From positions 496,001 through 560,000 of the forward strand of contig NZ_OCMS01000001.1 in assembly GCF_900215325.1 (NCBI RefSeq): DNA of 64,000 bases. Reading direction: 5' to 3'. The position numbers were made by a program, and so were the translations under genes. Every line of letters starts with the position of its first letter. Within the stretch, counting starts at the first letter, position 1. Source of the DNA: Fibrobacter sp. UWB16 (GTDB taxonomy: Bacteria; Fibrobacterota; Fibrobacteria; Fibrobacterales; Fibrobacteraceae). This document shows, piece after piece, positions 1 through 64,000 of this stretch. A model generated the notes under the pieces. It worked only from the letters and a program-made list of their open reading frames with translations. It was not told the DNA's origin and ran no database searches.

Positions 1-268
1 CAGCTTTATAGCCCTTGGGCGACGTAAAATAGATGCCAGAAAGGCTCCCACGCACCCAGGATTCATCAATAGGCCACAAATCGTTCAAACGATGGGTCGA
101 TACCGCTTCTGCACAAAAAATGGGCTCTTTCCAGGGTTCCTTTTTGTCCAAAAGCAGGATTTGTCCTGTACCGCCCGTCAATTTTCCAAGCTGGTAAGCG
201 GCCATAAGACCGGCCGGACCTGCCCCGCAGATCACCACTTTGTAAGAATTTGAACGAAAACAAGTCAT
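1..268 (-). CDS. FAD-dependent oxidoreductase, geranylgeranyl reductase family (N-terminal part only)
   Basis: The gene runs off the left edge; only the first 89 codons are visible, starting at an ATG at 268. The N-terminus has a Rossmann dinucleotide-binding motif, 'VVICGAGPAGLMAAYQLG', at about residues 11-28. About 20 residues later comes 'EPIFCAEAVSTHRL', which resembles the 'P..CGEGxS' segment of the geranylgeranyl reductase family, flavoproteins that reduce isoprenoid double bonds in lipids, quinones or pigments. That assignment rests on family knowledge and one short motif; another FAD monooxygenase or reductase remains possible. A different reading frame over the same bases (66-263) encodes nothing recognisable and is a shadow. 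The 120 bp between this start and the divergent gene at 391 is AT-rich and must hold both promoters. Confidence 0.75.
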   Translation of the reverse strand, partial: MTCFRSNSYKVVICGAGPAGLMAAYQLGKLTGGTGQILLLDKKEPWKEPIFCAEAVSTHRLNDLWPIDESWVRGSLSGIYFTSPKGYKA

Positions 269-390
269 TTCAACGTAAAATTAGTATTTATTTGGTCACT
301 TTTTATTTTTAGTTGTTAGTTTTGCAAATTTTTTAGTTATTTTAGGGCTATCCGTTATTTGATTTACTTTTTCATAAAGGGAATTTGACT

Positions 391-1710
391 ATGAATATGA
401 AGAACGTCTATAAATTTGGTCTCTGCCTCCTTGGTGCACTCGCGCTCAACGTGTCTGCACAGGATTTCAGAGGTAAAGACCTGAACACCTCCTTCCGTGA
501 CAAGCGTATCGACAACTACCAGTTCCAGAAGGCAAGGGCCATCAAGGGCGTTACGGACTTCCAGCGCTCTGCCGGTGAATCTCCGAACTTCGAAGAAGCA
601 AACCTTCCCGAAGTCTCTTTCCGCAATGCTGTGATTAGCGGCGCCAACTTCGAAAAGGCAAACCTCAAGGGCGCAACGATTAGCGGTGCAGACATCCGTT
701 CTGCAAACTTCGAAGGCGCAAACCTCGAAGGCGCAAACCTCTATCGTGCAACGCTTCTCGATAGCAAATTCCCGAAGGCCAACCTCAAGAACGCCCGTCT
801 CGACGCAATGAAGGTCTCTGACGAATGCGACTTCAGCAAGGCAGACCTCACTCAGGCTTCCGTGATGGACATGGACCTTACCCGTGCTGACTTCAGCAAG
901 GCAAACCTCACCAACACGAACTTCTCCCGTTCCTTGATGGCTAACAGCGACCTCCGCAAGACCACCATGGAAAAGACGGATTTCACGGCTTGCAACCTCA
1001 TCGCTGCAAACTTCTCCAGCGTGAAGCTCAACAACGTGAACTTTGCCAAGGCAGGTCTTTCCCAGGCTGACTTCGACGGTGCAGTTTTCAACAACGTGAA
1101 CCTCCAGGAAGCAGACCTTTCCTTGACCACCTTCAATGACGTGGACCTTTCCAGAACACAGCTCCAGAAGGCCAAGTTCGCTCAGTCCAAGGTCAAGAAC
1201 ATGAAGTTCAACAACCAGGACTTGAACGGTGTCATTTTCGACAAGGGCGACGTTTCCAAGAGCTCCTTCGACAAGACCAAACTCAACAAGGCTTCTTTCT
1301 TTGACGCCAACGTCAGCAAGAACGTGTTCAACTACGCCGAACTCATGAAGGCTGTTTTCGACGGTGCCTACGTATTCAAGGACATCTTCGATAACGCCGA
1401 CCTCACCAAGGCAAACTTTGCAAACTCCACCATCGAACGCTCTGCATTCAACAATTCTCAGCTTTCCGGTGCAAACTTCTCTGGTGCTAAGCTCATCAAG
1501 GTCACCTTCACCAACGCAAAGATGGAAGGTGTCAAGATTGACGCAGACACCAAGATGGAAGACGTGGACTTCTCCGGTGCAGACCTTACCGGCGCAAAGA
1601 TTGAAAAGTTCACTGCCAAGCGCGTGACCTACAACGAAAGAACCAAGTTCCCCAACGGTTTCGACCCGCGCGCATTCGGTTTCACCAGACCGGGCGAAAA
1701 GCGCAAGTAA
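391..1710 (+). CDS. exported pentapeptide-repeat protein
   Basis: The 439-residue protein has a signal peptide (basic start, hydrophobic core, cleavage near 'NVSAQ', about residue 23). From about residue 50 to 410 it is an almost unbroken array of pentapeptide repeats of the A(D/N)LxX type, for example 'ANFEKANLKGATISGADI' and 'ANFEGANLEGANLYRATL'. Such arrays fold as a right-handed quadrilateral beta-helix. The role is unknown: some cytosolic relatives mimic DNA and bind gyrase, but this one is exported, so a periplasmic or surface structural role is more likely (inference). A TTG six bases upstream is also in frame; I chose ATG 391 because AGGGA lies nine bases before it. Lysine is frequent in the repeats. 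The gene appears monocistronic, followed by a strong terminator at 1734-1765. Confidence 0.85.
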   Translation: MNMKNVYKFGLCLLGALALNVSAQDFRGKDLNTSFRDKRIDNYQFQKARAIKGVTDFQRSAGESPNFEEANLPEVSFRNAVISGANFEKANLKGATISGADIRSANFEGANLEGANLYRATLLDSKFPKANLKNARLDAMKVSDECDFSKADLTQASVMDMDLTRADFSKANLTNTNFSRSLMANSDLRKTTMEKTDFTACNLIAANFSSVKLNNVNFAKAGLSQADFDGAVFNNVNLQEADLSLTTFNDVDLSRTQLQKAKFAQSKVKNMKFNNQDLNGVIFDKGDVSKSSFDKTKLNKASFFDANVSKNVFNYAELMKAVFDGAYVFKDIFDNADLTKANFANSTIERSAFNNSQLSGANFSGAKLIKVTFTNAKMEGVKIDADTKMEDVDFSGADLTGAKIEKFTAKRVTYNERTKFPNGFDPRAFGFTRPGEKRK

Positions 1711-1733
1711 GCCTATCTGAATAACGGAAATGA

Positions 1734-1765
1734 GGGACGCTCCATTGGAGCGTCCCTTTTCTTTT
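1734..1765 (+). terminator. Rho-independent terminator of the pentapeptide-repeat gene
   Basis: Perfect 10-bp stem (GGGACGCTCC / GGAGCGTCCC) with a 3-nt loop, followed by TTTTCTTTT. It lies 24 bp after the stop codon, and its T-tract ends 17 bp before the stop of the convergent radA gene. Confidence 0.9.
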
Positions 1766-1782
1766 GCAGCACCAAAGGGGCC

Positions 1783-3174
1783 TTACTTCTTGTCCATAAG
1801 CCAGCTTATCGCTTCAGACAGAGAATGCACACGTACGACCTTCATCCGCCCGACATTCTCCGAAAGCTTGCAACTCGCCGGCACAACAGCCTCCGTCATC
1901 CCTAGGCGGCTTGCTTCCTTGAGCCTCTGGTCTAAAAGACTTACGCCACGCACCTCGCCCGACAGTCCAAGCTCCCCAATCGCAATCGTCTGTCGCGAAA
2001 GCGGGATTCCCAAGTGATTGCTTGCCACAGCAAGCGCCAAAGCCAAGTCCGACGACGCATCATTCACCTTCATGCCACCGGCAATGCTTGCAAACACGTC
2101 CGAGGCTCCAATCGTTATACCACCGAACTTTTCCAAAAGCGCAAGGATGATCGTAAGGCGCTTCGGGTCAATCCCTGCCGCCACACGCTGCGGCACCGCA
2201 AAATTCGTCTGGTTCACCAAAGCCTGCGTTTCGAACAGGAGCGCCCGCGAGCCCTCCATCGTACAGCAGACGGCACTCCCCGGTGTCGGCGGAACACCCT
2301 CCTGCAAAAAGACCTTGCTCGGGTTCAGCACCGGATTCAATCCATGGCTCGTCATTTCAAAAACGCCAATTTCATCGGTCGCCCCAAAGCGGTTCTTGAT
2401 AGTGCGCAAGAGCCTGTACTGGTGATTCCGGTCGCCTTCAAAGTAAACGACTGTATCCACCATGTGTTCCAAAATTCTAGGTCCGGCAATCTGCCCATCC
2501 TTCGTCACGTGCCCGATCAGAATTGTAATGCAGCCGGAGTTTTTGGCAAAGACCATCAAGTCCAGTGTGCATTCACGCAACTGCGTCGCGCAGCCGGGAG
2601 TCCCAGCAAGTTCACTCTTGTAAACCGTCTGGATAGAGTCAATCACAAGGACCTGAGGTTTGACCTCTTTAGCCTGCTCCAAAATCTTTTCGAGATTCGT
2701 CTCGCAAAGGAGCATCATGTCACTCCCCGAAACGTTCAACCGTTCACTGCGGAGCTTCACCTGACAGGCGCTCTCTTCGCCACTCACGTATAAAGCCTTT
2801 ACACCCGCAGCATTCATCGTCGCAAGCGTCGTGAGCACAAGCGTCGATTTGCCAATCCCCGGATCGCCACCAATAAGCACCAAGCTTCCCGGAGCAAAGC
2901 CGCCTCCGAGCACACGGTCAAATTCTGAATTTGCAGTACTCAAGCGCCGAGTATCTTCTGTCGCGACATCCTTGAGCAACACCACCTTATGGACAGGCCC
3001 GCCAAGACCACGCCCTGTACGCCCAGCCCCCTCAGCAATCCGTTCAACAACATGTTCCTTAAGCGAGCTCCACGCCCCACAAAACGGGCACTTGCCAGCC
3101 CACTTGGGAGTTGTATTGCCACATTCCGTACAGAGATACTCAATTTCTTTCTTAGACTTATTTAGTGCCACCAT
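1783..3174 (-). CDS. radA: DNA repair protein RadA (Sms)
   Basis: The 463-residue protein has the standard RadA order: an N-terminal zinc finger ('YLCTECGNTTPKWAGKCPFC'), a RecA-like ATPase with Walker A 'GGDPGIGKSTL', the RadA-specific 'KNRFG' motif, and a C-terminal Lon-like domain ending in the 'LGLSGEVRGV' and 'VVPASC' region. RadA promotes branch migration of recombination intermediates in the cytoplasm. An in-frame GTG lies two codons upstream; ATG 3174 is preferred because a TATATTA box sits six bases upstream of it, the spacing seen at many genes here. No Shine-Dalgarno sequence is visible. The upstream neighbour on the same strand begins about 4 kb away and ends at 3276, about 100 bp before this start. 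Confidence 0.95.
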   Translation of the reverse strand: MVALNKSKKEIEYLCTECGNTTPKWAGKCPFCGAWSSLKEHVVERIAEGAGRTGRGLGGPVHKVVLLKDVATEDTRRLSTANSEFDRVLGGGFAPGSLVLIGGDPGIGKSTLVLTTLATMNAAGVKALYVSGEESACQVKLRSERLNVSGSDMMLLCETNLEKILEQAKEVKPQVLVIDSIQTVYKSELAGTPGCATQLRECTLDLMVFAKNSGCITILIGHVTKDGQIAGPRILEHMVDTVVYFEGDRNHQYRLLRTIKNRFGATDEIGVFEMTSHGLNPVLNPSKVFLQEGVPPTPGSAVCCTMEGSRALLFETQALVNQTNFAVPQRVAAGIDPKRLTIILALLEKFGGITIGASDVFASIAGGMKVNDASSDLALALAVASNHLGIPLSRQTIAIGELGLSGEVRGVSLLDQRLKEASRLGMTEAVVPASCKLSENVGRMKVVRVHSLSEAISWLMDKK

Positions 3175-3180
3175 GTGCAC

Positions 3181-3187
3181 TAATATA
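3181..3187 (-). promoter_or_regulatory. TATATTA box directly upstream of radA
   Basis: On the minus strand TATATTA lies six bases before ATG 3174. This matches the start-proximal box seen at obg, dapA, cysE and priA, and suggests a leaderless or very short 5' leader. Assigned by pattern only. Confidence 0.45.
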
Positions 3188-3275
3188 ATAAAAGTAGAAT
3201 GTCAAAAGGTGACAATATACGGAAAATTTCCCACCCATAGGACGGGAAATTGACTTTTTGCATGGAGGAAAAGCT

Positions 3276-6200
3276 TTATATCAATTCATTTTTGGCATGC
3301 GTAACATCCGAAACGGTAATGATGTACTTGTCAGAACCATTATACAGCGGTTTTGCGCGAACGAACTTCACATGTCCATCTTCAAGCGTCAGAGTTCTGC
3401 CATAAGTTTCACCAGAAGCACTATTTCGATTAGCCCGTTCCATAAACGCTTCCACAGAGCAAACAGGCATCTGGAACAACTTACAGAGATTCTCTATCGA
3501 ATCCGATATAGACCTTTGGACATACATAGGCTTACCTTCAAGGCAAGATAGACTCAATAGTCTATTAGTATTGCCATCGAGATAAATGATTTGGTCATAC
3601 AGATTCAAAACGACAGCATCCGTCAATTCCTTGTAGGCTTCGACATCCGTATCGTTTTCATTCTGGAGTTTCAAAATCACGTCACCCGTATCCGGGTCTG
3701 CCATCATGTCAAAAGTCGATTTGATGGAGAACCATCCATTCTTCAAATTATAATTCAAATTCAGCGAAGGAACGGCCCGCTTATTTGCATAAGCAAGAAT
3801 CAATTTTTCACGAGTGTAGTTTGACGTTTTCTGGACATTTACACTATCCTTTGACATCAGACTCGACAGGTAGTTGTAATGAGCATCGTAAGTGTACTTG
3901 CCATTCATTTCTTCAGGAATGTAGCTAATGCCTTCCATTCTGATAACCGGAGAATTTTTCGTAAGGTTCCAGAACAAGTATCCCTTATAACCCGGTTCGT
4001 ACGACTTGGTATGAGTAGCCTCGCCCGACGCCATAAATATCTTGAACGCATTCTTGCGACCAAAGTAATTTTTCAAAGCCATATCGTCTTCAGAGACAAA
4101 CACCGACAAAATGCGTCCATACGGGGTATCCCTAAAATAACGACCCACATGGTAAATACGTTTGACAAATCCCTTCTTGGTCCTGACTCTGTATGTCGTT
4201 TGTGAAGGCAGAGCACCCCTACTCCGGAACAGAGTTTCAAGAGTTTCATCAACGGCAGCATAATCTTCTGGAAGAACAGCCCCCTCAAACTTATTACCCG
4301 CCAAGCTGCGGAAATCGTCAACGTTATCGCAATCGAAGATTTCTAGCGCACGGCCATTCACATACAGGATATCCCCACTGACAGCTTCCAAAAGGATAAC
4401 TCCACCCGGGACGTATTCCATATAGTTCAGCGCAAGCTGGTGGAGCAGTTCCGTATTCTTGATGGCATCGTCAATTTTCGACTTGACCTGATCCTTATTC
4501 TTAATCGGCGTAAGGATTGACTGATAAGCCCCCAAGCGGACACTTTCCTTTGCCAATTCTTCGTTATCGGTCATCACGATAAACGGCATCTGGAATTCAT
4601 GCTTGTCGCCATGGAATTTCTGAATAATCTTGAAGCCATCGATTTTCGGAAGAGCGGCATCCACCAGCGCTAACGAAATACGGTTACCATACTCCAGCAA
4701 GAAATTGAGCACCTGTTCGCCATCTTCGGCAATCAGCAAGTTGTAATTCGATCTCAAGACACTTTCAAGGAAAGCGCGGTTCTGCGGATTCGTATCGGCA
4801 AGCAAGATTGTCTTTGCATCTGTCGGGAGCGACGTAATCTTACTACTCGGTGAAGAGATATCAAAGGCGCTCACATGCGTATTGCGCAGAGACATGTCAT
4901 AAATGTGGTTACCTTCAATATCGGCAATCAGGTATCCACTCAAGAAGACATACGAACCACGAGCGGCATACGTTATTTCACGCGGACCCGTATAAGCCGC
5001 CTTTTCAGCTTCGTGCAGCGTATAGTACGCCGGATCCTCGAGATCATTGATGGCCTTTTCAACATCTTCAATATGGGCAAAGCCAAGGCTCGATATCTGC
5101 TCTTCGAGCTGCTTGTTCACAAACAAGAACTTAAACAAGCCATCCTTATAAGAGAGAATTCCCTTAGGAGAATCCACAAGGTAGTCTAAGCTTCCCAATT
5201 TGGAATAAACCACACGTGCATTATGGTCTTCGACAGCCATACCAATGGATTCCATGTGTTTCATGGTATCCTTTAACGGCTGAGGTTTTCCGTAATAGTA
5301 CCCCTGGACCTTTTCGCAACCGATGCCCTTCAAGAAATCCATCTGTTCCTTGGTCTCGACACCTTCGGCAAGAGTCTTTAGCCCAAGATTTTTCGCCATG
5401 CGAACCGTGGAACTGATAATCGTGCGAGAGGCATCGTTAAAGTTCGAAAGGAACGCCATGTCGATTTTTAGCTCATCGAACTTGTAATCCTTAAGCGTAT
5501 TGAGCGAAGAGTATCCACTGCCAAAGTCGTCCATCCAGACTTCGTAACCGACCAAACGGAATCTCTGGATTTCGCTTTGGACATAGGAATCCGAAGCCAT
5601 GATGCTTTCTGTAATTTCGACTCGGATGTATTCTCGGTCAATGCTGTATTTTTTAAGAGCTCGTTCCACGACATCAAAGATATCGCAGCCGATAAAGTCC
5701 AGACGCGAAAGGTTAAAGGACACAGGGACAATCGGTTTGCCAGCATCCAGTTCCGCTCGCATTTCCTTACAGACAATGTTAATGACGTGGCTATCAAGCT
5801 TATGGATCTGGCGAGATTCTTCGAGAGCGCCAATAAAGACCGCCGGATTCAAGAAACCATATTGCGGGTCCACCCAACGGGCCAGCGCTTCCATACCGCA
5901 GAAAGTTTCCGTAATCGTACGGACCACCGGCTGGTAGTAAACCTTGATGTAACCATTATTTATAGCCTCGTCAATGTGGTTTACCACGTAATTCTGCAGC
6001 ACAAGCGTCTTGCGCAAATCTTCATCGTAATAGCGGAAAAAGTTATCACTAGACTGTTTCTGAACCTTGCATGCAATCTTAGCCTTTTCGCAGGCATCGA
6101 CCATCGTTTCAAAATCATCAATCTTACAGACCCCGATGTTCACATCCATCGAAATCTTGGAAACGACACTCTTGACATATTTGCGGATTTCACAAAGTTT

Positions 6201-7241
6201 TTTCTCGATGTTTTTCATGTCAGCAACGACCGTAAAATGGTCATTGGCTAAACGACAAATCAAGTTATTCGGGAATACTTTCTTTAGCGCCGCTGCAAAA
6301 TTGAGCAAAAACTCATTGCCCTTATCATAGCCATTGGCGTTATTGTAGAGTTTCATCCCGACAATGTCAAAGAATACGACAGAAGGAGTTCCTCCGGCAA
6401 TCCGGATATCGGTCACATAGCTTTCGCCACGCATGCGGCAATATTCCATATTCGGAAGTCCCGTCAACGTATCAAAATAACGGTCCGTTCTTTCACTTAT
6501 CCTATGGAAAATCGCATCCTTACCATGCCACTTGATCAGGGAAGCCTTTAAAATCAAATCTCCGCCCGTACGGGAATTCGGAACAAGGACTTCACCTTTT
6601 TCAAGGACCTCGTCAAGAGTAATGAGCTGGACTTCATTAGGGTCAAAGAAATATTCTTCAAATGTAATGCCGGAATCAAAAGCTTTTACAGGCGTCCAGA
6701 CCTTATCTACAGACGCACTGAGCATGTAGATTTCGTGAGTCTTGGCATCGACAATGACAAAAGGCTCTACGCTGTCATTGTTCAAAAACTCAATCAAGCT
6801 GTTATCAAATTCATTACGGAAATCCTTGCACGTATCAAAAGCAGAGGTCACATCGTCGTAAACAACAATTGCACATTCAGAGCCATCATCCAAAATACGA
6901 TGGTAACCTTGGGCATGCAATGTACGGTATTCGTCCTTGCCATACAGTTTTTGGCGGTAAACAACCTCGTAGTGCCCATTCTTGTTTTTTGCAAATTCTT
7001 TAGCCTTAGTCGCTACAAAAACAATGTCTTCACGATGGACATCTCTGTACATGTCCGTATCGAGGAACTTCAACAAATCTTCGCGAGTACAACCAGGGGT
7101 CTGCCAACGAACAAGTCCATCAGAAACAAGAATAGTCTGAATATGACCATCTACAAATCGGTAGACAGCAAGCGGAACTTCGGAATGCTCCAATTCATTC
7201 CGAATCCCCTCAGGAATCTTTTTTTCACCAGCATCAGACAT
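3276..7241 (-). CDS. multidomain EAL phosphodiesterase with degenerate GGDEF, receiver and PAS domains
   Basis: A 1321-residue cytoplasmic signalling protein without membrane segments. Approximate order: PAS-like (20-120), second sensor-like region (150-250), GGDEF fold (258-415), EAL (425-675), PAS-like (700-790), receiver (810-930), PAS (940-1060), and a further sensor-like C-terminus. The GGDEF signature is replaced by 'LANDHF', so cyclase activity is unlikely. The EAL domain keeps 'MEALARW', 'VEITES' and 'MDDFGSGYSSL', so c-di-GMP hydrolysis is plausible. The receiver has the acceptor Asp ('LALVDAALP') but Thr replaces the invariant Lys before Pro ('ILTPIKN'), so phosphotransfer signalling may be altered. 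The start at 7241 is supported by GGAGG nine bases upstream; the in-frame GTG at 7247 would be too close to that site. No histidine kinase is adjacent. A 9-bp inverted repeat lies 73 bp upstream. Confidence 0.9.
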   Translation of the reverse strand: MSDAGEKKIPEGIRNELEHSEVPLAVYRFVDGHIQTILVSDGLVRWQTPGCTREDLLKFLDTDMYRDVHREDIVFVATKAKEFAKNKNGHYEVVYRQKLYGKDEYRTLHAQGYHRILDDGSECAIVVYDDVTSAFDTCKDFRNEFDNSLIEFLNNDSVEPFVIVDAKTHEIYMLSASVDKVWTPVKAFDSGITFEEYFFDPNEVQLITLDEVLEKGEVLVPNSRTGGDLILKASLIKWHGKDAIFHRISERTDRYFDTLTGLPNMEYCRMRGESYVTDIRIAGGTPSVVFFDIVGMKLYNNANGYDKGNEFLLNFAAALKKVFPNNLICRLANDHFTVVADMKNIEKKLCEIRKYVKSVVSKISMDVNIGVCKIDDFETMVDACEKAKIACKVQKQSSDNFFRYYDEDLRKTLVLQNYVVNHIDEAINNGYIKVYYQPVVRTITETFCGMEALARWVDPQYGFLNPAVFIGALEESRQIHKLDSHVINIVCKEMRAELDAGKPIVPVSFNLSRLDFIGCDIFDVVERALKKYSIDREYIRVEITESIMASDSYVQSEIQRFRLVGYEVWMDDFGSGYSSLNTLKDYKFDELKIDMAFLSNFNDASRTIISSTVRMAKNLGLKTLAEGVETKEQMDFLKGIGCEKVQGYYYGKPQPLKDTMKHMESIGMAVEDHNARVVYSKLGSLDYLVDSPKGILSYKDGLFKFLFVNKQLEEQISSLGFAHIEDVEKAINDLEDPAYYTLHEAEKAAYTGPREITYAARGSYVFLSGYLIADIEGNHIYDMSLRNTHVSAFDISSPSSKITSLPTDAKTILLADTNPQNRAFLESVLRSNYNLLIAEDGEQVLNFLLEYGNRISLALVDAALPKIDGFKIIQKFHGDKHEFQMPFIVMTDNEELAKESVRLGAYQSILTPIKNKDQVKSKIDDAIKNTELLHQLALNYMEYVPGGVILLEAVSGDILYVNGRALEIFDCDNVDDFRSLAGNKFEGAVLPEDYAAVDETLETLFRSRGALPSQTTYRVRTKKGFVKRIYHVGRYFRDTPYGRILSVFVSEDDMALKNYFGRKNAFKIFMASGEATHTKSYEPGYKGYLFWNLTKNSPVIRMEGISYIPEEMNGKYTYDAHYNYLSSLMSKDSVNVQKTSNYTREKLILAYANKRAVPSLNLNYNLKNGWFSIKSTFDMMADPDTGDVILKLQNENDTDVEAYKELTDAVVLNLYDQIIYLDGNTNRLLSLSCLEGKPMYVQRSISDSIENLCKLFQMPVCSVEAFMERANRNSASGETYGRTLTLEDGHVKFVRAKPLYNGSDKYIITVSDVTHAKNELI

Positions 7242-7313
7242 AACCACACGCCTCCGCAGCGAAGGATTTACATCCCATAACAGTCCAAAACCACTCCCCT
7301 CCCTATGTCCCTC

Positions 7314-7335
7314 TAAAGGTTAAAAATAACCTTTA
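7314..7335. promoter_or_regulatory. 9-bp inverted repeat upstream of the EAL gene
   Basis: TAAAGGTTA - AAAA - TAACCTTTA is a perfect inverted repeat about 73 bp upstream of the EAL-protein start, in an AT-rich stretch. It could be an operator or a leader hairpin; nothing visible decides between them. Confidence 0.35.
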
Positions 7336-7447
7336 TTTATTAAAATAGCATAAATTTTTGAAATTCGCAAGTTTTGTGAAGTATTTTCGTATTAAAATTA
7401 AAATATTAGTGTGACTGGCGACACACATTAAAAAGGCCGAAATTTCA

Positions 7448-7482
7448 CAAAAAAGCAAAAATCCCGCAAGGACTGCGGGATT
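7448..7482 (-). terminator. terminator of the SDR gene
   Basis: Read on the minus strand, ATCCCGCA / TGCGGGAT forms an 8-bp stem followed by TTTTTGCTTTTTT. It lies about 30 bp after the stop of the SDR gene at 7513. Confidence 0.85.
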
Positions 7483-7512
7483 AAAAATTCGCCTGTTGGG
7501 CTAAATTTGCAA

Positions 7513-8250
7513 TTAAGCAAAAACTTTACGACCGTTTTCAACAGCATCCACAATGCTCATGCCCACATAATCCTGGGCACTGAACCAGCGGCCACTCTTC
7601 TTGTCATCGAGGAGCACGCTTACAAGGGCACCCGGAACAACGCTTTCAGGAGCATTTGGGGCATTCGGACCACCGAGATCCGTGCGAAGCCACCCCGGAT
7701 CCATGACGTTCATCATCACGTCAGTGCCATTGAGCTTGCAGGCGAAATCCTTCACGAACTTCGTGAGGGCTGCCTTAGCGCAGGCGTAAGCGGCAAGTTC
7801 AGGTTCATTGGCGATACCGCTCGTAGTGAGCTGCATGCGACCAAAACCGCGCTTAATCATGCCCGGCAAAAAGTGGTAGGCAATCTTCATCGGTGCAAAG
7901 AAGTTTACCGCCATCGCCTGACGAAAATCATCCATCGTGTTCGTTGTGTAATCGGCGAAATAGTGGCTCATAAGGCCTGCATTGTTGAACACGAGGTCCA
8001 CCTGCACGCCAAAAGAATCGATTTCGGCAAGGGCAGCGTCAATTTCATCTTCGTTTTCGAGATTGCAGCCCACAGCCTTCACCTGCACGCCATACGGAGC
8101 AAGTTCGGCGAAAACCTTTTCGGCATGGCTTTTGTCGCGGCCCTGCAAAATGAGATTTGCACCGAGTTTAGCCATTTCGATAGCGATGAGGCGGCCGACA
8201 CCACGGCACCCGCCCGTTACCAAGCACCATTTTCCTTTTACATCAATCAT
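7513..8250 (-). CDS. SDR-family NAD(P)-dependent oxidoreductase
   Basis: Classical short-chain dehydrogenase of 245 residues. The cofactor motif is 'TGGCRGVG' near residue 13; 'NNAG' follows the fourth strand; the catalytic set is Ser in 'LTTSGIA' and Tyr-Lys in 'YACAK'. The family reduces or oxidises carbonyl or hydroxyl groups of varied small molecules; nothing here identifies the substrate. The open frame extends 18 codons further upstream, but ATG 8250 is the better start: it begins directly before the first beta strand and has AAAGGGA six bases upstream. It is monocistronic, divergent from the XRE regulator at 8544, and followed by a terminator. The regulator could control it, which is inference from position. 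Confidence 0.88.
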   Translation of the reverse strand: MIDVKGKWCLVTGGCRGVGRLIAIEMAKLGANLILQGRDKSHAEKVFAELAPYGVQVKAVGCNLENEDEIDAALAEIDSFGVQVDLVFNNAGLMSHYFADYTTNTMDDFRQAMAVNFFAPMKIAYHFLPGMIKRGFGRMQLTTSGIANEPELAAYACAKAALTKFVKDFACKLNGTDVMMNVMDPGWLRTDLGGPNAPNAPESVVPGALVSVLLDDKKSGRWFSAQDYVGMSIVDAVENGRKVFA

Positions 8251-8543
8251 TCCGTATCCCTTTGCGCAAAGCGCGGTAAATTTTGCCCTACGAAAAATAA
8301 TCAATCTTTTTCAAAACAGGCGCCAAGGCACTAGACGATTCTGTATACAAATGTAACGACTTATTACCCACCCCTTTAAAACACACCAATTTAATTTTAA
8401 ACAACAAAAATTTTGAGCCAACAAATTAACCGACATTTTATGTCATAATTAATCAACAAAATCAAAAGATATCAAAGTTTTACGTCATTTTGCAAACTAA
8501 AGGATGCACGAACGTTTCCGCTAATTTCATAAAATTAGGCTAC

Positions 8544-8909
8544 ATGTATTACGAGACCATTCTACTCCATGAAGCCATAAGGCTACTTCTGATTTCGATT
8601 CGGCAACAAAGGCACCACACCCAACAGTCGCTATCGATCGAATCTGGGATATCCAGGCAATTCATATCACAAATGGAATGCGGCAAGAAGCAGCCCTCTA
8701 TCGATACGCTTTTTCAACTTTCGTCAGCCCTAAAAACAAATATTTGTACACTCATGGCTGAACTCGATAACATTTATCAGCACCTTTTTTGGCAAAAACA
8801 CCCAAAACTGATCGACAGTGCCACACCACCGCTAATACAAAACGCAGCCGAAAGCGAAGACCCCTGTTTGGAATACATACAGCGAGCAGGTGGATTACAC
8901 AAGCCCTAG
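8544..8909 (+). CDS. XRE-family helix-turn-helix regulator
   Basis: A 121-residue protein with one Cro/C1-type HTH at about residues 10-66; the recognition region is 'LSIESGISRQFISQMECGKK'. The tail of about 55 residues has no recognisable ligand domain and ends in a cysteine-containing stretch. The frame extends upstream to a TTG at 8490, but ATG 8544 starts just before the first HTH helix and has TAAAATTA six bases upstream, the start-proximal box of this genome; there is no Shine-Dalgarno. The flanking 293-bp region to 8250 is very AT-rich. Target unknown; it is divergent from the SDR gene and 40 bp upstream of rlmN. Confidence 0.8.
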   Translation: MYYETILLHEAIRLLLISIRQQRHHTQQSLSIESGISRQFISQMECGKKQPSIDTLFQLSSALKTNICTLMAELDNIYQHLFWQKHPKLIDSATPPLIQNAAESEDPCLEYIQRAGGLHKP

Positions 8910-8935
8910 CCCTTAACAAGAATCTTAAAATTTTC

Positions 8936-8943
8936 TATCTTTT
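8936..8943 (+). promoter_or_regulatory. TATCTTTT box upstream of rlmN
   Basis: TATCTTTT followed by AGGGCT and then ATG 8950. The box-to-start gap is 6 nt, so transcription would begin at or very near the start codon. This matches TAnnTTTG, the -7 element known from Bacteroidota. Confidence 0.45.
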
Positions 8944-8949
8944 AGGGCT

Positions 8950-10023
8950 ATGGAATGGCAGCGCAATATAAAAACTTTGACAACCGACGAGCTCAAAGCT
9001 TGGCTTCGGGACGTTGACGAAAAGCCCTACCGCGCCGACCAGATTCAAAAATGGCTATTCTGCCAGCAGGTGCGTTCTTACGACGAGATGGTGAACATCT
9101 CCCCTGCCCTCCGCGAAAAAATGGCAGAACAGTTCACGCTTTGCGGCCTCAAGGAAGACCAGCGTTCTGTTTCTGTCGATGGGACGGTAAAGTGGCTTTT
9201 CCAGACCGAAGACGGTCACCATATTGAAACCGTGATGATCCCGGCAAACGGTCGCTATTCCGTTTGCGTCTCGACCCAGGTCGGCTGCGCCATGAACTGC
9301 GCTTTCTGCCGCACCGCAAAAATGGGCTTCACGCGTAACCTCGAAGCAGGCGAAATTCTCGAAGAAATCATCAACGTCAACTGGTACTTGAAGGACAACG
9401 GCTTCATGAACGAAGAAGGCGGAGTCGCCCAGGTGACGAACATTATCTTCATGGGCATGGGCGAACCGCTCAACAACCTCGAGAACGTCCACCGCGTCTG
9501 CTGCACGCTACACAACCAGAAACTTTTCAACATGGGCGCAAAGCGCATGACCGTGAGCACTTCGGGAGTCGTCCCGAAGATCAAGGAACTCGTGGACCGC
9601 AACACGCCCTGCTGCCTCGCCGTGAGCCTCAACAGCACGAACAACGAATACCGTTCGTCCGTGATGCCGGTGAACAAGACTTGGCCTATCGAAAAACTTT
9701 TGGAAGCGGTTGACGAATACATCCGCCGCACCGATAACTATGTGACGTTCGAGTTCGTGCTCATCCAGAACATCACCTGCACGCCCAAGGCCGCAAAAGA
9801 GCTCATCCGCATCTGCGCCCCGCGCCGCGTGAAGGTGAACGCCATCGTGCTTAACGACGGCGACGACCCGACGCTCCACGCCCCCACCCCCGAAGAGGTG
9901 GAAGATTTCCTCGCCGCCGTGCGAGCTGCTGAAATTCAAATAACGATCCGCAATCCACGCGGTAGGGACATCCTTGCTGCGTGTGGACAATTAGCGTACA
10001 AAAAGGAAGGTAAAGAATGTTAA
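8950..10023 (+). CDS. rlmN: 23S rRNA (adenine(2503)-C(2))-methyltransferase RlmN
   Basis: Radical-SAM RNA methyltransferase of 357 residues that methylates C2 of A2503 in 23S rRNA (and A37 of some tRNAs in the family). The [4Fe-4S] motif is 'CAMNCAFC' near residue 115, followed by 'MGMGEPLNN'; the resolving cysteines are conserved ('LLAACGQL' at the C-terminus). The N-terminal helical domain has the usual 'YRADQIQKWLF'. It overlaps the next gene by 7 nt (the ATG of the methyltransferase lies inside its last codons), so the two are translationally coupled. Confidence 0.95.
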   Translation: MEWQRNIKTLTTDELKAWLRDVDEKPYRADQIQKWLFCQQVRSYDEMVNISPALREKMAEQFTLCGLKEDQRSVSVDGTVKWLFQTEDGHHIETVMIPANGRYSVCVSTQVGCAMNCAFCRTAKMGFTRNLEAGEILEEIINVNWYLKDNGFMNEEGGVAQVTNIIFMGMGEPLNNLENVHRVCCTLHNQKLFNMGAKRMTVSTSGVVPKIKELVDRNTPCCLAVSLNSTNNEYRSSVMPVNKTWPIEKLLEAVDEYIRRTDNYVTFEFVLIQNITCTPKAAKELIRICAPRRVKVNAIVLNDGDDPTLHAPTPEEVEDFLAAVRAAEIQITIRNPRGRDILAACGQLAYKKEGKEC

Positions 10024-10637
10024 CGCAAAACCTCCCGGAATTCTGGGACAATCTCTATGCCGAAGGCAAGGACTACTGGAATTTCAAGAAGGCGACTCCG
10101 GCCCTGCTTGAGTTTTTCAAGCACCCCTCCTGCCCCGCAACCGGCTCTGTGCTGATTCCAGGCGCCGGGTTCGGCTATGATGCCGAGGCATGGGCTTTGC
10201 GTGGACACGAAGTTTTGGCAGTCGACTTTGCTCCGACCGCCGTTGATGAACTGGACCACTTGAGCCGCAAGCACAAGAACTTGCGCTCCCTCGACCTCGA
10301 CTTGTTCACCCTTTCTCCGAAGGATGCCAAGCGCGGTGGCCAGCAGTTCGATATCATTTATGACTACGGCACGTTCTCGGCAATCCATCCGGGCCGCCGC
10401 GACGAATTCTTCGAAGTCTGCTACAAGATGATGAAGGACGACGGCGTGTTCATCTGCCTCATGTACCCGCTCATGAACGGCAAGACCATGCAGGGCCCTC
10501 CGCACTGCATGAGCGAAGGCGAACTCATGGCTCGTCTGGACGGCGTGTTCGACATTGTTGAACGCATTAAGCCCACGAACAGCATTCCGGGCCGCGAAGG
10601 CAAGGAAGAATTCTGGCTCTTGAAGAAGTGCCTGTAA
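10017..10637 (+). CDS. TPMT-family SAM-dependent methyltransferase
   Basis: A 206-residue class I methyltransferase. It opens with 'FWDNLYAEGKDYWNFKKATP', typical of the thiopurine methyltransferase family; motif I is 'VLIPGAGFGYDAEAWA' and an acidic residue follows in 'VLAVDFAPTAVDEL'. Bacterial relatives methylate thiols, halides, selenium or tellurium compounds; the substrate here is not determined. It is the second gene of an operon with rlmN (7-nt overlap). The stop is followed by an AT-rich repeat (10643-10688) and a hairpin terminator. Confidence 0.85.
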   Translation: MLTQNLPEFWDNLYAEGKDYWNFKKATPALLEFFKHPSCPATGSVLIPGAGFGYDAEAWALRGHEVLAVDFAPTAVDELDHLSRKHKNLRSLDLDLFTLSPKDAKRGGQQFDIIYDYGTFSAIHPGRRDEFFEVCYKMMKDDGVFICLMYPLMNGKTMQGPPHCMSEGELMARLDGVFDIVERIKPTNSIPGREGKEEFWLLKKCL

Positions 10638-10642
10638 TGCCT

Positions 10643-10688
10643 TTGGTCATTGGTCATTGGTCATTGGTCAATGGTCATTAGTCATTAG
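10643..10688. repeat. short AT-rich direct repeats (GGTCATT units)
   Basis: Four to six degenerate tandem copies of TTGGTCA/ATTAGTCA directly after the TPMT-family gene. The same words recur at 48716-48780, and a related TTACTAGTTACTAG form fills 11339-11458. Confidence 0.7.
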
Positions 10689-10717
10689 AATTTGAGTTCG
10701 TTGCAACTTTAGCTGTC

Positions 10718-10750
10718 ATGCCCGCCTCCGAGCGGGCATCTCTTTTTTCT
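10718..10750 (+). terminator. terminator-like hairpin, repeated elsewhere in the window
   Basis: ATGCCCGC / GCGGGCAT stem with a CTCCGA loop, then TCTTTTTTCT. A near-identical copy, including the loop, lies at 47578-47609, so this may be a dispersed repeat that doubles as a terminator. Confidence 0.75.
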
Positions 10751-10840
10751 AGACTTTGCACTTGTAAAAAAAGCGCGATAGACTCCACAGGCGCACCATT
10801 TTTTTGTATTTTTAGCCCAGTTTTTTATAAGGATTTTACT

Positions 10841-11338
10841 ATGGCTAACGATTTATGCCCGTGCGGTTCTGGCAAGGCCTACTGCGACTGCTGCGAACCG
10901 ATTATTAAGAAGACCACTCTCGCCCCGTCCCCGGAAGCCCTTATGCGCTCCCGCTACACCGCTTATGCCAAGCACGAAATTGCATGGCTCAAGGACTCCC
11001 TCGAAGCCACTCAGCGTGACGACTTTGACGAACCGAGCGTAGAAGCCTGGAGCCGTCAGTCCGAATGGCTCGGCATCGAAATCAAGCAGACCAAGACCGA
11101 AGAAGAAAAGAACATCGGCTGGGTCGAATTCGTCGCTCGCTTCAAGCAGGGCAACATCACCCGCAACCACCACGAACTTGGTGAATTCCACAAGGTGGGC
11201 GGTGCCTGGTACTTCTATGACGGTCGTGCCGTGAAGCAGGAAACTGTCCGCCACGAAGGTCCGGTTGTCGGCCGTAACGACCCGTGCCCGTGCGGTTCTG
11301 GCAAGAAATACAAGAAGTGCTGCGGCGCGAATAAGTAG
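10841..11338 (+). CDS. YchJ-family protein with two SEC-C motifs (UPF0225)
   Basis: A 165-residue protein with the '[13 protein letters not shown]' motif at residues 6-18 and a second SEC-C motif at the C-terminus ('[16 protein letters not shown]'). The middle has the YchJ NTF2-like segment ('[13 protein letters not shown]'). SEC-C motifs bind zinc; the biochemical role of YchJ is not settled. The frame stays open to 10718, but that region is a repeat-hairpin; ATG 10841 has TAAGGA eight bases upstream and matches the family start. Confidence 0.9.
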
Positions 11339-11458
11339 GAAGTTAAGAGTTCTGAGTTACTAGTTACTAGAATTTCATAACAAGAATTTCTAGTAGCTGT
11401 AATCTATAAACTAATAACTTAATAATCCTAGTAACTATCAACTATTAACTAGTAACTA
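11339..11458. repeat. AT-rich low-complexity direct repeats between ychJ-like gene and argC
   Basis: The whole 120-bp gap consists of variants of AGTTACTAG, AACTAATAACT and GAATTTCTAGTAGC, giving many overlapping direct and inverted matches. No gene or clear promoter is visible other than general AT-richness next to the argC start. Confidence 0.65.
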
Positions 11459-11464
11459 AATCAA

Positions 11465-12430
11465 ATGTTCAAGATATTCGTAGATGGCGAAGCAGGGACC
11501 ACTGGCCTGCAAATTTTCGAGAGACTTGCCAAACGTAACGACCTGGAAATTCTCAAGATCAATCCAGAACTCCGCAAGGACGTGAACGAACGCCAGAAGA
11601 TGATCAATGAATCTGACGTGACGTTCCTTTGCCTCCCGGACGCAGCGTCCATGGAAAGCGCCGCCCTCTGCACGAATCCGAACACGCGCATCATCGACGC
11701 CTCCACGGCTCATCGCGTGAACCCGGCTTGGACATACGGTATGCCGGAACTTTCGGCCGAACAACGCGAAGCGATTTCCAAGAGCAAGCGCATTGCAAAC
11801 CCCGGTTGCCACGCCTCGGGATTTATCCTCGGCGTCCATCCGCTCGTTGCATCGGGAATCCTCCCGAAGAGCGCTAACCTCGCCGCTTACAGCATCACCG
11901 GTTACTCCGGCGGCGGCAAGAAGCTCATCGCCGAATACGAAGCCGAAGAGGCCCTCAGCCACAAGGCTGGTGAATCGAAGGCTATCATGGCTCCCGCCCC
12001 GTACGCGCTTGCGCTCGCCCACAAGCACCTCCCCGAAATGAAGAAGTACTGCGGACTCGAAAACGTCCCGTTCTTCAACCCGGTGCTTGGCCCCTACTAC
12101 AAGGGTATGGCCGTGACGGTCGCCATCTTCCCGAACATGCTTTCGAAGAAGGTCGGTCCGCAGGACTTGACCGAAATCCTCGCCAAGCATTACGAAGGAT
12201 CGAAGTTCGTGAAGGTCCTACCGTACGAAGCCGCTCCGGTGCTCTTCAACGGCCGCTTGGACCCGACGGTCTGCAACGACACGAACAACGCCCGCATCCA
12301 GGTTTTCGGCAACGAAAACATCATGCAGGTCACGACGATCATCGACAACCTCGGCAAGGGTGCTAGCGGCGCCGCTATTCAGAACATGAATATCGCGCTC
12401 GGCCTCGACGAAACGATCGGATTAGTTTAA
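11465..12430 (+). CDS. argC: N-acetyl-gamma-glutamyl-phosphate reductase, short type
   Basis: NADP-dependent reductase of 321 residues for the third step of arginine biosynthesis. The N-terminal Rossmann motif is 'FVDGEAGTTGLQIFERL'; the catalytic cysteine lies in 'ANPGCHASGF'; and 'SITGYSGGGKKLI' matches the substrate-binding loop. Its length and sequence fit the shorter ArgC class (about 310-320 residues). No other arg genes are nearby, so the pathway genes are dispersed. The gene is flanked by AT-rich repeats upstream and a dispersed repeat plus terminator downstream. Confidence 0.93.
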   Translation: MFKIFVDGEAGTTGLQIFERLAKRNDLEILKINPELRKDVNERQKMINESDVTFLCLPDAASMESAALCTNPNTRIIDASTAHRVNPAWTYGMPELSAEQREAISKSKRIANPGCHASGFILGVHPLVASGILPKSANLAAYSITGYSGGGKKLIAEYEAEEALSHKAGESKAIMAPAPYALALAHKHLPEMKKYCGLENVPFFNPVLGPYYKGMAVTVAIFPNMLSKKVGPQDLTEILAKHYEGSKFVKVLPYEAAPVLFNGRLDPTVCNDTNNARIQVFGNENIMQVTTIIDNLGKGASGAAIQNMNIALGLDETIGLV

Positions 12431-12440
12431 TCCACGAACC

Positions 12441-12523
12441 GTCATCCTGAGCAACGCGATATATGAAACTTGGCAACTTGTTGCCTTAGTTGAATTAGGT
12501 TCGTAGGAGCAGGATCCAGTCAA
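12441..12523 (+). repeat. dispersed GTCATCCTGAGC...GGATCCAGT repeat, interrupted copy
   Basis: It begins GTCATCCTGAGCAACGCG and ends AGGATCCAGTCAAA, the two ends of the repeat found uninterrupted at 55989-56023. Between them is an extra stretch of about 45 bp containing GGCAACTTGTTGCC, a small palindrome. Confidence 0.65.
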
Positions 12524-12531
12524 ATTTCAGA

Positions 12532-12570
12532 AAACGCCAAAGCTCCGTGAGTTTTGGCGTTTTTGTTTTT
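12532..12570 (+). terminator. terminator downstream of argC
   Basis: AAACGCCAAA / TTTGGCGTTT stem with an 11-nt loop, followed by TTGTTTTT. It lies about 100 bp after argC, beyond the inserted repeat. Confidence 0.8.
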
Positions 12571-12611
12571 GGAGGTGAAATTTGTACTCTATGAATTTCA
12601 TCAAAAATTTC

Positions 12612-12619
12612 TAAATTTG
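12612..12619 (+). promoter_or_regulatory. TAAATTTG box upstream of obg
   Basis: TAAATTTG is an exact TAnnTTTG match and lies only 4 nt before ATG 12624. If it acts as a -7/-10 element, the obg mRNA would be essentially leaderless. Confidence 0.5.
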
Positions 12620-12623
12620 GGCT

Positions 12624-13625
12624 ATGTTCTTAGACGAAAAAAATATTGAAGTTCGCTCCGGCAGAGGCGGTGACGGCATCTGCAGTTTCCATCGTGAAAA
12701 GTTTGTACCCCTCGGCGGTCCCGATGGCGGTGATGGCGGTCGTGGCGGTCACGTGATTTTGCAGGTGAACGAGCAGTACACCACGCTCCTCGACATGGGC
12801 AACACGCACATTTACAAGGCAAAGAGCGGTCAGCCCGGTGGCGCCAAGCGCTGCTCCGGTGCATCTGCCGAAGATTTGATCATTAGCGTTCCGCGCGGCA
12901 CAATCGTCAAGGACGAACAGGGCCATATCCTCACGGACTTGACTGAACCGGGCCAGAAGTGGATTGCGGCTCGCGGCGGCAAGGGCGGCATGGGCAACCA
13001 GCATTTCGCAACCCCGAAGGTGCAGGCACCGCGCAAGTGCACTCCAGGTGAAAAGGGCGAAGTCCGCCAGCTGTTCCTCGAACTCAAGCTCATGGCAGAC
13101 GTGGGTCTCGTGGGTTTCCCGAACGCAGGCAAGTCTAGCCTCGTGAACAAGATTTCTAGCGGACGTCCGAAGGTTGGTGACTATCCGTTTACGACTCTTG
13201 AACCGGTGCTCGGCATCGTCCAGGTGAACGGTCACAGCTTTGTGGTTGCCGATATTCCGGGTCTCTTGGAAGGCGCAAGCGAAGGCAAGGGCCTTGGCCA
13301 CCAGTTCCTCAAGCACATTGAACGTACGCACACGTTGCTCTTTGTGATTGACGGTTTTGCCGAAAACGCCTACGAGCAGTTCAAGGTTCTCAAAGAAGAG
13401 CTCAAGGCATTCCACCCGAAGCTTGCCGAAAAGAACTTTGTCGTAGCGCTTAACAAGAGCGACCTCGGCATCGAAAACGCCATCAAGGAATTCAAGAAGC
13501 ACCGCCAGAAAGTGGTCATCACATCGGCAGTCACTGGCGAAGGTTGCGCTGAATTGCAGCAGGCTTTGGACGCTGCAGTGCCCCATATGCACAAAAAAAG
13601 CATCGGTTGGAGCAAAAAAGCGTAA
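12624..13625 (+). CDS. obg: GTPase Obg (CgtA)
   Basis: Ribosome-associated GTPase of 333 residues. Residues 1-158 form the glycine-rich Obg fold ('GRGGDGICSFHREKF', 'GGDGGRGGH'). The G domain follows, with G1 'GFPNAGKSSL', G3 'DIPGLLEGA' and G4 'NKSD'. It acts in late 50S assembly and stress control. The protein ends soon after the G domain and lacks the OCT extension seen in some Gram-positives. There is no Shine-Dalgarno; a TAAATTTG box sits four bases before ATG. It heads a run obg - HU - smpB - amidase with gaps of 32, -20 and -94 nt. Confidence 0.95.
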   Translation: MFLDEKNIEVRSGRGGDGICSFHREKFVPLGGPDGGDGGRGGHVILQVNEQYTTLLDMGNTHIYKAKSGQPGGAKRCSGASAEDLIISVPRGTIVKDEQGHILTDLTEPGQKWIAARGGKGGMGNQHFATPKVQAPRKCTPGEKGEVRQLFLELKLMADVGLVGFPNAGKSSLVNKISSGRPKVGDYPFTTLEPVLGIVQVNGHSFVVADIPGLLEGASEGKGLGHQFLKHIERTHTLLFVIDGFAENAYEQFKVLKEELKAFHPKLAEKNFVVALNKSDLGIENAIKEFKKHRQKVVITSAVTGEGCAELQQALDAAVPHMHKKSIGWSKKA

Positions 13626-13657
13626 CGGTTGCTTAAAATTATTGTAAATTCTTTAAT

Positions 13658-14008
13658 ATGAAGGCGGCTCAGTCCAACATAACTAAGAAGGAAATCGTTG
13701 ATGAAATCGCTTCCCAGACTGGATTTACGCAAGTAAAAACCAAAGTCATCGTGGAAGAACTCATCGACGCTATTTCCAATTGCGTTATCGAGGGCAACAA
13801 TATCGAGTTGCGTGGATTCGGTCGCTTCAAGAATAAACAGCGCAAGGAACGCCGCACCCGGAACCCCAAGACTGGCGAACTCGTGAACATCCCCGCCAAG
13901 GTGCGTCCGGTGTTTGAGCCCAGCAAGGACTTGATCGAAAAAATCAACAACGTTCCTTTCGACTTAGAAGAGGCTTTTGTCCCAAAAGATGATCAAGAAA
14001 GAATCTAG
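13658..14008 (+). CDS. HU/IHF-family DNA-binding protein
   Basis: A 116-residue protein. The core is a standard HU/IHF fold ('ITKKEIVDEIASQTGFT', 'IELRGFGRF', 'RTRNPKTGE') with about 20 extra, rather acidic residues at the C-terminus ('FDLEEAFVPKDDQERI'). It bends DNA as a dimer. Whether it is HU or IHF-like cannot be decided from sequence alone. The 3' end overlaps the smpB start by 20 nt, so the two are coupled. Confidence 0.9.
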   Translation: MKAAQSNITKKEIVDEIASQTGFTQVKTKVIVEELIDAISNCVIEGNNIELRGFGRFKNKQRKERRTRNPKTGELVNIPAKVRPVFEPSKDLIEKINNVPFDLEEAFVPKDDQERI

Positions 14009-14459
14009 TACGCCCGTTATCCAGAACCGCAAGGCGAACCATCTTTATTTTGTAGATGAAACTTTTGAAGTGGGAATCATGCTTATCGGTTCGGAAGTCA
14101 AGTCTATCCGTAACGGCAAGTGCACTTTGGGCGAAGCGTGGATTGATATCGACGAAAACAAGGATGAACTCTGGCTCGTCGGTGCGCATATCGACGAATA
14201 CCTTTTCGCCAACCGTTTCAACCATTTCCCTGCACGCAGAAGAAAGCTCCTCGCCCACACGCACGAAATCCAGAAGATGCGCAAGGCGAAGGAATTGAAG
14301 GGTTGCACGATCATCCCGCTGAAAATGTACTTTAAGAACCGTATTGCAAAACTCGAAGTAGGAATATGCCGAGGCAAGGATCAACACGACAAGCGACAGG
14401 ACATTCTAGTCCGCGATGCCAAGATGGAAATGGCTCGCGCCGCCAAGGCTCATCGCTAA
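13989..14459 (+). CDS. smpB: SsrA-binding protein SmpB
   Basis: The 156-residue protein binds tmRNA and directs it to stalled ribosomes for trans-translation. Recognisable blocks are 'NRKANHLYFVDETFEVGI', 'GSEVKSIRNGKCTLGEAW', 'DEYLFANRFNHFPARRRKLL', and the basic C-terminal tail 'DKRQDILVRDAKMEMARA'. ATG 13989 is used; a TTG four codons upstream is also in frame. It overlaps HU upstream by 20 nt and the amidase frame downstream by 94 nt. The tmRNA gene itself is not in this window. Confidence 0.95.
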   Translation: MIKKESSTPVIQNRKANHLYFVDETFEVGIMLIGSEVKSIRNGKCTLGEAWIDIDENKDELWLVGAHIDEYLFANRFNHFPARRRKLLAHTHEIQKMRKAKELKGCTIIPLKMYFKNRIAKLEVGICRGKDQHDKRQDILVRDAKMEMARAAKAHR

Positions 14460-15622
14460 TTTTAGCTTTACTGCTAGTCGCATGTAGCCTAACCCTCGCT
14501 GCTACGGCAAGGGTCGATGTGGAGTCTGTCGCCCGCGAAATCAAGGGTTCGTTCCACTGGTATCCGGTACAAAAAACATTCTCGATTGTTTCAGCAAAGG
14601 ACACACTCAAGTTCGCCGTCGGCATTCCGTACATGACGCGCAACGGTCGCACGGTCGATTTGTCGGCAGCACCGGAACTCAACAACGGGCACCTGTGGAT
14701 TGCAGAAAACGACGCCAAGAAGATTTCCAGTAAGGTTGCGGCAGTCCCAGTAACAAAGACCGAAACGGCACAAACAAAATCAAACGGAACAGCGCAGGCC
14801 AAAGCAACTAGCACAGCGCCTGTGAAGCCAGCCGAACAGAAACCTGCACAGCCGGTTGTCGTAAAGCCAAAGGCTCCGAAGCAAGAAATCGCAGGCACGC
14901 GCGAAGTCCGCACCATCGTGATTGACCCCGGACACGGAGGCAAGGACCCCGGCGCTTCGGGCAAGAAGTCCCAAGAAAAAGATATCGTTCTCGCCGTCGC
15001 AAAGCTCTTGCGCAAGAACCTCGCGGACGAAGGCTTCAACGTGAAGCTCACCCGCAGCAAGGACGTTTTCATTGAACTGCGCCAACGCGCAAACTTGGCA
15101 AACCAGTGGGATGGCGACCTCTTCATCAGCCTGCACTGCAACGCCATTGACGCAAGTGAAGAACGCAAGAAGATTATCCAGGGTTACCAGTTCTACGTGC
15201 TGCGCGCCCCGGAAAGCGAAGAAGACAAAGCGATTGCCCGTCGTGAAAACGCGGTCGCTACGCTCTATGGCGAAAAGAACGCCAAGGACGAACTTTCACC
15301 GCTGGAATGGTTCAAGCTCGAAGCTCGCCTCGAACAGTACAAACAAACTAGCTACCTCTTCACGGAGAAATTGCTAGACAGTTTTGATGGCGGAAAAATC
15401 AAGAAGATGAACACTGGCGTCGGCGGTGCGGGATTCATGGTTCTCGTAGGCGCGATGATGCCGGCCGTGCTCATTGAACTTGGCTTTATCAGCAACGAAG
15501 AAGACGAAGCCTACATGATGACCAAGACTGGCCAGCAGGACCTCGCCGACCGCATTGCACAAGCCGTTAGCAAGTACAAGGACGCCGTCCACACCTACCG
15601 CGAAACGCTGGGAAGAAATTAG
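14366..15622 (+). CDS. N-acetylmuramoyl-L-alanine amidase (AmiC type, Amidase_3)
   Basis: Zinc amidase that cleaves the bond between muramic acid and L-Ala in peptidoglycan. The catalytic domain spans about residues 188-410: 'TIVIDPGHGGKDPGASG' (Zn His), 'LFISLHCNA' (Zn His), and the catalytic Glu in 'VLIELGFISN'. The N-terminal 110 residues form an AMIN-like domain, then an Ala/Lys/Pro linker. An export signal ('LILALLLVACSLTLAATA') lies at residues 31-48, preceded by an unusually long basic region. The only ATG in frame is at 14366, inside smpB, giving a 94-nt overlap; a non-standard start near 14459 (ATT) would give a more normal signal peptide. The true start is therefore uncertain. Confidence 0.88.
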   Translation: MPRQGSTRQATGHSSPRCQDGNGSRRQGSSLILALLLVACSLTLAATARVDVESVAREIKGSFHWYPVQKTFSIVSAKDTLKFAVGIPYMTRNGRTVDLSAAPELNNGHLWIAENDAKKISSKVAAVPVTKTETAQTKSNGTAQAKATSTAPVKPAEQKPAQPVVVKPKAPKQEIAGTREVRTIVIDPGHGGKDPGASGKKSQEKDIVLAVAKLLRKNLADEGFNVKLTRSKDVFIELRQRANLANQWDGDLFISLHCNAIDASEERKKIIQGYQFYVLRAPESEEDKAIARRENAVATLYGEKNAKDELSPLEWFKLEARLEQYKQTSYLFTEKLLDSFDGGKIKKMNTGVGGAGFMVLVGAMMPAVLIELGFISNEEDEAYMMTKTGQQDLADRIAQAVSKYKDAVHTYRETLGRN

Positions 15623-15627
15623 ACGAA

Positions 15628-15690
15628 AAAAGGAATCCGCAAGATTTGACTGGATTCCTCGTTACACTCGGAATGACGAGATGTTTGCGG
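15628..15690. repeat. dispersed repeat remnant (GGAATCC...GGATTCC, GGAATGACGAG)
   Basis: GGAATCC / GGATTCC inverted repeat followed by CGGAATGACGAG directly after the amidase stop. The words resemble the ends of the GTCATCCTGAGC...GGATCCAGT repeat family, but the copy is degenerate. There is no T-tract, so terminator function is doubtful. Confidence 0.45.
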
Positions 15691-15736
15691 AATGACGTGA
15701 AGCTTTCGAAATGACGAAAGGCTTTCGACAAATAAA

Positions 15737-16810
15737 CTACTCCGCAGCCTTTGATTTTTTCTCAATAATTTCAAGGCATTCCGCGAGAATCGCATCATAC
15801 ATGTCCTGATAACGTTTTGTAATTTCAGGCGTTCCGTCTGCGCAAGCCTTCGTCTTTGCAATAAAACCGTTGAACCAATGTTTCGTGTAATCCTTTAAAT
15901 GGTAAACTTCAGCCTCATTATCGGCAGAAAAATAAGGTTCATAAAGACCCTTTAATGTTTTGTTTTCATGATCCAAAAGACCATTTAAATATTTTTGTTC
16001 CGATTCAGGTCTGGCAACATCTTCCATAAGCCTTCCAGAAACAACCTCATACAATTTTTTCTGCACATCGGCCAAAATATCCGGGAACAAAGCAAACCCA
16101 TCTTGTTTGCAGGACTTGACCCAATCTTCAGGGTAAATTCCATGGGCTATGTCATATTCTTCATCGCTCGTATAGAAAAGATTCCCTTCGATTTTGTACC
16201 CATTCCTATAAGTACGTGTATCAGAACACACAATCATCGGAGCGTCATAATACGAAGTGGGATAACAACCAGGGCTGACGATACCATAAACTGGCGCCAT
16301 TTCTTGAATAGATCCGCACGACTGAAGTTTATCTTCCCATTCCGTCAAAATTTTTTGAGACAGCGATGTATCTTTCCCTAAATACTTCTTATAATCATCG
16401 CAAGTAGGACGATGCGTAGTTTCAGGGCAATTGCTTCGTTTATACGACCCTTCTACACAAGTCACGGAGGTGTCACGTGCCATGACATACTTCACAGGTT
16501 CCGAAGAACTTGAAGATTCCGTCACGTCAGCACTTGAAGAGCTTTCTACGCTCGAAGAGCTCATCGCAGCATCAGACGAACTAGTCGCGCCAACATCAGA
16601 AGAACTCGTATTTTCTTCTGTCACGGAACTTGAAGATTCTTCAGGTAAAGCGGTTTCACTACTAGAACTATCCCCGAATGCATCCGCGGACGAATCCGGA
16701 TTTGTAGATTGCACTACGGCAAATTGAGGATTCGAATCACTGCCACAGCTTGCCCAAAAAAGCGATGCGACAGTCAAACAGCTCAGGCGCCAAAACTTGC
16801 GAATATTCAT
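15737..16810 (-). CDS. lipoprotein with serine-rich linker, function unknown
   Basis: A 357-residue protein. The lipobox is 'LFWASC' (lipidated Cys about residue 22), followed by about 85 residues rich in Ser, Glu and Thr ('PEESSSSVTEENTSSS'), the linker style of Fibrobacter surface proteins. The C-terminal 240 residues carry seven cysteines and no domain I recognise; most are predicted helical. It probably sits on the outer membrane with the C-terminal domain held away by the linker (inference). The frame extends 18 codons upstream, but ATG 16810 has AGGAG seven bases before it and begins a proper signal. Confidence 0.75.
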   Translation of the reverse strand: MNIRKFWRLSCLTVASLFWASCGSDSNPQFAVVQSTNPDSSADAFGDSSSSETALPEESSSSVTEENTSSSDVGATSSSDAAMSSSSVESSSSADVTESSSSSEPVKYVMARDTSVTCVEGSYKRSNCPETTHRPTCDDYKKYLGKDTSLSQKILTEWEDKLQSCGSIQEMAPVYGIVSPGCYPTSYYDAPMIVCSDTRTYRNGYKIEGNLFYTSDEEYDIAHGIYPEDWVKSCKQDGFALFPDILADVQKKLYEVVSGRLMEDVARPESEQKYLNGLLDHENKTLKGLYEPYFSADNEAEVYHLKDYTKHWFNGFIAKTKACADGTPEITKRYQDMYDAILAECLEIIEKKSKAAE

Positions 16811-16935
16811 AAAATTTCTCCTTTTACTCTCTAATATATAATTTATCATAAAAAGTGTTTTCAAAAAACATTCTGCTCAAATAAAAACGTTGACATTCCG
16901 TCAATAAACACAACAAATACGAGCATCATTGCATA

Positions 16936-16965
16936 CAAAAAAAAACTGTCACTTTCGCAACAGTT
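16936..16965 (-). terminator. terminator of the 17015-17770 gene
   Basis: On the minus strand AACTGT / ACAGTT form a 6-bp stem with a 10-nt loop, followed by nine or more T residues. Confidence 0.7.
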
Positions 16966-16977
16966 CTCTCCAAAATT

Positions 16978-17013
16978 GACTGGATCCTTCGCCTTCGCTC
17001 AGGATGACGTAAG
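16978..17013 (-). repeat. dispersed GTCATCCTGAGC...GGATCCAGT repeat
   Basis: On the minus strand it reads GTCATCCTGAGCGAAGG...AAGGATCCAGTCAA. Compare 33398-33432 and 55989-56023. It lies immediately after the stop of the 17015 gene. Confidence 0.75.
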
Positions 17014-17014
17014 G

Positions 17015-17770
17015 CTACTTACGGATTTGCACGGAATGCTTGTTTACGGCTGGGCGACCAAGCAAGTCAAAGTATTGGTACTTTTTGATGTTCGCCACCG
17101 GTCTGATTCTTCGGATTCCAGTCGTTGATTCTTGAGGATACAGCGGGATAAAAAACAGATCCGTCAAACTATACTGAGAATCCGTAGTAAGATGAATCGT
17201 ATCCCCCTTGGCCTCATAAGTAATCTTCATATAATATTCATCACCAGGGTTGCCTTTGTAACAGACATTAGGATTGTTAGCCTCCATGACAATACTACGT
17301 TTTTCTCCATATTCGTACACATAAAGAGAATCTTCTGTAATATTAACATATCCATCAAGTTTTTCTTCTCCTTCCGAATCATAGCGAAGAAACGAGTAAG
17401 GATGCATATCATCAACAACCTTCATATACTTGACGATTCCGTAAAGCTCGCCATCATTCTTTATCGTAACCGTGATTAAGCCATTCAGGGTATCCGCTTC
17501 TTGAGTAAAATGGAATACAGTTTTAACAGTGTCCTTCGAATCTGCCATAAAGAGGCTATCTGGAAGAGTGTTTCCTGGTGTATAATAATACTTCTTGAAC
17601 CATGGTTCCGATTCCATACCCTCTGCAGGAACCTTGTAAAGGCTGTCAAGAACATAGTCTCCCGGGACATGATAATCTATCGGCTCGGTTTTGAAATAAG
17701 CCTCCAGGCAATTCATAGCGCTAGCGTAAATGGAAAGGACGGCAAGAGAAAAGAGAATTTTTTTGATCAT
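17015..17770 (-). CDS. exported protein with C-terminal sorting-like tail, function unknown
   Basis: A 251-residue protein with a signal peptide ('MIKKILFSLAVLSIYASAM'). The body has no recognised domain. It is rich in Tyr and Asp and has alternating patterns suggesting beta structure. The last 25 residues, 'KKYQYFDLLGRPAVNKHSVQ' and on, resemble the 'FDxxGR' C-terminal segment also seen at the end of the xylanase at 24453, which may direct secretion or surface attachment (inference). No Shine-Dalgarno precedes ATG 17770. It is monocistronic with a terminator at 16936-16965. Confidence 0.7.
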   Translation of the reverse strand: MIKKILFSLAVLSIYASAMNCLEAYFKTEPIDYHVPGDYVLDSLYKVPAEGMESEPWFKKYYYTPGNTLPDSLFMADSKDTVKTVFHFTQEADTLNGLITVTIKNDGELYGIVKYMKVVDDMHPYSFLRYDSEGEEKLDGYVNITEDSLYVYEYGEKRSIVMEANNPNVCYKGNPGDEYYMKITYEAKGDTIHLTTDSQYSLTDLFFIPLYPQESTTGIRRIRPVANIKKYQYFDLLGRPAVNKHSVQIRK

Positions 17771-17820
17771 GGTTAATTTTATCGTTAAAATGTTAAATAA
17801 AATATAATTATTTTCTTACA

Positions 17821-17861
17821 AATAAAAAGAGAACCGTTGCATAAGCAACAGTTCTCTTTTT
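17821..17861 (-). terminator. terminator of yebC
   Basis: AAAAGAGAAC.GTTGC / GCAAC.GTTCTCTTTT, a stem of about 15 bp with one mismatch and a 4-nt loop; T-rich on both sides, so it can work in both directions. Confidence 0.85.
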
Positions 17862-17864
17862 GAA

Positions 17865-17897
17865 ATGGAGATTCCCGCTCGGTGGCGGGAATGACAA
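17865..17897 (+). repeat. dispersed GGAGATTCCCGC...GCGGGAATGACA repeat
   Basis: Inverted-repeat element GGAGATTCCCGCTCGGTGGCGGGAATGACA. A second copy is at 53687-53714, and an interrupted one at 47622-47706. Confidence 0.75.
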
Positions 17898-17919
17898 ATC
17901 CTTACGACGCTACTGACGC

Positions 17920-18663
17920 TTACTCTGCGTCCATGTCAGCTTCGTCGATTTCGGCGTTGTGGTAGACTTCCTGAACGTCGTCGTGGTCTTCGAACTTGTC
18001 GATGAGCTTGAGGAGCTTGACAGCGTCGTCGTGACCGAGCTTGACCGGGTCATTCGGGACGTAGCTGAGTTCTGCACTCATCATTTCGATACCAGCATTT
18101 TCGAGAGCCTTGGAAACAGCGTCGAAAGCTTCCGGAGAAGTGGAGATTTCATGAACGCCATCTTCGGTGCTCATGTCTTCTGCGCCAGCTTCGAGAACGA
18201 GGTCCATGATCTGGTCTTCCGGATACTTTTCAGCATCGACGACAATCACGCCCTTGTAGGTGAAAGCCCAAGAAACGGAACCGGATTCACCCATGGAACC
18301 GTTGTTCTTGTTGAAGATGTTACGGATTTCAGCAACCGTACGGACCTTGTTGTCGGTCATGCACTGCACCATGATAGCAATGCCTGCCGGGCCGCGTCCT
18401 TCGTACAGCGGTTCCGTCATTTCGGTACCGGAGTTAGCACCCGTACCCTTGGCAATAGCACTTTCGATGTTCTTGGTCGGCAAGCTCTGGCTCTTGGACT
18501 TGAGGATTGCAGCACGGAGACGCGGGTTTGCATCAGGGTTGCCGCCGCCGAGCTTAGCAGCGATGGAGATTTCCTTAATCAACTTGTTCCAAGCCTTAGC
18601 ACGAGCGACGTCGGTTTTGGCTTTCTTGCGTTTGGTGGTGGCCCATTTAGAATGACCGGACAT
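17920..18663 (-). CDS. yebC: YebC/PmpR-family protein
   Basis: A 247-residue protein that begins 'MSGHSKWATTKRKKAKTDVA' and shows the family signature 'GRGPAGIAIMVQ...DNKVRTVAEIRNIFNKNNG' in pieces. The family was described as DNA-binding regulators and more recently as helping translation through proline-rich stretches. The three-domain length is standard. AGAGG lies eight bases upstream of ATG 18663. The next gene on the same strand ends 55 bp upstream, so a short operon is possible. Confidence 0.93.
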   Translation of the reverse strand: MSGHSKWATTKRKKAKTDVARAKAWNKLIKEISIAAKLGGGNPDANPRLRAAILKSKSQSLPTKNIESAIAKGTGANSGTEMTEPLYEGRGPAGIAIMVQCMTDNKVRTVAEIRNIFNKNNGSMGESGSVSWAFTYKGVIVVDAEKYPEDQIMDLVLEAGAEDMSTEDGVHEISTSPEAFDAVSKALENAGIEMMSAELSYVPNDPVKLGHDDAVKLLKLIDKFEDHDDVQEVYHNAEIDEADMDAE

Positions 18664-18717
18664 AGATTACCTCTATTTGTTAGTTTAAAAATTTAATGTA
18701 ACTGCGCCCAAAGACGC

Positions 18718-19446
18718 CTATTTTCCATTCATCTTGCAGCGGCGTTTCTGCTTGGCTGTGAGCTTACGGCCAGAGCAATCAAGGTCACTGTTCTTTTTAG
18801 ATTTGAACTTTGCCTTTTCTGCTTTTTCAGCCTTTTCACGAGCCCTGCGGTCTGCCTCTTCCTGAGCCTTGCGCTCAGCTTCGAGAGCCTTAGCCGCTTG
18901 GCGCTTCTGCTGCATATCGATAAGCTTTGTCTTATCTATAGGAACAGCGGACGCCTTAGTAATTTCTCGTTCGTACTTACCGCTCCAGATTTTACCGAGA
19001 AGCGAGCCAGACTGGAGAGCATCATCCAAAATGCTCTGTGCCCAACTGTCGTTTGCAGGTGGCAAAAGCTTGAACGACAAGTTACGAATTCTAGTCGGTT
19101 CTTCGTCGTAATAAAGCATCATGTCGAAGAAGCCCACGTTGTATTCTTCGCCATCAGAACCGGCAGCAATCTTGTCCGGAATGTAAGCAAGCACAGCGTA
19201 AAGCGCTCTATCGAAAAGAGCTGTAATCAAGACGTCGGAATCTCCACCGGGTGCCTGAACTTCACCTTCCGCAAGGAAAGACCACGGAGCCACATCGACT
19301 CGGAGTCTGAACTTGTGGAATCCCTTCTCAGCTTTTTTGAGCTTGATCAGGGCACCGGCAAAAGCCTGGAATTCCGGCTTAATGGAGCCTTCCTGCGCGA
19401 ACACCATGGCACACGCAAGGAAGATGACCGTTAAAAGCTTTTTCAT
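18718..19446 (-). CDS. exported protein with charged C-terminal coiled region, function unknown
   Basis: A 242-residue protein with signal peptide 'MKKLLTVIFLACAMVFAQ'. Residues 20-165 form an unrecognised globular part. From about 170 there is a highly charged Ala/Glu/Lys/Arg helix ('KALEAERKAQEEADRRARE'), then a basic tail with two cysteines 13 residues apart ('LDCSGRKLTAKQKRRCKMNG'). The helix could be a coiled coil; the tail could bind anionic polymer. Both are inference. It is encoded between pgm and yebC on the same strand, 29 bp after the pgm stop. Confidence 0.7.
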   Translation of the reverse strand: MKKLLTVIFLACAMVFAQEGSIKPEFQAFAGALIKLKKAEKGFHKFRLRVDVAPWSFLAEGEVQAPGGDSDVLITALFDRALYAVLAYIPDKIAAGSDGEEYNVGFFDMMLYYDEEPTRIRNLSFKLLPPANDSWAQSILDDALQSGSLLGKIWSGKYEREITKASAVPIDKTKLIDMQQKRQAAKALEAERKAQEEADRRAREKAEKAEKAKFKSKKNSDLDCSGRKLTAKQKRRCKMNGK

Positions 19447-19475
19447 TTCCCTAATCCAATTTGTTTAATTTGTCC

Positions 19476-21089
19476 TTAATTCTTGAAGAACAAAGCCTTG
19501 GCAGCTTCGAACATCGGATCCTTTTCATCCGGGTTACGGCATTCCGTATAAATACGGACCTTCGGTTCCGTACCGGACGGACGCACGAGCATCCAGGAAT
19601 CGTCGTCGAAGATAACCTTCACGCCATCGAGCGTGAGGAGCTGCTTCACGGTCTTTTCGTTGTTGCCAACCATGACCTTTGCACCCGGCTTAGCGATATC
19701 GGCGATAGCGTTGACCTTAGCCTTGAGCGGTTCGCCAACGAGGGACTTGTCGACTTCGAAACCAGAACGGGTCGGATAGAAGCGGCCGTATTCTTCGTAC
19801 AAAGCGTCGAGGTATTCGCCGAGGTTCTTGCCAGTCGTAGCAAGAATTTCGAGAGCGATGAGGAGGCCGAACTGGGCGTCCTTTTCGAGCGTGTTGTTGA
19901 GGCCGGAGATACCATCAGATTCTTCGAATGCAACGAGAGCCTTCTGCTTGGCATTGCGAGAGAGCCACGGGCGGAAGTTCTTGAAGCCCACCGGTGTTTC
20001 CATGACAGGAACGCCGAGCTTTTCAGCAATGATGTTCACAAAGTTGGAAGTTGCAACGGACTTAGCCACGCAGCCCTGTTCCTTGCGCCAGGTTGCCATG
20101 TAGTGGAATGCGATTGCACCGAACTGGTTCATGTCGATTTCGCGAGTGCCGTCGTAGAAACGGATACGGTCGCCATCCGGGTCAAATATTGCACCGAGAC
20201 GGAACCAGGACTTGCTTTCGTCGAGGACCTTGCGAACCTTTTCGAGGTTCTTGCTGGACGGTTCCGGAGCGATACCGCCGAACAAAGAATCGTCTTCGTT
20301 GCGGAGCGTGATGAGGCATTCCGGATTGTCGAGGAGAGCAGCCGGACGGCGGCGGGTAGAACCGTGAACGTGGTCGCACACGAGCGTGAGGCGGCCCTTC
20401 TTGATGAATTCCTTGATGCGGTCGAACTTGATCGTGCCCTGCTTGACGAGGAATTCCTTGTAAATCTTGAGGGAGTCGATAATTTCCCAGTCAACCTTGG
20501 AGACCGGTTCGAACTTCCAGGTAGCCATCATTTCGTTAGAAAGCTTGGTGATGACGTTCGTGATTTCCGGACCTGCAGGACCGCCGTCTGCCGGGTTGAA
20601 CTTGATGCCGTTGTAGTGGCTCGGGTTGTGGCTCGGAGTCATGTTGATGGAGCAAGCAGCGCCGAGCATTTCGATGGCAGCGGAGAATTCCGGAGTCGGC
20701 ATTTCGCCACCGTAGTAAACCTTCACGCCAGCCTTTGCAAACTGGTCTGCGACAGCTTCGCAGAATTCGTGACCAAGCAAGCGGTTGTCATGGCCAACGA
20801 CCACGCCACGCTTCTGGAGTTCAGCAAAATCCTTGACACCCAGAGCAGCGAAGAGTTCCGGAGTTGCTTCCTTGTACAAACGCACAATAGCAGCACCGAC
20901 AACCTGCAAGTTGCGGAGCGTGAATTCAGAACCGATTTCACCGCGCCAGCCGGAGGTACCAAAGCTGACCTTAGCCGGTTCCTGGGAGGTCAATGCGACC
21001 TGCTTCACGGTTTCAACCAGGTTCATATCGGTAGCCGGGTTGAATTCGGGGGACTGAATCTTTTTCCAAATCTGGGTAATGTTTTCCAT
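19476..21089 (-). CDS. phosphoglucomutase/phosphomannomutase family
   Basis: A 537-residue alpha-D-phosphohexomutase with four domains: active-site phosphoserine loop 'NMTPSHNPSHYNGIKF' (about residue 160), metal loop 'DPDGDRIRF', sugar loop 'AFEESDGISG', and phosphate loop 'LVRPSGTEPKVRIY'. It interconverts the 1- and 6-phosphates of glucose or mannose and so feeds glycogen, cell wall and exopolysaccharide synthesis. The sugar-loop sequence does not settle glucose versus mannose. AAGGA lies seven bases before ATG 21089. The two genes downstream on the same strand may be co-transcribed. Confidence 0.9.
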   Translation of the reverse strand: MENITQIWKKIQSPEFNPATDMNLVETVKQVALTSQEPAKVSFGTSGWRGEIGSEFTLRNLQVVGAAIVRLYKEATPELFAALGVKDFAELQKRGVVVGHDNRLLGHEFCEAVADQFAKAGVKVYYGGEMPTPEFSAAIEMLGAACSINMTPSHNPSHYNGIKFNPADGGPAGPEITNVITKLSNEMMATWKFEPVSKVDWEIIDSLKIYKEFLVKQGTIKFDRIKEFIKKGRLTLVCDHVHGSTRRRPAALLDNPECLITLRNEDDSLFGGIAPEPSSKNLEKVRKVLDESKSWFRLGAIFDPDGDRIRFYDGTREIDMNQFGAIAFHYMATWRKEQGCVAKSVATSNFVNIIAEKLGVPVMETPVGFKNFRPWLSRNAKQKALVAFEESDGISGLNNTLEKDAQFGLLIALEILATTGKNLGEYLDALYEEYGRFYPTRSGFEVDKSLVGEPLKAKVNAIADIAKPGAKVMVGNNEKTVKQLLTLDGVKVIFDDDSWMLVRPSGTEPKVRIYTECRNPDEKDPMFEAAKALFFKN

Positions 21090-21237
21090 AGCGGTTCCTT
21101 TGTAGTTTTAACGCGCAAAATTTAGAAAAACTAAAGCAGGAAGGAGGAAAAAGACAGCCGGAAGAAGCGCAAAATTAAGGGGTTACAAATCTTGTAAAAA
21201 AGACTCACTTTTATGTGAGCCTTGGCTAAATTCATTT

Positions 21238-22173
21238 TTATTTCTGTTCAAGGGTCGCCTTGATTTGAAGAATTTCTGATTCAAGAAGCCCCGTAAACTC
21301 GACGATTTCAGCTAAGGGCTTGTTTTTCAACAACATCCTCGTTGCCATCTCACGAGCCTTGTCTTGCGCACCCTCATACCTGAGGACAGCCTCATCATAA
21401 TCTTTCATCCATGAATTTGACATAGTTCTAGGACTAAAATTACTCATTTTCACTTCGTTTTGCAACACCTTGAACATCGGGTCATTCTCATACCTGCTGA
21501 AATCGGCTTCGCGATTCAATGCATCAATCGCACGGAGCCACAGCGCGATGCGACAGTTGTCACTAGCGAACTTACCCGCCTGTCTCAAAAACTTGTCCAC
21601 TTCAACGAGTGTGACCGTCTGACGATCAAAATAAACCATTTGCTCCTGGTTGCGCCACTGAACCGTATGACGATAATTCGGGGAATCCTTGAAAGTATCG
21701 AAAAACTGGAAACTAATCACATGCAAGTTTTCTAGTTGCGGAACAGCCCCTTTCGGCACCATGTTGTTCGTAAGGCGGGCTACGCAGAAAACCAGACGAT
21801 CGCTGTACAAAGATTTGTGATTTTCATGCTGAATTTCAATCGAAATGCGGTCGCGCGGTATTTCACCACCACGTTCATTCGTCAGCAACAAATCAGGTTC
21901 AATGCTCCGACGCCCTAGTTCGCCCGGAACATAGGGATTCACGAGTTTCGGATTTTCAATACGATCCGAACCAACAAGGTTCAGCGCCGCATTAATCAAG
22001 TCCGTTGTCAGCGCGAGATTTTTCTCGCTCGCCAGGATTTTCTTGATGCAACCATCGTTAAAAAAGTAGACATTCCGTTTCTCATACTGCTTAACATAGG
22101 CATCAGCATCTCCACCCTTTTCCTGAACATTTTTGAGTCCTTTAAGAAAAAGCGCAAATTCATCTCTTGTCAT
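21238..22173 (-). CDS. PD-(D/E)XK nuclease family transposase-like protein (Rpn/PDDEXK_2 type)
   Basis: A 311-residue protein of the 'conserved hypothetical / PD-(D/E)XK nuclease family transposase' group. It opens with a segment typical of the family ('FNDGCIKKILASEKN'). The nuclease core is visible at about residues 92-130: 'SIEPDLLLTNERGGEIPRD' then 'ISIEIQHENH', where D..(E)xQ replaces the textbook (D/E)xK. Relatives promote RecA-independent recombination (Rpn) and are often found in many scattered copies. No terminal inverted repeats or target duplications were seen, so it is not a visible transposon. The upstream 400 bp is filled with repeat elements. Confidence 0.8.
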   Translation of the reverse strand: MTRDEFALFLKGLKNVQEKGGDADAYVKQYEKRNVYFFNDGCIKKILASEKNLALTTDLINAALNLVGSDRIENPKLVNPYVPGELGRRSIEPDLLLTNERGGEIPRDRISIEIQHENHKSLYSDRLVFCVARLTNNMVPKGAVPQLENLHVISFQFFDTFKDSPNYRHTVQWRNQEQMVYFDRQTVTLVEVDKFLRQAGKFASDNCRIALWLRAIDALNREADFSRYENDPMFKVLQNEVKMSNFSPRTMSNSWMKDYDEAVLRYEGAQDKAREMATRMLLKNKPLAEIVEFTGLLESEILQIKATLEQK

Positions 22174-22337
22174 TTTAAATCCTCATATAACGGCAAGGAA
22201 ACATTCCCCACCTATTACATTAACACGCGTTTTTCAAGAAATTATTCCAATTTTTTTTTGATTTTTGCGTAAAATGATTTAAACACAGAAAAAAGGCGGT
22301 CTTCGCCAAATGATTTTAAACAAATTCTCAGCATCAA

Positions 22338-22428
22338 GCCGGGGCGTTACGGGGCCGGCGTATGAGGCCCCGTTCGAGGGGGTAGCGGAAGACCCGAGGG
22401 GCTAAAGCGAGGGGGATCCCTCCCCCAC
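22338..22428. repeat. GC-rich dispersed repeat (CGGGGCGTTACGGGG ... AGCGAGGGGGA)
   Basis: About 90 bp, much more GC-rich than its surroundings. Its reverse complement shares TCCCCCTCGCT, TCCGCTACCCCCTC and CGCCCC, in that order, with the insert inside the methyltransferase gene at 33526-33602. The region 22174-22575 otherwise holds no gene. Confidence 0.65.
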
Positions 22429-22440
22429 CAACCTTAACTA

Positions 22441-22472
22441 GATTGCCGCGTCGCAACGCTCCTCGCAATGAC
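22441..22472. repeat. short repeat of ATTGCCGCGTCGC...CGCAATGACA type
   Basis: An imperfect inverted repeat, ATTGC.GCG...CTCGCAATGA, of a kind common in intergenic regions of many bacteria. Only one copy was noticed here. Confidence 0.45.
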
Positions 22473-22560
22473 ATTTTTTCAAGCTACAGCTCTTGATTTA
22501 CAAGCCTTTAATTTCGCCATATTTTTCACTCGTCTTTCGTCTCTAGTCTCTCGTCTATAC

Positions 22561-22568
22561 TATATTTA
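22561..22568 (+). promoter_or_regulatory. TATATTTA box upstream of dapA
   Basis: TATATTTA, then GGCTACT, then ATG 22576 (gap 7 nt). It fits the recurring start-proximal promoter box. Confidence 0.45.
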
Positions 22569-22575
22569 GGCTACT

Positions 22576-23532
22576 ATGCAAATTACAAACGCTTCTCAAC
22601 TTACTGGTGTTTTCCCCGCGTTGTTCACCCCGCTCAAGAACGACGATCCTAAGAACCTTCGCAACTCCATCGACTACAAGAAGATGGGGCAGATGATTGA
22701 CGATGTTATTGCAGCTGGTGCTAGTGGTGTGCTCCCCGCCGTGACGACGGGCCAGAGTGCAACGGTCTCTCCGCAGCAGCACTTGGATATCATTAAGTTC
22801 ACGCTCGACTACGTTGACGGTCGCGTTCCTGTGATTGCAGGCGCAGGCTCCAACTGCACGCGCGAATCTATCGAGATGATCGAAAACGTTTTGAAGATTG
22901 CTCCGGTGGCAGTCCTCTGCGTGACAGGCTACTACAACAATCCGCCGCAGGAAGGCCTCCTCAAGCACTACCAGACGCTCAGCAGCGAAACGGGTGCCAA
23001 GATTGTTATTTACAACGTTCCGGGCCGTACGTCTAGCTACGTCCATCCGGACACCTTGATCGCTCTTGCCGAAGACAAGAACATCATCGGTCTCAAGCAG
23101 GCGGTTGAATTCGGTTTTGGCGAAAAGTTCCACGAAGACACGATGCGAGTCATCAAGGAAACGAAGGGCAAGGACTTCGCTGTGATGAGCGGTGAAGACG
23201 GTCTCTTCGCAGACCTCCTTGAAATGGGTGGTACCGGTATCGTGAGCGCAACGGGCAACATCCCGGAAGCTTGCAAGACTTTCGTTGATTTGTACAAGGC
23301 ATTCCAGGCTGGCGACAAGGACAAGGCTCACAACTTGCAGAAGGCTGCACGCGACTACATCGACGCCACGTTCTGCCGCAAGAACCCGATTCCTCTCGGA
23401 ACGCTCTTCAACAGCCCGTTGTTCCAGCCGCTCGTAAGCGTGAAGGACACGGCTAACGGTGCTGACGCTGTTGCCCGCATCATGAAGCTCATCGACGAGA
23501 AGGCAACCAGCTTGAAGAAGTATCACGCCTAA
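22576..23532 (+). CDS. dapA: 4-hydroxy-tetrahydrodipicolinate synthase
   Basis: Class I aldolase-type (beta/alpha)8 barrel of 318 residues that condenses pyruvate with aspartate semialdehyde at the first committed step of lysine and diaminopimelate synthesis. Key points: 'TTGQSATVS' substrate loop, 'GYYNNPPQEGLLKHY', Tyr in 'VIYNVPGRTS', and the Schiff-base Lys in 'IIGLKQAV'. It is slightly longer than the usual 290-300 residues. It is 36 bp upstream of the acidic protein gene at 23569, probably one operon ending at the terminator 24277-24310. Confidence 0.92.
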   Translation: MQITNASQLTGVFPALFTPLKNDDPKNLRNSIDYKKMGQMIDDVIAAGASGVLPAVTTGQSATVSPQQHLDIIKFTLDYVDGRVPVIAGAGSNCTRESIEMIENVLKIAPVAVLCVTGYYNNPPQEGLLKHYQTLSSETGAKIVIYNVPGRTSSYVHPDTLIALAEDKNIIGLKQAVEFGFGEKFHEDTMRVIKETKGKDFAVMSGEDGLFADLLEMGGTGIVSATGNIPEACKTFVDLYKAFQAGDKDKAHNLQKAARDYIDATFCRKNPIPLGTLFNSPLFQPLVSVKDTANGADAVARIMKLIDEKATSLKKYHA

Positions 23533-23568
23533 TAGGCAGTAGGAAGACTTTTTAACAGGAGAATCACA

Positions 23569-24252
23569 ATGGCTAAGAATGAAAAATCCGTTACCGACTT
23601 GGTCTGCGAACACATCAAGAAGCAGAAGCTTCTTCCGATCCCGGTGCAGACTCTGAACGAAGAAGCCGAAGCTACTCGCTACTTCGGCGGCGACCTCAAG
23701 GAATTCTTGGCAGCAGCCAAGACTCTCGGCGCAAAGGGAATCTTCGTCGAAACACTTTATCTGGAAGACGACGAATTCTACTACGACAGCGGCATCGATG
23801 ACGAAGAATATCTCGCCATGAACGGCGCTGACGGTAGCTGCACTTGCGGCTGCGGTGAAAACTGCGACTGCAAGAAGGGCGACAAGAAGAAGTCCAAAAA
23901 GGCTGACGACGACAAGGTCGACGGCGTGTTCCTTGAACCGGAAGACCTCGACGGTCTTGACCTCTCCCTCCTCCGTCCGGAAATTGCAAAGTTCCTCGAC
24001 CGCGTTGGCGAATGCTGCGGCGTGCGCTTGACGGTTCCGGGTGTGGACCACCTCGAAGTCGAAATCTTCGCTGACTGGTACGACGAATTCGCAGAACTCG
24101 TGGACGAAGCTTCTGAAATCATCGAAGAAGATCCGAACGGCGCTCTCGAACAGGTCGAAGCCATGTTCAAGGAAGCAGAAAAGGCTGCTAAGGAAGAAGA
24201 CAAGAGCGTGAAGAAGATTTCGGCACATCCCCCGAAAAAATCTAAGAAGTAA
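23569..24252 (+). CDS. acidic protein with central cysteine cluster, function unknown
   Basis: A 227-residue, strongly acidic protein (many Asp and Glu) with a cytosolic appearance. Residues 84-95 form a compact cysteine cluster, 'CTCGCGENCDCK', with five Cys in twelve residues, able in principle to bind metal. A lysine-rich segment follows ('KKGDKKKSKKADDDK'), then an acidic domain with a second Cys pair ('GECCG') and a basic tail ('HPPKKSKK'). I do not recognise the family. It lies 36 bp after dapA with AGGAG upstream of the start, so co-expression with lysine/DAP synthesis is likely; a functional link is only inference. Confidence 0.7.
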   Translation: MAKNEKSVTDLVCEHIKKQKLLPIPVQTLNEEAEATRYFGGDLKEFLAAAKTLGAKGIFVETLYLEDDEFYYDSGIDDEEYLAMNGADGSCTCGCGENCDCKKGDKKKSKKADDDKVDGVFLEPEDLDGLDLSLLRPEIAKFLDRVGECCGVRLTVPGVDHLEVEIFADWYDEFAELVDEASEIIEEDPNGALEQVEAMFKEAEKAAKEEDKSVKKISAHPPKKSKK

Positions 24253-24276
24253 TCTTCGACTTTAGACAAAGTATTG

Positions 24277-24310
24277 ACGCGAGTTCCGTTTTGGGACTCG
24301 CGTTTTTTTT
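24277..24310 (+). terminator. terminator of the dapA operon
   Basis: ACGCGAGTTCC / GGGACTCGCGT stem followed by eight T residues, 24 bp after the stop. Confidence 0.9.
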
Positions 24311-24399
24311 GTGCGTGAGACGCGCGGCATCCCCCCAAAAAAATCTCGCGGCATTTCCGAGGCGCGCTCTCAAGCATCACGCGGAATTGCACAACATGC

Positions 24400-24428
24400 A
24401 AAAACGCTCCCCGACGGGGAGCGTTTTT
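24400..24428. terminator. bidirectional terminator after xynC
   Basis: AAAAACGCTCCCC - GAC - GGGGAGCGTTTTT, a perfect stem with T-tracts on both strands. It lies 25 bp past the xynC stop on the minus strand. Confidence 0.9.
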
Positions 24429-24452
24429 ACAGTCTTTAGGAGGAGAGACTTA

Positions 24453-26297
24453 TTACTTCACGGCGACGCGCTGCATAAAGTTGCCCTGCTTCACCATGTA
24501 GATGCCAGCATTCTTGAAGTTAGCCTTGAGCACTTCGTTCACGGTAGCGCCAGCATCGACCTTCACAGTACCGAGGAAACGGCCCTGCATGTCGAACACC
24601 TGGAAGTTGCCGCTCTTGAGTTCCATCTTCGGTGCAGCAATGAGACCAATCGTTTGGCTGCTAGAAGATTCAACCTTTGCTTCAGAAGAGCTAGACACAG
24701 GTTCATCCTTTGCCACGTAGACCTTTGCATGCGGGAAGTCTGCCGTACCAGAAACGCCACCGCCATTGCTGCCCGCTTCGCCGAGCACCTTGGCTTCGTA
24801 AAGCTTACCCATCGTCATGCCAAGTTCTTCCCACTTTTTCATGTGAGCGGAAATGTTGATGACGCCACAATCACGAGCTTGCTTACGGACGCTGAAATAC
24901 TGGTAGAATTCGACGTTGCCACTAGACTTGATTGCAGGACCTGTACGAGTGTTGCGATAGACATCGTATTCGGCACCGTCAATCGTGAATGTACCATACT
25001 TCTTGTTGCCAACCCAGTCACCCGGGCGGTACTGGCTCAACCAGTTATCGACCACATAGTATTCCACCAACTTGCTCTGTGTTCCCGGCACGCCTTCCAT
25101 CCAGCCATAGACTCCCACATAGGAGTAGTCAGCGCCATTAACATTCTGCTTCACGAGCTTGTATTCAGCAAGCATATCGCCATCAAGTTCCTTGTAGGTC
25201 TTGTCGCTATTGAAGGACAGGCCCGAACGGCAGAGATAGTCACCAGCGTTCTGGAAAGAGCAAGACATAGAGCCATCGGAATAGAACGTTGCCGAACCGG
25301 ACGTTGCACGGTCATACCAAAGTTCATAACCAATTCCGTTGATGGAGCCCACCTTGTTGCCGTTTTCGGTCTTCTTATCGCCAGTGTGCTGAGCATCCTT
25401 GCAGAATTCAGTGCTGACAACAGGACCAACGCCACTACCCTTCGAAGAGCTGGACTTTGGCGTTACTGTAGAAGAGCTGGACTTCACAGAAGAGGAAGAA
25501 GCCGGATCAGAGCCGTTTTTCACATAGACCTTGGCATGCGGGAAATCCATACGACCATTGCGGACTTCACCATTGACGTTACCCGCTTCACCGAGCACCT
25601 TGGCTTCGTAGAGCTTACCCATGGTCATGCCCATCTTTTCCCACTGTCTCATGTGTTCGGAAATGTTGATGGTACCGCAATCGCGAGGCGAGGTACGCAC
25701 GCTGAAATACTGATAGAACGTAACGTTGCCCGAGGATTTAATTGCAGGACCGGTACGAGTGTTGCGATAAACTGTATAGGTACCACCATCAACCGTAATG
25801 GTTCCCTTTCGTTCATTACCAATCCAGCTACCAGGCATATCATTGGCAAGAGTGTTATCAATCACATAGTATTCAACCAACTGGCTAGGCGTTCCAGAAA
25901 CGCCTTCCATCCAGCCGTAAACGCCAATGTAAGAGTACCCAACGTTCTGGGCCGGGCTCTTCACAAGCTTGAACTCGGCAATCATGTCGCCGCCAAGTTC
26001 CTTATAGGTTTTGTTACTGCCAAGGGAAAGACCAGCACGGCAGAGATAGTCCTTAGCGCCCGTGATGCTGCAATCCATGGAACCGTCGCTATAGAACGTA
26101 GCGCTACCGCCATGACCATTTTCGTCCCAAAGTTCATAACCGATATCACCGATTTTACCGACTTGGTTCGAAGAAATTTTCACGGATTGACCGGAATGCG
26201 ACGAGTTGCTGCAGAAATCCTGAGCAAAAGCAGTCGTCGCCATTCCCAAAGCCATTGCGAAAACAACGCTAGACTTGGTCACACTAAATGTTTTCAT
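24453..26297 (-). CDS. xynC: endo-1,4-beta-xylanase with two GH11 domains (XynC type)
   Basis: A 614-residue secreted xylanase. Signal peptide to about residue 25 ('TTAFAQD'); GH11 domain A about 26-265; Ser/Lys/Pro linker; GH11 domain B about 300-535; second Ser linker; C-terminal domain about 555-614 with 'FQVFDMQGRFLGTVKVD' and 'AGIYMVKQGN', resembling type-A sorting domains. Both catalytic domains keep the nucleophile segment ('LVEYYVID' and 'LVEYYVVD') and the acid/base segment ('AKVLGEAG'). The two domains are diverged copies of each other. Two tandem GH11 domains are the known architecture of Fibrobacter succinogenes XynC (608 residues as I recall). It cleaves xylan outside the cell. 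GAGGAG precedes the start. The upstream region holds a repeat array. Confidence 0.92.
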   Translation of the reverse strand: MKTFSVTKSSVVFAMALGMATTAFAQDFCSNSSHSGQSVKISSNQVGKIGDIGYELWDENGHGGSATFYSDGSMDCSITGAKDYLCRAGLSLGSNKTYKELGGDMIAEFKLVKSPAQNVGYSYIGVYGWMEGVSGTPSQLVEYYVIDNTLANDMPGSWIGNERKGTITVDGGTYTVYRNTRTGPAIKSSGNVTFYQYFSVRTSPRDCGTINISEHMRQWEKMGMTMGKLYEAKVLGEAGNVNGEVRNGRMDFPHAKVYVKNGSDPASSSSVKSSSSTVTPKSSSSKGSGVGPVVSTEFCKDAQHTGDKKTENGNKVGSINGIGYELWYDRATSGSATFYSDGSMSCSFQNAGDYLCRSGLSFNSDKTYKELDGDMLAEYKLVKQNVNGADYSYVGVYGWMEGVPGTQSKLVEYYVVDNWLSQYRPGDWVGNKKYGTFTIDGAEYDVYRNTRTGPAIKSSGNVEFYQYFSVRKQARDCGVINISAHMKKWEELGMTMGKLYEAKVLGEAGSNGGGVSGTADFPHAKVYVAKDEPVSSSSEAKVESSSSQTIGLIAAPKMELKSGNFQVFDMQGRFLGTVKVDAGATVNEVLKANFKNAGIYMVKQGNFMQRVAVK

Positions 26298-26415
26298 ATG
26301 ATACTCCTCACATTTTAGTTATGCTGAACATAATATATGAGTGACAGATGAAAAAAGACCGACATTAAACAAATGTTTGTTGTTGAAAAAAACAACGACA
26401 ATAAGTTTACATTTG

Positions 26416-26620
26416 ACGACCGCTCGGCTCTTTTGAAATACAAGACTCCGTACTCGCCTCGCTCTCGCCTTCACGACCCGTCAACACGGGTCGCTTCGGG
26501 CTCACGGATACGACCGCTCGGCTCTCCTGAAATGCAAGACTCCGTACTCGCCTCGCTCTCGCAACCACTCCAGTTCAAAAGAACTGGGGCTTTGTTGCTC
26601 ACGGCACGACCGCTCGGCAT
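26416..26620. repeat. tandem repeat array with interchangeable hairpins
   Basis: Two full units of 94 and 96 bp plus the start of a third (unit starts at 26416, 26510 and 26606). The common part reads ACGACCGCTCGGCTC, then TGAAAT.CAAGACTCCG, then TACTCGCCTCGCTCTCGC. The variable middle carries a different hairpin in each unit: CGACCCGT-CAAC-ACGGGTCG in unit 1 and CCAGTTC-AAAA-GAACTGG in unit 2. It occupies most of the 407-bp gap between xynC and gyrA. Confidence 0.8.
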
Positions 26621-26662
26621 AAAAAAAGCCTCTTTCCGGGATTTCCAGAAAGAGGCTTTTAA
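26621..26662 (-). terminator. terminator of gyrA
   Basis: AAAAGCCTCTTTC / GAAAGAGGCTTTT, a 13-bp stem with an 11-nt loop and T-rich tails on both strands. Confidence 0.88.
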
Positions 26663-26704
26663 TTTTATCTGGGAACTATCGTTCCACTGTTACAAGGTTC
26701 ACGA

Positions 26705-29416
26705 TTATTCTTCGGTTTCCGTCGGGCCGATTTCCTGCTTTTCAGCATCGTCCTTGACAACGGAATCGTCATCGACTTCAACGCCCTTGACCTTGTCGAA
26801 AGTTTCCTTGGCATCGGCGCTATCTTGTTCGATATCTTCGACGCTCGGGAGTGCAGTTGCATCCTTCACGACGTCGCCATCGCGCAGCGTGATTGCCTTG
26901 ACGCCCTGGGCATTGCGGCCCGTGAGGCGGATATCGGCAGCCTTGATGCGGATGACCTGACCATCCTTACTCGTGATGATCAAATCGTAGTCGTCGGCAA
27001 CGCTTTCCACGAACACGGCGGCACCAATCTTGTCTGTAACGTTCAAGTTGCGGACACCCTTGCTACCACGGCGGGTCACGCGGTAAGAGCCCGGTTCAGA
27101 ACGTTTGCCATAACCCTTTTCGGTGATGGTCAAAATCTTGTTGCCAGCCTTGAGCCACAAGAGCGAAATGACTTCGTCGCCTTCGGCAAGCGTAATGCCC
27201 TTCACACCATGAGTGCCACGGCCCATAGCACGGAAGCAGCTAATCGGGAACGTGACCGCCTGACCGTTCTTGGTCGCAATCATCAAGAGGTCCTTCGGAA
27301 TCGGACGGTTCGCAAAGTCTTCGGCATCGCCAGATTCGGATTCTTCGGCAACAGCGGCTTCGGCAGCCTGAGCTTCTGCGGCGTTTTCAACGGTTTCTGC
27401 AGAATCGTCATCAGAGGCATTCTTGCTGGCTTCGTATTCTTCGGCAGACATGCCCACGAGCTGGACCTTCACAAGTTCATCGTCTTCATCGAGGCTAATG
27501 GCATTGACGCCAGCCTTGCGCGGACGGCTAAAGAGCGTGAGGTCCATCTTGTTGATGATACCCTTCTTGGTTGCAAACACGAGGCAGAAGTATCCACCGA
27601 ACTTGCGCACCGGCACAATCGCCTGCACCTTTTCGCCTTCCGTGAGAGCAACAAAGTTCACAATCGGGCGGCCCTTACCATTGCGGGCGCCTTCCGGCAA
27701 GCGGTAAACCTTCGTCCAGTAGACACGGCCCTTGTTCGTAAACACGAGCAAGTAGCTGTGCGTGCTAGCCGTGAAGATCTGTTCCACGTTGTCTTCGTCC
27801 TTGAGGCCTGCACCGATGATGCCTTTACCACCGCGGTTCTGGGCCTTGAACGTGTCAATCGGGAGGCGACGGATGTAGCCTTCCTTGCTGAGCGTGATAA
27901 CCTGTTCTTCTTCGGCAATGAGGTCTTCGTCATCGCTATCGTCAATAGCTTCGCCAATCGTCGTGCGGCGTTCATCACCATACTTGTCAACGACTGCATC
28001 GAGCTTCTGGAGCATGATGGCAATGCGGCGTTCGCGCTTTTCCAAGATGTCCTTCAAGTCAGCAACAGTTGCAATGAGTTCGTTGTATTCGGCTTCCAAC
28101 TTTTCGATATTCAAGCCGACCAACTGAGCAAGGCGCATGTCAACGATGGCCTGAGACTGGATTTCATCGAGCGAGAAGCGGTCCTGCAAGCTCTGCTTTG
28201 CAATTTCGGTCGTCTTGCTCTGGCGAATAATCTTCACCACTTCGTCGATGTTCTGCGTTGCAATACGCAAACCTTCAATGATGTGGAGGCGAGCTGCAGC
28301 CTTCTTCAAATCGAACTGCGTTGCACGCGTAATCACATCGAGGCGGTGGTCAATGTAGACCTGCAAAAGATCCTTGAGCGTAAGGAGCTTCGGGAGGTTA
28401 TTGACGAGTGCCAAATTGTAAATGCTAAACGTTGTCTGGAGCTGCGTGTACTTGAACAAGTTATTCAAGACAACTTCACCAACTGCATCACGGCGGAGTT
28501 CAATCACAATGCGGATGTCGCGGCTCGATTCATCGCGGATGTCCGTAATGCCATCGATGCGCTTGTCGCGGACGAGGTCTGCAATCTTCTTGCAGAGTTC
28601 AGCCTTGTTCACCATGTACGGGATTTCGGTGACGATGATGCGCGGCTTGCCCTTTGCATCCGTTTCAATTTCGGTACGGGCGCGCACACGCACACGGCCA
28701 TGACCCGTGAGGTAAGCTTCGCGAATGCCAGAACGGCCACAGGCAATAGCACCTGTCGGAAAGTCCGGGCCCTTCACGTATTCCATCAATTCTTCACCGG
28801 TGATGTCCGGATTCTCCGCCATAGCGTGGATTGCAGCACCGACTTCGCGCAAGTTGTGCGGAGCCATGTTCGTTGCCATACCCACAGCAATACCCGACGT
28901 TCCGTTCACAATCATGTTCGGGAGCGCAGACGGGAGCACCAGCGGTTCTTCGAGAGATTCATCGTAGTTCGGACCCATGTCGACAGTTTCTTTTTCAAGA
29001 TCTTCGAGCATGAGGGCACCGAGGTTATTCATCTTCGCTTCGGTGTAACGCATGGCAGCCGGGCTGTCACCGTCGATAGAACCGAAGTTACCCTGACCAA
29101 ACACCAGCGGATAACGCAGCGAGAAGTCCTGCGCCATTCGGGCAAGAGTTTCATAAACAGCAGAGTCACCATGCGGGTGGTACTTACCGATAACATCACC
29201 CACGATACGGGCGGACTTGACCGTTCCCTTGTTCGGAACCACGCCCAGCTTGTGCATACTGTACATCACGCGGCGGTGCACGGGCTTAAAGCCATCGCGC
29301 GCATCCGGCAATGCACGAGCGACAATAACGCTCATCGAGTAGCGAAGATAGCAGTCCTGCATGTCTTGTTCGACAAGACTCTTGAACTGCGATCCAGGTA
29401 CCATTTCTTCTGACAT
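26705..29416 (-). CDS. gyrA: DNA gyrase subunit A
   Basis: A 903-residue type IIA topoisomerase subunit. The N-terminus has 'YLRYSMSVIVARALPDARDG'; the quinolone-resistance region is 'HPHGDSAVYETLARMAQ' (Ser at the position of E. coli S83, Glu at that of D87, as in many wild types); the catalytic Tyr is in 'AAMRYTEAKM'. The GyrA box reads 'QNRGGKG' (canonical QRRGGKG), consistent with gyrase rather than topo IV. Two features are unusual: an acidic insertion of roughly 50 residues inside the C-terminal pinwheel ('NASDDDSAETVENAAEA...') and an acidic tail of about 60 residues. GAGG upstream supports ATG 29416. surE lies just upstream on the same strand (14-bp gap). Confidence 0.96.
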   Translation of the reverse strand: MSEEMVPGSQFKSLVEQDMQDCYLRYSMSVIVARALPDARDGFKPVHRRVMYSMHKLGVVPNKGTVKSARIVGDVIGKYHPHGDSAVYETLARMAQDFSLRYPLVFGQGNFGSIDGDSPAAMRYTEAKMNNLGALMLEDLEKETVDMGPNYDESLEEPLVLPSALPNMIVNGTSGIAVGMATNMAPHNLREVGAAIHAMAENPDITGEELMEYVKGPDFPTGAIACGRSGIREAYLTGHGRVRVRARTEIETDAKGKPRIIVTEIPYMVNKAELCKKIADLVRDKRIDGITDIRDESSRDIRIVIELRRDAVGEVVLNNLFKYTQLQTTFSIYNLALVNNLPKLLTLKDLLQVYIDHRLDVITRATQFDLKKAAARLHIIEGLRIATQNIDEVVKIIRQSKTTEIAKQSLQDRFSLDEIQSQAIVDMRLAQLVGLNIEKLEAEYNELIATVADLKDILEKRERRIAIMLQKLDAVVDKYGDERRTTIGEAIDDSDDEDLIAEEEQVITLSKEGYIRRLPIDTFKAQNRGGKGIIGAGLKDEDNVEQIFTASTHSYLLVFTNKGRVYWTKVYRLPEGARNGKGRPIVNFVALTEGEKVQAIVPVRKFGGYFCLVFATKKGIINKMDLTLFSRPRKAGVNAISLDEDDELVKVQLVGMSAEEYEASKNASDDDSAETVENAAEAQAAEAAVAEESESGDAEDFANRPIPKDLLMIATKNGQAVTFPISCFRAMGRGTHGVKGITLAEGDEVISLLWLKAGNKILTITEKGYGKRSEPGSYRVTRRGSKGVRNLNVTDKIGAAVFVESVADDYDLIITSKDGQVIRIKAADIRLTGRNAQGVKAITLRDGDVVKDATALPSVEDIEQDSADAKETFDKVKGVEVDDDSVVKDDAEKQEIGPTETEE

Positions 29417-29430
29417 TAGTTAACCTCAAA

Positions 29431-30252
29431 TTAGTGGGAAGAAAAATCATCACTTCCCAGCATTTCACTTATCACATCTAAACTTTTTTCATCGGTCTGG
29501 TCTATGCGGTGCGGTGTGATTGTCGCATAGCCCTTATCTAGCAAGTTGTCGTCCGAACCCTCAGGAGCCTTCGACCACAGCTTTTCGCCATCCAAAAACC
29601 ACAAGCCATCCTTGTGATCATAGTGATCGGTAAACATTCCACGGTCCATCGTACAGGCCTTAAATCCAAGGAATTCATCGTCCTTGACTTTCGGGAAATT
29701 CACATTCCAGAACACGCCCTTGGAAATTTTCTTGAACAGGTTCTCAGAAACAATCTTGCGTGCAAAATCAATCGCCACCTGCAACAGGTTGCCTTTCAAT
29801 CCACGGAGTGAAAGCGCCACCGCAGGCACCCCCCAAAGGGCCGCTTCGCGAGCACCGGCAACCGTCCCCGAATATAGCGACGACACACCGGAATTTTCGC
29901 CCACATTGACTCCCGAAAAACATACATCAAAGCCTTCGGGAACAATCGAGTTATCATCAAGGCCGTAATTGGCAAAATGCCCCACGGCAAACTTCACACA
30001 GTCTGCCGGAGTACCCGAAACCGAGTAAACCTCGTACGGCAACTTCGCCTTCCCCGGAACAGCTTCGACATGCTGAATGCGCAACCCGCGACGAATCGTA
30101 AAGGCGTGACCGACACCACTCTGTTCGTCTTCAGGCGCAAAAACATAGACATCGGAAACCTCACTCAAAGCAAGAGCGAGAGCATGCAGATTGACACTAC
30201 CAACGCCATCGTCGTTAGTGATCAATACCCTAGTTTTCCGTAATTGTTCCAT
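29431..30252 (-). CDS. surE: 5'/3'-nucleotidase SurE
   Basis: A 273-residue metal-dependent phosphatase acting on nucleoside monophosphates and survival-related substrates. Diagnostic motifs: 'VLITNDDGV' (metal-binding DD), 'FAPEDEQSGVGHA', 'SGTPADCVKFAV', and 'FSGVNVGENSGVSSLYSGTV'. Length is normal. It is followed by gyrA after 14 bp, so the two are probably co-transcribed from the surE promoter. A TAAATTGC box lies six bases before ATG 30252 and no Shine-Dalgarno is seen. Confidence 0.94.
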   Translation of the reverse strand: MEQLRKTRVLITNDDGVGSVNLHALALALSEVSDVYVFAPEDEQSGVGHAFTIRRGLRIQHVEAVPGKAKLPYEVYSVSGTPADCVKFAVGHFANYGLDDNSIVPEGFDVCFSGVNVGENSGVSSLYSGTVAGAREAALWGVPAVALSLRGLKGNLLQVAIDFARKIVSENLFKKISKGVFWNVNFPKVKDDEFLGFKACTMDRGMFTDHYDHKDGLWFLDGEKLWSKAPEGSDDNLLDKGYATITPHRIDQTDEKSLDVISEMLGSDDFSSH

Positions 30253-30363
30253 TTATATGCAATTTAGAAAAAAGGGGGATAAAATTGTTTTAAAAACCTT
30301 AAAAACACACGTAAAAAAGCCATTTTTTAGCCGTTTAAAGGGTAATTTTCTATCATTGAAAAC

Positions 30364-31116
30364 ATGTACACAGAACCTAAATTTTTAGCCATGAAAGAGC
30401 CCTCAAAATTCAAGAGGCTAGCTGAACTTTTACGAGTGATCATCCTGCAATTAGGCGACGACGTTCCCCGCGCCCGCAGAGAATTCGAAACCTACACAGA
30501 ATGGCTCCACCTGCCCGAATCCGAGAGATTGACAGGCAAAAACCAGGCGCAAATGATTGACTTGTACAAGACGTTCCGCACGCGCGCAGGACTTGGCTTT
30601 GAACGTGACGTGTACCTAGAACAGGAGCCGGGCGACCGAGAAGTCGCAAACGAAAAGCCCATCCAATTCGCCGTGCTCGTGCATAATTTGCGCAGCGCAT
30701 TCAACGTGGGTTCCATCATCCGCAGCACCGATTGTTTTGGGCTCGAAGGAGTGCATCTCAGCGGCTACAGCTGTAACCCCGACCACGTGACCGTCAAAAG
30801 CGCTGCACGTGGTTGCCAGGAATGGATTCCCATCAAGCGTTGGGACAGCCCCTTCGACTGCATTAAATATCACAAAGAAAACGGTTACGAAATCATCGCC
30901 CTTGAAACCGGCGAAGACATCCCGAGTATAAACAACGTAAAATGGCCCGAGAAAGGCCTCATCGTTCTCGGCAACGAAGAACTCGGCATCGCCCCGGAAA
31001 TCATGGCCGAAGCGACCATGAAAGTGACCATTCCGATGGCAGGCCGCAAGGCAAGCATGAATGTCGCAGGCGCATTCGCCATCATGGCATTCTGCCTCCG
31101 CAGTAACGCAAAGTAA
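30364..31116 (+). CDS. SpoU/TrmH-family RNA methyltransferase
   Basis: SPOUT-fold 2'-O-ribose methyltransferase, 250 residues. Motifs: 'LVHNLRSAFNVGSIIRSTDC', 'LIVLGNEELGI' and the SAM knot 'VTIPMAGRKASMNVAGAFAI'. The substrate (tRNA or rRNA) is not determined. Two ATGs compete: 30364, and 30391 nine codons later. Each has a TA-rich box about 5 nt upstream (TATCATTG and TAAATTTT), and neither has a Shine-Dalgarno, so the start is uncertain; the extra nine residues are outside the conserved fold. A terminator follows at 31171-31207. Confidence 0.88.
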   Translation: MYTEPKFLAMKEPSKFKRLAELLRVIILQLGDDVPRARREFETYTEWLHLPESERLTGKNQAQMIDLYKTFRTRAGLGFERDVYLEQEPGDREVANEKPIQFAVLVHNLRSAFNVGSIIRSTDCFGLEGVHLSGYSCNPDHVTVKSAARGCQEWIPIKRWDSPFDCIKYHKENGYEIIALETGEDIPSINNVKWPEKGLIVLGNEELGIAPEIMAEATMKVTIPMAGRKASMNVAGAFAIMAFCLRSNAK

Positions 31117-31170
31117 CGCCTCGCGCATTTTCAACGTTTTTTCAACGCATTTGCAAAACCGCGCACAAAG

Positions 31171-31207
31171 CAAAAGCCGCAGGCATCAAGCCGCGGCATT
31201 TTTTTAT
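31171..31207. terminator. bidirectional terminator between the SpoU gene and the WD40-like gene
   Basis: GCCGC.GGC / GCCGCGGC stem with one bulge and a 5-nt loop. T-run of seven on the plus strand and TTTTGCTTT on the minus strand; it lies between convergent genes. Confidence 0.8.
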
Positions 31208-31260
31208 CATGCCCGTCCCGGAACACGTCCGGGATGACAGTCGAGAAATTTTCTCTCTTA

Positions 31261-32472
31261 CTACTTCTGCGGAGCAAGCGCCTTCACGGCGTCGGTCAAG
31301 CGGTCAATAGCCTTGATGAGTTCATCCATCTTGGCATCGCTTACGCCACCGGCAATGGCAGCAGCAGTCGCATTTGCGGCCGTTTCAACAGCCTTAGCCG
31401 TTGCAGCCGGAGCAGCGCTCACCGGAACTTTGCCAAACCAGATATCCGGCCAGCGGTCGTTGCCACTATTGTACGTGATACGCGTTGCAGTTTCAACCGG
31501 TTCGCCAATCTTCCAAATATAGAGTTCGTAGTCGAACAAGTCGTGGTCGTGTCCCTTGTCCGTTGCACCCCACACTAGCCACTTGCCATCCGGCGAGAGG
31601 CGCGGGAAATATTCATGACTGCGACGCCCCGGAAGGTCCATCAGCTTCACGTTCTTCGGGATGCCAAAGAAGCCGACCTTTTCGACCTGCTTGCCGTCCT
31701 TAGCCGTGAACCACAAAATTTCACTCGGAGCAGCCGTACCACCATTACCCGTAGGGTTCACGCGGTAAAGCTTGGATCCATCGAAATTCCAGTCAATCTG
31801 GCAACCGTCGCCGGACTTGGTCCAAGCGTTCTTCGCCAAGTCCCACACGCCCGTTTCGCGCATCGAACCGCGGAGCGTAATCGCAAGATGCTTGCCATCC
31901 GGACTCATGTTCGGTTCCTGCAAAATCACGCCCGCCTTCTTGAAGACCTTTTCGCCATCAAGCACAAGCGTTTCCTTTTTACTCGCGAGGTCCATCGTAA
32001 AGACCTTGCCGGCACGGCTAAACACAATGGACTTGCCATCCGGACGCCAGGTGCCCCAAGTTGCATTTTCGACAATCTTCGTTTCGTTCGTACCGTCAAT
32101 GCCGACAGTCCACAAATCCCACTTTTCCGGGTAGTTCGCATCATTTTCAGGAACCCAGCCGGCCTTACTACGGTTAAAAAGCACCTTCGAGCCATCCGGA
32201 GCGACACGCGGGAACCAGTCCACATTATTGCTCTTGGTAAGTGCACGGGGGTTCGTTCCGTCAGCATTCATAATCCAAATATCGTGGAGAGAATTTGCAC
32301 GGCTCGTAGACCAGACAATAGCACCCTCGAGTTTACCCTTCAGGGCATCGAGAGCCTTCTGTTCTTCAGGAGTCGGATCCACAGAAGCACCCATCGGAGC
32401 ACCCTGTGCAGCAAAAGCAGATGCGGCCAAAAAGCCAATCGCAGAAATCAACGCAAACTTTTTCATAATCAT
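31261..32472 (-). CDS. exported WD40-like (PD40/TolB-type) beta-propeller protein
   Basis: About 403 residues. Signal peptide 'MKKFALISAIGFLAASAFAA'. The body repeats PD40 motifs of the form 'PRVAPDGSKVLFNRS', 'GTWRPDGKSIVFSRAG', 'PNMSPDGKHLAITLRG' and 'PRLSPDGKWLVWGATD', which build a TolB-like propeller used for protein or carbohydrate contacts. The C-terminal 60 residues are Ala-rich with a helix ('DAKMDELIKAIDRLTDAVKA'). The two closest ATGs are 32472 and 32466; 32472 has TATCTTTT five bases upstream, the box seen elsewhere. No Tol genes are near, so a role in the Tol system is not supported. Confidence 0.8.
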   Translation of the reverse strand: MIMKKFALISAIGFLAASAFAAQGAPMGASVDPTPEEQKALDALKGKLEGAIVWSTSRANSLHDIWIMNADGTNPRALTKSNNVDWFPRVAPDGSKVLFNRSKAGWVPENDANYPEKWDLWTVGIDGTNETKIVENATWGTWRPDGKSIVFSRAGKVFTMDLASKKETLVLDGEKVFKKAGVILQEPNMSPDGKHLAITLRGSMRETGVWDLAKNAWTKSGDGCQIDWNFDGSKLYRVNPTGNGGTAAPSEILWFTAKDGKQVEKVGFFGIPKNVKLMDLPGRRSHEYFPRLSPDGKWLVWGATDKGHDHDLFDYELYIWKIGEPVETATRITYNSGNDRWPDIWFGKVPVSAAPAATAKAVETAANATAAAIAGGVSDAKMDELIKAIDRLTDAVKALAPQK

Positions 32473-32675
32473 ACATAAAAAGATAGCAACACAAAAAAAA
32501 TTGTGGGACAAGCACAATTTCAAAGGATATTCTTTTCGCCCACATTCAAAGTAAGTTTTTTGTAAGAATCAAGGCGCTTAGGGGGAACGCATAGAGAACA
32601 TTTAATAATATTAAAAGCTTTTTCTGCAACCGCTCAAAGAAATGTCAATATAGATTTACAATTCGAGGAAAGATT

Positions 32676-33050
32676 ATGAAGTTACAAATTTTTAGATGCT
32701 TACTGTTTGCAGGCATTCTTGCGACTGCGTGGAACTGCTCCGAAAGCGCAGCAACTCAGGACACTGCATCAAAGAAATCCACTTCGAATCTACAAATTCC
32801 GCAGAACATCGTCGTGAGCGAACCTAGCTATTTTTACCAGCTCGGATCCAATTATTACATCATCGCCTCGACAACAATGACCGTAAGTGACGGTTCCGGA
32901 AAAGTCATCGGCACATTCAACACATCCACAGGCGCCATCATGTCGCTTTCTGGGGATATCATTGCCATCAATTTGGATTTGAGCAAAATGCCAGTCGTAG
33001 CCCCGACTGCCCCCACAAAGACATTGATTGCCGTTGACTTAGACTCCTAG
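32676..33050 (+). CDS. small lipoprotein, function unknown
   Basis: A 124-residue protein whose N-terminus 'MKLQIFRCLLFAGILATAWN' is followed by Cys (about residue 21), a plausible but non-ideal lipobox (Trp-Asn before Cys). The mature part is Ser/Thr-rich with two short beta-prone segments ('YYIIASTTMTVSDGSGKVI') and no known domain. GAGGAAAG precedes ATG. It stops 20 bp before the methyltransferase start, but that gene has its own start-proximal box. Confidence 0.65.
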   Translation: MKLQIFRCLLFAGILATAWNCSESAATQDTASKKSTSNLQIPQNIVVSEPSYFYQLGSNYYIIASTTMTVSDGSGKVIGTFNTSTGAIMSLSGDIIAINLDLSKMPVVAPTAPTKTLIAVDLDS

Positions 33051-33057
33051 CAATTTT

Positions 33058-33064
33058 TATATTG
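33058..33064 (+). promoter_or_regulatory. TATATTG box upstream of the THUMP methyltransferase
   Basis: TATATTG, then CAGGCC, then ATG 33071 (gap 6 nt), immediately after the lipoprotein gene. Confidence 0.4.
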
Positions 33065-33070
33065 CAGGCC

Positions 33071-34573
33071 ATGAGTGACGCTCTCGAAAAACGCATCAAG
33101 AAACACATCATCGGTAAACCGCACCGCTTTTTAGCCGTTTCTCCGCTTGGCTTTGAACAAACACTTTCGAGAGAACTTGATTGCATTCTTGGCGATAACG
33201 CAACAGAACAGCCGCACTCCACTGGGGACGGCAAAGTCGAATTTACCACAAAACTCACTGAAGCGTGGAAAGTTGTCGCCGTAAGCCGCATCGCAAACCG
33301 CGTGCTCATGGAAGTCGCCAGTTTCAGAGCCGAAAACTTCCGCGAACTCGAAAAGAAAGCAAGCGAAATCCCGTGGGAACTTTATTTAGACCGTAACGTC
33401 ATCCTGAGCAAAGCGAAGGATCCAGTAAAATCAGGTAACGCATTAAACATCCACGTTACTTGCAAGCATTCCCGCCTGTACCACAGCGACGCCATCGCCG
33501 AACGTTTGTATAAAATAATAGAAGAAGGGGTAAGTGTCCCCCTCGCTCCTGCCGACACGGCATCCGCTACCCCCTCTGCGGGGACACCCCGCAACGCCCC
33601 GTCGCAAAACGAGAATCGCAGCATTCAACAAAATCTCTACGTCAACTTCCTAGACGACCGCTGCACCATCTGGCTAGACCTCGCCGGCGAAGAGCTCTAC
33701 AAGCGCGGCTTTGAGCGATTCGTGAACGACGCTCCGCTCAAAGAAACCATCGCATCCGCGATGATTTTCGAAGCAATAGAGATCCTTCGACTTCGCGCTT
33801 CGCGCTCCGCTCAGGATGACACAAGCCATCCGCGAAGCATCACCCTTATCGACCTCATGTCAGGCAGTGGCACGTTCAGCCTCGAAGCCGCTTGCATTAC
33901 AAATAAAATCATTCCCGGCACTTGTCGCGATTTTGCACTTAAACACCAGCCCGCTTTCAAGGAAGCCACGTGGAATTTTATTACGCGAAGCGCCTCCCAA
34001 AGCGACGCAAAAAGCAACACATCTACGTTCGTCACCCTGAACGAAGTGAAGGGCCCAGTAAAGCCTCGTAATGCGACAAAGCATCCCATCATCGCGAAAA
34101 TCATCACGAGCGACATTTCCGAACGCGCGGTAAGCATCATCAAGCACAACATCGAATGTAGCCCGCTCGCACAAATCGCGCCAAACAAAACCACGCCCAC
34201 AATTTCTCCGCAACTCCGCGACTTTTTCAGCTATACCGCCAAAGAAATTGCAGACGCCTGCGGCGACACCTCGCCCATTCTCGTGCTGAACCCGCCCTAC
34301 GGCAAGCGCCTCGATTTTGACGCCCCCAAACTTTACACGCAAATAGGCAAAAAGCTAACAGAACTTGCTCGCAACCTGCACCATTTCGGCAAATCGCTCA
34401 CAGTCGCCATCCTCGCCCCAAAAGACGACACCCGCGATGGCACCAAGTACACCTGCACCGCAAACCTTTTGCGCGAATGCCCCGCCCTTTCGAAAGAGCT
34501 TACCCCAACCGCCAAAGTCATCCAAACAAGCCACGGCGGCTTTAGCCTCAACGCCTTCTTTGCTACAATCTAG
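33071..34573 (+). CDS. THUMP-domain class I SAM-dependent RNA methyltransferase (RlmL/UPF0020 type) carrying in-frame repeats
   Basis: About 500 residues. The N-terminal 'FLAVSPLGFEQTLSRELDCI' and following THUMP region bind RNA; the catalytic domain has 'LIDLMSGSGTFSLEAA' (SAM motif I) and 'VLNPPYGKRL', the N-P-P-Y signature of N-methyltransferases such as the RlmL N2-guanine enzymes. The family usually has about 380 residues in this short form, so the gene is longer than expected. The excess comes from four in-frame segments that match intergenic repeats (33398-33432, 33526-33602, 33781-33820, 34031-34064), encoding 'VILSKAKDPVK', a Pro/Ala/Ser-rich stretch, 'ILRLRASRSAQDD' and 'VTLNEVKGPVK'. 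All core motifs remain intact, so activity is plausible. ATG 33071 is preferred over an upstream TTG. Confidence 0.85.
   Translation: MSDALEKRIKKHIIGKPHRFLAVSPLGFEQTLSRELDCILGDNATEQPHSTGDGKVEFTTKLTEAWKVVAVSRIANRVLMEVASFRAENFRELEKKASEIPWELYLDRNVILSKAKDPVKSGNALNIHVTCKHSRLYHSDAIAERLYKIIEEGVSVPLAPADTASATPSAGTPRNAPSQNENRSIQQNLYVNFLDDRCTIWLDLAGEELYKRGFERFVNDAPLKETIASAMIFEAIEILRLRASRSAQDDTSHPRSITLIDLMSGSGTFSLEAACITNKIIPGTCRDFALKHQPAFKEATWNFITRSASQSDAKSNTSTFVTLNEVKGPVKPRNATKHPIIAKIITSDISERAVSIIKHNIECSPLAQIAPNKTTPTISPQLRDFFSYTAKEIADACGDTSPILVLNPPYGKRLDFDAPKLYTQIGKKLTELARNLHHFGKSLTVAILAPKDDTRDGTKYTCTANLLRECPALSKELTPTAKVIQTSHGGFSLNAFFATI
33398..33432 (+). repeat. dispersed GTCATCCTGAGC...GGATCCAGT repeat inside a coding sequence (insert A)
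   Basis: GTCATCCTGAGCAAAGCGAA then GGATCCAGTAAAATC. The same element occurs between genes at 55989-56023 and 16978-17013. Here it is read in frame as 'VILSKAKDPVKS'. Confidence 0.85.
33526..33602. repeat. GC-rich dispersed repeat inside a coding sequence (insert B)
   Basis: Shares TCCCCCTCGCT, TCCGCTACCCCCTC and CGCCCCG, in order, with the reverse complement of the intergenic element at 22338-22428. Read in frame as a Pro/Ala/Thr/Ser-rich segment of about 26 residues. Confidence 0.7.
33781..33820 (-). repeat. dispersed GTCATCCTGAGC...GGATC repeat inside a coding sequence, reversed (insert C)
   Basis: On the minus strand GTCATCCTGAGCGGAGCGCG ... GAAGGATC, the same family as insert A but in opposite orientation. 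In frame it encodes 'ILRLRASRSAQDD'. Confidence 0.8.
34031..34064 (+). repeat. dispersed GTCACCCTGAAC...GGGCCCAGT repeat inside a coding sequence (insert D)
   Basis: GTCACCCTGAACGAAGTGAA then GGGCCCAGTAAAG. Same orientation and same reading frame as insert A, encoding 'VTLNEVKGPVK'. Confidence 0.8.
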
Positions 34574-34630
34574 GCGCCTCGCCATTTTCATCACAAGAAT
34601 TAATTTTCTAACTTATAACCGAAATTTAAG

Positions 34631-34649
34631 GTGGCATATATAATGCCAC
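34631..34649. promoter_or_regulatory. candidate operator overlapping a -10 element upstream of ilvD
   Basis: GTGGCAT - ATATA - ATGCCAC is a perfect 7-bp inverted repeat. The -10-like TATAAT (34639-34644) lies in its centre, 35 bp before ATG 34680. A dimeric repressor bound here would block the promoter. Pattern-based inference. Confidence 0.45.
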
Positions 34650-34679
34650 TAGAATTATTAAAGACAAAAAAGGATCATT

Positions 34680-36536
34680 ATGCCGAAACTTCGTTCGCTC
34701 AAGACTATGGAAGGCCGTGAAATGGCCGGTGCACGTGCCCTTTGGCACGCAACAGGAACCAAGGTAGAAGACTTTGGTAAGCCCGTCATTTGCGTGGTGA
34801 ACAGCTACACCCAGTTTGTACCGGGTCATGTCCACCTCAAGGATGTCGGCCAGGTTGTCGCACGCGCGATCGAAGCTGCCGGCGGTGTCGCCAAGGAAAT
34901 GAACACCATCGCCGTGGACGACGGTATCGCCATGGGCCACGACGGCATGCTCTACAGCTTGCCCTCCCGCGACCTCATTGCAGACGCTACCGAATACATG
35001 GCTAACGCCCACCGCGCAGACGCCCTCGTTTGCATTTCTAACTGCGACAAGGTGACTCCGGGTATGCTCATGGCTGCAATGCGCCTCAACATTCCGGCAA
35101 TCTTCGTTTCCGGTGGTCCAATGGAAGCTGGTCACGTCACGACGAAGGACGGCAAGGACCGCGCTCTCGACTTGATCGACGCCATGATCGATTCTGCAGA
35201 CAACACCATCAGCGATGAAGAAGTTGCCGACATCGAAGCCAACGCTTGCCCGACTTGCGGTTCCTGCTCCGGCATGTTCACCGCAAACTCCATGAACTCC
35301 CTTACCGAAGCCCTCGGCCTTAGCCTCCCGGGCAACGGCACCATCGTTGCAACGCACGCCGAACGCAAGAAGCTCTTCGAAGCCGCCGGTAAGCGCATCG
35401 TGGAACTCTGCCACCAGTATTACGATTTGAACGACGAAAGCATCCTCCCGCGCAGCATCGCCACGAAGGACGCCTTCGAAAACGCCATGCGCCTCGATAT
35501 CGCCATGGGTGGTTCTTCTAACACCGTTCTCCACTTGCTCGCCGTCGCTCAGGAAGCTGGCGTGGACTTCACCATGAAGGACATCGACCGTCTCTCCCGC
35601 AACACGCCGTGCATCTGCAAGGTCGCTCCGACCGTCCACAACATCCACGTCGAAAACGTGAACCGTGCAGGCGGCATCATGGGCATCATCGGTGAACTCG
35701 ACCGCATGGGCCTCATCCACAAGAGCGCAAAGACCGTTCACGCCGCTACGATGGGCGACGCTCTCGAAGCAAACGACCTCAAGCGTAATCCGACTGCCGA
35801 AGCCAAGCAGCGCTATCTCGCAGGTCCGGGCCGCAAGTACAACATCGAAGCCTTCTCTCAGAACTTCATGTACCCGGATCACGACCTCGACCGCGCAAAC
35901 GGCGCTATCCGCGATGGCGAACACGCTTACACCAAGGACGGCGGCCTCGCTGTTCTTTACGGTAACCTCGCTATCGACGGCTGCATCGTGAAGACCGCAG
36001 GCGTTGACGAATCCATCTGGAAGTTCACTGGCCCGGCAATCGTGTTCGAAAGCCAGGAAGAAGCTGTGAACGGCATTCTCGGCAACAAGGTGAAGGCAGG
36101 CGACGTCGTCGTCATCCGTTACGAAGGCCCGAAGGGTGGTCCTGGCATGCAGGAAATGCTCTACCCGACCTCTTACCTCAAGAGCCGTCACCTCGGCAAG
36201 TCTTGCGCCCTCCTCACCGACGGTCGCTTCTCCGGTGGTACAAGCGGTCTCTCCATTGGCCACGCCTCTCCGGAAGCAGCCAACAAGGGTAACATCGGCC
36301 TCGTGCACACGGGTGACGTCATCGAAATCGATATCCCGAACCGCACCATCAACGTGGAACTCACCGACGAAGAACTCGCCGCACGCCGTCAGGAAATGGA
36401 ATCCCGTGGCGCCAAGGCATGGAAGCCGGAAAACCGCGACCGCGTCGTGTCCAAGGCACTCCAGGCATACGCTGCTATGGCCTCCTCTGCAGACAAGGGT
36501 GCCGTGCGCGACCTGTCTCTGATTGGCATTAAGTAA
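34680..36536 (+). CDS. ilvD: dihydroxy-acid dehydratase
   Basis: A 618-residue iron-sulfur dehydratase that converts 2,3-dihydroxy-3-methyl acids to 2-oxo acids in valine, isoleucine and pantothenate synthesis. Motifs: '[20 protein letters not shown]', '[18 protein letters not shown]', '[20 protein letters not shown]', and the C-terminal '[20 protein letters not shown]'. The cysteines are as in the standard enzyme and length is normal. AAAAAGGA lies six bases before ATG 34680; a palindromic operator candidate overlaps a -10 box upstream. No other ilv genes are adjacent. Its last 37 codons are repeated twice downstream in 230-bp units (36651 and 36881), each copy with only silent changes. Confidence 0.96.
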
Positions 36537-36650
36537 GCCATGCGTTAATGTTCATTCTGTGAGCTAGAGTCGCCGATATTAATCGGCGATGGAAGCGAGA
36601 GGCGGCGAGGTATCGCAATGTATATTGCAGTCGAGCCGCCGGTCGTCACA
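36421..36650 (+). repeat. ilvD-tail tandem unit 1 (contains the true ilvD 3' end)
   Basis: Unit of exactly 230 bp: the last 37 codons of ilvD and its stop, then about 114 bp of non-coding spacer. The spacer holds TCGCCGAT-ATTA-ATCGGCGA (perfect 8-bp hairpin), then GGCGGC...GCAAT-GTAT-ATTGC...GCCGCC (second hairpin), enclosed by CTGTGA...TCACAG, which could close a three-way junction. Confidence 0.9.
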
Positions 36651-36880
36651 GGAAGCCGGAAAATCGCGACCGTGTTGTTTCCAAGGCTCTGCAGGCATAC
36701 GCAGCAATGGCCTCCAGCGCAGACAAGGGTGCCGTGCGCGACCTGTCTCTGATTGGCATTAAGTAAGCCATGCGTTAATGTTCTTTCAGTGAGCTGGAGT
36801 CGCCGATATTAATCGGCGATGGAAGCGAGAGGCGGCGAGGTATCGCAATGTATATTGCAGTCGAGCCGCCGGTCGTCACA
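36651..36880 (+). repeat. ilvD-tail tandem unit 2
   Basis: 230 bp. The coding part differs from unit 1 in nine codons, all silent (for example TCT to AGC, GTC to GTT). The spacer differs from unit 1 at only three positions. It has no start codon or ribosome site for the ilvD fragment, so it is not expressed as a protein on its own. Confidence 0.9.
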
Positions 36881-37061
36881 GGAAGCCGGAAAACCGCGAC
36901 CGCGTTGTGTCCAAGGCTCTCCAGGCATACGCTGCTATGGCATCAAGTGCAGATAAAGGTGCTGTCAGAGACCTGTCTCTGATTGGCATTAAGTAAGCCA
37001 TGCGTTAATGTTCATTCTGTGAGCTGGAGTCGCCGATATTAATCGGCGATGGAAGCGAGAG
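36881..37061 (+). repeat. ilvD-tail tandem unit 3 (truncated spacer)
   Basis: The coding part differs from unit 1 in ten codons and from unit 2 in fourteen, all silent (for example CGC to AGA, GCC to GCA). The spacer matches through the first hairpin and GGAAGCGAGAG, then diverges; the second hairpin is missing. The array is followed by a terminator at 37085. Confidence 0.9.
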
Positions 37062-37084
37062 ATTCGCGCACTCATCAATCTTTG

Positions 37085-37120
37085 AAATTCCCGCCCCGAG
37101 AAAACGAGGCGGGAATTTTT
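37085..37120. terminator. terminator after the ilvD array, also serving the convergent gene
   Basis: AAATTCCCGCC / GGCGGGAATTT, an 11-bp stem with a 12-nt loop, then TTG. The stop of the minus-strand gene is 11 bp away. Confidence 0.8.
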
Positions 37121-37130
37121 GTGTGAGGTG

Positions 37131-38138
37131 TTATGTGTGAATTCTTACGACAATGGAGTTTTCAAAGAAACTCGGGTCCGCACCCAAGCGCCACAACTTA
37201 GAGCCATACGCAAACAAACTCGGGCGCGCTTTGCGCAAAATTGCAGCTCCCGTTGCCCGCAAATATCCGGCCTTGCTTTTGGATTGCATTCCCTTGAGTT
37301 TTGCGCCTAAATCATCAATGCTTACGCTAATAGCATTGTGATCGTGCGGGTTGTACGGTTCAGCCTGCACCTTGGTCGAGAGCGCTTCAAAAAACTCCTG
37401 ACTTTTGGTGCCAACAGCAACATCATCAAAGATGCGAAACGCTGTCGCCGTCTTTACAACCGATTCGAACTTTTCAATTCCCGCAATCCAGGGATGGTTC
37501 GCGGCCCCCACAAGCCCAATCGTAAAATCAAACGATTCTGCTTCACGGAAATAGCGGATGAACATTTCTTCCGGAGATTCCTTTTCGGGATTCGGCTTGA
37601 GAACATCTTTTGCAGCTTCTAAGAGAATCGCAGAAACATCCGTTTCTCCAGTTGCAATCGGAGCATTCGCCTTGTAAACTTGTTCAAACCCACTGTCGCC
37701 TCGGAAACCGCCATAGACATACGCAAACAGAGCCTCAGCTGCCACAGGCTTTATCAGGTGCAACACAAGCGGCAAGAAATTCGCAAACACGGTCGCACGG
37801 CGGCGCAAAAGTTCCGCGACCAGCAAGCCATCACGTTCATCGACGGCAAGCAACAACGCCCCCACATGCAGCAAGAACGAATACTGCCCGACATCCAAAT
37901 TTTTAACATCGCAGGGCAAATAGACATTGATTGTCGCTTGCAAAACCTTCGGCAAGAACTTGTACCAAGAAGGCGTGAAATAAGCACTCCCGTCAACGCA
38001 CTGCATCTGCGAAAGTTCCTCATCATTTGCTGATGCGCCATCAACAAAATCAAGAATTCCGGTCGAGCTTCGCGAGAACCCGTAAACCGTTATGTCCCGG
38101 GACGTTTCAATCTTCACGTAAAACATTTCGTTTGCCAT
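37131..38138 (-). CDS. protein with probable C-terminal HIRAN-like domain, function unknown
   Basis: A 335-residue soluble protein. Residues 1-230 are not recognised. Residues about 235-330 resemble a HIRAN domain: 'VQAEPYNPHDHNAISVSIDD' followed by 'GYLRATGAAILRKA', which fits the 'EP.NP.D.NAI.V...G.lGYlp' pattern. HIRAN domains bind single-stranded or 3' DNA ends and occur alone or fused to helicases and nucleases; here no nuclease or helicase motif is seen. AGGAG lies seven bases before ATG 38138. It is the first gene of a block of poorly conserved genes right after the ilvD-tail array. Confidence 0.65.
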   Translation of the reverse strand: MANEMFYVKIETSRDITVYGFSRSSTGILDFVDGASANDEELSQMQCVDGSAYFTPSWYKFLPKVLQATINVYLPCDVKNLDVGQYSFLLHVGALLLAVDERDGLLVAELLRRRATVFANFLPLVLHLIKPVAAEALFAYVYGGFRGDSGFEQVYKANAPIATGETDVSAILLEAAKDVLKPNPEKESPEEMFIRYFREAESFDFTIGLVGAANHPWIAGIEKFESVVKTATAFRIFDDVAVGTKSQEFFEALSTKVQAEPYNPHDHNAISVSIDDLGAKLKGMQSKSKAGYLRATGAAILRKARPSLFAYGSKLWRLGADPSFFENSIVVRIHT

Positions 38139-38349
38139 TGCAGGTCTCCTTTCTGAAGGTTACAATGTAAACTTAGATTTTAACAGTGTCATATAATGAC
38201 ATTTTATAATTTTGCAAAAAAAATTTCCACTGGTTAACAGAACAAATCCATATTTCTTCGAATAGTCAACAATTTATCTTACCATATTTTTTCATTATCG
38301 CTTTTTATATATTTTTGACATTATTTGAACAGAATTACACTCATTTTCA

Positions 38350-39258
38350 ATGAACATCTACTACCACCTCCCCGGCCTATTTGAATTTTATGACTTGTAC
38401 AAGGCGTTTCTGCCGCTGTTCCGCGAGCACCGGGAATATTTTTACGACTGGTGCGAAATCGGATCCATTTACGGAGCGCCGAGCGACTGCATTTGGGGCG
38501 GAGGTCGCGTAGGCTTTGGGGATGCAGAGCCGCGGAAAGTCGCGGAGCTTATGCGCGAATACGGGATTTCGGCAAGGCTCACTTTCAGCAATTCATTGAT
38601 TCGCGAAGAACACCTCGCCGACACTCGATGCAATAAGTTGTGCAAATTATTTGAAAGCAACGGTGCTAGCGAGATGCGCGCGGTTCAAAACGGCATCATC
38701 GTCCATTCCGATTTGTTGCTGAATTACATCAAATCAAAATATCCCAGCTTTTATTTCGTTTCCTCAACCACAAAAGTTATCACAAATTTCGAGCAATTCA
38801 AAGCGGAACTGGACCGCGAAGAATTCCGCTATGTCGTTCCCGATTTCAGGCTCAACAAGCAATTCGACAAACTGAATACGCTCACAAACGAGCAAAAGCA
38901 AAAGGTCGAATTTCTTTGCAATGAATGTTGTTGGTTCGGTTGCTACGACCGCAAAAAATGCTACGAGAATGTGAGCCAGAAAAGCCTCGGCGAAAGCAGC
39001 GAAGACCACATCTGCGTCTCGCCCACAGCCCAAAGAGGCTACCGCTTTTCCGATGCGATGAAAAATCCCGGTTTCATCGGAATCGAGGACATTCAAAACA
39101 TCTACGCCCCTGCGGGATTTTGCCACTTTAAAATCGAAGGTCGCAGCCTCGGCAGCGCCCTCATTCTGGAATTTTTGCTTTACTACATGACCAAGCCCGA
39201 GCATCAGCTTAAAGTCCGCGAAGAAATTTACCTGGACAGCACGCTAGATTTGTTTTAA
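38350..39258 (+). CDS. conserved protein of unknown function, Cys-rich centre
   Basis: A 302-residue soluble protein. Blocks such as 'YDWCEIGSIYGAPSDCIWGG', 'ISARLTFSNSLIREEHL', 'YPSFYFVSSTTKVITN', 'CNECCWFGCYDRKKCYENVS' and 'GFCHFKIEGRSLGSALILEF' recall a family of uncharacterised proteins I associate with gut Firmicutes, sometimes near polysaccharide genes. The final block is like the 'FKIEGR' segment of peptidase-U32-type barrels, so a related TIM-barrel fold is possible. The Cys cluster in the middle could bind metal or a cluster. No activity can be assigned. There is no Shine-Dalgarno; the upstream 210 bp is AT-rich without other features. Confidence 0.7.
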   Translation: MNIYYHLPGLFEFYDLYKAFLPLFREHREYFYDWCEIGSIYGAPSDCIWGGGRVGFGDAEPRKVAELMREYGISARLTFSNSLIREEHLADTRCNKLCKLFESNGASEMRAVQNGIIVHSDLLLNYIKSKYPSFYFVSSTTKVITNFEQFKAELDREEFRYVVPDFRLNKQFDKLNTLTNEQKQKVEFLCNECCWFGCYDRKKCYENVSQKSLGESSEDHICVSPTAQRGYRFSDAMKNPGFIGIEDIQNIYAPAGFCHFKIEGRSLGSALILEFLLYYMTKPEHQLKVREEIYLDSTLDLF

Positions 39259-39287
39259 ACAGACAACTAATGTAATGGAATTAATAT

Positions 39288-40196
39288 ATGGAACCGACAG
39301 ACGCATTATTCATGACTATTGTAAAAATTGTACTGATTACCATTTTTGCAATAATTCCTTTACTATTAGGCATTTTCGCCAACATTTCGACCAAGCATCC
39401 CAGGGCAATGTTCATTGCAGGGAAAACCATATCAATTCTACTCACAATTTTCACTGTCATCTCACTTTCGATATCCGTAATATACGCAATCAACGAGCAG
39501 GATTCTACACAGCGACCCTATATTTTTGCATGGTGTATTTGCTGGCTACTCATAGCTATTTTTCCTTTATCAACATTTGACCTCACCACAAGCCAAAAAA
39601 CAAAAAAGCAAAAGACCTGTTATCTCACCATTTCATTTATTACGTTTTTCCTAATTCTGTCAGGATCTGAATTTCTATACAATCGAGCGTTTGGATACGT
39701 TTTTCAAACGGAACGGTTTGAACTATCCATAAACGATTTTTACTCGAACCATCCTGAAGCCGATAAAAATAGCGACATCAATATATTCGCATCTATACAA
39801 AACGGAGAAGATGAGTTCACAGCGAATATATCCGTATATAAAGATTCTATAACTCTAAAAGCAACAGAACTCAGTTATATAAGCAGTGAAATTATAAGCA
39901 GCGAAAAATCGCAAAAAGATTCTTGTTATCGCAACGACTTGCCGCGTGACTTAGTTCAAGACATTATTGAAGAAATCACCTATTATCAACCGGAAATTGA
40001 ATACACCTGGGTAGGAGACCTATGTTTCCATCCATTCGCATTTGTTGAACTTGCCAATAACAAAAACGCAACAACGATAATATTGAAACTTCCAGACATT
40101 GATGAATATCATCCCAACGCCCAGCGTTTAGCAAAAAAATTCGCGAGTCTTGTAAATGATTCTAAAATTGACCCTACAAAAGGTTGCTCCAATTAA
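39288..40196 (+). CDS. membrane protein with C-terminal soluble domain, function unknown
   Basis: A 302-residue protein with four probable transmembrane helices in the first 135 residues ('IVLITIFAIIPLLLGIFANI', 'TISILLTIFTVISLSISVIY', 'FAWCICWLLIAIFPL', 'LTISFITFFLILSG'). An extracytoplasmic or cytoplasmic domain of about 165 residues with four Cys follows. No homologue is recognised. Base composition is clearly more AT-rich than in the housekeeping genes, with many ATA and AAA codons, which suggests acquisition by transfer. It starts 29 bp after the previous gene. Confidence 0.65.
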   Translation: MEPTDALFMTIVKIVLITIFAIIPLLLGIFANISTKHPRAMFIAGKTISILLTIFTVISLSISVIYAINEQDSTQRPYIFAWCICWLLIAIFPLSTFDLTTSQKTKKQKTCYLTISFITFFLILSGSEFLYNRAFGYVFQTERFELSINDFYSNHPEADKNSDINIFASIQNGEDEFTANISVYKDSITLKATELSYISSEIISSEKSQKDSCYRNDLPRDLVQDIIEEITYYQPEIEYTWVGDLCFHPFAFVELANNKNATTIILKLPDIDEYHPNAQRLAKKFASLVNDSKIDPTKGCSN

Positions 40197-40214
40197 TTTC
40201 AAACATCAAAAAAA

Positions 40215-41072
40215 ATGAAGAAAACTTTAATGACCATCCTGATTATCATCGGCGCCATCATTTTGCTATTGGCGATTTGGTTCAACATTCCCTATTCGCC
40301 CGTCAAGACGCAGTTTCGCAATGATGTAGAAGCGATGTTGAAAAGTTCCGCAGCAATCTCCGGAACGCTAGATTCCGCAAGTATCGCAAGCCTCCCACCC
40401 CTCATTCAAAAATATCTAGAAACGTGCGGCTACATCGGTAGCGAAAGACGCACGCACTTGACCATGGAATACAAAGATGTCGATTTCGGCATGGGCGTAA
40501 ACAAGCCGCGAATCAAAATCGACTACACGCATGTTGACTTCGCCGATTCTCCGAACAGGCTCGCATTTATCGACAGCAAAATGTTCGGCATTCCATTCCA
40601 AGGCTACGATTATTACATGAACGGCAAAGGCGGCATGAAGGGCGTCCTTGCGAAGCTCGTTACGCTATTCGACCAGACCGGCCCCGCAATGGACAAGGCC
40701 TGCCTCATCACCTATCTCGCCGAAGCATTCTTTTTGCCAGAAGCACTCCTGAAAGATTTCATCACATTCAAGCAAATTGACGAGCACACCGTTGAAGCTA
40801 CGATTACAAACAAAGGCGTAACAGCTACCGGTATTTTCCACTTCAATGACGCTTACGAAATGACCTCGTTTACAACAAATGACCGCGGTCAAATTTCACC
40901 CGACGGAACCATCGAATATACCCCGTGGGAAGCGCAATGCGAAAACTACAAAACCTATTCCGATGGCATCAAACGCCCCACCGTTTTCCGCGCCGTATGG
41001 AAAAATAAAGACAGCGACTTTGTCTATTTCGATGGAGAGATTAGCAAAGTGAATGGAGCAGAGGTAAAGTAG
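40215..41072 (+). CDS. DUF6544/DUF6920-like membrane-anchored protein
   Basis: A 285-residue protein with one N-terminal transmembrane helix ('LMTILIIIGAIILLLAIWF') and an extracytoplasmic domain. 'LPPLIQKYLETCGYIGSERR' and 'FGIPFQGYDYYMNGKGGMKG' followed by 'YLAEAFFLPEALL' resemble a widespread family of unknown function with the pattern LP..v.rYL...G and E....P.all. No catalytic role is known to me. It is 18 bp after the previous gene and probably in the same operon. Confidence 0.65.
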   Translation: MKKTLMTILIIIGAIILLLAIWFNIPYSPVKTQFRNDVEAMLKSSAAISGTLDSASIASLPPLIQKYLETCGYIGSERRTHLTMEYKDVDFGMGVNKPRIKIDYTHVDFADSPNRLAFIDSKMFGIPFQGYDYYMNGKGGMKGVLAKLVTLFDQTGPAMDKACLITYLAEAFFLPEALLKDFITFKQIDEHTVEATITNKGVTATGIFHFNDAYEMTSFTTNDRGQISPDGTIEYTPWEAQCENYKTYSDGIKRPTVFRAVWKNKDSDFVYFDGEISKVNGAEVK

Positions 41073-41172
41073 AAACTCGGCAGAACCGGGCAAAAAAACG
41101 CCTTACAATAAAAACCACCCAATACTTTGTTATATTAACAGCATCTGTAGACAACAGAGCAAAAGGTACTTT

Positions 41173-41871
41173 ATGAGCGAAGAAAACAATACTTCCGGTT
41201 GCAATGCTGAAGACGTTAAAGCCATCACGAAGAGATGCGCAGAATCCTGGATGAAACGAATCCGAAATTTTGCAGGTTTCTTAGGGATGATTCTCCCGTG
41301 GATTGCTCTTGTCGGTGCCGCTATCGTAGCCAAAGCACAGCCCGCCAAAATCCCCAATGATTTTTGGGCAACGCTCTCCATCTCGGCCACATACTACTTG
41401 ACACCTGCACTAGCCGGCATTTTAACGACGGCAGCAGTCGTTTTGATTTGCTACAAAGGCTACGACTGGCGCGATGAACTTGTTGCAACCGTCTCAGGCA
41501 TATTCGGCTTGATGATTGTCATTTTTCCTTGCGATTGCTCCGTTGCGGATAGCAAGATTGTTGGATTTTTCCAGTTGCCTATAGCCGTTTCTAACGTCAT
41601 CCACTTAACATCGGCTGTCATATTCTTTATACTTTTGGCCATCAACAGCCTATTCCTTTTCACACTTGGCGAAAGCGATACCAAGCAAAAAAGAATCCGC
41701 AACATCATTTACAAAGTCTGCGGCATTGGCATGTTCTGCACGTTGTTCCTGCTAGTTTTGCCATTTGAATTTCCAGCAAAGATTTTCGTCGTCGAAGCGA
41801 TTGCGCTCACGTTCTTCGGCGTAAGCTGGCTCGTGAAAGGTCAAATTTTCGGTCTGTTCAAAGACAAATAA
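41173..41871 (+). CDS. polytopic membrane protein, function unknown
   Basis: A 232-residue protein with about six transmembrane segments ('FLGMILPWIALVGAAIVA', 'LTPALAGILTTAAVVLICY', 'VSGIFGLMIVIFPCDC', 'LTSAVIFFILLAINSLFLF', 'IGMFCTLFLLVLPF', 'IFVVEAIALTFFGVSWLV'). The first 30 residues are soluble and charged. A 'FPCDCS' motif sits at a membrane boundary. The topology is reminiscent of DUF998-like proteins, but I am not confident. AAAGGT precedes ATG. It ends 3 bp from the stop of the convergent gene. Confidence 0.65.
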   Translation: MSEENNTSGCNAEDVKAITKRCAESWMKRIRNFAGFLGMILPWIALVGAAIVAKAQPAKIPNDFWATLSISATYYLTPALAGILTTAAVVLICYKGYDWRDELVATVSGIFGLMIVIFPCDCSVADSKIVGFFQLPIAVSNVIHLTSAVIFFILLAINSLFLFTLGESDTKQKRIRNIIYKVCGIGMFCTLFLLVLPFEFPAKIFVVEAIALTFFGVSWLVKGQIFGLFKDK

Positions 41872-41874
41872 GAG

Positions 41875-42426
41875 CTAGAACGCAAAAGCCAAAGCTGCTC
41901 CGCCCTGAGGGGTCGGAGCAATTTTTATTTGCAGGCTAGTATCGTAACCAATACTCTTGTTATAAATTTCAACAGCCGAAGTTGTATAGCTTCCAGAAAT
42001 TCCACCAAGTACGATTGCGACAAGAGCAACAACCCCACCACCAATCGTAAGCGGTTTTCCCATACTTTCATCAGCAATCCAAGAAGAAATTCCCCAACCT
42101 AAAGCAGCGCCACCAACAACAGAAAGAATCAAGGCTTTCGAATAAAGACTCTTCCCCGCTCGCAATTCCGCTGCAGCATCAGGATTTGTACATACAATCC
42201 ATTCCAATTCGCTTTCACTCAATTGTCGGCTCCCAGCATACCAATGGCCTGATTCCCTTTCAATTTTTACTTTCGCGGGTACAGAGTATATGGGTTCTTC
42301 TACAGTACGGACTGGTTCTTCCTTTACAACAGGCGTAGAACTTTTAGACGGGTACTGTTCCCAGACACTTTGAGCAAAAGACATGTTGGTAAGCACAAGC
42401 AATACAGTAAAAAGAAACAATCGCAT
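41875..42426 (-). CDS. exported membrane-associated protein, function unknown
   Basis: A 183-residue protein with signal peptide 'MRLFLFTVLLVLTNMSFAQ'; a Pro/Val/Glu-rich stretch; a short domain ('HWYAGSRQLSESELEWIVCT'); then two hydrophobic helices with glycine patterns ('ALILSVVGGAALGWGISSWI', 'IGGGVVALVAIVLGGISG'). It starts 3 bp after the priA stop on the same strand, so it is almost certainly co-transcribed with priA, although no functional link is evident. Confidence 0.65.
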   Translation of the reverse strand: MRLFLFTVLLVLTNMSFAQSVWEQYPSKSSTPVVKEEPVRTVEEPIYSVPAKVKIERESGHWYAGSRQLSESELEWIVCTNPDAAAELRAGKSLYSKALILSVVGGAALGWGISSWIADESMGKPLTIGGGVVALVAIVLGGISGSYTTSAVEIYNKSIGYDTSLQIKIAPTPQGGAALAFAF

Positions 42427-42429
42427 AAT

Positions 42430-44484
42430 TTATTCCAATTCTACTTTAATTTCTACGCCTGCAACCCATGCCTTAGGCGCATTCAAAATCGGAGCAAGCA
42501 CCTTGCGCACAGCCGCAAGGTTTTGCGTTTTAATGTAGAGTTTTACCCAGAATACATTTTGCACTTTCGGCACAAACGCATCGACAGGTCCAAGCACTGT
42601 CATCGAAGATTCCTTGCGCAAAATACCTTCAAGGCGGTTCACCGTGTCGCGAAGCAAATTTTCATCACGCGAGCCACAACTGATTTCAACGAGTTTGCAG
42701 AACGGCGGATAAAAAGCCATTTGGCGGTTCGAAGATTCCGTCTCGGCAAAGCCATCAAAATCATGGCGAATGGCATACTGCATCACAGGCTCTGTCGGAT
42801 TGAGCGTCTGGATAAACACGCGGCCACCGCCACCTGCACGCCCCGCACGTCCCGCCGTCTGGCTCAACAGCTGATACAAGCGTTCCGTTGAACGGAAATC
42901 AGGAATACCTAGACCCGAATCAGCACCGACAATTCCCACAAGCTTCACGCCAGGGAAATCGTGACCTTTCGCGACCATCTGCGTTCCAAGCAAAATATTG
43001 TATTCCCGATTCCTGAACGATGTCAAGATTTTTTCGACAGCGCCCACGTTCTGCGTTGTATCGCGATCCATGCGGATTACTTTCGCATCGGCCACCCATT
43101 CGTGAATTTCTTCTTCGAGCTTTTCAATCGCGCCTCCGACAAATTCATACGTTTCAGCACCGCATGTCGGGCACGGCGTATCGACCGGATAAAGCGCAGC
43201 ACAGTAATGGCACATCAGCGCATTGTACTGTTTATGATAAACTAGCGGAATATGACAATGCTTGCAGTAAAGCGTTTCACCACATTTAGTACAAACTCTA
43301 ATCTTAGAGTAACCGCGACGATTCATGAGGATAATCGCTTGGTCACCACCTGCAATGCAATCTGAAAGCGCTTCGCGCAATGCAGGAGACATGAGCACGC
43401 CTTTTTGCTGGCGCACCTTGCCCATATCAATCACTTTCACTTCAGGGAGTGGAGCCGCAGTCGCTCGATTTTTGAGCGTCAACAGTTTGAGGTTCCCCGC
43501 CTTTGCATTGCGGAATGTTTCAAGGCAAGGCGTTGCAGAGCCAAGCACTACAAGTGCTCCGTACTTTTGCGCCAAGTGGAAAGCCAAGTCACGCGTATGG
43601 TAACGCGGAGCCGGATCCTGTTGTTTAAACGAAGAATCATGCTCTTCGTCCAAAATAACAACATCAAAATCAAACGGCGAAAGAATGGCGCTGCGCGTCC
43701 CAAGCACCACTTTTGCAGAGCCATCTAGCACAGCCAAATAACCCGCACGTTTTTGCGGAGCCGAGAGCGCCGAATGCAATACAACAACAGGCACCTTCAA
43801 ATAATCTTCAAAACGCGATGCCGTCTGCGGAGTAAGCCCAATTTCTGGCACGAGAATGAGTACACGCTTATTGCGCTTAAGCGCTTCGCGCACCAATTCC
43901 TGATAAACTCTCGTTTTGCCACTGCCGGTCACACCATGCAGGAGCGTTCCACGAAAACCATTCTTATCCAAATCTTCAACAAGACTGGCAAGTGCAGTCT
44001 CTTGTTCGCCTGTCAAGGGGGGCAGGTCCGAACAAACCTCCATTTCGGGTCCATTTGATAGAGCCTCGCCCCGAGGTTCAGATTTTTCGGCCAGCAAGGC
44101 ATCGAGAAACTTGTCAAAATCAGCAGGCCAAAAGACATTCAGAGTGCGCATGGGCGAACTTATATAATACTTAGACACCCACTCCAGCGATTCCATATAA
44201 CGTTCAGAAAACACATACCCCGACTCATGCGGACACGCATACCGGACATCGAACGACGGTTTATCGCTATGGACACGGCTCACCAAGGCAAGCGTAGGCT
44301 TACGGCGGGCAAGCTGCACCCAAACGACACTCCCCCGCTGAATATCCGCTCCTTCCGGCACCCCGTAAGTAAAAACCGATGGGGACAATGGGATGTAAAC
44401 CTCGCAAAAACGCGACAGAAGCGCCGAATTACAGCGTTCCTTGACCATCTCCGGAGCAGACGTTTTGGGAATTCTTTTTGCCAC
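42430..44484 (-). CDS. priA: primosomal helicase PriA
   Basis: A 684-residue 3'-5' helicase that restarts stalled replication forks. Walker A is 'LLHGVTGSGKTRVY', motif II 'DEEHDSS', and motif VI 'SQTAGRAGRAGGGG'. Eight zinc-binding cysteines fall in 'VCTKCGETLYCKHCHIPL' and 'CHYCAALYPVDTPCPTCG'. The start is a GTG at 44484, preceded four bases upstream by TATCTTTG, an exact match to TAnnTTTG; no ATG or Shine-Dalgarno is available nearby, so this looks like a leaderless GTG start. Downstream, the 41875 gene follows after 3 bp. Confidence 0.95.
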   Translation of the reverse strand: MAKRIPKTSAPEMVKERCNSALLSRFCEVYIPLSPSVFTYGVPEGADIQRGSVVWVQLARRKPTLALVSRVHSDKPSFDVRYACPHESGYVFSERYMESLEWVSKYYISSPMRTLNVFWPADFDKFLDALLAEKSEPRGEALSNGPEMEVCSDLPPLTGEQETALASLVEDLDKNGFRGTLLHGVTGSGKTRVYQELVREALKRNKRVLILVPEIGLTPQTASRFEDYLKVPVVVLHSALSAPQKRAGYLAVLDGSAKVVLGTRSAILSPFDFDVVILDEEHDSSFKQQDPAPRYHTRDLAFHLAQKYGALVVLGSATPCLETFRNAKAGNLKLLTLKNRATAAPLPEVKVIDMGKVRQQKGVLMSPALREALSDCIAGGDQAIILMNRRGYSKIRVCTKCGETLYCKHCHIPLVYHKQYNALMCHYCAALYPVDTPCPTCGAETYEFVGGAIEKLEEEIHEWVADAKVIRMDRDTTQNVGAVEKILTSFRNREYNILLGTQMVAKGHDFPGVKLVGIVGADSGLGIPDFRSTERLYQLLSQTAGRAGRAGGGGRVFIQTLNPTEPVMQYAIRHDFDGFAETESSNRQMAFYPPFCKLVEISCGSRDENLLRDTVNRLEGILRKESSMTVLGPVDAFVPKVQNVFWVKLYIKTQNLAAVRKVLAPILNAPKAWVAGVEIKVELE

Positions 44485-44488
44485 GCGG

Positions 44489-44496
44489 CAAAGATA
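44489..44496 (-). promoter_or_regulatory. TATCTTTG box upstream of priA
   Basis: Read on the minus strand, TATCTTTG then CCGC then GTG 44484 (gap 4 nt). The clearest Bacteroidota-type -7 match in the window. Confidence 0.5.
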
Positions 44497-44614
44497 GTAT
44501 TGTTACAAGCTTAAATGGGCATAAATTCGCACTGTTTTTCCTGACTATAATATTTTTTTAGTTAGATTATGCTATACGGAGCTGAGGAAGCCCCGCCTAC
44601 CTATTGGAGATATT

Positions 44615-47524
44615 ATGAGCATTTTTGACGCATTTAAACCGAAATGGCAAAATTCCAACCCCGCAAAGCGCATTGAAGCAATTGCAGACTTGGATGAACT
44701 CACTAGTCAAGATATTGTCGAACGAGTGGCCCTTTCTGATGATAATGTCGAAGTGCGAATGGCTGCAGTTAAGAAACTTGCAATTATTAAGACACTTCAG
44801 GATATTTCGACAAAAGACAGCGATGCCGGCGTACGCCGTTTGGCAGAATCGAGAGCTTTCGAAGAAATCGTCAAAAAGCTGAAAAACTTTAATGAATCCG
44901 CTCTGAATAGCGAAGTCCTCGGTTACATTGATGCCATCAAGGACACGCGCTATACTGAAGATGTCCTCAAGGCAACAGACAACGTAAATTTGAAGAGAGA
45001 ACTTGTCAAGCAGTGCAGCAAGCAGTCCTTGCTCGCCCAGATCGCTACCCGCGATTCTAGCGAAGAAATCGCACTGCAAGCCGCAGACCGTGTAACGTCT
45101 GAATCATTGCAGGCAGACCTCATCAAGAGCTCCAAGCACACCTCCGTCCGTAAGAAGATTTCGGACAAAGTTCGTGCAAAGAAGGAAGCCGAAGACAACG
45201 GCAGAAAGGCAGCCGAACTCTTGCAGAGCAAGCGCGAAGCCCTCATCAAGCAGGCTCATTTCCTCGCCGCCCAAAAGGACGCTTTTGCCACCAAGCCACA
45301 GTTTGACGACCTGATGAACGAAGCAAATGCTCTCGGCATGGGCGAATCTGCAGCAACGCTCAATGAAATTTACGAAAGCTTCAACAAGTTCTACGACGAA
45401 GCAAACGCCGCAAAGAAGGCTGCAGAAAATGCCGAAGCTGAAAAGCAGGCAAAGATTGCACGCCTCACGGAATCGCTCACGGAACTCGAAGGAATGCTCG
45501 AAGCAGGTACAACCGAAGAAAACGCTGACCGCGTGAATACAATCATCCAGGAATGGAACGAAGGCAAGTCCGTCATGGATGCAGCCTTGATCAAGCGCTT
45601 CAACAACGCCTACTTCAAGTCTCAAGAAGCAAAGAAGATTGAAATTCCGACCGCAGAATCCGAAAACGCAAGCGAAGAAGAAATAGCCATCCGCAAGAGC
45701 CTTCTCGAACGTCTCCAGGCACTTTCTGAAACGGAAATCGATGAAAACACGGGCAAGCACTTGCATGCCATCGTTCGCGAATGGGAAAAGCTCGCCCTCC
45801 TCGAAGGCGACGATCCGATTCTCCAGGCATACAATGCTCTCCGCACCAAGCTGAGCGAACTCATCAGCGCATTCAACGAAAAGACCCAGAAGGTCATCGA
45901 AGAAAATTCCAAGAAGCTCCGCGGCCTCATCGAACGCATCCAAAACATCGATGAAAACCAGGAATTCCGCGAAATCCACAAGATTCTCCGCGACACTTAT
46001 CAGGAATGGAAGGAAATCGTTGGCGAACAGAAGTTCAAGTACCACGATCTCTGGCAGGAATACAAGATTGCCACCTCCCGTTTCCAGGAAATGCAGCAGT
46101 GGGAAAACTGGCACAACGAAAAGGACCGTGACACCATCATCGAAGAAATGGACGCGCTCTCCAAGGAAACTCCGAGCCAGGCTGTGCTTGCCAAGTTCCG
46201 CGAACTCTGCGGCAAATGGCGTGAAATCGGCCCGATTTCTGCAGCCAAGTTCCAAGACTACCGCGACCGCTTCCAGGCTCTCGTAGACAAGGTCAAGGAA
46301 AACTGCGCACCGTTCATCGAAGAACAGAACGCCGAACGCCAAAAGAACCTCGTCGACAAGGAAGCCCTCTGCCAGAAGGTCGAAGACCTCGTTGCTAACG
46401 CTGAAATTTTCTGGAAGGACAAGTTCAAGGCCGTGCAGGAAATCCAGGAAAACTGGAAGAACATAGGCATGGTCCCGAAGGAAGCTTTTGCAGCCCTCAA
46501 CAAGCGTTTCAAGGATGCCGTAAACGCCTTCTATGCCCAGCACAAAGAAAATGTGAAGCGCGAAGATGACAGCCGCGAAGCCAACTACGAAAAGAAGGTC
46601 GCTCTCTGCATGGAAGCCGAAGCCATCAAGGATTCGACAGACTGGAACGCCACCTCCACCAAGCTCAAGCAGTTGCAGGACGCATGGAAGGCAACAGGCC
46701 CAGTGCCGAAGAGCAAGTCCGACGAAATTTGGACACGCTTCCGCACCGCTTGCGATTCCTTCTTTGAAAAGAAGCGCAGCCACTTTGAAGAAATGGACGC
46801 CGCCAAGCAGAAGAACCTCGAACAGAAGCAGGCCCTCTGCGAAAAGCTCGAAGCTTTCGACATCGCCAACATCACTCCGGAAGTCATCGAAGCTTACAAG
46901 GCCATCGATGCTGAATGGAAGACGATTGGCATGGTCCCGAAGGACGCTGTAGAATCCATCAACGAACGCTTCAACGCAATCGTCAATAAGATTGTCGCCA
47001 AGATGGCAGAATCTGACCCGGAACTCCAGGCCAAGATTGCAGACATCAAGAAGAAAAAGCAGGAAATGATCGAAAAGGTCCGCCAGTTTGCCGAAAGCGC
47101 AGGCTCCAACCAGCTCGCTGATGCCGTTCGCGACATCCAGAAGGAATGGGTCACGCTCGGTTCTTGCGGTAACGACGACGATGAACTCCGCAAGGCATTC
47201 CGCGATGTCTGCGATGACTTCTTCACCCGCCGCCGCGACCAGCTCGACATTCAGGAACAGGCTCGCCAGAACAACCTCCAGAAGAAGATTCTCCTCTGCG
47301 AACAGGCCGAAGACTTGCTCACCGACTTGAACGATCAGACGGTCGTTGCCTCGATGAACAAGGTCAAGCATTTCCGCCGCTTGTGGAAGGAAGTCGGTGC
47401 CGTTCCTCGTGAACACTCCGAAAAGATCTGGAAGCGCTTCAATTCTGCTTGCGACCAGGTGTTCGCCTTCGGCCGCAAGGACGAAAAGAAGGAAGAAGCT
47501 CCGGCAGCAACAACCGAAGCTTAA
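44615..47524 (+). CDS. DUF349-repeat protein
   Basis: A 969-residue, highly charged, mostly helical cytosolic protein. The N-terminal 170 residues show HEAT-like degenerate repeats ('DLDELTSQDIVERVALSDDN'). A coiled-coil region follows, then at least seven DUF349 units recognised by their Trp motifs: 'EWKEIVGE', 'KWREIGPIS', 'NWKNIGMVP', 'AWKATGPVP', 'EWKTIGMVP', 'EWVTLGSCG' and 'LWKEVGAVP'. DUF349 proteins occur in several phyla and have no settled function. GGAG lies six bases before ATG. It is monocistronic and ends at the hairpin 47578-47609. Confidence 0.88.
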   Translation: MSIFDAFKPKWQNSNPAKRIEAIADLDELTSQDIVERVALSDDNVEVRMAAVKKLAIIKTLQDISTKDSDAGVRRLAESRAFEEIVKKLKNFNESALNSEVLGYIDAIKDTRYTEDVLKATDNVNLKRELVKQCSKQSLLAQIATRDSSEEIALQAADRVTSESLQADLIKSSKHTSVRKKISDKVRAKKEAEDNGRKAAELLQSKREALIKQAHFLAAQKDAFATKPQFDDLMNEANALGMGESAATLNEIYESFNKFYDEANAAKKAAENAEAEKQAKIARLTESLTELEGMLEAGTTEENADRVNTIIQEWNEGKSVMDAALIKRFNNAYFKSQEAKKIEIPTAESENASEEEIAIRKSLLERLQALSETEIDENTGKHLHAIVREWEKLALLEGDDPILQAYNALRTKLSELISAFNEKTQKVIEENSKKLRGLIERIQNIDENQEFREIHKILRDTYQEWKEIVGEQKFKYHDLWQEYKIATSRFQEMQQWENWHNEKDRDTIIEEMDALSKETPSQAVLAKFRELCGKWREIGPISAAKFQDYRDRFQALVDKVKENCAPFIEEQNAERQKNLVDKEALCQKVEDLVANAEIFWKDKFKAVQEIQENWKNIGMVPKEAFAALNKRFKDAVNAFYAQHKENVKREDDSREANYEKKVALCMEAEAIKDSTDWNATSTKLKQLQDAWKATGPVPKSKSDEIWTRFRTACDSFFEKKRSHFEEMDAAKQKNLEQKQALCEKLEAFDIANITPEVIEAYKAIDAEWKTIGMVPKDAVESINERFNAIVNKIVAKMAESDPELQAKIADIKKKKQEMIEKVRQFAESAGSNQLADAVRDIQKEWVTLGSCGNDDDELRKAFRDVCDDFFTRRRDQLDIQEQARQNNLQKKILLCEQAEDLLTDLNDQTVVASMNKVKHFRRLWKEVGAVPREHSEKIWKRFNSACDQVFAFGRKDEKKEEAPAATTEA

Positions 47525-47577
47525 GCGATCAGAGAAGGTCTCCACGACCTTGCCAAGTTCACTTACAAGACCTTGTC

Positions 47578-47609
47578 ATGCCCGCCTCCGAGCGGGCATA
47601 TCCTTTTTA
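47578..47609 (+). terminator. terminator-like hairpin, second copy of the 10718 element
   Basis: ATGCCCGC-CTCCGA-GCGGGCAT then ATCCTTTTTAT. The preceding TTGTCATGCCCGCC and the loop are the same as at 10718. Confidence 0.8.
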
Positions 47610-47621
47610 TACGCTAGAGAA

Positions 47622-47706
47622 TGGAGATTCCCTCCCCATACGCGGATCATGACTACTAAGCAGCATAGCTGCAAGTAGTCAAAGAGGTCAAGCCGGGAAT
47701 GACAAA
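47622..47706 (+). repeat. dispersed GGAGATTCCC...GGGAATGACA repeat, copy with an extra hairpin
   Basis: The ends match the repeat at 17865-17897, but about 60 bp lie between them, including the hairpin GACTAC.AAGCAGC / GCTGCAAGTAGTC at 47651-47680. Confidence 0.6.
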
Positions 47707-47743
47707 TAGACTAAATCCTTCTGCATTTTCTATTTTTTATTTC

Positions 47744-48706
47744 ATGAAATTCCCGCCATGGACAAGTGTAAGCGAAGCAGCCCGCCTCCTCAAGGAAGGC
47801 GAAGTCGTCGCCATCCCGACAGAAACGGTTTACGGGCTCGCCGGTAACGCTTTCGAGCCCAAAGCTCTCGCCAAGATTTTCGCAGCCAAAGAACGCCCAA
47901 CGTTCGACCCGCTGATTGTCCATATCGCAGACATTGCACAGCTCACCGACATCGCTAAGGACATCCCTGATAGCGCCTACAAGCTCGCTGAAGCCTATTG
48001 GCCGGGCCCGATGACCATCATCCTCCCCAAGAAGGATTGCATCCCCGATCTTTGCACAAGCGCCCTCCCTTCCGTGGCCGTGCGCTTCCCGAGCCATCCG
48101 ATTGCGCAGGCAATCATCAAGGAATCAGGGCTCCCGCTTGCCGCCCCGAGCGCAAATCTCTTTAAGCACGTGAGCCCCACGACCGCTGAACACGTTGCCG
48201 CCCAGCTCGCCGATCGCATCGCAGGCATTGTCGATGGCGGCCCCTGCTCCGTTGGCGTCGAAAGTTCGATTATTTCCCTTGTTGGCGAACCGACCGTCAT
48301 GCGCCCTGGCGCCATCACACTCGAGATGTTCAAAGCCATCCTCGGTGAAGTAAAAATCAAGGAATCTACATCCAAGCCGGGCCAGCCGATGCTCGCTCCT
48401 GGCCAATGCGATACACATTACCGCCCGCAAGTCCCGCTTTACTACGGCGAAGTTCCGGCCGGCTACACGCTCCCGGAGCATACCGTACGCATTGCGTTTG
48501 GCACACAAGCAGGCCCCATCCCCGCTACGGTAAACTTGTCTGCTACAGGCGACATGGTCGAAGCAACCTCCAAGCTTTACGCCTTCATGCACGACCTTGA
48601 CAAGCCCGAATACGACTTGATTCTCGTGGACACCATCCCGAACACGGGCGTTGGCATGGCACTCAACGACCGCCTGAAACGCGCAAGTATCAAGTCATTA
48701 CCGTAA
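47744..48706 (+). CDS. L-threonylcarbamoyladenylate synthase, Sua5 type
   Basis: A 320-residue enzyme that makes threonylcarbamoyl-AMP for t6A37 tRNA modification. The YrdC domain fills residues 1-205: 'PTETVYGLAGNAF', 'KIFAAKERPTFDPLIVHI', 'WPGPMTIIL', 'VAVRFPSHPIA', 'PSANLFKHVSPTTAEHV', 'RPGAITLEMF'. The C-terminal 110 residues form the extra Sua5 domain after the linker 'PGQPMLAPGQCDTHYRP'. The frame opens 15 codons earlier, but ATG 47744 begins at the conserved N-terminus and follows TATTTTTTATTTC. It is isolated from other tsa genes. Confidence 0.92.
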   Translation: MKFPPWTSVSEAARLLKEGEVVAIPTETVYGLAGNAFEPKALAKIFAAKERPTFDPLIVHIADIAQLTDIAKDIPDSAYKLAEAYWPGPMTIILPKKDCIPDLCTSALPSVAVRFPSHPIAQAIIKESGLPLAAPSANLFKHVSPTTAEHVAAQLADRIAGIVDGGPCSVGVESSIISLVGEPTVMRPGAITLEMFKAILGEVKIKESTSKPGQPMLAPGQCDTHYRPQVPLYYGEVPAGYTLPEHTVRIAFGTQAGPIPATVNLSATGDMVEATSKLYAFMHDLDKPEYDLILVDTIPNTGVGMALNDRLKRASIKSLP

Positions 48707-48715
48707 ATACGAGAT

Positions 48716-48780
48716 TATAGTTACTAGTTAGTAGTCATTGGTCATTAGAAAATCTTGACATAAAATTTTCTAGAAACTCG
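48716..48780. repeat. AT-rich direct repeats (TTACTAGTTAGTAG, GTCATTGGTCATTAG)
   Basis: The same words as at 10643-10688 and 11339-11458, between the convergent Sua5 and dipeptidase genes. Confidence 0.6.
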
Positions 48781-48798
48781 TAACTTAGAGCACTTAAC

Positions 48799-49533
48799 TT
48801 ACATCGGGAACAGCGGATAGTGTTCCTTGGTATAGGCGCGCGTAAACGCATTGAAGTGCCACCATTCGCTAGGGAGCATTACCCACCCCGCACGCTTCAT
48901 AATATTGCGGAGCAAGTTGCGGTTATCGATTTGCTGTTGCGTGAGGCGCCCGGACTTTAAAGCATCAGCCTCGCCCACTACACCCGCACAACGTTCAAAC
49001 GAATCAAAGTTGGCTCCCATATCAAGCAAATTGCCAGTGCTATCGGCAATTCCCAAATCAAGCGCAAGCCCGTAATTGTGGAGCCCGCCCGTCTTGCCCG
49101 ACGAAACGAAATGGCTGTAAGGCGTTCCCGCCACAGATTGTTTCAGAACCGATTGCGCATACATCGGGCGAGCCGCATCAAAAATCACAAGTGAATATCC
49201 CGGCAGCTCTTTGGCAAGAAGCGAAAGCGCTCGTTTCAGCTTTGGCAAGCCGTCCTTATGGATAAATGCACGCTGGATACCGCAATACATGTCGTGACCG
49301 GTCACGTTGTTAAACGTAGCATAGCGCAAATCCATGCGCAGCCCGCGCATATACGTAATTTCGACCAAATTAGAATCGTGGCTTGCGTAATCCACCCATT
49401 GCTTTGCCGAAGAGCAATAACGCAAAGGTTTCGCGGGCTTCGGCGGCACAAACAAGCTATCCGTTACATGCGCAAACGAGGAAACCGCGAAAAACGCAAT
49501 TGCTAAAACAATAGATTGCTTCCGTCTACTCAT
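48799..49533 (-). CDS. exported D-alanyl-D-alanine dipeptidase (VanX/DdpX family, M15)
   Basis: A 244-residue zinc peptidase. Signal peptide 'MSRRKQSIVLAIAFFAVSSF'; catalytic domain with 'VIFDAARPMYAQ' (catalytic Arg), 'GGLHNYGLALDLGI' (zinc His and Asp) and 'PSEWWHFNAF' (general base Glu, zinc His). It releases D-Ala from D-Ala-D-Ala in the periplasm, a recycling rather than vancomycin-resistance role here because no vanH/vanA genes accompany it. Its ATG overlaps the TAA of the TonB receptor gene (TAATG), so the two are translationally coupled. This pairing suggests joint use of a peptidoglycan-derived substrate (inference). Confidence 0.88.
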   Translation of the reverse strand: MSRRKQSIVLAIAFFAVSSFAHVTDSLFVPPKPAKPLRYCSSAKQWVDYASHDSNLVEITYMRGLRMDLRYATFNNVTGHDMYCGIQRAFIHKDGLPKLKRALSLLAKELPGYSLVIFDAARPMYAQSVLKQSVAGTPYSHFVSSGKTGGLHNYGLALDLGIADSTGNLLDMGANFDSFERCAGVVGEADALKSGRLTQQQIDNRNLLRNIMKRAGWVMLPSEWWHFNAFTRAYTKEHYPLFPM

Positions 49534-51881
49534 TAAATTCCAAGCTGCACTTCTACGCCAAACTGAACATAGAGCCCCATGCCCTTAGCAATAAACGGGA
49601 CCAGGTTGTATCCATTGCCAGTTTTGTCGTCCTTGTCTTGAGCCACCCAAGAACGTTCACGGTCATTTTCAGCACCAAGGAACTTAAGGGCATCAACATC
49701 GAGCTTTGCAAAAATGTTATCCACTTCAAGATAGAATCTTGCATGCCTAAAGAAGAACTTAGACTTCGTCAAATCCAAATTCACACGCACATCGGTTCTG
49801 TACATATCCGTGAACTTATGATAATCTCTTAATTCACGGGTACCGCCCTTGCCACTTGCAGCAGGCTTAATAGCGTAATAATAAAGCGGTCTATGCCATG
49901 CAGCATGGTGCGTCAAGATAACAGATACGATGGAGTCCTTACGCGGATAATACCTAAAGTGCGAAACGACATCCAAACGAGAGTTCGCTTCCCACGGCAA
50001 TGACTTTCCGCCATCCAATTCATATTCGCCATACACAGAGCTTGCATTCATCGCCATCGAGAAGTGATGAGAAGTTTTCCATTCGAGCGAGCCCGAAGCA
50101 CCTGTAACCCAAGCGTTATTCACCGGAGTCACATCCTGGTAATTTGCAAAAGCCTTTGGCAACGGGAGCAGCGGATCAAAGTAGAAACGTCCAAAGCCCG
50201 ATACTTGAGCCACCAAGTACTTGGAGCGATAGCCCAAGCCCAACTTCAGTGACGTTCCAGATTCCAGACGGCCTGTCAAATCACCATCATCAAAATAGTG
50301 TTTCCAGTCTGCACGGTAGGCGGCATTACCAAAAAGTCTCCAGTATGCCGAATCCGTCTTAGACAAATTGCGTTCCATATCAAAAGAAGCCGTCGGCAAA
50401 GCCTTATGGTCAGCAGCGTCAGCCACAGCACCCACAGAAAGCATGTGCTCCGAATAATTATTCTTCCAATCGAGCGTTACAGCACCCGACAGAACACCCG
50501 TCTGATAATCAGAGGATTCTTCGCCACCAGGAATCGGAAAACTGCGTTCGACCATGTGATGTTCATAAAGAACGGCTCCACGCAAATCAGCCCCAAAAAT
50601 ATCCGCATTAAAATTCCGATCAGCGCCGGCACTAAGCGTCGTATGGGTCTGGCTATAGCCGTCAATGAAAGTTTTCGCCGAAGCATCGGAGAAATTACCC
50701 GAACGGAATCCCGTCGTATCGCGAATCGTATCGCTCAGGCTTTCGCGGACAAGCCCTGCATGGAAACTCGTTCCGAACTTCGAAGCATATTCCGCACCGA
50801 CAACCAAATAGCTTTGGCTACCTTCAATAATATCAATTGAATTGACCGCACCATAAGTGGACGATGTATCCTGGCTCACCTTGTATTCATCAGAGCTATA
50901 CAACGTGCGCAACGCCCATGACGCATTACCAAGCGAATCAGAACCGTTCAACTGAGCGTAAACATCAAATGCAGTCAAGTCAAACGGATCCGAAGACTGC
51001 ACCTTGGCGTCGGAATTTTTATCGTCGCGTTTGCGGAACTCCGTATAAAACTTTTCACCTAGATTTTTAAGCATGTCGTCGTCAAGGAAACGGAATGCAA
51101 AACGGAAGCTATCCCAAATGAAGAACGGCGCATCAAGGACGACTTCTCTGAGCGTTGTACCGGCAGAACCTTTCAAGCCCCACTCGCCACTCGTCTGTTC
51201 CGGAATGTACTGGATTGAAGTCGCAAGTCCCTGCCCAAGAGGTCCTTGTCCATAATGATCGTGAATTTCAATGCCACTCAACGTATGCGGATTCACAACG
51301 GACAAGTTACCAGGGAACCCAACATCCAAATGGCGCATGTTCGGAATACGGAGACGTCCCAAATGATAAGCGACATCGCTTGCACGGGAACCGTCGTAAT
51401 AGAGAGCACTGCTAAAATCCTTTTGACCAGAAACACCAGGCATCTGGCTCAAGTGTTCTGTCAAGTCAAAGCGCATACCAGCCGCATCTTCCAGTTTTTC
51501 AAGCTGAACCGTACGTTCCACTTCCCACTTGACCGGTTCGCCATCTCCGATAATCGTGCTTGCCCCGAGATTCGTGACATTCGTGCTGAGCGTAATGACC
51601 ATGTCCAACAGGTCGGCAAAGTCCTGCAGTTCAACAAAGACGCTATCGTAGCCCTCTTTCTTGAATACGAGCGAGGCATTCTTGGAATCCACGGTCAGCT
51701 CAAAACGGCCACGGGAATCAGTCTCACCGATGCGCTTGCCGGACTGATAGGTAATAGCCACATCCTTGACTGGCAAATCAGATTCTGCTTCAAGGACGAC
51801 ACCGATAACCGTTGTAGGCGAAGCCGCAAAGACCCCAACCACAATAAACAGGACAAAATTGAAAAATAAGCGGAAATTCAT
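49533..51881 (-). CDS. TonB-dependent receptor-like outer membrane protein with carboxypeptidase-regulatory domain
   Basis: A 782-residue protein with signal peptide 'FFNFVLFIVVGVFAASP'. Residues about 22-95 form a carboxypeptidase-regulatory-like beta-sandwich ('VLEAESDLPVKDVAITYQSG'). A plug-like region follows ('LTEHLSQMPGVSGQKDF', 'RIPNMRHLDVGFPGNLSVVN'), then a long beta-barrel rich in Tyr and Trp. A clear TonB box is not obvious and the last residue is Ile rather than an aromatic, so it is a diverged member. Substrate unknown. The stop overlaps the start of the dipeptidase by one base. No Shine-Dalgarno; CTATTTTGG lies five bases before ATG 51881. Confidence 0.8.
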   Translation of the reverse strand: MNFRLFFNFVLFIVVGVFAASPTTVIGVVLEAESDLPVKDVAITYQSGKRIGETDSRGRFELTVDSKNASLVFKKEGYDSVFVELQDFADLLDMVITLSTNVTNLGASTIIGDGEPVKWEVERTVQLEKLEDAAGMRFDLTEHLSQMPGVSGQKDFSSALYYDGSRASDVAYHLGRLRIPNMRHLDVGFPGNLSVVNPHTLSGIEIHDHYGQGPLGQGLATSIQYIPEQTSGEWGLKGSAGTTLREVVLDAPFFIWDSFRFAFRFLDDDMLKNLGEKFYTEFRKRDDKNSDAKVQSSDPFDLTAFDVYAQLNGSDSLGNASWALRTLYSSDEYKVSQDTSSTYGAVNSIDIIEGSQSYLVVGAEYASKFGTSFHAGLVRESLSDTIRDTTGFRSGNFSDASAKTFIDGYSQTHTTLSAGADRNFNADIFGADLRGAVLYEHHMVERSFPIPGGEESSDYQTGVLSGAVTLDWKNNYSEHMLSVGAVADAADHKALPTASFDMERNLSKTDSAYWRLFGNAAYRADWKHYFDDGDLTGRLESGTSLKLGLGYRSKYLVAQVSGFGRFYFDPLLPLPKAFANYQDVTPVNNAWVTGASGSLEWKTSHHFSMAMNASSVYGEYELDGGKSLPWEANSRLDVVSHFRYYPRKDSIVSVILTHHAAWHRPLYYYAIKPAASGKGGTRELRDYHKFTDMYRTDVRVNLDLTKSKFFFRHARFYLEVDNIFAKLDVDALKFLGAENDRERSWVAQDKDDKTGNGYNLVPFIAKGMGLYVQFGVEVQLGI

Positions 51882-51947
51882 ACTTCCAAAATAGATATTT
51901 TATGCAAGAAAAATTCAAGCAAGCCACCAACATCTTATATTATACGC

Positions 51948-52745
51948 ATGCTTAAAGTTTATTTAGTCCAGTTCGATAGCGCCAAGGGCCACAAATCCGA
52001 GAATCTCGACCGTGCAAAGAAGATTATTCTCGAGGCAAAGCCCATAGCGGGGAGCCTAGTACTCCTCCCCGAAATGTTCGCCACAGGGTATGTCCCTACC
52101 GATCTGGGCGATGCAGCCGAAGACTTCAGCACGAATGTCTCCGGTGAAACCGCACGCACGCTCTCCGAGATTGCAAACGAAACGAACTGCACCATCATGG
52201 GCGCAGGCATCACCCGCGCAAACCACGGCTTTTACAACCACGTAAGCATCTACAAGCCCAACGAAGCCCAGGAATTCTGCGGATACAACAAAATGAACTT
52301 GTTCTTCCCCGAGAAGGAAAGCTTTAAAGCGGGCGAAAATATTAATTTATTTAAGTTTGACAACTGGTCCATAGCTTCGTTTATCTGCTACGACTTGCGG
52401 TTCCCCGAAATATTCCGCGAAGCGACCAAAAAAGGCGCAAATTTCATCACGATCCAGGCAGCGTGGCCCGCCAAAAGACGAGCCCACTGGGAGACGCTCC
52501 TCAGAGCACGCGCTATCGAAAATCAAGTCTACATCGCCGCAGTAAACGCCGTCAGTGAAAGCCCTGACCAAAAGCTCCCGCTTGCAGGTACATCCCTCAT
52601 CATCTCGCCAAATGGTGACATTCTCGCTGAGGCCTCGCACCAAAACGAGGAGGTCATTTCGGCCGAACTGGACCTCCAAGCTGAACGCGATTATCGCAAA
52701 TCCTTCCCCGTTCTCGAAGGCGTAGTCCCACCGGAATTTTTATAA
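51948..52745 (+). CDS. carbon-nitrogen hydrolase, omega-amidase-like
   Basis: A 265-residue nitrilase-superfamily amidase with the triad Glu ('LLPEMFATGY'), Lys ('YNKMNLFFP') and Cys ('SFICYDLRFPE'). The sequence around the triad is closest to the YafV/Nit2 group, which hydrolyses 2-oxoglutaramate and 2-oxosuccinamate. The nitrogen-salvage role is inferred from the family. A TATATTA box lies five bases before ATG 51948 and no Shine-Dalgarno is seen. It is divergent from the TonB receptor with a 66-bp gap, so both promoters are packed into that gap. Confidence 0.88.
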   Translation: MLKVYLVQFDSAKGHKSENLDRAKKIILEAKPIAGSLVLLPEMFATGYVPTDLGDAAEDFSTNVSGETARTLSEIANETNCTIMGAGITRANHGFYNHVSIYKPNEAQEFCGYNKMNLFFPEKESFKAGENINLFKFDNWSIASFICYDLRFPEIFREATKKGANFITIQAAWPAKRRAHWETLLRARAIENQVYIAAVNAVSESPDQKLPLAGTSLIISPNGDILAEASHQNEEVISAELDLQAERDYRKSFPVLEGVVPPEFL

Positions 52746-52977
52746 GACCGAACAAAAAACATGGCCAAGCGACAAGATTCAAGTGAACTGAATCACACAA
52801 AAAAGGCCGTGATTAAAGTTTCCTTGGACAATCAGTCAATTCTAATTCATTGACTATCAATGTGTTACAGAGCACAAATTTTATATATTTGCCGAAAAAA
52901 ATTTTCTTTCCAGTATTGACAATTTTACCACAGAAAGATTATTTTTATATTACGTCTTTTAAGAAAAGAGGCTTAAT

Positions 52978-53115
52978 ATGGCAACAACAAGTAAAATTGA
53001 CGAAGCAAAAGAGCTCATCAAAGCAGGGCTCAAACGCGAGCTGATTCTAAAAATCACATCGATTTCGGAACACGAGTACAGCCTCCTCCAGCGTGAACTC
53101 CTCGCTACGGCATAG
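52978..53115 (+). CDS. 45-residue HTH-like small protein
   Basis: ATG 52978 to TAG 53115, preceded by AAGAAAAGAGGC with AGAGG six bases upstream. The product begins 'MATTSKIDEAKELIKAGLKR' and continues 'ELILKITSISEHEYSLLQRE'. The pattern (helix, Gly, short helix, 'ITSISEHEYSLLQREL') resembles the single helix-turn-helix found at the end of resolvases or in tiny regulators. Good ribosome site, AT-rich promoter region and normal codons all support a real gene. The next gene begins two bases after the stop. Confidence 0.6.
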   Translation: MATTSKIDEAKELIKAGLKRELILKITSISEHEYSLLQRELLATA

Positions 53116-53117
53116 GC

Positions 53118-53480
53118 TTGCAGCTCATCCTGAACATTCCCGCACAAAAAGCAACCGACGGAGCTTCTCGCAAGGCCGCCGTTATCGCTTGTTATAAAGA
53201 CGGGAGTCTCCTGCTCGATGCAAGGGACAACCTTAAGCCCGCAAGATTTACCATGCACCCGTCCGACAATTTTCCATGGACGGAATTCATCGAAAAACTG
53301 CTTGCTGCATGGCAGCTCTGCGATTACAGCGATGTTCCAGAAGCGTTCAAGCCCATCAAGCAGATTCCTGCCTTCGTAATCGAAGGTCTACCGCGCGAAC
53401 CCGTGCCACAGCAACTCAAGGTACTAGCCTCGTTACGCTCACAAGGCTATTTCGCAACGCTTCAGAATCCAGGGAAATAA
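53118..53480 (+). CDS. small protein of unknown function, TTG start
   Basis: A 120-residue cytosolic protein with no recognised domain; it contains 'PSDNFPWTEFIEKLLAAWQL' and a Pro-rich centre ('IPAFVIEGLPREPVPQQ'). The only early start is TTG 53118, two bases after the stop of the 45-codon gene, with no ribosome site of its own. It therefore probably relies on translational coupling. A programmed frameshift joining the two frames is possible but unsupported. A terminator-like hairpin follows at 53495. Confidence 0.55.
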   Translation: MQLILNIPAQKATDGASRKAAVIACYKDGSLLLDARDNLKPARFTMHPSDNFPWTEFIEKLLAAWQLCDYSDVPEAFKPIKQIPAFVIEGLPREPVPQQLKVLASLRSQGYFATLQNPGK

Positions 53481-53494
53481 TTTAGGGCAAATAA

Positions 53495-53566
53495 AAAAGA
53501 AAGTGCCCTCTCCTAATCCGTATCGACCAAACATCGACCATAATCGAAGACACTTTCTTTGTTTTT
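53495..53566 (+). terminator. long-loop terminator or small structured RNA
   Basis: AAAGAAAGTG / CACTTTCTTT, a 10-bp stem enclosing about 45 nt (which contains ATCGACC twice), then GTTTTT. It ends the small two-gene unit; the large loop is unusual for a plain terminator. Confidence 0.55.
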
Positions 53567-53686
53567 CCAAGGAGAATCCACCCTTCCATCTCCTACGTTT
53601 TATATTATACATTATTTTGGTCAAATAGATTATTATTAAAAAAATATTTTCTAATCAAAAATTATATATTCAAAAAAAAACGTGTA

Positions 53687-53714
53687 GGGAGATTCCCGCC
53701 TTAGCGGGAATGAC
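53687..53714 (+). repeat. dispersed GGAGATTCCCGCC...GCGGGAATGACA repeat
   Basis: An inverted repeat whose end is 11 bp before the maltokinase start codon, so the element lies in the promoter/leader region of that gene. Confidence 0.7.
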
Positions 53715-53725
53715 AAGTTTATATT

Positions 53726-54910
53726 ATGAACCTTATCAAGTATTTTAGCAAGCAACGTTGGTTCATGGGCAAAAACAGAACCATCTTACGCGCAGACACG
53801 CTCGACTCCACAGAAGCCGGCAACACGCGCATCAGGCTTATCAAGGTTTCGTTCGACGACGGCGAAAGCGACATTTATACGGTCATCGATGACGAAAATG
53901 CAGTTGGTAAAATTCTCGAAGACGCATTCCTCGATGGCTCTCAGCAGTCTGTTTTCGCAGGCGACTCCGGATTTTTCTCGTTTAGAATTACATCGCCATT
54001 TTCGAGAGCAGCCCTCACGAGCATCAAGCCCGTTTCAAAGGAACAGAGCAATTCCGCATTTTGCGCACCCGGCAAATTTTTCTTCAAGCTATACCGCAGG
54101 CTAGAACCGGGTTTACACCCCGAAGCCGAAATCCTTGAAGCAATGAACAAGGCCGACAGCAGCCGCGTCCCAAGGCTTTACGCCGTCTGCAATTATAAGG
54201 CCAAAGGCGGTGAAGTTTACACGTGGGGAATCCTCGAAGAACATTTCCCGAACGCACTTGACGCCTGGAGCGAATTCTGCAACAACATGGATAGCACAGA
54301 CGCCTTCCAGCTCGGGATGTCCACCGCGCAGATGCACGAAAGCCTCAAGCGTTTAAGCGGGCCCAAGTACAGCGGCATCGAGCCGCCATTCGACCGATTG
54401 CAACAGTTGCTCCAAAACTCCACGGATACCGAGTACGCTCCGAAATTGCGCGAAAAGCTCCCGGAACTGCGCATCCGCTATAGCGACTTGCTCCGCGAAA
54501 CATTCAGCGACAAGACCATCAAAAAACAGCGCATCCATGGGGATTACCATCTCGGGCAAGTGCTGATTACGCAAAGTGCAAATGGCACCAAGCATTTCGA
54601 GATTATTGACTTTGAAGGGGAACCCACGCGCAGCCTCGACTACAGACGCACTATCCGCTCCCCCGCTGTCGATATCGCCGGGATGTTGCGCAGCTTTGCC
54701 TATGCAGGCGCCGTCGCGAAGACCGATCCGACCGAAGCGCAAAAAGCTTTTGTCACAGGGTATTCCAAGGTCTCCGGGATTTCCACCGAAGAAATCGAAA
54801 AGGAATCCAAGCCCTACATTCTCGCAAAAGCCATCTACGAAGCATGCTACGAGCTAGAATTCCGCCCCGACTGGTTCTGGATTCCCGCCAAAGCATTGCT
54901 TGAATTGTAA
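53726..54910 (+). CDS. maltokinase (Mak/Pep2 type)
   Basis: A 394-residue ATP-dependent kinase that makes maltose-1-phosphate for the GlgE alpha-glucan pathway. The N-terminal cap has 'SKQRWFMGKNRTI'; then 'FFKLYRRLEPGLHPEAEI', the phosphotransferase catalytic loop 'IHGDYHLGQVLI', the metal Asp in 'IIDFEGEPTRSLDYRR', and 'SPAVDIAGMLRSFAYAGAV', all typical of maltokinase. TreS, GlgE and GlgB are not in this window. A TATATT directly abuts ATG 53726 and a dispersed repeat sits just upstream, so the promoter geometry is odd. Confidence 0.85.
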   Translation: MNLIKYFSKQRWFMGKNRTILRADTLDSTEAGNTRIRLIKVSFDDGESDIYTVIDDENAVGKILEDAFLDGSQQSVFAGDSGFFSFRITSPFSRAALTSIKPVSKEQSNSAFCAPGKFFFKLYRRLEPGLHPEAEILEAMNKADSSRVPRLYAVCNYKAKGGEVYTWGILEEHFPNALDAWSEFCNNMDSTDAFQLGMSTAQMHESLKRLSGPKYSGIEPPFDRLQQLLQNSTDTEYAPKLREKLPELRIRYSDLLRETFSDKTIKKQRIHGDYHLGQVLITQSANGTKHFEIIDFEGEPTRSLDYRRTIRSPAVDIAGMLRSFAYAGAVAKTDPTEAQKAFVTGYSKVSGISTEEIEKESKPYILAKAIYEACYELEFRPDWFWIPAKALLEL

Positions 54911-55019
54911 GATTCAATAAAATATTCACTTTTTTCGCACATTAGAACATTTTTTTGTGTCTATGCGAGATATTCTCGCAATTAACAAAAAAAATAAATC
55001 GTCGTGAGAATAAAGCGTC

Positions 55020-55100
55020 GGCCAAGGATGGGGTGGGTGCAGGGAGGGGCCCGTGCGGCCTTCGCAACTCCGAGCTGGGGCCCCGCCCGCATAATTTTCA
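55020..55100. repeat. GC-rich repeat-like segment upstream of cysE
   Basis: A GC-rich island (GGGGCCC / GGGCCCC arms) inside the 249-bp AT-rich gap between maltokinase and cysE. It resembles the GC-rich elements at 22338 and 33526 in composition and in paired G/C runs, but the alignment is weak. Confidence 0.35.
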
Positions 55101-55143
55101 ATTTGATTCAAAATCAATTCTAAGGCGGAGCCTCCAATTTTTT

Positions 55144-55151
55144 TATATTTG
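55144..55151 (+). promoter_or_regulatory. TATATTTG box upstream of cysE
   Basis: TATATTTG (exact TAnnTTTG) then GCGTCATC then ATG 55160 (gap 8 nt). Confidence 0.5.
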
Positions 55152-55159
55152 GCGTCATC

Positions 55160-55948
55160 ATGACACCAGAAGAAATGGAACAGTTACTCCGCAAGGACGC
55201 AGCAGAGCTCGTCAAAACCGAGCCGTTTTCGAAGTTGATGCTCGAAGAGCAAATCCTTAACCGCAAGAATTTTGCGGATATGCTTGGAGTAACCCTCGCC
55301 TGTCAACTCGCCGGCGAAGTCATTGATCGCGCTGAACTCGAGAAGATGTTCCGAGTCATGTACGAAAAGTATCCCCAATTGCTTGTTTGCGCGACAAAGG
55401 ACTTGCACGCAACAGTCCTCCGCGACCCCGCTTGCACGGGCCCTCTCGAACCGCTACTGTTCTTCAAGGGTTTCCAAGGACTGCAAGCCTACCGCGTAGC
55501 CCACGTTCTTTATGAAGAAGGCCGACACTTCCCCGCCAAGATGCTCCAGAGCATCATCAGCCGCAAGTTCGGCATGGACATCCATCCGGCTGCAAAGATT
55601 GGTCACGGACTTTTGGTGGACCACGCCACAAATATCGTCATCGGCGAAACCGCAACCGTCGGAAACAACGTGAGCTTTTTGCATGGCGTGACCTTGGGTG
55701 GTACCGGTAACGAAATCGGCGACCGTCACCCGAAAATCGGAAACGGCGTGATGCTCGGTGCCCACGCCCAGTTGCTCGGAAATATCCACATTGGCGATGG
55801 TGCAAAGATTGGCGCAGGCGCCGTGGTGCTTTGCGATGTTCCTGCTCACACAACTTATGCTGGCGTCCCGGCCGTTCAGGTGGGTCACCCGCACGACGAC
55901 ATGCCGAGCTTCAACATGCAGCAAGACTTTACGCGCGACAAAAACTAA
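55160..55948 (+). CDS. cysE: serine O-acetyltransferase
   Basis: A 262-residue enzyme making O-acetylserine for cysteine synthesis. The N-terminal helical domain ends near residue 130; the C-terminal part is a left-handed beta-helix of hexapeptide repeats, with 'GMDIHPAAKIGHGLLVDHAT', 'IVIGETATVGNNVSFLHGVT', 'GDRHPKIGNGVMLGAHAQLL' and 'YAGVPAVQVG'. The catalytic His and Asp occur in 'LLVDHAT'. The C-terminus ends 'FTRDKN' rather than the usual Ile that docks into cysteine synthase. No cysK is adjacent. There is no Shine-Dalgarno. Confidence 0.92.
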   Translation: MTPEEMEQLLRKDAAELVKTEPFSKLMLEEQILNRKNFADMLGVTLACQLAGEVIDRAELEKMFRVMYEKYPQLLVCATKDLHATVLRDPACTGPLEPLLFFKGFQGLQAYRVAHVLYEEGRHFPAKMLQSIISRKFGMDIHPAAKIGHGLLVDHATNIVIGETATVGNNVSFLHGVTLGGTGNEIGDRHPKIGNGVMLGAHAQLLGNIHIGDGAKIGAGAVVLCDVPAHTTYAGVPAVQVGHPHDDMPSFNMQQDFTRDKN

Positions 55949-55988
55949 ACGGAAGAACGTTCAAGGCGAGAATCGCACAAATGCACTC

Positions 55989-56023
55989 GTCATCCTGAAC
56001 GAAAGTGAAGGATCCAGTGAAAC
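55989..56023 (+). repeat. dispersed GTCATCCTGAAC...GGATCCAGT repeat
   Basis: GTCATCCTGAACGAAAGTGA then AGGATCCAGTGAAAC, the uninterrupted form of the element. It lies between cysE and nth, ending 15 bp before the nth start. Confidence 0.8.
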
Positions 56024-56038
56024 TTGAAGGAGCGCGAA

Positions 56039-56665
56039 ATGAACAAGGCTGCAAAAATCAAATTCATTGGCGATAAGCTGGACGAGCTGTACCCGAATCC
56101 GCCCATTCCGCTAGACTTTACAAGCCCATTCACGCTCCTCGTGGCAGTCGTTTTAAGCGCCCAGTGCACAGACATCCGCGTGAATCAGGTGACCGCGGTT
56201 CTCTTTAAAAAAGCAGACACACCAGTCAAAATGATTAAGCTCGGCGTAGACCGCATTGCCGAAATCATCAAACCTTGCGGTTTCTTTAACACCAAAAGCG
56301 TGAACATATTCAAGCTCTCGCAAGCGCTCGTCGAAAAGTTCAAGGGCGAAGTCCCGCACACGTTCGAGGAACTTGAAAGCCTCCCTGGAGTCGGACATAA
56401 GACGGCAAGCGTCATCATGAGCCACATCTTTAAACTCCCTGCATTCCCGGTCGATACGCACATTCATCGCCTCGCCGAACGTTGGGGATTAAGCGACGGC
56501 TCAAGTGTCGAAAAGACCGAAGAAGATTTAAAAAAAGCTTTTCCCAAGGAAGAATGGGAAAAGCGTCATTTGCAAATCATTTATTTTGGGCGCAACTACT
56601 GCAAAGCGCGCGGGCACAAAGACGAAGAATGCCCGATATGCTCCGTAGTCCATAAGCGCGGTTAA
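56039..56665 (+). CDS. nth: endonuclease III
   Basis: DNA glycosylase/AP lyase of 208 residues that removes oxidised pyrimidines. The helix-hairpin-helix is 'LESLPGVGHKTASVIMSHIF', with the catalytic Lys in 'GHKTA' and the catalytic Asp in 'FPVDTHIHRLAERW'. At the C-terminus, where family members have C-x6-C-x2-C-x5-C for a [4Fe-4S] cluster, this protein reads 'NYCKARGHKDEECPICSVVH': only three cysteines with a longer first gap, and the chain stops 7 residues later. The cluster may be absent or altered. AAGGAG lies before ATG 56039; an in-frame TTG at 56024 is rejected. Confidence 0.9.
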   Translation: MNKAAKIKFIGDKLDELYPNPPIPLDFTSPFTLLVAVVLSAQCTDIRVNQVTAVLFKKADTPVKMIKLGVDRIAEIIKPCGFFNTKSVNIFKLSQALVEKFKGEVPHTFEELESLPGVGHKTASVIMSHIFKLPAFPVDTHIHRLAERWGLSDGSSVEKTEEDLKKAFPKEEWEKRHLQIIYFGRNYCKARGHKDEECPICSVVHKRG

Positions 56666-56671
56666 ACCACG

Positions 56672-58033
56672 CTACACGCCTTCGACAAGCTTGTCGAAAA
56701 CCTGTCCACGAACCTTGTAGTTCTTGAACAGTCCAAAGCTTGCACATGCGGGACTCATAATGACCGTTCCGCCTTCACCAATATTCAAGCTATCAGCAAA
56801 AGCTTCTTCAAGCGTTGGGAAAATGGCAGTTTTGATTCCCGCTTCATCCACGCCAGCCTTTTTCAAATCAGCAAGCATGCGCTCGGCGGTCGCGCCGATG
56901 AGCGCTACACGCTTCAAGTTCGGGCGCTGCTTCACGAGAATTTCTGAAAGTTCCGTAAAGTCGGCGTTCTTTTCCGAACCGCCAAGAATCAAAGCAAACG
57001 GGCGCTTCATGCTGCCGGTTGCCGCAATCGTTGCATCCGGGCGGGTTGCATAACTGTCGTTATAGAATTCAATGCCGCGTTTTTCGCCCTTGAATTCCAT
57101 ACGGAACGGGAGCGTCTCATAGCTCTTGAGCGCTTCGAACGCATCGGCGACTTTCACGCCCAAAGCCTTGCAAGCGAGCGTTGCCGCAGCCATGTTTTCG
57201 AGCTGGTAAATGCCACGGACCTTGCAATCCGAGAGATAAAGCTTTTCGCCATCAATCGCAAGAGTCGCACCGTCAATCACGGCATCACCATCGCCGTTGC
57301 TTGCACCATCAGCAAGGCTTACAGCATACTTAGTCTTTGCCGGGCTTTCCGATGCAATTTTTGCAGTCGGTTCGGCATCTTTCAAATAAACGCACGTACC
57401 TTCGCGCTTTTGCCAACGCACAAGGTTTGCCTTGGCATCGCGATATTCTTCAACGCTCTTGTGCCAGTCCAAATGTTCTGTCGAAACGCGCAAAACAACG
57501 CCTACATCCGGAGACACAGACAAAGTCATAAGCTGGAAGCTTGAAAGTTCCAAGATGCTGATACGGTCCGGAGTCTCGTCTTCGAGCAAGTCCAATGCCG
57601 GCACGCCAAAGTTTCCACCAATTTCGTTTTTGCGGCCGGTCTTCGTCAGAATGTGCGAAATCATGCTTACGGTAGAACCCTTGCCGAGTGTACCTGTGAC
57701 GCCCACAGTCGCTTTCGATTGAGTTTGTTCCAAAAAGAGCTGAATCTGGCTCGTCATGAGACCGCCGTTCATCTGGAACTTGAAAAGCTCCGGACTCATT
57801 GGATAAACGCCAGCCGAACGTATGACCGTCACGCAATCCTTGAGTCCGTCCAAATAGTTCTCGCCGCTGCTCACCTTGACGTTCACGCCTGCAGGCACAT
57901 CCGGGAGAGTCACCGGATTCTTGTCCATCACGACAATATCCTTGACACCTTCGCGGAAAAGGTAACGCAACGAGCTCTGGCCTTCAACGCCAAAGCCCAA
58001 AATTCCAACCGGAGAAACAAGAGTGTTCTGCAT
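56672..58033 (-). CDS. murD: UDP-N-acetylmuramoylalanine--D-glutamate ligase
   Basis: A 453-residue Mur ligase adding D-Glu to UDP-MurNAc-L-Ala. The N-terminal UDP-binding 'GILGFGVEGQSSLRYLF', the central ATPase, and the C-terminal 'IEFYNDSYATRPDATIAA' followed by 'ALILGGSEKNADF' fit MurD. The P-loop reads 'GVTGTLGKGSTVSMI', where the usual Ser/Thr after Gly-Lys is Gly. The carbamylated Lys segment ('YRDAKANLVRWQ') is present. AAGGA precedes ATG 58033. It is separate from any mur/dcw cluster. The stop is 6 bp from the stop of convergent nth, with no terminator between them. Confidence 0.93.
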   Translation of the reverse strand: MQNTLVSPVGILGFGVEGQSSLRYLFREGVKDIVVMDKNPVTLPDVPAGVNVKVSSGENYLDGLKDCVTVIRSAGVYPMSPELFKFQMNGGLMTSQIQLFLEQTQSKATVGVTGTLGKGSTVSMISHILTKTGRKNEIGGNFGVPALDLLEDETPDRISILELSSFQLMTLSVSPDVGVVLRVSTEHLDWHKSVEEYRDAKANLVRWQKREGTCVYLKDAEPTAKIASESPAKTKYAVSLADGASNGDGDAVIDGATLAIDGEKLYLSDCKVRGIYQLENMAAATLACKALGVKVADAFEALKSYETLPFRMEFKGEKRGIEFYNDSYATRPDATIAATGSMKRPFALILGGSEKNADFTELSEILVKQRPNLKRVALIGATAERMLADLKKAGVDEAGIKTAIFPTLEEAFADSLNIGEGGTVIMSPACASFGLFKNYKVRGQVFDKLVEGV

Positions 58034-58077
58034 AAAAATCCTTGATGTAATTCCAATTAAAATTTAGCAACCCTGAT

Positions 58078-58112
58078 AAAAAAAGAAACCCACCCTTGCG
58101 TTACACAAGGGC
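58078..58112 (-). terminator. terminator of tpiA-secG
   Basis: On the minus strand CCCTTG / CAAGGG with a 7-nt loop, then GTGGGTTTCTTTTTTT; 50 bp after the secG stop. Confidence 0.7.
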
Positions 58113-58162
58113 GGACTTCTGAATGAGGTTTGACCGACTTGAAATCAAGTCAATCTAAACTT

Positions 58163-58660
58163 TTACTTGGCCTTCTTCTTGCCTTTCTTTGCTTTCGGAG
58201 CTTCTGCCGGAGCAGCAGCTTCAGGAGCCGGAGCGGCTTCAGCCTTCACTTCAGCAGCAGGTGCGGCCGGAGCTTCTGCCTTGACTTCTGCGGCAGGTGC
58301 AGCCGGAGCAACTTCAGCCGGAGCATTGAAAGTAGCCGGGAGAGCCGGAACTTCCGGAACAGCCTGTTCGGCAGCGCTTTCACGAGTAGCCTTCTGCATA
58401 GCAGATTCTTCAACAGTCTGATCCTGCTTAGCCGTGATGAGGCCAAGAGCGAAAACCACGATGAAGAAAATCACAGCAACGACACGGGTCAACTTCTGGA
58501 TGAAGGTCGCTGCGCCGGCGGTAGAAAATGCAGATTGCGAAGTCATGCCACCGAGACCTGCCAGACCGCCCATCTTGTCGTTCTGAACGAGGACGAGGAG
58601 AGCAAGGAAAAAGCAGAGAAACACGTGGAGGACGATCAATACCCAAAAGAGAGTTGTCAT
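58163..58660 (-). CDS. secG: preprotein translocase subunit SecG with long Ala/Pro-rich tail
   Basis: A 165-residue protein. The first 75 residues are a normal SecG: helix 'LFWVLIVLHVFLCFFLALLV', the 'VQNDKMGGLAGLGGMTSQSA' loop, and a second helix ('VVAVIFFIVVFALGLI'). The rest is a low-complexity Ala/Pro/Glu extension ending in a basic 'KAKKGKKKAK', about twice the usual length. Similar tails occur in other SecG proteins, but the final Lys cluster might contact ribosomes or lipids (inference). It lies 24 bp downstream of tpiA in one operon. Confidence 0.92.
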   Translation of the reverse strand: MTTLFWVLIVLHVFLCFFLALLVLVQNDKMGGLAGLGGMTSQSAFSTAGAATFIQKLTRVVAVIFFIVVFALGLITAKQDQTVEESAMQKATRESAAEQAVPEVPALPATFNAPAEVAPAAPAAEVKAEAPAAPAAEVKAEAAPAPEAAAPAEAPKAKKGKKKAK

Positions 58661-58684
58661 TTGTGACGTTCCTTTCGTTAAAAG

Positions 58685-59446
58685 TTACTTGGCTTCAGCG
58701 GCGTCGATGATTTCCTTGAAGGTGTTAGCCTTGAGGCCTGCACCACCAATGAGACCGCCGTCGATATCCTTCTGAGCGAGGAGGCCAGCAGCGTTTGCAC
58801 CCTTCATGGAGCCACCGTACTGGATGCGCATGCCTTCTGCAACAGCTTCGCCGTAGATTTCCTTAACAACGGAGCGGACATAAGCCTGAGTTTCTTCAGC
58901 CTGTTCGTCGGTAGCGGTAACGCCAGTACCGATTGCCCAAACCGGTTCGTATGCGAGAACGCACTTTGCTGCGTCTTCAGCAGAAACGTCCTTGAAAGCG
59001 CCCTTGACCTGGAGGCCGAGAACTTCCTTGAGGATGCCGCCGTTGCGCTGGTCGAGAGTTTCACCGATGCAGATGATCGGCTTGAGGCCAGCTTCGAGAG
59101 TCTTCTTGACCTTGAGGTTCACGGTTTCTTCCGTTTCGTGGAAGTACTGACGCTGTTCAGAGTGACCGATGATCACGTATTCAGCACCGATTTCCTTGAC
59201 CATGTCAATGGAAACCTTACCCGTGTATGCGCCCTGGTCCTTCCAGTGGATGTCCTGGATAGCGAGCTTCACGTTCGTGCCCTTAATAACGTCTGCAACC
59301 TTAGCAGCAGCGAGGTAAGTCGGAGCAATAACGACTTCGGTCTTCTTCACGTCCTTGACGGCTTCCACGATATCCTTAGCGAGCTGAACGGATTCGCTAA
59401 CGGTCTTGTTCATCTTCCAGTTACCAGCAATGATATACTGACGCAT
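58685..59446 (-). CDS. tpiA: triosephosphate isomerase
   Basis: A 253-residue TIM-barrel enzyme interconverting DHAP and glyceraldehyde-3-phosphate. Active-site Lys in 'AGNWKMNKT', His in 'VIIGHSEQRQYF', Glu in 'LAYEPVWAIGTG', and phosphate loop 'IQYGGSMKGANA'. Two positions differ from the common sequence: 'GAYTGKVS' (usually TGE) and 'HSEQR' (usually HSERR). GGAG precedes ATG 59446. Pairing with secG is common in bacteria, in either order. Confidence 0.95.
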   Translation of the reverse strand: MRQYIIAGNWKMNKTVSESVQLAKDIVEAVKDVKKTEVVIAPTYLAAAKVADVIKGTNVKLAIQDIHWKDQGAYTGKVSIDMVKEIGAEYVIIGHSEQRQYFHETEETVNLKVKKTLEAGLKPIICIGETLDQRNGGILKEVLGLQVKGAFKDVSAEDAAKCVLAYEPVWAIGTGVTATDEQAEETQAYVRSVVKEIYGEAVAEGMRIQYGGSMKGANAAGLLAQKDIDGGLIGGAGLKANTFKEIIDAAEAK

Positions 59447-59543
59447 AATTAACTCCTTGAGAGGTTTAAAATTTAACGCGCGTAAATGTAGAAAATCCTC
59501 TTACTGCTGTCACCCCGGACTGTGTTCCGGAGCCACCTTTTTT

Positions 59544-59578
59544 ATAAAAAAAGCCCCTCGGCGGTTAAACCAAGGGGA
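59544..59578 (-). terminator. terminator of the BamE-like lipoprotein gene
   Basis: On the minus strand CCCCTTGG / CCGAGGGG with one mismatch and an 8-nt loop, followed by CTTTTTTT. Confidence 0.8.
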
Positions 59579-59599
59579 GCAGTTGTTTATAAGCAATGA

Positions 59600-60043
59600 T
59601 TAGTGATCGTACGTGCTAGAGCGTGCAGAGCTCGGAGCCGGAGATCCACCATAGCGGTCGCCTTCGATCTTGTCGAGGACCTTTTCGCCTTCGTATCCCT
59701 TCAAACGAGCCTGTTCCGGGTACTTCCAGAACAAACGAGTGATGAGCTTGCCTTCGCGAGTGAAGTATTCCCAGACCATGCCGTCAGCGGTTTCGTGATC
59801 GGGAGGTCCCCACAGGAGGTTCACCATGTCGGTCGTCATGCCTTCTTCGATGTAACCCTGCTTGAAGGTGTTCTGCAAGTGCTTGTCGATGCCCATGCTT
59901 TCCTTGGAAATGAAGTACTCGCGTTCGTATTCGTTCTGGCCGACGCCGCGTTCAATCAGCACGGGCGACGAATACTTGCTATTCGTACATCCAAAGAGCA
60001 TGAGTGCACCAAAGGAAAGTGCGCACAGATGGGAAAATTTCAT
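59600..60043 (-). CDS. lipoprotein with BamE/SmpA-like motif
   Basis: A 147-residue protein with signal 'MKFSHLCALSFGALMLFGC' whose lipobox ends at Cys 19. The mature part contains 'GYIEEGMTTDMVNLLWGPPD', which resembles the 'l..G.t..eV..llG.P' motif of BamE/SmpA-fold lipoproteins, and then 'WEYFTREGKLITRLFWKY'. A role at the outer membrane is plausible; assignment to the Bam complex is not established. GGAG lies five bases before ATG 60043, which is better than the longer open frame starting at 60091. The C-terminus is Ser/Pro-rich. Confidence 0.75.
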   Translation of the reverse strand: MKFSHLCALSFGALMLFGCTNSKYSSPVLIERGVGQNEYEREYFISKESMGIDKHLQNTFKQGYIEEGMTTDMVNLLWGPPDHETADGMVWEYFTREGKLITRLFWKYPEQARLKGYEGEKVLDKIEGDRYGGSPAPSSARSSTYDH

Positions 60044-60123
60044 TGGATCTCCTTGTATTTGATGACCACAAAATAAGAATTTATTGCGCAAGTAGCTAAA
60101 TAATTTTTAGATTTTACACTGAA

Positions 60124-61107
60124 ATGAATAAGATTAACGCTTTGTTTAAAATTATTTTACTTAATGTGGCGATTTGGGGTTCCCTTTGCTTTGCTGCTGT
60201 GGGTGTAGACCAGTCTAGCTTGGTCGGCCTGCGTTACGGACCGAACTTGTCTTGGGGTGGAATGGTGAATTCCCCGATTGTCTGGGGGCAGTGGGTACCG
60301 CAGGCCAACGTAGGCATGCGATATACTTGGCTTGAACCTTTATCCCCGCTGAATTACGGGAGTCCTCTTGGTTTCGCCTCGGCATACCTCAAGATGGACG
60401 CCTCCATTGAAGTCTCTCCGTTTTACGGAGGATTCCGCGCTGGGCTTGGGCTCAGACCGTTCAAAGTGAATCCGCAAATCGAATTTGGCTTTGTCTATGA
60501 AAGCTACTTCTACTTCAAGTCAAACTTGGAAATGGTCAACGCCGATGTCAAAGGCAAAGGGCATATTGCCGAAACCTGGAATTCAGACTACATCTTAGAC
60601 CATGTCGGAAACTCAAATTCCGATTTTGACTACGCCCAGCTATTCGACATGAGTATCGACTTTAGCTACACCCTGCCACACGGTGGCGTTATCGGTCTTG
60701 GAGCCCATTACGTGCTAACTGATATCAGCACGGATTTCGAAGGCAAAAGCTACGATTATAAGCGCAATATCCCGGTATTCAGCCGCGACTACATCGTAGA
60801 ACTCCAAAGCTTTGGACGTTTCCCTGTATCAAATTTTTGGGCAATCCTTTACGAAGGCATGTACCTTAAAACAGGGCTCTTACGCAGTGGTGGCAGTGTC
60901 AAAAAGGAATCGTTAAGCTATCGAATGGTCCTTCTCGGAACTCATTTTTCTTGGCAAGACGGACTTCGCAACTTCATCGTCAAGGCCGGCATGTGGCGGC
61001 GCGACAAGAGCCGTTTCTACAATGGTTCATTCGCCCAGCAGTTGCTGGTTCAACTTGAGTATAAGGGGTACTTTTCGTTCCCCTTCCACAGCAATTTTTC
61101 CAAATAA
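60124..61107 (+). CDS. probable outer-membrane beta-barrel protein, function unknown
   Basis: A 327-residue protein with signal peptide ('IILLNVAIWGSLCFAAVG'). The mature chain alternates hydrophobic and polar residues with many aromatic girdle positions ('FYGGFRAGLGLRPFKVN', 'IEFGFVYESYFYFKSNLEM', 'FVYFD'-like turns absent), which suggests a 10-14 strand barrel. No family recognised. The 3' 81 bases overlap, tail to tail, the coding region of the convergent gene 61027-61812. A TAATTTTTAGA stretch lies upstream. Confidence 0.7.
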   Translation: MNKINALFKIILLNVAIWGSLCFAAVGVDQSSLVGLRYGPNLSWGGMVNSPIVWGQWVPQANVGMRYTWLEPLSPLNYGSPLGFASAYLKMDASIEVSPFYGGFRAGLGLRPFKVNPQIEFGFVYESYFYFKSNLEMVNADVKGKGHIAETWNSDYILDHVGNSNSDFDYAQLFDMSIDFSYTLPHGGVIGLGAHYVLTDISTDFEGKSYDYKRNIPVFSRDYIVELQSFGRFPVSNFWAILYEGMYLKTGLLRSGGSVKKESLSYRMVLLGTHFSWQDGLRNFIVKAGMWRRDKSRFYNGSFAQQLLVQLEYKGYFSFPFHSNFSK

Positions 61108-61812
61108 CTTAGGAACCGGCAAAAGGATTTTCGGCTGAACCGGCTTTTGTTGCGGTTCGATTTCAAGAGAATGCATCGGATAAGCCGATTTGATCCAAAG
61201 GCTCCCGCTGTAATCTTCGCTAGAAACGCTAGCCAAGGTCGGGAGCAATTCATTGGCATAGGATTTCCAATTCGCAATCGAGAAATAGCGCGGTTTCTTA
61301 GCCCCACGCATCACAACTTTTTCGGGCTTTTCGAGAGAATCGACAACGACACTCCACCACATATTCGAAGCTGCCGTCGCAAGAACATTAACATTCGGTT
61401 CCATCGTCGTAGAATCAGGACACTTGAAGTAGCCGTTCGCCAGAAGTTCAAGATCGTCTAGCTTTAGTGGCGTTTTTCCAATGTTGTCCTTCAGATGATG
61501 AAGGCCAAGTTGCCTTTTGACCTTACCGCCTTCAAATTCCATATAGCGATACCGGCCAGCGGTAATGAAACTAAACGACGGACTATCGTTCAAATTAACA
61601 AAGAATGTATCAAGATCGTCGGTATGATGCCTCCATTCAATGGAGACCCTCGTTTTATTTTTCTCTTCGTTAACAAACTTTCCTTCGACATTGATAATCA
61701 TCGAAGAATTTGTCAAGAGTCGAGGACATACCTTTTGCACGCTGCTTTTTGCCATTAGAGCCGAAGCCAAAATACAGACAGCAACAACTGTTAATTTTAC
61801 GTCTTGAATCAT
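61027..61812 (-). CDS. exported protein of unknown function
   Basis: A 261-residue protein with a signal peptide ('LTVVAVCILASALMAKS'). The pattern 'MIINVEGKFVNEEKNKTRVS...YRYMEFEGGKVKRQLGLHH' recalls the LolA-type lipoprotein-carrier fold ('G.f.......r......ll.....g'), but I am not certain. The last 27 codons overlap, on the opposite strand, the last 27 codons of 60124-61107, which is unusual. ATG 61812 is chosen over a longer open frame because the signal peptide begins there; TATATTCA lies nearby upstream. Confidence 0.65.
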   Translation of the reverse strand: MIQDVKLTVVAVCILASALMAKSSVQKVCPRLLTNSSMIINVEGKFVNEEKNKTRVSIEWRHHTDDLDTFFVNLNDSPSFSFITAGRYRYMEFEGGKVKRQLGLHHLKDNIGKTPLKLDDLELLANGYFKCPDSTTMEPNVNVLATAASNMWWSVVVDSLEKPEKVVMRGAKKPRYFSIANWKSYANELLPTLASVSSEDYSGSLWIKSAYPMHSLEIEPQQKPVQPKILLPVPKLFGKIAVEGERKVPLILKLNQQLLGE

Positions 61813-61840
61813 ATATTTTGAATATAGATAAATTTTTATA

Positions 61841-61889
61841 CAAAAGAAAACCCCAGCCCCTCCCAATGGCTAAAGGAAAGGCCGAGGTT
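61841..61889 (-). terminator. terminator of recA
   Basis: On the minus strand AACCTCGGCC / GGCTGGGGTT, a 10-bp stem with two G-U pairs and a loop of about 20 nt, then TTTTCTTTTG. Confidence 0.7.
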
Positions 61890-61917
61890 TATGTTTTTTC
61901 AGGAAGAAAAATCGTTA

Positions 61918-63018
61918 CTAAGCGTCTTCTTGAATGCTTGCTTCATCACCGTCTTCACCAAGATCGACGGCATCGTTTTCACCGAGCTTGAAGAGCTCCA
62001 CATCCTTCATGCTTTCACGAATTTTCTGTTCAATTTCGTTGCAGAGGTCCGTATTGTCCTTCAAGAAAAGGCGAGTATTTTCACGGCCCTGACCGATGCG
62101 TTCGTTGTTGTAGCTGAACCAAGAACCGCTCTTCTGAATGATGTCCAGTTCGCAGGCAAGGTCGAGAATGGAGGCTTCACGAGAAATACCCACACCGTAA
62201 AGAATGTCGAATTCGCACTGAGTAAACGGAGCAGCGACCTTGTTCTTCACGATCTTCACGCGAGTACGGTTACCGATAACTTCTTCACCGTTCTTGATAG
62301 CGGCGATACGGCGGATGTCAATACGCTGGGTCGCATAGAACTTCAAGGCATTACCGCCGGTGGTCGTTTCCGGGTTGCCAAACATCACGCCAATCTTCAT
62401 ACGGAGCTGGTTGATGAACAACATGCAGGTGTTCGACTTGGAGAGAATGCCGGTAAGCTTGCGGAGAGCCTGGGACATGAGTCGAGCCTGAAGACCCACG
62501 TGGTTATCCCCCATTTCACCGTTGATTTCGGCCTGCGGCACAAGGGCTGCCACCGAGTCCACAACAATGATGTCGATAGCGCCAGAACGTACGAGCGTTT
62601 CGGCAATGTCGAGAGCCTGCTCGCCGGTATCCGGCTGGGACACGAGGAGCGATTCGATATCGACACCGAGCTTACGAGCATAAACCGCATCAAAAGCGTG
62701 TTCTGCGTCGATGAAGGCTGCAACGCCGCCAAGCTTCTGAGCTTCTGCAATAGCATGCAGAGCAAGCGTTGTCTTACCGGAAGATTCCGGTCCATAAATT
62801 TCAATGATACGTCCGCGAGGGAAACCGCCTACGCCAAGTGCCATGTCGAGCTGAATGCAACCCGTCGGAATGACCGGGATATCTTCGACCGGCTGTTGAC
62901 CGAGGGCCATGATGGAACCTTTACCGTAATTCTTTTCGATCTGGGCGATAGCCGCCTCGACTGCTTTTGCTTTTTCGCTGGAAAGGTTGCTAGTAGGGGT
63001 TGTAGTTTTCTTAGCCAT
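61918..63018 (-). CDS. recA: recombinase RecA
   Basis: A 366-residue ATPase for homologous recombination and LexA cleavage. Walker A '[14 protein letters not shown]', 'IDAEHAFD', Walker B '[10 protein letters not shown]', L2 loop '[18 protein letters not shown]', and the usual acidic C-terminus ('[14 protein letters not shown]'). GGAG lies six bases upstream of ATG 63018. It has its own TATATTAA box and a candidate LexA box just upstream (63063-63076), although it also lies 40 bp downstream of cinA on the same strand. Confidence 0.97.
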
Positions 63019-63046
63019 ATAGGACTCCGTTTTTTATCTTTTTTTG

Positions 63047-63054
63047 TTAATATA
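63047..63054 (-). promoter_or_regulatory. -10-like element of recA
   Basis: On the minus strand TATATTAA, about 28 bp upstream of ATG 63018 and 8 bp downstream of the candidate LexA box. Unlike most genes here, recA has a leader with a ribosome site. Confidence 0.45.
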
Positions 63055-63058
63055 CTAA

Positions 63059-63592
63059 TTAGTGAACTTTTGTGCAAGTGCTTTTTTGGCTATTCAGCAA
63101 AAAAAGAAGCCTGCCCATAATCTTATACACGCTTTTTTTACGGATTTGTTCACGGTTTCCTGCAAAAATTTCGCAAAAGGCTTCATTTTGCAAACTACTG
63201 GCGACACACATCCATACCGTTCCGACAGGTTTTCCCGGTTCTGCACCAGTAGGCCCTGCAATTCCCGACGTAGCAACCGCCCATTCGCAATTGAATTTTT
63301 GGCGGGCACCTTCTGCCATGGCTTTTACGGTCTGTTCGCTAACAGCGCCGTATTTTTCAAGAATTTCCTCGTCAACGCCCAGCAAGTCATGTTTGACTTC
63401 GTTCTGGTAGGCGACAATTCCACCCTTCAAAATCGCAGAAGAACCAGCTTCGTTGACGATGCTCGATGCGATAAGCCCGCCCGTGCAGGATTCCGCCGTC
63501 GCCATCATCTCACCGCGCTTGATTAGCTCTTCCTTGATTTTCATGGCAAGTTCGTGAATTTCGTGTTCGATATTGATTATTTCGTTCATCAT
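63059..63592 (-). CDS. CinA C-terminal domain protein (nicotinamide-nucleotide amidase PncC type)
   Basis: A 177-residue stand-alone CinA-C domain: 'MMATAESCTGGLIASSIVN', 'GGIVAYQNEVKHDLLGV', 'AVATSGIAGPTGAEPGKPVG' and 'VWMCVAS'. The family deamidates NMN to NaMN in pyridine-nucleotide salvage; the conserved Ser in 'AESCTGG' is the nucleophile. The N-terminal MPTase-like domain of full-length CinA is absent. cinA-recA adjacency is common in bacteria. The last 18 bases contain the candidate LexA box of recA. Confidence 0.9.
   Translation of the reverse strand: MMNEIINIEHEIHELAMKIKEELIKRGEMMATAESCTGGLIASSIVNEAGSSAILKGGIVAYQNEVKHDLLGVDEEILEKYGAVSEQTVKAMAEGARQKFNCEWAVATSGIAGPTGAEPGKPVGTVWMCVASSLQNEAFCEIFAGNREQIRKKSVYKIMGRLLFLLNSQKSTCTKVH
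63063..63076. promoter_or_regulatory. candidate LexA box upstream of recA
   Basis: TGAACTTTTGTGCA fits the F. succinogenes LexA motif as I recall it, TGCNCN4GTGCA, with one mismatch (A for C at position 3). It lies inside the 3' end of cinA, 45 bp before recA and next to its -10-like box, a position where LexA would block transcription. Confidence 0.5.
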
Positions 63593-63616
63593 TACGCCTA
63601 TAAGTTAAAAACATTA

Positions 63617-63635
63617 AATGTCAAAAACAGACATT
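63617..63635. promoter_or_regulatory. inverted repeat upstream of cinA
   Basis: AATGTC - AAAAACA - GACATT is a perfect 6-bp inverted repeat with a 7-bp spacer, 25 bp before the cinA start. It could be an operator; the factor is unknown. Confidence 0.35.
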
Positions 63636-63736
63636 TTCTTAAAAACTGGAAATTTTTCTTTTTTTTTCGCGAAAAAATTAAATAAATTCCACCCATTGCA
63701 ACTTCACCTTCCAGTACCACATCCAAATTCTTTTTC

Positions 63737-63744
63737 TATATTCG
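63737..63744 (+). promoter_or_regulatory. TATATTCG box upstream of the last gene
   Basis: TATATTCG then CCGCAA then ATG 63751 (gap 6 nt). Confidence 0.4.
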
Positions 63745-63750
63745 CCGCAA

Positions 63751-64000
63751 ATGACTCTAAAATCCACCATAACGGCAATTTTGGTGATATGCGCGTCCCT
63801 TTTTGCAGAGACGGCCACTCCAGTTGCAGTCCCGGACTCGGCAAAGGGGAACACCGCGGTATCCGCCGGTGCCAATAGCAGCGCACCCGAAACAGATGCC
63901 GAAGACGATTCCGACGACGATGACGTTTCGGAAGCACCTTCCGATGTGGATTTTGAAATGTCCTCCACTCCGCTTTTAAAGGGCAAGACCGGGATCCCCG
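63751..64000 (+). CDS. exported acidic protein, 5' end only
   Basis: The gene runs off the right edge; 83 codons are visible from ATG 63751. The product starts 'MTLKSTITAILVICASLFAE', a signal peptide with likely cleavage near residue 18-20, followed by an Ala/Pro/Ser stretch and an acidic run ('DAEDDSDDDDVSEAPSDVD'), then 'LLKGKTGIP'. No domain is visible yet. A start-proximal TATATT box supports expression. A different frame on the opposite strand over the same bases is a shadow. Confidence 0.65.
   Translation, partial: MTLKSTITAILVICASLFAETATPVAVPDSAKGNTAVSAGANSSAPETDAEDDSDDDDVSEAPSDVDFEMSSTPLLKGKTGIP

Follow-up and report, generated by a model that had tools for sequence, protein, structure and literature searches.

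In Fibrobacter, a rumen-type bacterium, four segments of the gene for a functional RlmL-type rRNA methyltransferase very probably derive from dispersed intergenic repeats, which would have entered loops of the enzyme without loss of frame after spreading and being sorted by selection as proposed below. The stretch that we analyzed, hereafter the window, covers 64,000 nucleotides (C1:496001-560000) of a 3.56 Mb genome in nine contigs (G000), and the host gene occupies positions 33071-34573 of its plus strand as a single open frame of 500 amino acids. The product of this gene, a class I methyltransferase, joins a ferredoxin-like RlmL N-terminal domain (Pfam RlmL_1st, 29.3 bits) to a UPF0020 methyltransferase domain (50 bits), both above the cut-off in a family scan, and retains the DLMSGSGTF and NPPY motifs, in agreement with an earlier note that the inserts keep the frame and leave the catalytic motifs intact. 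Since its match to the NCBIfam RlmKL model (3.7e-37) fell under the equivalog cut-off, the name that its sequence would support goes no further than 'RlmL-type'. The closest solved structures were the RlmL-like methylases 3k0b, 3ldu and 3ldg, with E. coli RlmL (3v8v) matching more weakly. An AlphaFold model built from 16 sequences was poor (mean pLDDT 58), and 'loop' here refers to alignment gaps and helix/strand boundaries, not to a structure model.

Three of the four inserts are forms of one short repeat (R1, or CGTC-REP). At site 1 (33397-33426, plus strand) the repeat (CGTCATCCTGAGC-AAA-GCGAAGGATCCAGT, translated NVILSKAKDPVK) matched the consensus exactly, with 0 matches expected in shuffles, and scored 52.3 bits with a covariance model. 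Site 4 (34030-34059, plus strand) holds a variant (CGTCACCCTGAAC-GAA-GTGAAGGGCCCAGT, translated VTLNEVKGPVK) that scored 44.8 bits with the same model and has an ACCCT/AGGG(C) stem that has lost its terminal pair. At site 3 (33782-33820, minus strand, translated EILRLRASRSAQDD) the repeat is reversed, and a pair-aware scan, together with similarity to copies elsewhere in Fibrobacter, identified it as a longer-loop form of the same hairpin. Consensus match, covariance scores and pair-aware scan agree in assigning these three inserts to one dispersed family, as had been proposed. Site 2 (33527-33600, plus strand, translated GVSVPLAPADTASATPSAGTPRNAP) is filled by a GC-rich dispersed element that matches an intergenic copy at 22337-22420 on the minus strand. 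The claim that the insert at 33526-33602 corresponds to an element at 22338 was borne out, as a strict two-block pattern of the element occurs at exactly two places in the genome, RlmL site 2 and window position 22378. The four inserts are predicted to be translated as protein segments.

An alignment of 30 distinct genomic copies gave the short repeat the structure GTC-ATCCT-GA-GC-NNN-GC-GA-AGGAT-CCAGT, in which stem segments of 5 bp and 2 bp are separated by a tandem G-A step and closed by a three-base loop. This imperfect hairpin is flanked by an unpaired CGTC tag on one side and a CCAGT tail on the other. Compensatory change was seen at 7 of 7 Watson-Crick stem pairs and one-sided variation at none, with 98.6% of cells paired; none of 500 shuffles reached this covariation, and shifting the partner by 1-3 columns destroyed the signal. 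At the stem start, AU was present in 27 of the 30 copies and UA in 26, the remainder being mostly compensated, and of the tail bases C25, A27 and G28 never varied and C26 hardly did. The stem is preceded by CGTC or TGTC in all three RlmL copies and in most of the genomic copies shown. The bases of the internal G-A step are nearly fixed as well (three invariant, one changed once), even though they do not form Watson-Crick pairs. We infer that something recognizes the hairpin, as repair toward a perfect palindrome would have erased this step, and the missing one-sided G-U intermediates would be in keeping with a DNA rather than an RNA hairpin. Four of the six frames of the repeat are free of stops, and it can therefore be translated through. 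An Rfam search returned no match.

Searching G000 with the short-repeat pattern, allowing up to two mismatches, gave 70 copies, as compared with 0 for the reversed pattern, while the covariance model found at least 148, a lower bound taken from the best 150 candidates scored genome-wide. The same model detected the repeat in 66 of 67 genomes of the genus and in none of 44 genomes sampled outside it. Within the window, the pair-aware hairpin scan gave six matches, five of them of the CGTC-REP family, vs 2 in total over 20 resampled windows. The intergenic copies that had been placed at 16978 and 55989 were recovered by the covariance model at 16979-17008 (minus strand) and 55989-56018 (plus strand), and a further one, absent from the earlier list, was found at 15649-15677 (minus strand) by the covariance model, the hairpin scan and the window scan. 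A fourth copy, at 12441, had been described as an interrupted member of the family; it is indeed an intergenic member, but in place of a chance interruption it holds a nested hairpin module with eight matches in the genome, so that the copy is a composite element in which CGTC-REP arms surround the module (12440-12520, plus strand). The nested module of this composite (12441-12520) ends in CCTTAGTTGAATTAGGTTCG and is also found within two RlmL loops of the congener G009. Elsewhere in the genome, about ten or more copies of the short repeat, mostly outside long open reading frames, form a dense cluster within ~15 kb (G000:C1:270100-286000).

Other repeats were also observed in the window. Intergenic heptamer arrays of the GGTCATT, CTAGTAA and GTCTCTC types lie at 10646-10686, 11341-11372, 22525-22558 and 48718-48753, and are related to arrays that fill RlmL loops of other species. 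Tagged hairpins of a second family (TGTCATGCCCGCC...GGGCAT and its relatives) are intergenic at 10710-10749, 47573-47609, 17862-17900 and 53686-53717. At 36421-37110, three tandem 230-nt units, the second and third 94% and 78% like the first, begin within the 3' end of ilvD. The additional copies encode the same IlvD C-terminal peptide with synonymous differences, as if recurrent recombination or integration events had appended the ends of divergent ilvD alleles. Finally, the gene at 24453-26318 contains two internal segment copies 810 nt apart that are 72-81% alike, and its identity is only 51% in G004 vs 98% in G001 and G050.

An unbiased comparison of the window with ~0.6 Mb of genus DNA placed short multi-locus repeats almost only between genes: RlmL alone among the 53 open reading frames of the window contains them, and two other matches look like domain homology. 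Genome-wide, ~16 of the 70 best short-repeat copies lie in frame, spread over 13 genes, where genes were called by open-frame length and family scans, a codon-context model trained on the window being too weak. By comparison, 70% of random positions in the same stretches fell within comparably long open frames; the repeat is thus much rarer in genes than random placement would give, though not excluded from them. Family scans identified the carriers as HrpA, GluQRS, TolC, FeoB, UvrB, MnmE, SecA, topoisomerase III (TopB), CysG, a GT4 glycosyltransferase and a NUDIX hydrolase, in addition to RlmL and one protein that matched no family. The commonest frame reads HPE(R/Q)SEGSS, a hydrophilic peptide. 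TolC carries three copies in its tail and UvrB carries two. The TolC-type copies form an in-frame tandem array with 48-nt spacing in the C-terminal tail (G000:C1:1121785-1121909), and runs with this spacing were also observed in G038 (four copies, C11:55454-55626), G019 and G044 (two each).

Across the genus the UvrB linker holds many different repeat-derived segments, and 24 of 30 linker segments had matches outside the gene, vs 2 of 30 segments of the UvrB core. This makes the linker a second repeat sink. A view of RlmL as a unique sink was accordingly dropped, and since the UvrB linker behaves like it, RlmL is better seen as an extreme example of something that certain loops and linkers in Fibrobacter have in common. 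The earlier note's more general proposal, that RlmL acts as a sink for repeats, held up: the segments are missing from homologues outside the genus, the core is under purifying selection (see below), and the repeat also lies in frame in 12 other genes.

Across 63 Fibrobacter species, the four RlmL loops contain about a dozen unrelated repeat families. These include forms of the CGTC-REP (VILSKAKDPV, HPERS, VTLSETKGPV, ILRLRA..SAQDD), other tagged hairpins (VIPAQAGI, VIASEAKQS, SHSGVGRNQ), heptamer arrays (LTTNHQPLTT, RETKDERR, LPTSY, SELVTSN), the GC-rich element and a ~100-nt element. Segments from the four loops matched DNA outside RlmL in 24/40, 29/63, 35/63 and 31/60 cases, vs 0/63, 8/63, 1/63 and 1/63 for core segments, where the 8 appear to represent a single conserved coding motif. 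At least one loop could be assigned to a repeat in 59 of 63 genomes, and when repeat classes, called roughly by regular expressions (text patterns), were placed on a core-DNA tree, they changed 25, 19, 24 and 25 times at sites 1-4. Out-of-genus RlmL homologues contained no repeat-derived segments. Turnover differs between inserts. The short-repeat inserts differ among close relatives, while the GC-rich insert at site 2 is common, in some form, to ~35 of the 63 congeners, and relatives of the element are present in stretches of other Fibrobacter genomes; this insert is old, carried in variants across many congeners, which rules out the notion that all four inserts are recent.

Site 3 illustrates how different the contents can be, with the reversed REP in G000, G046 and G014, a CTACTTC array in G004 and a CCACTAA array in G001 and G050. 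Such wholly different contents in close relatives, as well as weak support on some branches of the core tree, would also fit homologous recombination that swaps RlmL alleles among strains, insertions being rare and ancient and most turnover being allele exchange. We consider this doubtful as the main account, though it is the most plausible of the alternatives: the repeat families are many, each present at several sites and in many lineages, the flanking genes show no comparable excess of divergence, and a first source of many different insertions would still be needed. Allele exchange between strains may nonetheless explain part of the loop turnover, and the heptamer arrays in some loops may derive from slippage rather than transposition. 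No target-site duplication or empty site was cleanly resolved in the RlmL loop comparisons, because loops are often swapped whole, and no movement was observed.

RlmL evolves faster than its neighbors. Among close relatives it shows 81-90% identity and many indels of at least 6 amino acids, whereas most flanking genes show 94-99% identity and hardly any such indels. This acceleration could be taken to mean that RlmL is a decaying pseudogene that gathers repeats, a reading that we regard as extremely improbable. The frame is open in nearly all 66 congeners with a match (two carry one stop), the motifs are intact, and against five close relatives the core gave a dN/dS of 0.12-0.22 at a dS of 0.20-0.45, on which the pseudogene reading was rejected. 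In the loops, by contrast, dN was about equal to dS (dN/dS near 1, same five relatives), indicating that the core is constrained while the loops are free.

The loop values also bear on whether the inserts are themselves functional, diversifying RlmL and UvrB (for example in RNA/DNA contacts or partner binding) and being selected for it. The recurrence of inserts at fixed sites and the frequency of nucleic-acid enzymes among the carriers (UvrB, TopB, HrpA, MnmE, GluQRS, RlmL) are in line with such a role. Nevertheless, a dN/dS near 1 argues against selection on the loops, and their contents are unrelated between species, with some species having short loops and the inserts varying in frame and orientation, leaving this explanation quite improbable, if less so than decay.

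The most likely explanation is repeat insertion, with selection acting as a filter that favors frames free of stops and permissive loops. The repeats would spread as single-stranded DNA hairpins, moved by a trans-acting enzyme or by template switching during replication or repair, a route suggested by the lack of a Y1/RAYT transposase in G000. Insertions would land broadly across the genome, and selection would then remove any that disrupt a reading frame or a folded core. The survivors would be long-lived intergenic copies together with copies in a small number of permissive loops and linkers, with RlmL sites 1-4 and the UvrB linker as the clearest examples.

Alternatively, the short repeat would itself be a non-autonomous transposon, mobilized by a RAYT or an IS200/IS605-type Y1 transposase that has since been lost from G000 or acts in trans. 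The REP-like hairpin with its unpaired tag resembles such elements, and PF01797 (Y1/RAYT) genes, with transposases of the IS200 type, are found in 24 of 73 congeners. However, G000 itself has no PF01797 gene though many of its copies are identical; of five Y1 proteins tested, four matched IS200 above its cut-off but scored below the one for RAYT, and the fifth had no match. Moreover, no full copy of the short repeat was found near Y1 genes at eight Y1 loci of relatives, and published CGTC REPs likewise lack a dedicated transposase. We therefore consider this origin unlikely, and retain selection-filtered insertion of hairpins as the preferred account.

The Fibrobacter repeat has close counterparts. 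CGTC-tagged REPs carry an unpaired CGTC/TGTC tag, AT first in the stem and a CCA tail; they are mainly intergenic with some intragenic copies, lack a dedicated transposase, and take in the Rickettsia elements RPE-4 and RPE-6 as well as Neisseria dRS3 (= CGTC-1) (Di Nocera, De Gregorio and Rocco 2013, PMC3733652). The Fibrobacter repeat shares with them the tag, stem start, tail, intragenic copies and absence of a transposase flanked by the repeat. It differs in its nearly fixed tandem G-A step and three-base loop: its stem has nine stacked positions (seven Watson-Crick pairs plus the G-A step), whereas the published REPs, by their text description, have an 8-9 bp stem and a 4-5 base loop (PMC3733652). 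Different REPs at about the same recB site in two Xanthomonas, and nucleic-acid enzymes as frequent carriers of other REPs, have been noted (PMC3733652), yet that survey describes no recurrent turnover, with several repeat families, at fixed loops of a single orthologous gene throughout a genus, and makes no mention of Fibrobacter.

A parallel with Rickettsia palindromic elements had been suggested, and it is closer than claimed, since the repeat agrees in its tag, its AT-first stem and its CCA tail with the group that includes RPE-4 and RPE-6; the link runs through this published membership. Like RPEs, the Fibrobacter repeats are hairpins in frame in conserved housekeeping genes, where they can be translated through, and are absent from homologues elsewhere, and the two REPs in R. 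conorii uvrB (PMC3733652) parallel the two copies in Fibrobacter UvrB. In contrast, RPE-1 is longer, Rickettsia is an obligate intracellular host as opposed to a gut-type bacterium of ~3.5 Mb, and the Fibrobacter loops take about a dozen unrelated families at the same positions. Neisseria dRS3 are likewise tagged short hairpins, but lie mostly in large clusters (PMC3733652) and have a different stem sequence. GTAG REPs with RAYT resemble the Fibrobacter repeat in their short hairpin, unpaired tag and intragenic copies, and differ in that the Fibrobacter tag is CGTC/TGTC rather than GTAG and G000 has no RAYT. Cyanobacterial STRRs are short tandem heptamer repeats dispersed between genes; they resemble the CCACTAA, CTAGTAA and ACGAGAG arrays of Fibrobacter, which also fill loops of coding genes.

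The main text of the Fibrobacter genome paper does not describe these repeats, nor did the other literature searched, which left most subscription journals outside, in line with the earlier note, which knew of no description in Fibrobacter; searching by repeat sequence gave only apparently unrelated papers. Thus, as far as we found, the kind of repeat is known, while the recurrent, genus-wide refilling of the same loops by multiple families appears undescribed.

These findings extend CGTC REPs to a genus missing from the 2013 survey, and allow database peptides such as HPERSEGSS or VILSEAKDPV to be recognized as repeat-derived and spurious. The strong covariation, which supports a DNA hairpin whose G-A step is nearly fixed, provides a lead to the mobilizing mechanism. 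More broadly, unrelated repeats have filled the same four loops again and again across more than 60 species, with the core under selection, so that insertion, choice of frame and tolerance become measurable. This offers a comparative system, with events that can be counted, for the long-standing question of how conserved proteins acquire new peptide segments. We can also envisage, as a long shot, that Fibrobacter maintains an active, transposase-independent supply of hairpins and heptamers that keeps rewriting defined loops in housekeeping enzymes, in which the G-A hairpin with its three-base loop could be the recognition unit of a mobilizing enzyme. If true, the genus would represent a standing natural experiment in the conversion of non-coding DNA into protein sequence.

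Follow-up and report, generated by a model that had tools for sequence, protein, structure and literature searches.

A folded, gene-free element that accompanies silently recoded gene ends at ilvD in Fibrobacter

The spacer between the repeated ends of ilvD in Fibrobacter sp. UWB16 represents one copy of a mobile, non-coding element, ∼95–105 nt in length, that is specific to Fibrobacter and its close relatives. The element has been undescribed so far; it is structured, and it is present in tens of copies per genome in the leading fibre-degrading genus of the rumen. At ilvD it is accompanied by foreign, silently different gene ends, and an essential metabolic gene is in this way open to repeated entry by a non-coding element of ∼100 nt. 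The stretch of DNA in which it was found (64,000 nucleotides, referred to here as the window) contains a complete ilvD gene for dihydroxy-acid dehydratase (34680–36536, plus strand, from the list of open reading frames; Pfam PF00920 and PF24877) and, at its 3′ end, an array with a period of 230 bp and 2.8 copies (36421–37061).

The three units of the array start at 36421, 36651 and 36881, with the third ending early at 37061, and each comprises the final 37 ilvD codons with their stop codon, encoding the same protein, followed by a spacer. An earlier sequence-only reading had reported that the tails differ in 9 (units 1/2), 10 (1/3) and 14 (2/3) codons, always synonymously, and that the spacers are nearly identical. 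Recomputation gave the same codon counts, corresponding to 11, 12 and 15 nucleotide differences; between spacers 1 and 2 there are 3 differences in 115 positions, and spacer 3, which is only 65 nt long, shows 1 and 2 differences from them. Because merely 26% of random point changes in the ilvD tail are silent, the tails must have evolved as functional gene ends. By itself, however, the silence of the differences is no sign of foreign origin: ∼75 ilvD genes of the family encode an almost unchanging C-terminus, such that any functional ilvD end would be expected to vary silently.

On the plus strand, the array begins with tail 1, the functional end of ilvD (KPENRD...SLIGIK*, 36423–36536), followed by element copy 1 (CTGTGAGC...GTCACAG, 36557–36651; covariance model E 2.8e-19), displaced tail 2 (36652–36766), element copy 2 (36787–36881, by covariance model), and displaced tail 3 (36882–36996), the tails being delimited by comparison of the units. 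The 3′ half of tail 3 is of the AT-rich recoded type also found in genomes G022, G035, G083 and G025. Element copy 3 (37017–37061; E 2.6e-11) is cut after ...GGAAGCGAGAG, and the third spacer accordingly stops within the element at 37061. A GC-rich hairpin with a T run beyond the array (37082–37117, plus strand) is probably a terminator, judging from its sequence. The junction between units is the 3′ end of the spacer (...GTCACAG|GAAGCCGG, at 36651/36652 and 36881/36882). The block at 36510–36553 (plus strand) is identical in all three units, as had been claimed, but it is not the joining core it was taken for; it is the element-adjacent end of the donor-linked tail together with the linker GCCATGCGTTAATGTTC. 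All three window insertions lie at a single point, W^K, and the last 13 codons are the same in tails 1 and 2, which argues that local recombination had a part in this array (genome G000); the three units could reflect repeated insertion or unit-to-unit recombination. An assembly artefact, the concern raised with the sequence-only reading, is contradicted by the location of the array on a 1.3-Mb contig and by the independent assembly of the same architecture in ∼17 other genomes.

When 111 genomes of the family were searched, the same spacer was detected behind ilvD in many Fibrobacter genomes, with related sequences elsewhere, and the suggestion that the spacer might be a mini-element was borne out by a multicopy family with a conserved fold. 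A covariance model, built like the consensus fold on an alignment of 21 instances and yielding copy counts that are lower bounds, identified at least 21 copies in this genome and at least 3–92 copies per genome in 31 near-complete genomes of the genus. At least one copy was found in 79 of the 80 Fibrobacter genomes searched, a few copies in two neighboring genera, and none in the other genera sampled; many of the genomes compared are MAGs. No Rfam family was matched by the element at gathering or permissive thresholds, and neither viral contigs (two exact hairpin patterns) nor phage and plasmid collections (blastn) contained a match to the element or a wider vehicle for it. Nothing on the element in Fibrobacter was found in the literature.

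The fold is strongly conserved. Among 125 distinct sequences, 98.3% of cells are paired in the consensus fold as opposed to 24–38% in slid controls, both-sided changes are seen in 13 of its 14 pairs, and doubly changed cells number 294 versus 69.5 in shuffles. Conservation of tandem G·A mismatches in the second arm (GCGAGC/GCGAGC) indicates that the plus strand is the one that folds. With 1617 Watson-Crick, 25 G·U and 12 A·C pairing cells, an RNA and a single-stranded DNA fold both fit and are not told apart. Copy 1 of the window is predicted to form a three-way junction with CTGTGA/TCACAG as its closing stem, with energies of −42.5 kcal/mol as RNA and −23.7 kcal/mol as DNA (z −4.2 for both). 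On the reading preferred here, the element would work as a folded single strand.

Elsewhere in the window, a tandem pair of copies lies downstream of gyrA on the gyrA strand (minus), the first at 26504–26605 (E 1.2e-8) and the second at 26410–26508 (E 2.4e-16), with a short 3′-end fragment (ATGCCGAGCGGTC) between the gyrA terminator and the first copy. At another tandem locus (L115, G054:C21 13154–14502), two of three copies have an extra insertion (GACCTTTGGACACTTGCGCTTTAGCGCTTAGTGTACATGGCGACCTTTAGGTGG) bearing its own hairpin.

Comparison of the ilvD 3′ region across Fibrobacter revealed the same order in ∼18 species: a complete ilvD, its stop codon, 2–26 nt, the element, and a second ilvD tail that begins exactly at the element 3′ end, with neither an integrase nor cargo between the tails. 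The start point of this second tail is W^K in four genomes (G000, G035, G092 and G072), V^V in G086, G^A in nine genomes, G025 among them, and G^VK in G069 and G084; G083 has the element behind the ilvD stop codon and lacks a second tail. Insertions are thus found at four positions inside the end of ilvD and at one after the stop. Each of these five kinds of site has units that combine the linker GCCATGCGTTAATGTTC with the element, and the 3′ end of the element is intact in every case. Loss of second tails by random deletion is unlikely, since the element end would not stay intact every time. The 115-nt inserts contain no integrase or open reading frame, and no larger island was present at ilvD among the loci read.

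The sequence-only reading had also held that every integrating element came with a replacement gene end, and here the comparison agreed with it. Within one genome, primary and displaced tails differ on average at 7.4 of their final 13 codons, a divergence like that seen between species (7.0), and 151 of the 163 codon differences between primary and displaced tails are silent. Displaced tails are somewhat nearer to those of the closest element-free relatives (6.35 versus 7.57 codons; Wilcoxon p = 0.04), although this signal is weak and G035 goes the opposite way. Spacer 2 of the window is identical to that of G035 over 115/115 nt despite only 92.5% identity of the upstream ilvD sequence, demonstrating that a unit moved between species. 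In five genomes (G025, G035, G069, G084 and G083) the recoded sequence extends upstream of the insertion point, and four others (G022, G085, G024 and G088) have recoded patches with no element. In G022 the tail is recoded and the downstream DNA is native. These element-free patches look like scars of later loss via recombination between tails. Mosaic synonymous patches of this kind in ilvD, which element insertions explain, would mislead phylogenies.

The ilvD-type layout was also observed at other genes. In this genome, rplT is followed by a terminator, two elements, a displaced rplT tail and a second terminator, and trpS of G055 is arranged in the same manner. The insertion footprint rests on three pairs of empty and occupied sites, none of them at ilvD: GACCACG-TGAT-GGCC versus CTGTGAGCC...CATAG for PFOR, CAGG-GCAA-GGTC versus CTGTGAGCC...CATAG for frdB, and a trpS pair (CTAG) that is ambiguous as to target duplication. 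Approximately 4–5 bp of target are replaced, with duplication absent at PFOR and frdB and none clear overall. The two ends of the element behave differently, as a 5′-truncated copy (a 3′-end fragment of 12–60 nt) comes first in 27 of 88 arrays and a 5′ fragment comes last in only 2. The stop codon of a convergent gene lies near the element 3′ end in 43 of 94 distinct arrays, within 1–6 nt in 35 of these, and in non-ilvD arrays this contact is far commoner than intergenic placement alone would produce. At such loci (L114, L144, L170 and L174, for example), the element 3′ end supplies or abuts the convergent stop codon (CTAATAAGACCG). No displaced tails were found at antisense copies at the protein level, the single match (L009) being an ilvD array read backwards. 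The boundaries at PFOR and frdB (GTGAGC...CAG|G) resemble those of an intron; this reading was rejected because the copies sit in displaced, 5′-truncated gene fragments and the intact genes are located elsewhere.

From the fixed 3′ junction, the open or truncated 5′ side, the lost target sequence, and the recoding upstream of the insertion point, we infer a copying step, a homology step and the order of events. A mobile element of ∼100 nt may be joined at its fixed 3′ end and completed by homology on its 5′ side, a reading that we consider evenly balanced between right and wrong. The element 3′ end (..AG|) would form the exact junction of a new copy with its target, with loss of ∼4–5 bp of target at sites whose empty counterpart is known, and the 5′ side, which has no fixed end, would be either truncated or completed by homology. 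Where copying continued beyond the donor element into the gene preceding it, the copied strand could undergo homologous recombination with the same gene of the recipient. An insertion at ilvD would then bring in the donor tail, stop codon and element, keeping the gene whole and pushing the resident tail downstream. The window units would represent three arrivals at W^K that were reshuffled by recombination among copies, with the newest leftmost and the last element having lost its second half. Several points count against this model: the upstream recoding could stem from earlier insertions, the antisense copies lying 1–6 nt from a convergent stop codon (35/94 arrays) are unaccounted for, the footprint is fixed by three pairs of sites at genes other than ilvD, and the window array has a single insertion point and signs of local recombination. 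More tentatively, we propose that a gene-free nucleic-acid element might spread between species by a new form of one-ended, homology-completed insertion in which the folded 3′ end sets the junction, and that by carrying a silently recoded host gene end it might act as a natural recoded-rescue element, entering essential genes without harm. Repeated entry into ilvD is understandable if every newcomer provides the gene with a foreign end that differs only silently, making the element a natural counterpart of recoded-rescue designs.

As for the mobilizer, our leading guess is target-primed copying of RNA or single-stranded DNA by a factor supplied in trans. SINE-like and other target-primed retroelements, as well as the retrohoming of DGRs, display a fixed 3′ end, 5′ truncation, a homology-completed 5′ side and a small target deletion. 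By analogy, the Fibrobacter case appears to work like a one-ended, 3′-anchored element. Unlike these systems, however, most carrier genomes have no reverse transcriptase: RVT_1 was detected in 9 of 31 genomes and is absent from this one and 21 others, several of them with at least 58–66 copies. Copying by a resident enzyme, as in group II, DGR or retron systems, is therefore not supported. Y1 transposases are likewise absent from this genome and 17 others of the 31, G061 and G054 among them, and these again include genomes rich in copies. Both enzymes were consequently rejected as resident movers, being absent or uncorrelated with copy number. The element shares with REP/BIME sequences mobilized by RAYT (Y1) an arrangement as structured intergenic tandem repeats and, in some copies, a GTAG/GGAG-like tetranucleotide before the hairpin; it differs from them in the lack of Y1 in 18/31 genomes, in its three-way junction of ∼100 nt, and in its exact contact with gene ends. 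MITE-like terminal inverted repeats with target duplication were not found either, the inverted ends being 6 bp and 4–5 bp of target being replaced with no duplication (PFOR, frdB). The many empty and occupied sites provide a clean system in which to find the mobilizing enzyme.

The sequence-only reading had attributed the array to repeated site-specific integration. Its foreign, functional gene ends stand, but its fixed core and its integrase or cargo do not, as insertion points vary and the insert contains neither. Remnants of classical integrative elements (prophages or islands) that used ilvD as attachment site, brought a replacement end, and later lost cargo and integrase are accordingly an unlikely source of the array. 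There are precedents: insertion of the prophage e14 into icd of E. coli left a 165-bp duplication with 12 changes, mostly silent (PMC11148124), and an attP can bear a replacement gene end (PMC10111431). Several-kb islands in Fibrobacter also displace the 3′ parts of PFOR and frdB. As with e14, ilvD has an insertion in the end of a housekeeping gene, a frame-restoring and mostly silent replacement end, and a displaced end on the far side (PMC11148124). In contrast to e14, a prophage with an integrase and one fixed site, the ilvD insert is gene-free, ∼115 nt long, and found at varying points; since both the internal integrase and the single attachment core are missing, we do not file it with e14-type islands. 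The recA island of Vibrio cholerae, which carries a divergent replacement copy of its target gene, is large, excises as a circle and uses one target site (PMC4405046). All of these integrase-carrying islands share the logic seen at ilvD, whereas the Fibrobacter element has no genes, variable insertion points, and a structured family of at least 3–92 copies at many other genes; nor was a larger ilvD island encountered among the loci read.

Equally improbable in our estimation is the integration of small circles, each made of a gene tail and a folded site, by a tyrosine recombinase, possibly host XerC/XerD, that would recognize the folded strand in the manner known from integron attC or CTXϕ attP sites. 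The strand-specific fold with its conserved tandem G·A mismatches, the short inverted ends (CTRTGA/TCAYAG), and the absence of target duplication would all fit, and tyrosine recombinases (PF00589) are encoded in 31/31 genomes at 2–11 per genome, a count that does not separate IntI. Only the two top-scoring ones are universal, and from score and universality they are presumably XerC and XerD; G057 and G059, with at least 42 and at least 31 element copies, have just these two. Like attC, the element is an imperfect hairpin of ∼100 nt that would act as a folded strand and occurs in arrays of units. In contrast to attC, no IntI could be linked to it, and gene-tail replacement is foreign to integrons. 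The GTTRRRY core of attC is absent from the ilvD junctions, which read CACAG|G or CATAG|GG, and no dif-like site was demonstrated; the loop of the ilvD-type copies does contain a resemblance to dif (ATGTATATT), which was dropped because most copies do not have it. One-sided 5′ truncation and recoding beyond the insertion point are also unexpected of precise integration. Finally, homologous recombination alone, acting on one old insertion through unequal crossing-over and the uptake of foreign ilvD DNA by transformation, around a hairpin that is a passive 3′ UTR structure, would suit the mosaic tails of this genome and the G022-like scars of between-tail recombination, yet it is very doubtful given that displaced tails start at four places (with one more insertion after the stop) exactly at the element 3′ end and that the element is clearly mobile elsewhere, even inside displaced gene fragments.

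Several further observations were made along the way. The islands at PFOR and frdB (L160, L165, L172, L166, L167, L325 and L336–L338, in G059, G027, G094, G062, G075 and G061) span several kb, carry toxin-antitoxin genes or lipoprotein-like gene arrays, and follow the same gene-end replacement logic on a larger scale. At their end lies a different conserved block (GCGTTAGGGATAGTGACCCC...GGGAACGCCCAAGA), which was found in 31/31 genomes of the genus searched. G055 has eleven tyrosine recombinase genes compared with 2–6 in the other genus genomes. The window also contains a 7-bp tandem repeat, TTGGTCA, in six copies at 10643–10686.

Follow-up and report, generated by a model that had tools for sequence, protein, structure and literature searches.

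Did the six genes that lie between a tandem array of ilvD tails and priA in the rumen bacterium Fibrobacter sp. UWB16 arrive together, as cargo of a mobile element, or does their position next to the array have another cause? The genes lie in a stretch of 64,000 nucleotides (the window; contig NZ_OCMS01000001.1, positions 496,001 to 560,000 of the forward strand), to which all positions below refer unless another contig is named. A preliminary description of this DNA had proposed an accessory island beside a possible attachment site, perhaps carried in by an element with the ilvD end as its target, and had raised a genome-conflict role for the HIRAN-like protein encoded by the first gene, here called HIR. 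The reading preferred here, to which a probability of roughly 0.55 is assigned as a whole, is that the block represents a gmk-to-priA interval resident in a single Fibrobacter clade, its genes being gained and lost one at a time, and that HIR would be a DNA-end-binding accessory of RecBCD, a function that we infer from its observed location in relatives.

Composition of the gene block

Open reading frames were present at or near all six positions given in the preliminary description, next to the array and before priA (table 1), and ilvD, the left neighbour of the block, scored above the curated score of its family. A firm family assignment was obtained for one of the six block proteins only, that of 40215, which matched PF20181 (E 5.6e-64) and PF21900 (E 1.6e-62) in Pfam. 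Hydropathy analysis upheld the count of four membrane or membrane-anchored proteins, with four hydrophobic segments in the 39288 protein, about six in 41173, two to three in 41875 and a single N-terminal anchor in 40215. Gene content was compared in 31 loci of the U32-like 38350 gene from relatives plus the window's own locus, drawn from 48 genomes with a match; the 41173 gene was present in 8/32 of these loci and the 41875 cluster in 4/32, the latter also in 5/43 HIR loci.

The 39288 gene, which had been described as clearly more AT-rich than its neighbours, had the lowest GC content (36.4%, rank 1/48, z -3.2) of the window's 48 long open reading frames. GC of the remaining five block genes lay within 1.4 SD for the same 48 frames, so the composition scan proposed earlier singled out 39288 and left the rest of the block inconspicuous in GC, although GC3 of the 41875 gene was low (z -2.7).

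Table 1. Positions of the features in and around the gene block, numbered from the first nucleotide of the window.
Feature	Position	Strand	Description
ilvD-tail array	36421-37061	+	230-bp units at 36421 and 36651 and a third, truncated, at 36881; left side of the breakpoint
Junction	37053-37062		array sequence turns into the gmk-HIR spacer of relatives
HIR	37131-38138	-	N-terminal part, then a HIRAN-like domain at the C-terminus (roughly residues 199-335) with NPHDHNAI motif
38350 gene	38350-39258	+	Cys-rich protein with KIEGR motif, weakly U32-like
39288 gene (AT)	39288-40196	+	encodes a membrane protein; AT-rich; single-gene cassette that occurs in the genus as two diverged alleles
40215 gene	40215-41072	+	DUF6544/DUF6920 protein with N-terminal anchor
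41173 gene	41173-41871	+	membrane protein, about 6 hydrophobic segments, no family match
41875 gene	41875-42426	-	secreted or membrane protein, no family match; variable
priA	42430-44484	-	right border of the block; TIGR00595 536 bits vs cut-off 230; syntenic in relatives

A rearrangement breakpoint at the ilvD-tail array

The array was confirmed as two full 230-bp units and a truncated third, found at one site in the whole genome. The third unit is cut at about position 37061, where it changes into the spacer that separates gmk and HIR in relatives. The order HIR, 38350, (39288), (DUF6544 gene), (others), priA recurred in seven genomes (G046, G001, G050, G004, G014, G019 and G027), with gains and losses inside it; the 38350 gene had other surroundings in Fibrobacter that are less closely related. 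gmk adjoined HIR in 12/12 other members of the gmk/priA clade of the HIR tree (below), and in the near relative G052 it lay 52 bp before the 38350 gene, with no HIR between. Among the clade members compared, ilvD occurred within the gmk/HIR-priA stretch only in the window's own genome (G000, of which C2 and C4 are other contigs). A segment termed X followed ilvD in all seven relatives with a fetched flank (G014, G050, G046, G004, G001, G052 and G006), and no large insert was seen after ilvD in any of these seven. In G000, segment X is located on contig C2 and is joined to gmk at C2:391073-391086 (own gmk at C2:391089-391649). In G014 and G050, ilvD and HIR shared a contig, at a distance of some 46-48 kb from each other.

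Since ilvD stands at the block in G000 only, the array of ilvD tails signals a rearrangement breakpoint, and from the ilvD-X and gmk-HIR orders of the relatives it follows that the ilvD-array/HIR and X-gmk joins are a rearrangement of G000, private to it among the genomes compared, with the cut between gmk and HIR. Synteny shows that the rearrangement in the window's lineage cut between gmk and HIR and attached HIR where the ilvD-tail array ends; in an ungapped reading, microhomology at this junction amounts to only about 3 nt. A false join of ilvD and HIR during assembly of the repeat array, by which the genome order alone would be wrong, is improbable: the join does coincide with the end of a repeat of 230 bp, and the contigs of G050 break inside ilvD, but the partner junction of X and gmk on C2 exists too and lies outside any repeat, the gmk-HIR spacers of relatives carry no ilvD-tail unit, and runs of N are absent from both junctions. 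As for the spacer itself, its treatment as a dispersed repeat was rejected after a search of the own genome (two matches only, both within the array), and known RNAs were represented by sub-threshold Rfam matches only.

The block as a resident interval

Joint arrival of the six genes as cargo of an element integrating at the 3' end of ilvD could be argued from the array, which repeats the ilvD tail beside the block, from the extra tail copies that follow ilvD in relatives too (G006, G050, G052, G046, G038 and G058), and from the odd composition of the 39288 gene. We nevertheless regard it as very improbable. The ilvD-priA synteny comparison suggested in the preliminary description revealed relatives with the block and without ilvD, and with ilvD and without the block; together with gmk and priA, the block is common to related Fibrobacter that have ilvD elsewhere, and the boundary taken for the end of an inserted element, between the array and HIR, is the rearrangement junction of G000. 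A second copy of the array, which might have formed the other attachment site or the further ilvD-tail core that the preliminary description suggested looking for, was not found in the genome, and the right border is the syntenic priA. Profile searches of the six block proteins detected no recombinase, and the block genes differ from one another in history and distribution. Thus neither an empty site in relatives, nor a recombinase, nor att sequences on both sides were found for the block, and the island and cargo reading is refuted by synteny, provided that the assembly is correct.

The accessory character ascribed to the block held in part. HIR, 39288 and other genes are patchily distributed and 39288 is a recent import, but a joint island was not recovered. 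Conserved presence in all Fibrobacter with normal composition, named beforehand as the observation that would speak against an island, does not describe the whole block either; only the 38350 gene is core (28/29 high-quality genomes and 48/61 genomes of the genus, with G016 counted among the 48 on a 36-residue match). Two further readings gained no support. For a defence system among the six genes, no PADLOC match to their proteins was obtained at E<=0.001, and a phage origin was dismissed, HIR having no match in phages and HIR, 38350 and 39288 none in viral contigs. In the preferred reading, the gmk-to-priA interval would be resident in the clade, its genes would come and go singly, and no element at ilvD would have brought the block.

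Separate histories of the 39288 and 38350 genes

The 39288 gene was found in 15/61 genomes and in 9/29 of high quality (G037 being marginal). Its DNA was 98% identical in G014 and G050, genomes in which, compared with the window, the 38350 gene reached 86-88%, HIR 84-85% and the DUF6544 gene 89-91%. G001 carried a third copy of the gene (97.5%) at another locus, aligned over exactly 39287-40197, and its block also held a 76% allele. These identities show single-gene exchange: 39288 is a membrane-protein cassette that was swapped recently and on its own.

For the 38350 gene, the closest named records among the matches listed were from Fibrobacter (83-90%). A scan of GTDB genomes yielded at least 571 relatives, the best 80 of which were kept (28 Fibrobacterota and 52 Bacillota); among these best 80 of at least 571, 16 Bacillota proteins were 75-81% identical to the 38350 protein, whereas the ilvD control in 10 such Bacillota genomes gave 37-55% over the matched pieces. 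This difference suggests an old cross-phylum transfer between Fibrobacter and rumen Clostridia. In a tree of the 80 rows, that is, of the most similar of at least 571 and with a bootstrap that had not settled, 27 Fibrobacter rows clustered with the window (96/86), and the short branch of this cluster lay within the Clostridia. Row L199, which bears the title Fibrobacter, fell with Lachnospiraceae and may be a binning error. Plasmid records with the protein, labelled 'hypothetical protein', comprised two from eligens (71%) as well as Treponema saccharophilum (59%). No conserved neighbours of the gene were detected in the 52 Bacillota loci, where the largest neighbour cluster comprised 5 loci. 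A cluster of 6 in these loci overlies the 38350 gene itself, on the opposite strand. The gene would have been gained long ago from, or be shared with, rumen Clostridia, and would be unrelated to HIR.

The 38350 protein resembles Peptidase U32 (PF01136) in its FKIEGR motif and in the Cys cluster before it, but differs in its score, which fell below the Pfam cut-off (16.1 bits vs 22.4, E 0.0071), and in the hhalign comparison with the U32 protein of the own genome (probability 4.8). With these values the protein falls short of a clear U32 enzyme. PF01136 matches at E<=0.5 were obtained for 4/21 members of the 38350 family, and the structure model (pLDDT 42.6) was too poor for judging a U32 fold. 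Because the Cys residues are invariant, the protein is probably a metal- or Fe-S-binding enzyme.

HIR as a HIRAN-fold protein

HIRAN domains are DNA-end readers in fork-remodelling helicases. The HIR protein of the window did not reach the cut-off of the HIRAN family (PF08797; 12.9 bits vs 24.7, E 0.1), and 18/23 members of the HIR family matched it at E<=0.5, with a best E of 0.0019. The AlphaFold model of HIR (pLDDT 87.7) has a helical middle region. Residues 199-335 of this model were aligned with VIA-align to five HLTF HIRAN entries (Z 4.1-5.2, 88-91 residues, rmsd 2.7-3.4) and to lp_0118 (Z 5.9), unrelated rows starting at Z 2.9, and a Foldseek search of the model against PDB and viral libraries returned nothing at E<=0.001. 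Given the middling Z values and the absence of a Foldseek match, the evidence for the fold is moderate, and at this strength the C-terminal part of HIR is predicted to adopt a HIRAN fold. The name HIRAN-like, used in the preliminary description, is supported by the model and by weak profile matches within the family, though the window protein itself stays below the Pfam cut-off.

An NPHDxNA[IV]-type motif was present in 40/42 HIR sequences. HIR is similar to the HIRAN domain of HLTF/Rad5 (PF08797) in the superposition of residues 199-335 and in the NP-x-D-x-NA motif, matched to HLTF through the NAF described in PMC8262856. It differs in having no attached helicase, in about 200 extra N-terminal residues and in reading NAI or NAV in place of the NAF motif of HLTF HIRAN, which that source describes as duplex-binding. 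Bacterial HipL/HipN proteins, according to PMC8262856, carry a C-terminal HIRAN domain mostly without the Phe; HIR is likewise bacterial, with a C-terminal HIRAN domain that lacks the Phe, but no HipA kinase or HipS domain was found in the window protein, and the recurring neighbours identified for HIR are recCBD, gmk or CRISPR arrays.

HIR and the recC-recB-recD genes

HIR was present in 42/167 genomes of the phylum, all from one family and 36 of them within the genus. Its surroundings were analysed at 43 loci in 41/42 genomes, with G017, in which the gene is split at contig ends, assessed from tables only. In 11 genomes (G030, G058, G120, G060, G124, G126, G022, G128, G129, G049 and G132) HIR immediately preceded recC, both genes being on one strand and separated by -70 to 144 bp. 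The adjacency, shared strand and short gap that a member of a RecBCD operon would show were thus found in 11 intact loci and not in G000, where HIR is not near recC, which is located on contig C4. A 139-residue HIR remnant was found 9 bp before recC in G026, two genes separated HIR and recC in G054, the distance was 4.4 kb in G021, and the last 59 HIR residues lay at a contig edge next to recC in G017. The three genes after HIR matched RecC, RecB and RecD along the greater part of their sequence, below curated scores. HIR was next to gmk in 12 loci and elsewhere in the remaining ones; in 21 of the 36 HIR-bearing genomes of the genus it was away from recC. HIR or a remnant occurred in 14/15 genomes with the closest recC type vs 22/62 others (Fisher 6e-5, a value that ignores relatedness). 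A CRISPR array stood a few hundred bases before HIR in 3/43 HIR loci (G034, G054 and G013) and in 0/40 control loci.

The HIR tree, which comprised 42 rows and was rooted at its midpoint, placed the 13 gmk/priA rows in a single group (99/92) within the recC-linked part; its neighbours there were the recC-linked G049 and G132 (91/96). The recC label changed about four times on the tree, at least three of them by well-supported branches; the deepest rows were not recC-linked, and G124 was recC-linked though far from the main HIR group. Because the gmk/priA group is nested among recC-linked rows, the most likely source of the window HIR is a recC-linked gene, and we infer the direction of the move: in the window's clade, the gene would have passed from before recC-recB-recD to gmk. 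Several independent arrivals of HIR at recC are possible.

The genome-conflict or DNA-end role suggested in the preliminary description gains indirect support, as HIR directly precedes recCBD in many relatives. In the proposed mechanism, the C-terminal HIRAN domain would bind DNA ends, with a probable preference for single-stranded 3' ends that is deduced from the motif reading NAI or NAV and not NAF, and the end-bound HIR would help or regulate RecBCD in loading on, or degrading, broken or invading DNA. With recC on contig C4, such a partnership would have to act in trans in G000. HIR was absent from 17/29 high-quality genomes while recC was present in 40/40 genomes checked, which indicates that RecBCD does not need HIR. 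The likeness to the RecBCD (exonuclease V) system consists in the position directly before recC in the 11 genomes; the difference is that HIR matches no RecB, RecC or RecD model. RecBCD is not known to include an additional HIRAN subunit or regulator. Titles and abstract beginnings of the matches listed contained no published link between HIRAN and RecBCD, and a search for HIRAN and recC as whole words gave none. More tentatively, HIR may be an optional extra component of Fibrobacteraceae RecBCD that captures single-stranded 3' ends, steers loading or degradation and perhaps feeds CRISPR adaptation, and that is able to work in trans once it has left the operon, as in the window's clade; a link of RecBCD to CRISPR adaptation in E. 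coli is reported in PMC5518543.

HIR might instead stand before recC by inherited linkage only; it would then be an orphan among HIRAN proteins, serving a different process (for example replication-fork repair or gene regulation) with no tie to RecBCD. This account, which we hold at well under even odds, would fit the location of most HIR copies elsewhere, including beside gmk and CRISPR arrays. It is countered by the occurrence of the HIR-recC arrangement in deeply split HIR lineages, G124 among them, and by the changes of the recC label that the tree needs.

Implications

The breakpoint carries the lesson that genes which flank the duplicated tail of another gene are not necessarily cargo. 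Viewed as an island, the block is ordinary and had been misread; viewed as a lead towards a connection between HIRAN and RecBCD, it merits a bench test. If the proposal is true, a bacterial HIRAN protein that stands alone and is linked to recCBD would represent a new control of the enzyme by which DNA ends are committed either to repair or to destruction.

Repeats and synteny at ilvD

The units of the ilvD-tail array differ from one another at synonymous positions, and each carries two hairpins in its non-coding part. The palindrome TCAGAGAC CT GTCTCTGA is found in the outermost copy and is absent from the ilvD tail of G014. The repeat resembles a small element that inserts anew at the 3′ end of ilvD. 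Elsewhere in the window, the sequence of G046 matches up to 12438 and then runs into the gmk segment that lies on contig C2 of the UWB16 genome; by this alignment, synteny is broken a second time inside the window, at about 12438.

Neighbouring genes and their relatives

CRISPR arrays stand directly before the gene for the HIRAN-like protein in three genomes, one of which also has type II cas1 and cas2 at this locus (L093). In the tree of this protein, the rows of G141, G142 and G143, from a different genus of this family (g6), branch among those of Fibrobacter, a hint of transfer or of a taxonomic problem. In the Cys-rich 38350 protein, which is otherwise about 80% identical, the linker at residues about 100–115 varies greatly in length.

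Coordinates of the features discussed
Feature	Location	Remarks
ilvD-tail array	window 36421–37061 (+)	
38350 gene	window 38350–39258 (+)	
CRISPR array before HIRAN-like gene	L093	at least 28 repeats
CRISPR array before HIRAN-like gene	L094	at least 10 repeats
CRISPR array before HIRAN-like gene	L305	at least 11 repeats
Second 39288-gene copy, near-identical	L352:6413–7321 (G001, contig C71)	adjoins short-chain-dehydrogenase-like gene (name assigned by eye)

For the second copy of the AT-rich 39288 gene in G001, identity stops precisely at the ORF ends. Two distant Fibrobacter genomes (G055, locus L270; G024, locus L271) carry a 40% relative between the rlmL-like gene and ilvD, and thus this wandering family has also reached the ilvD neighbourhood.
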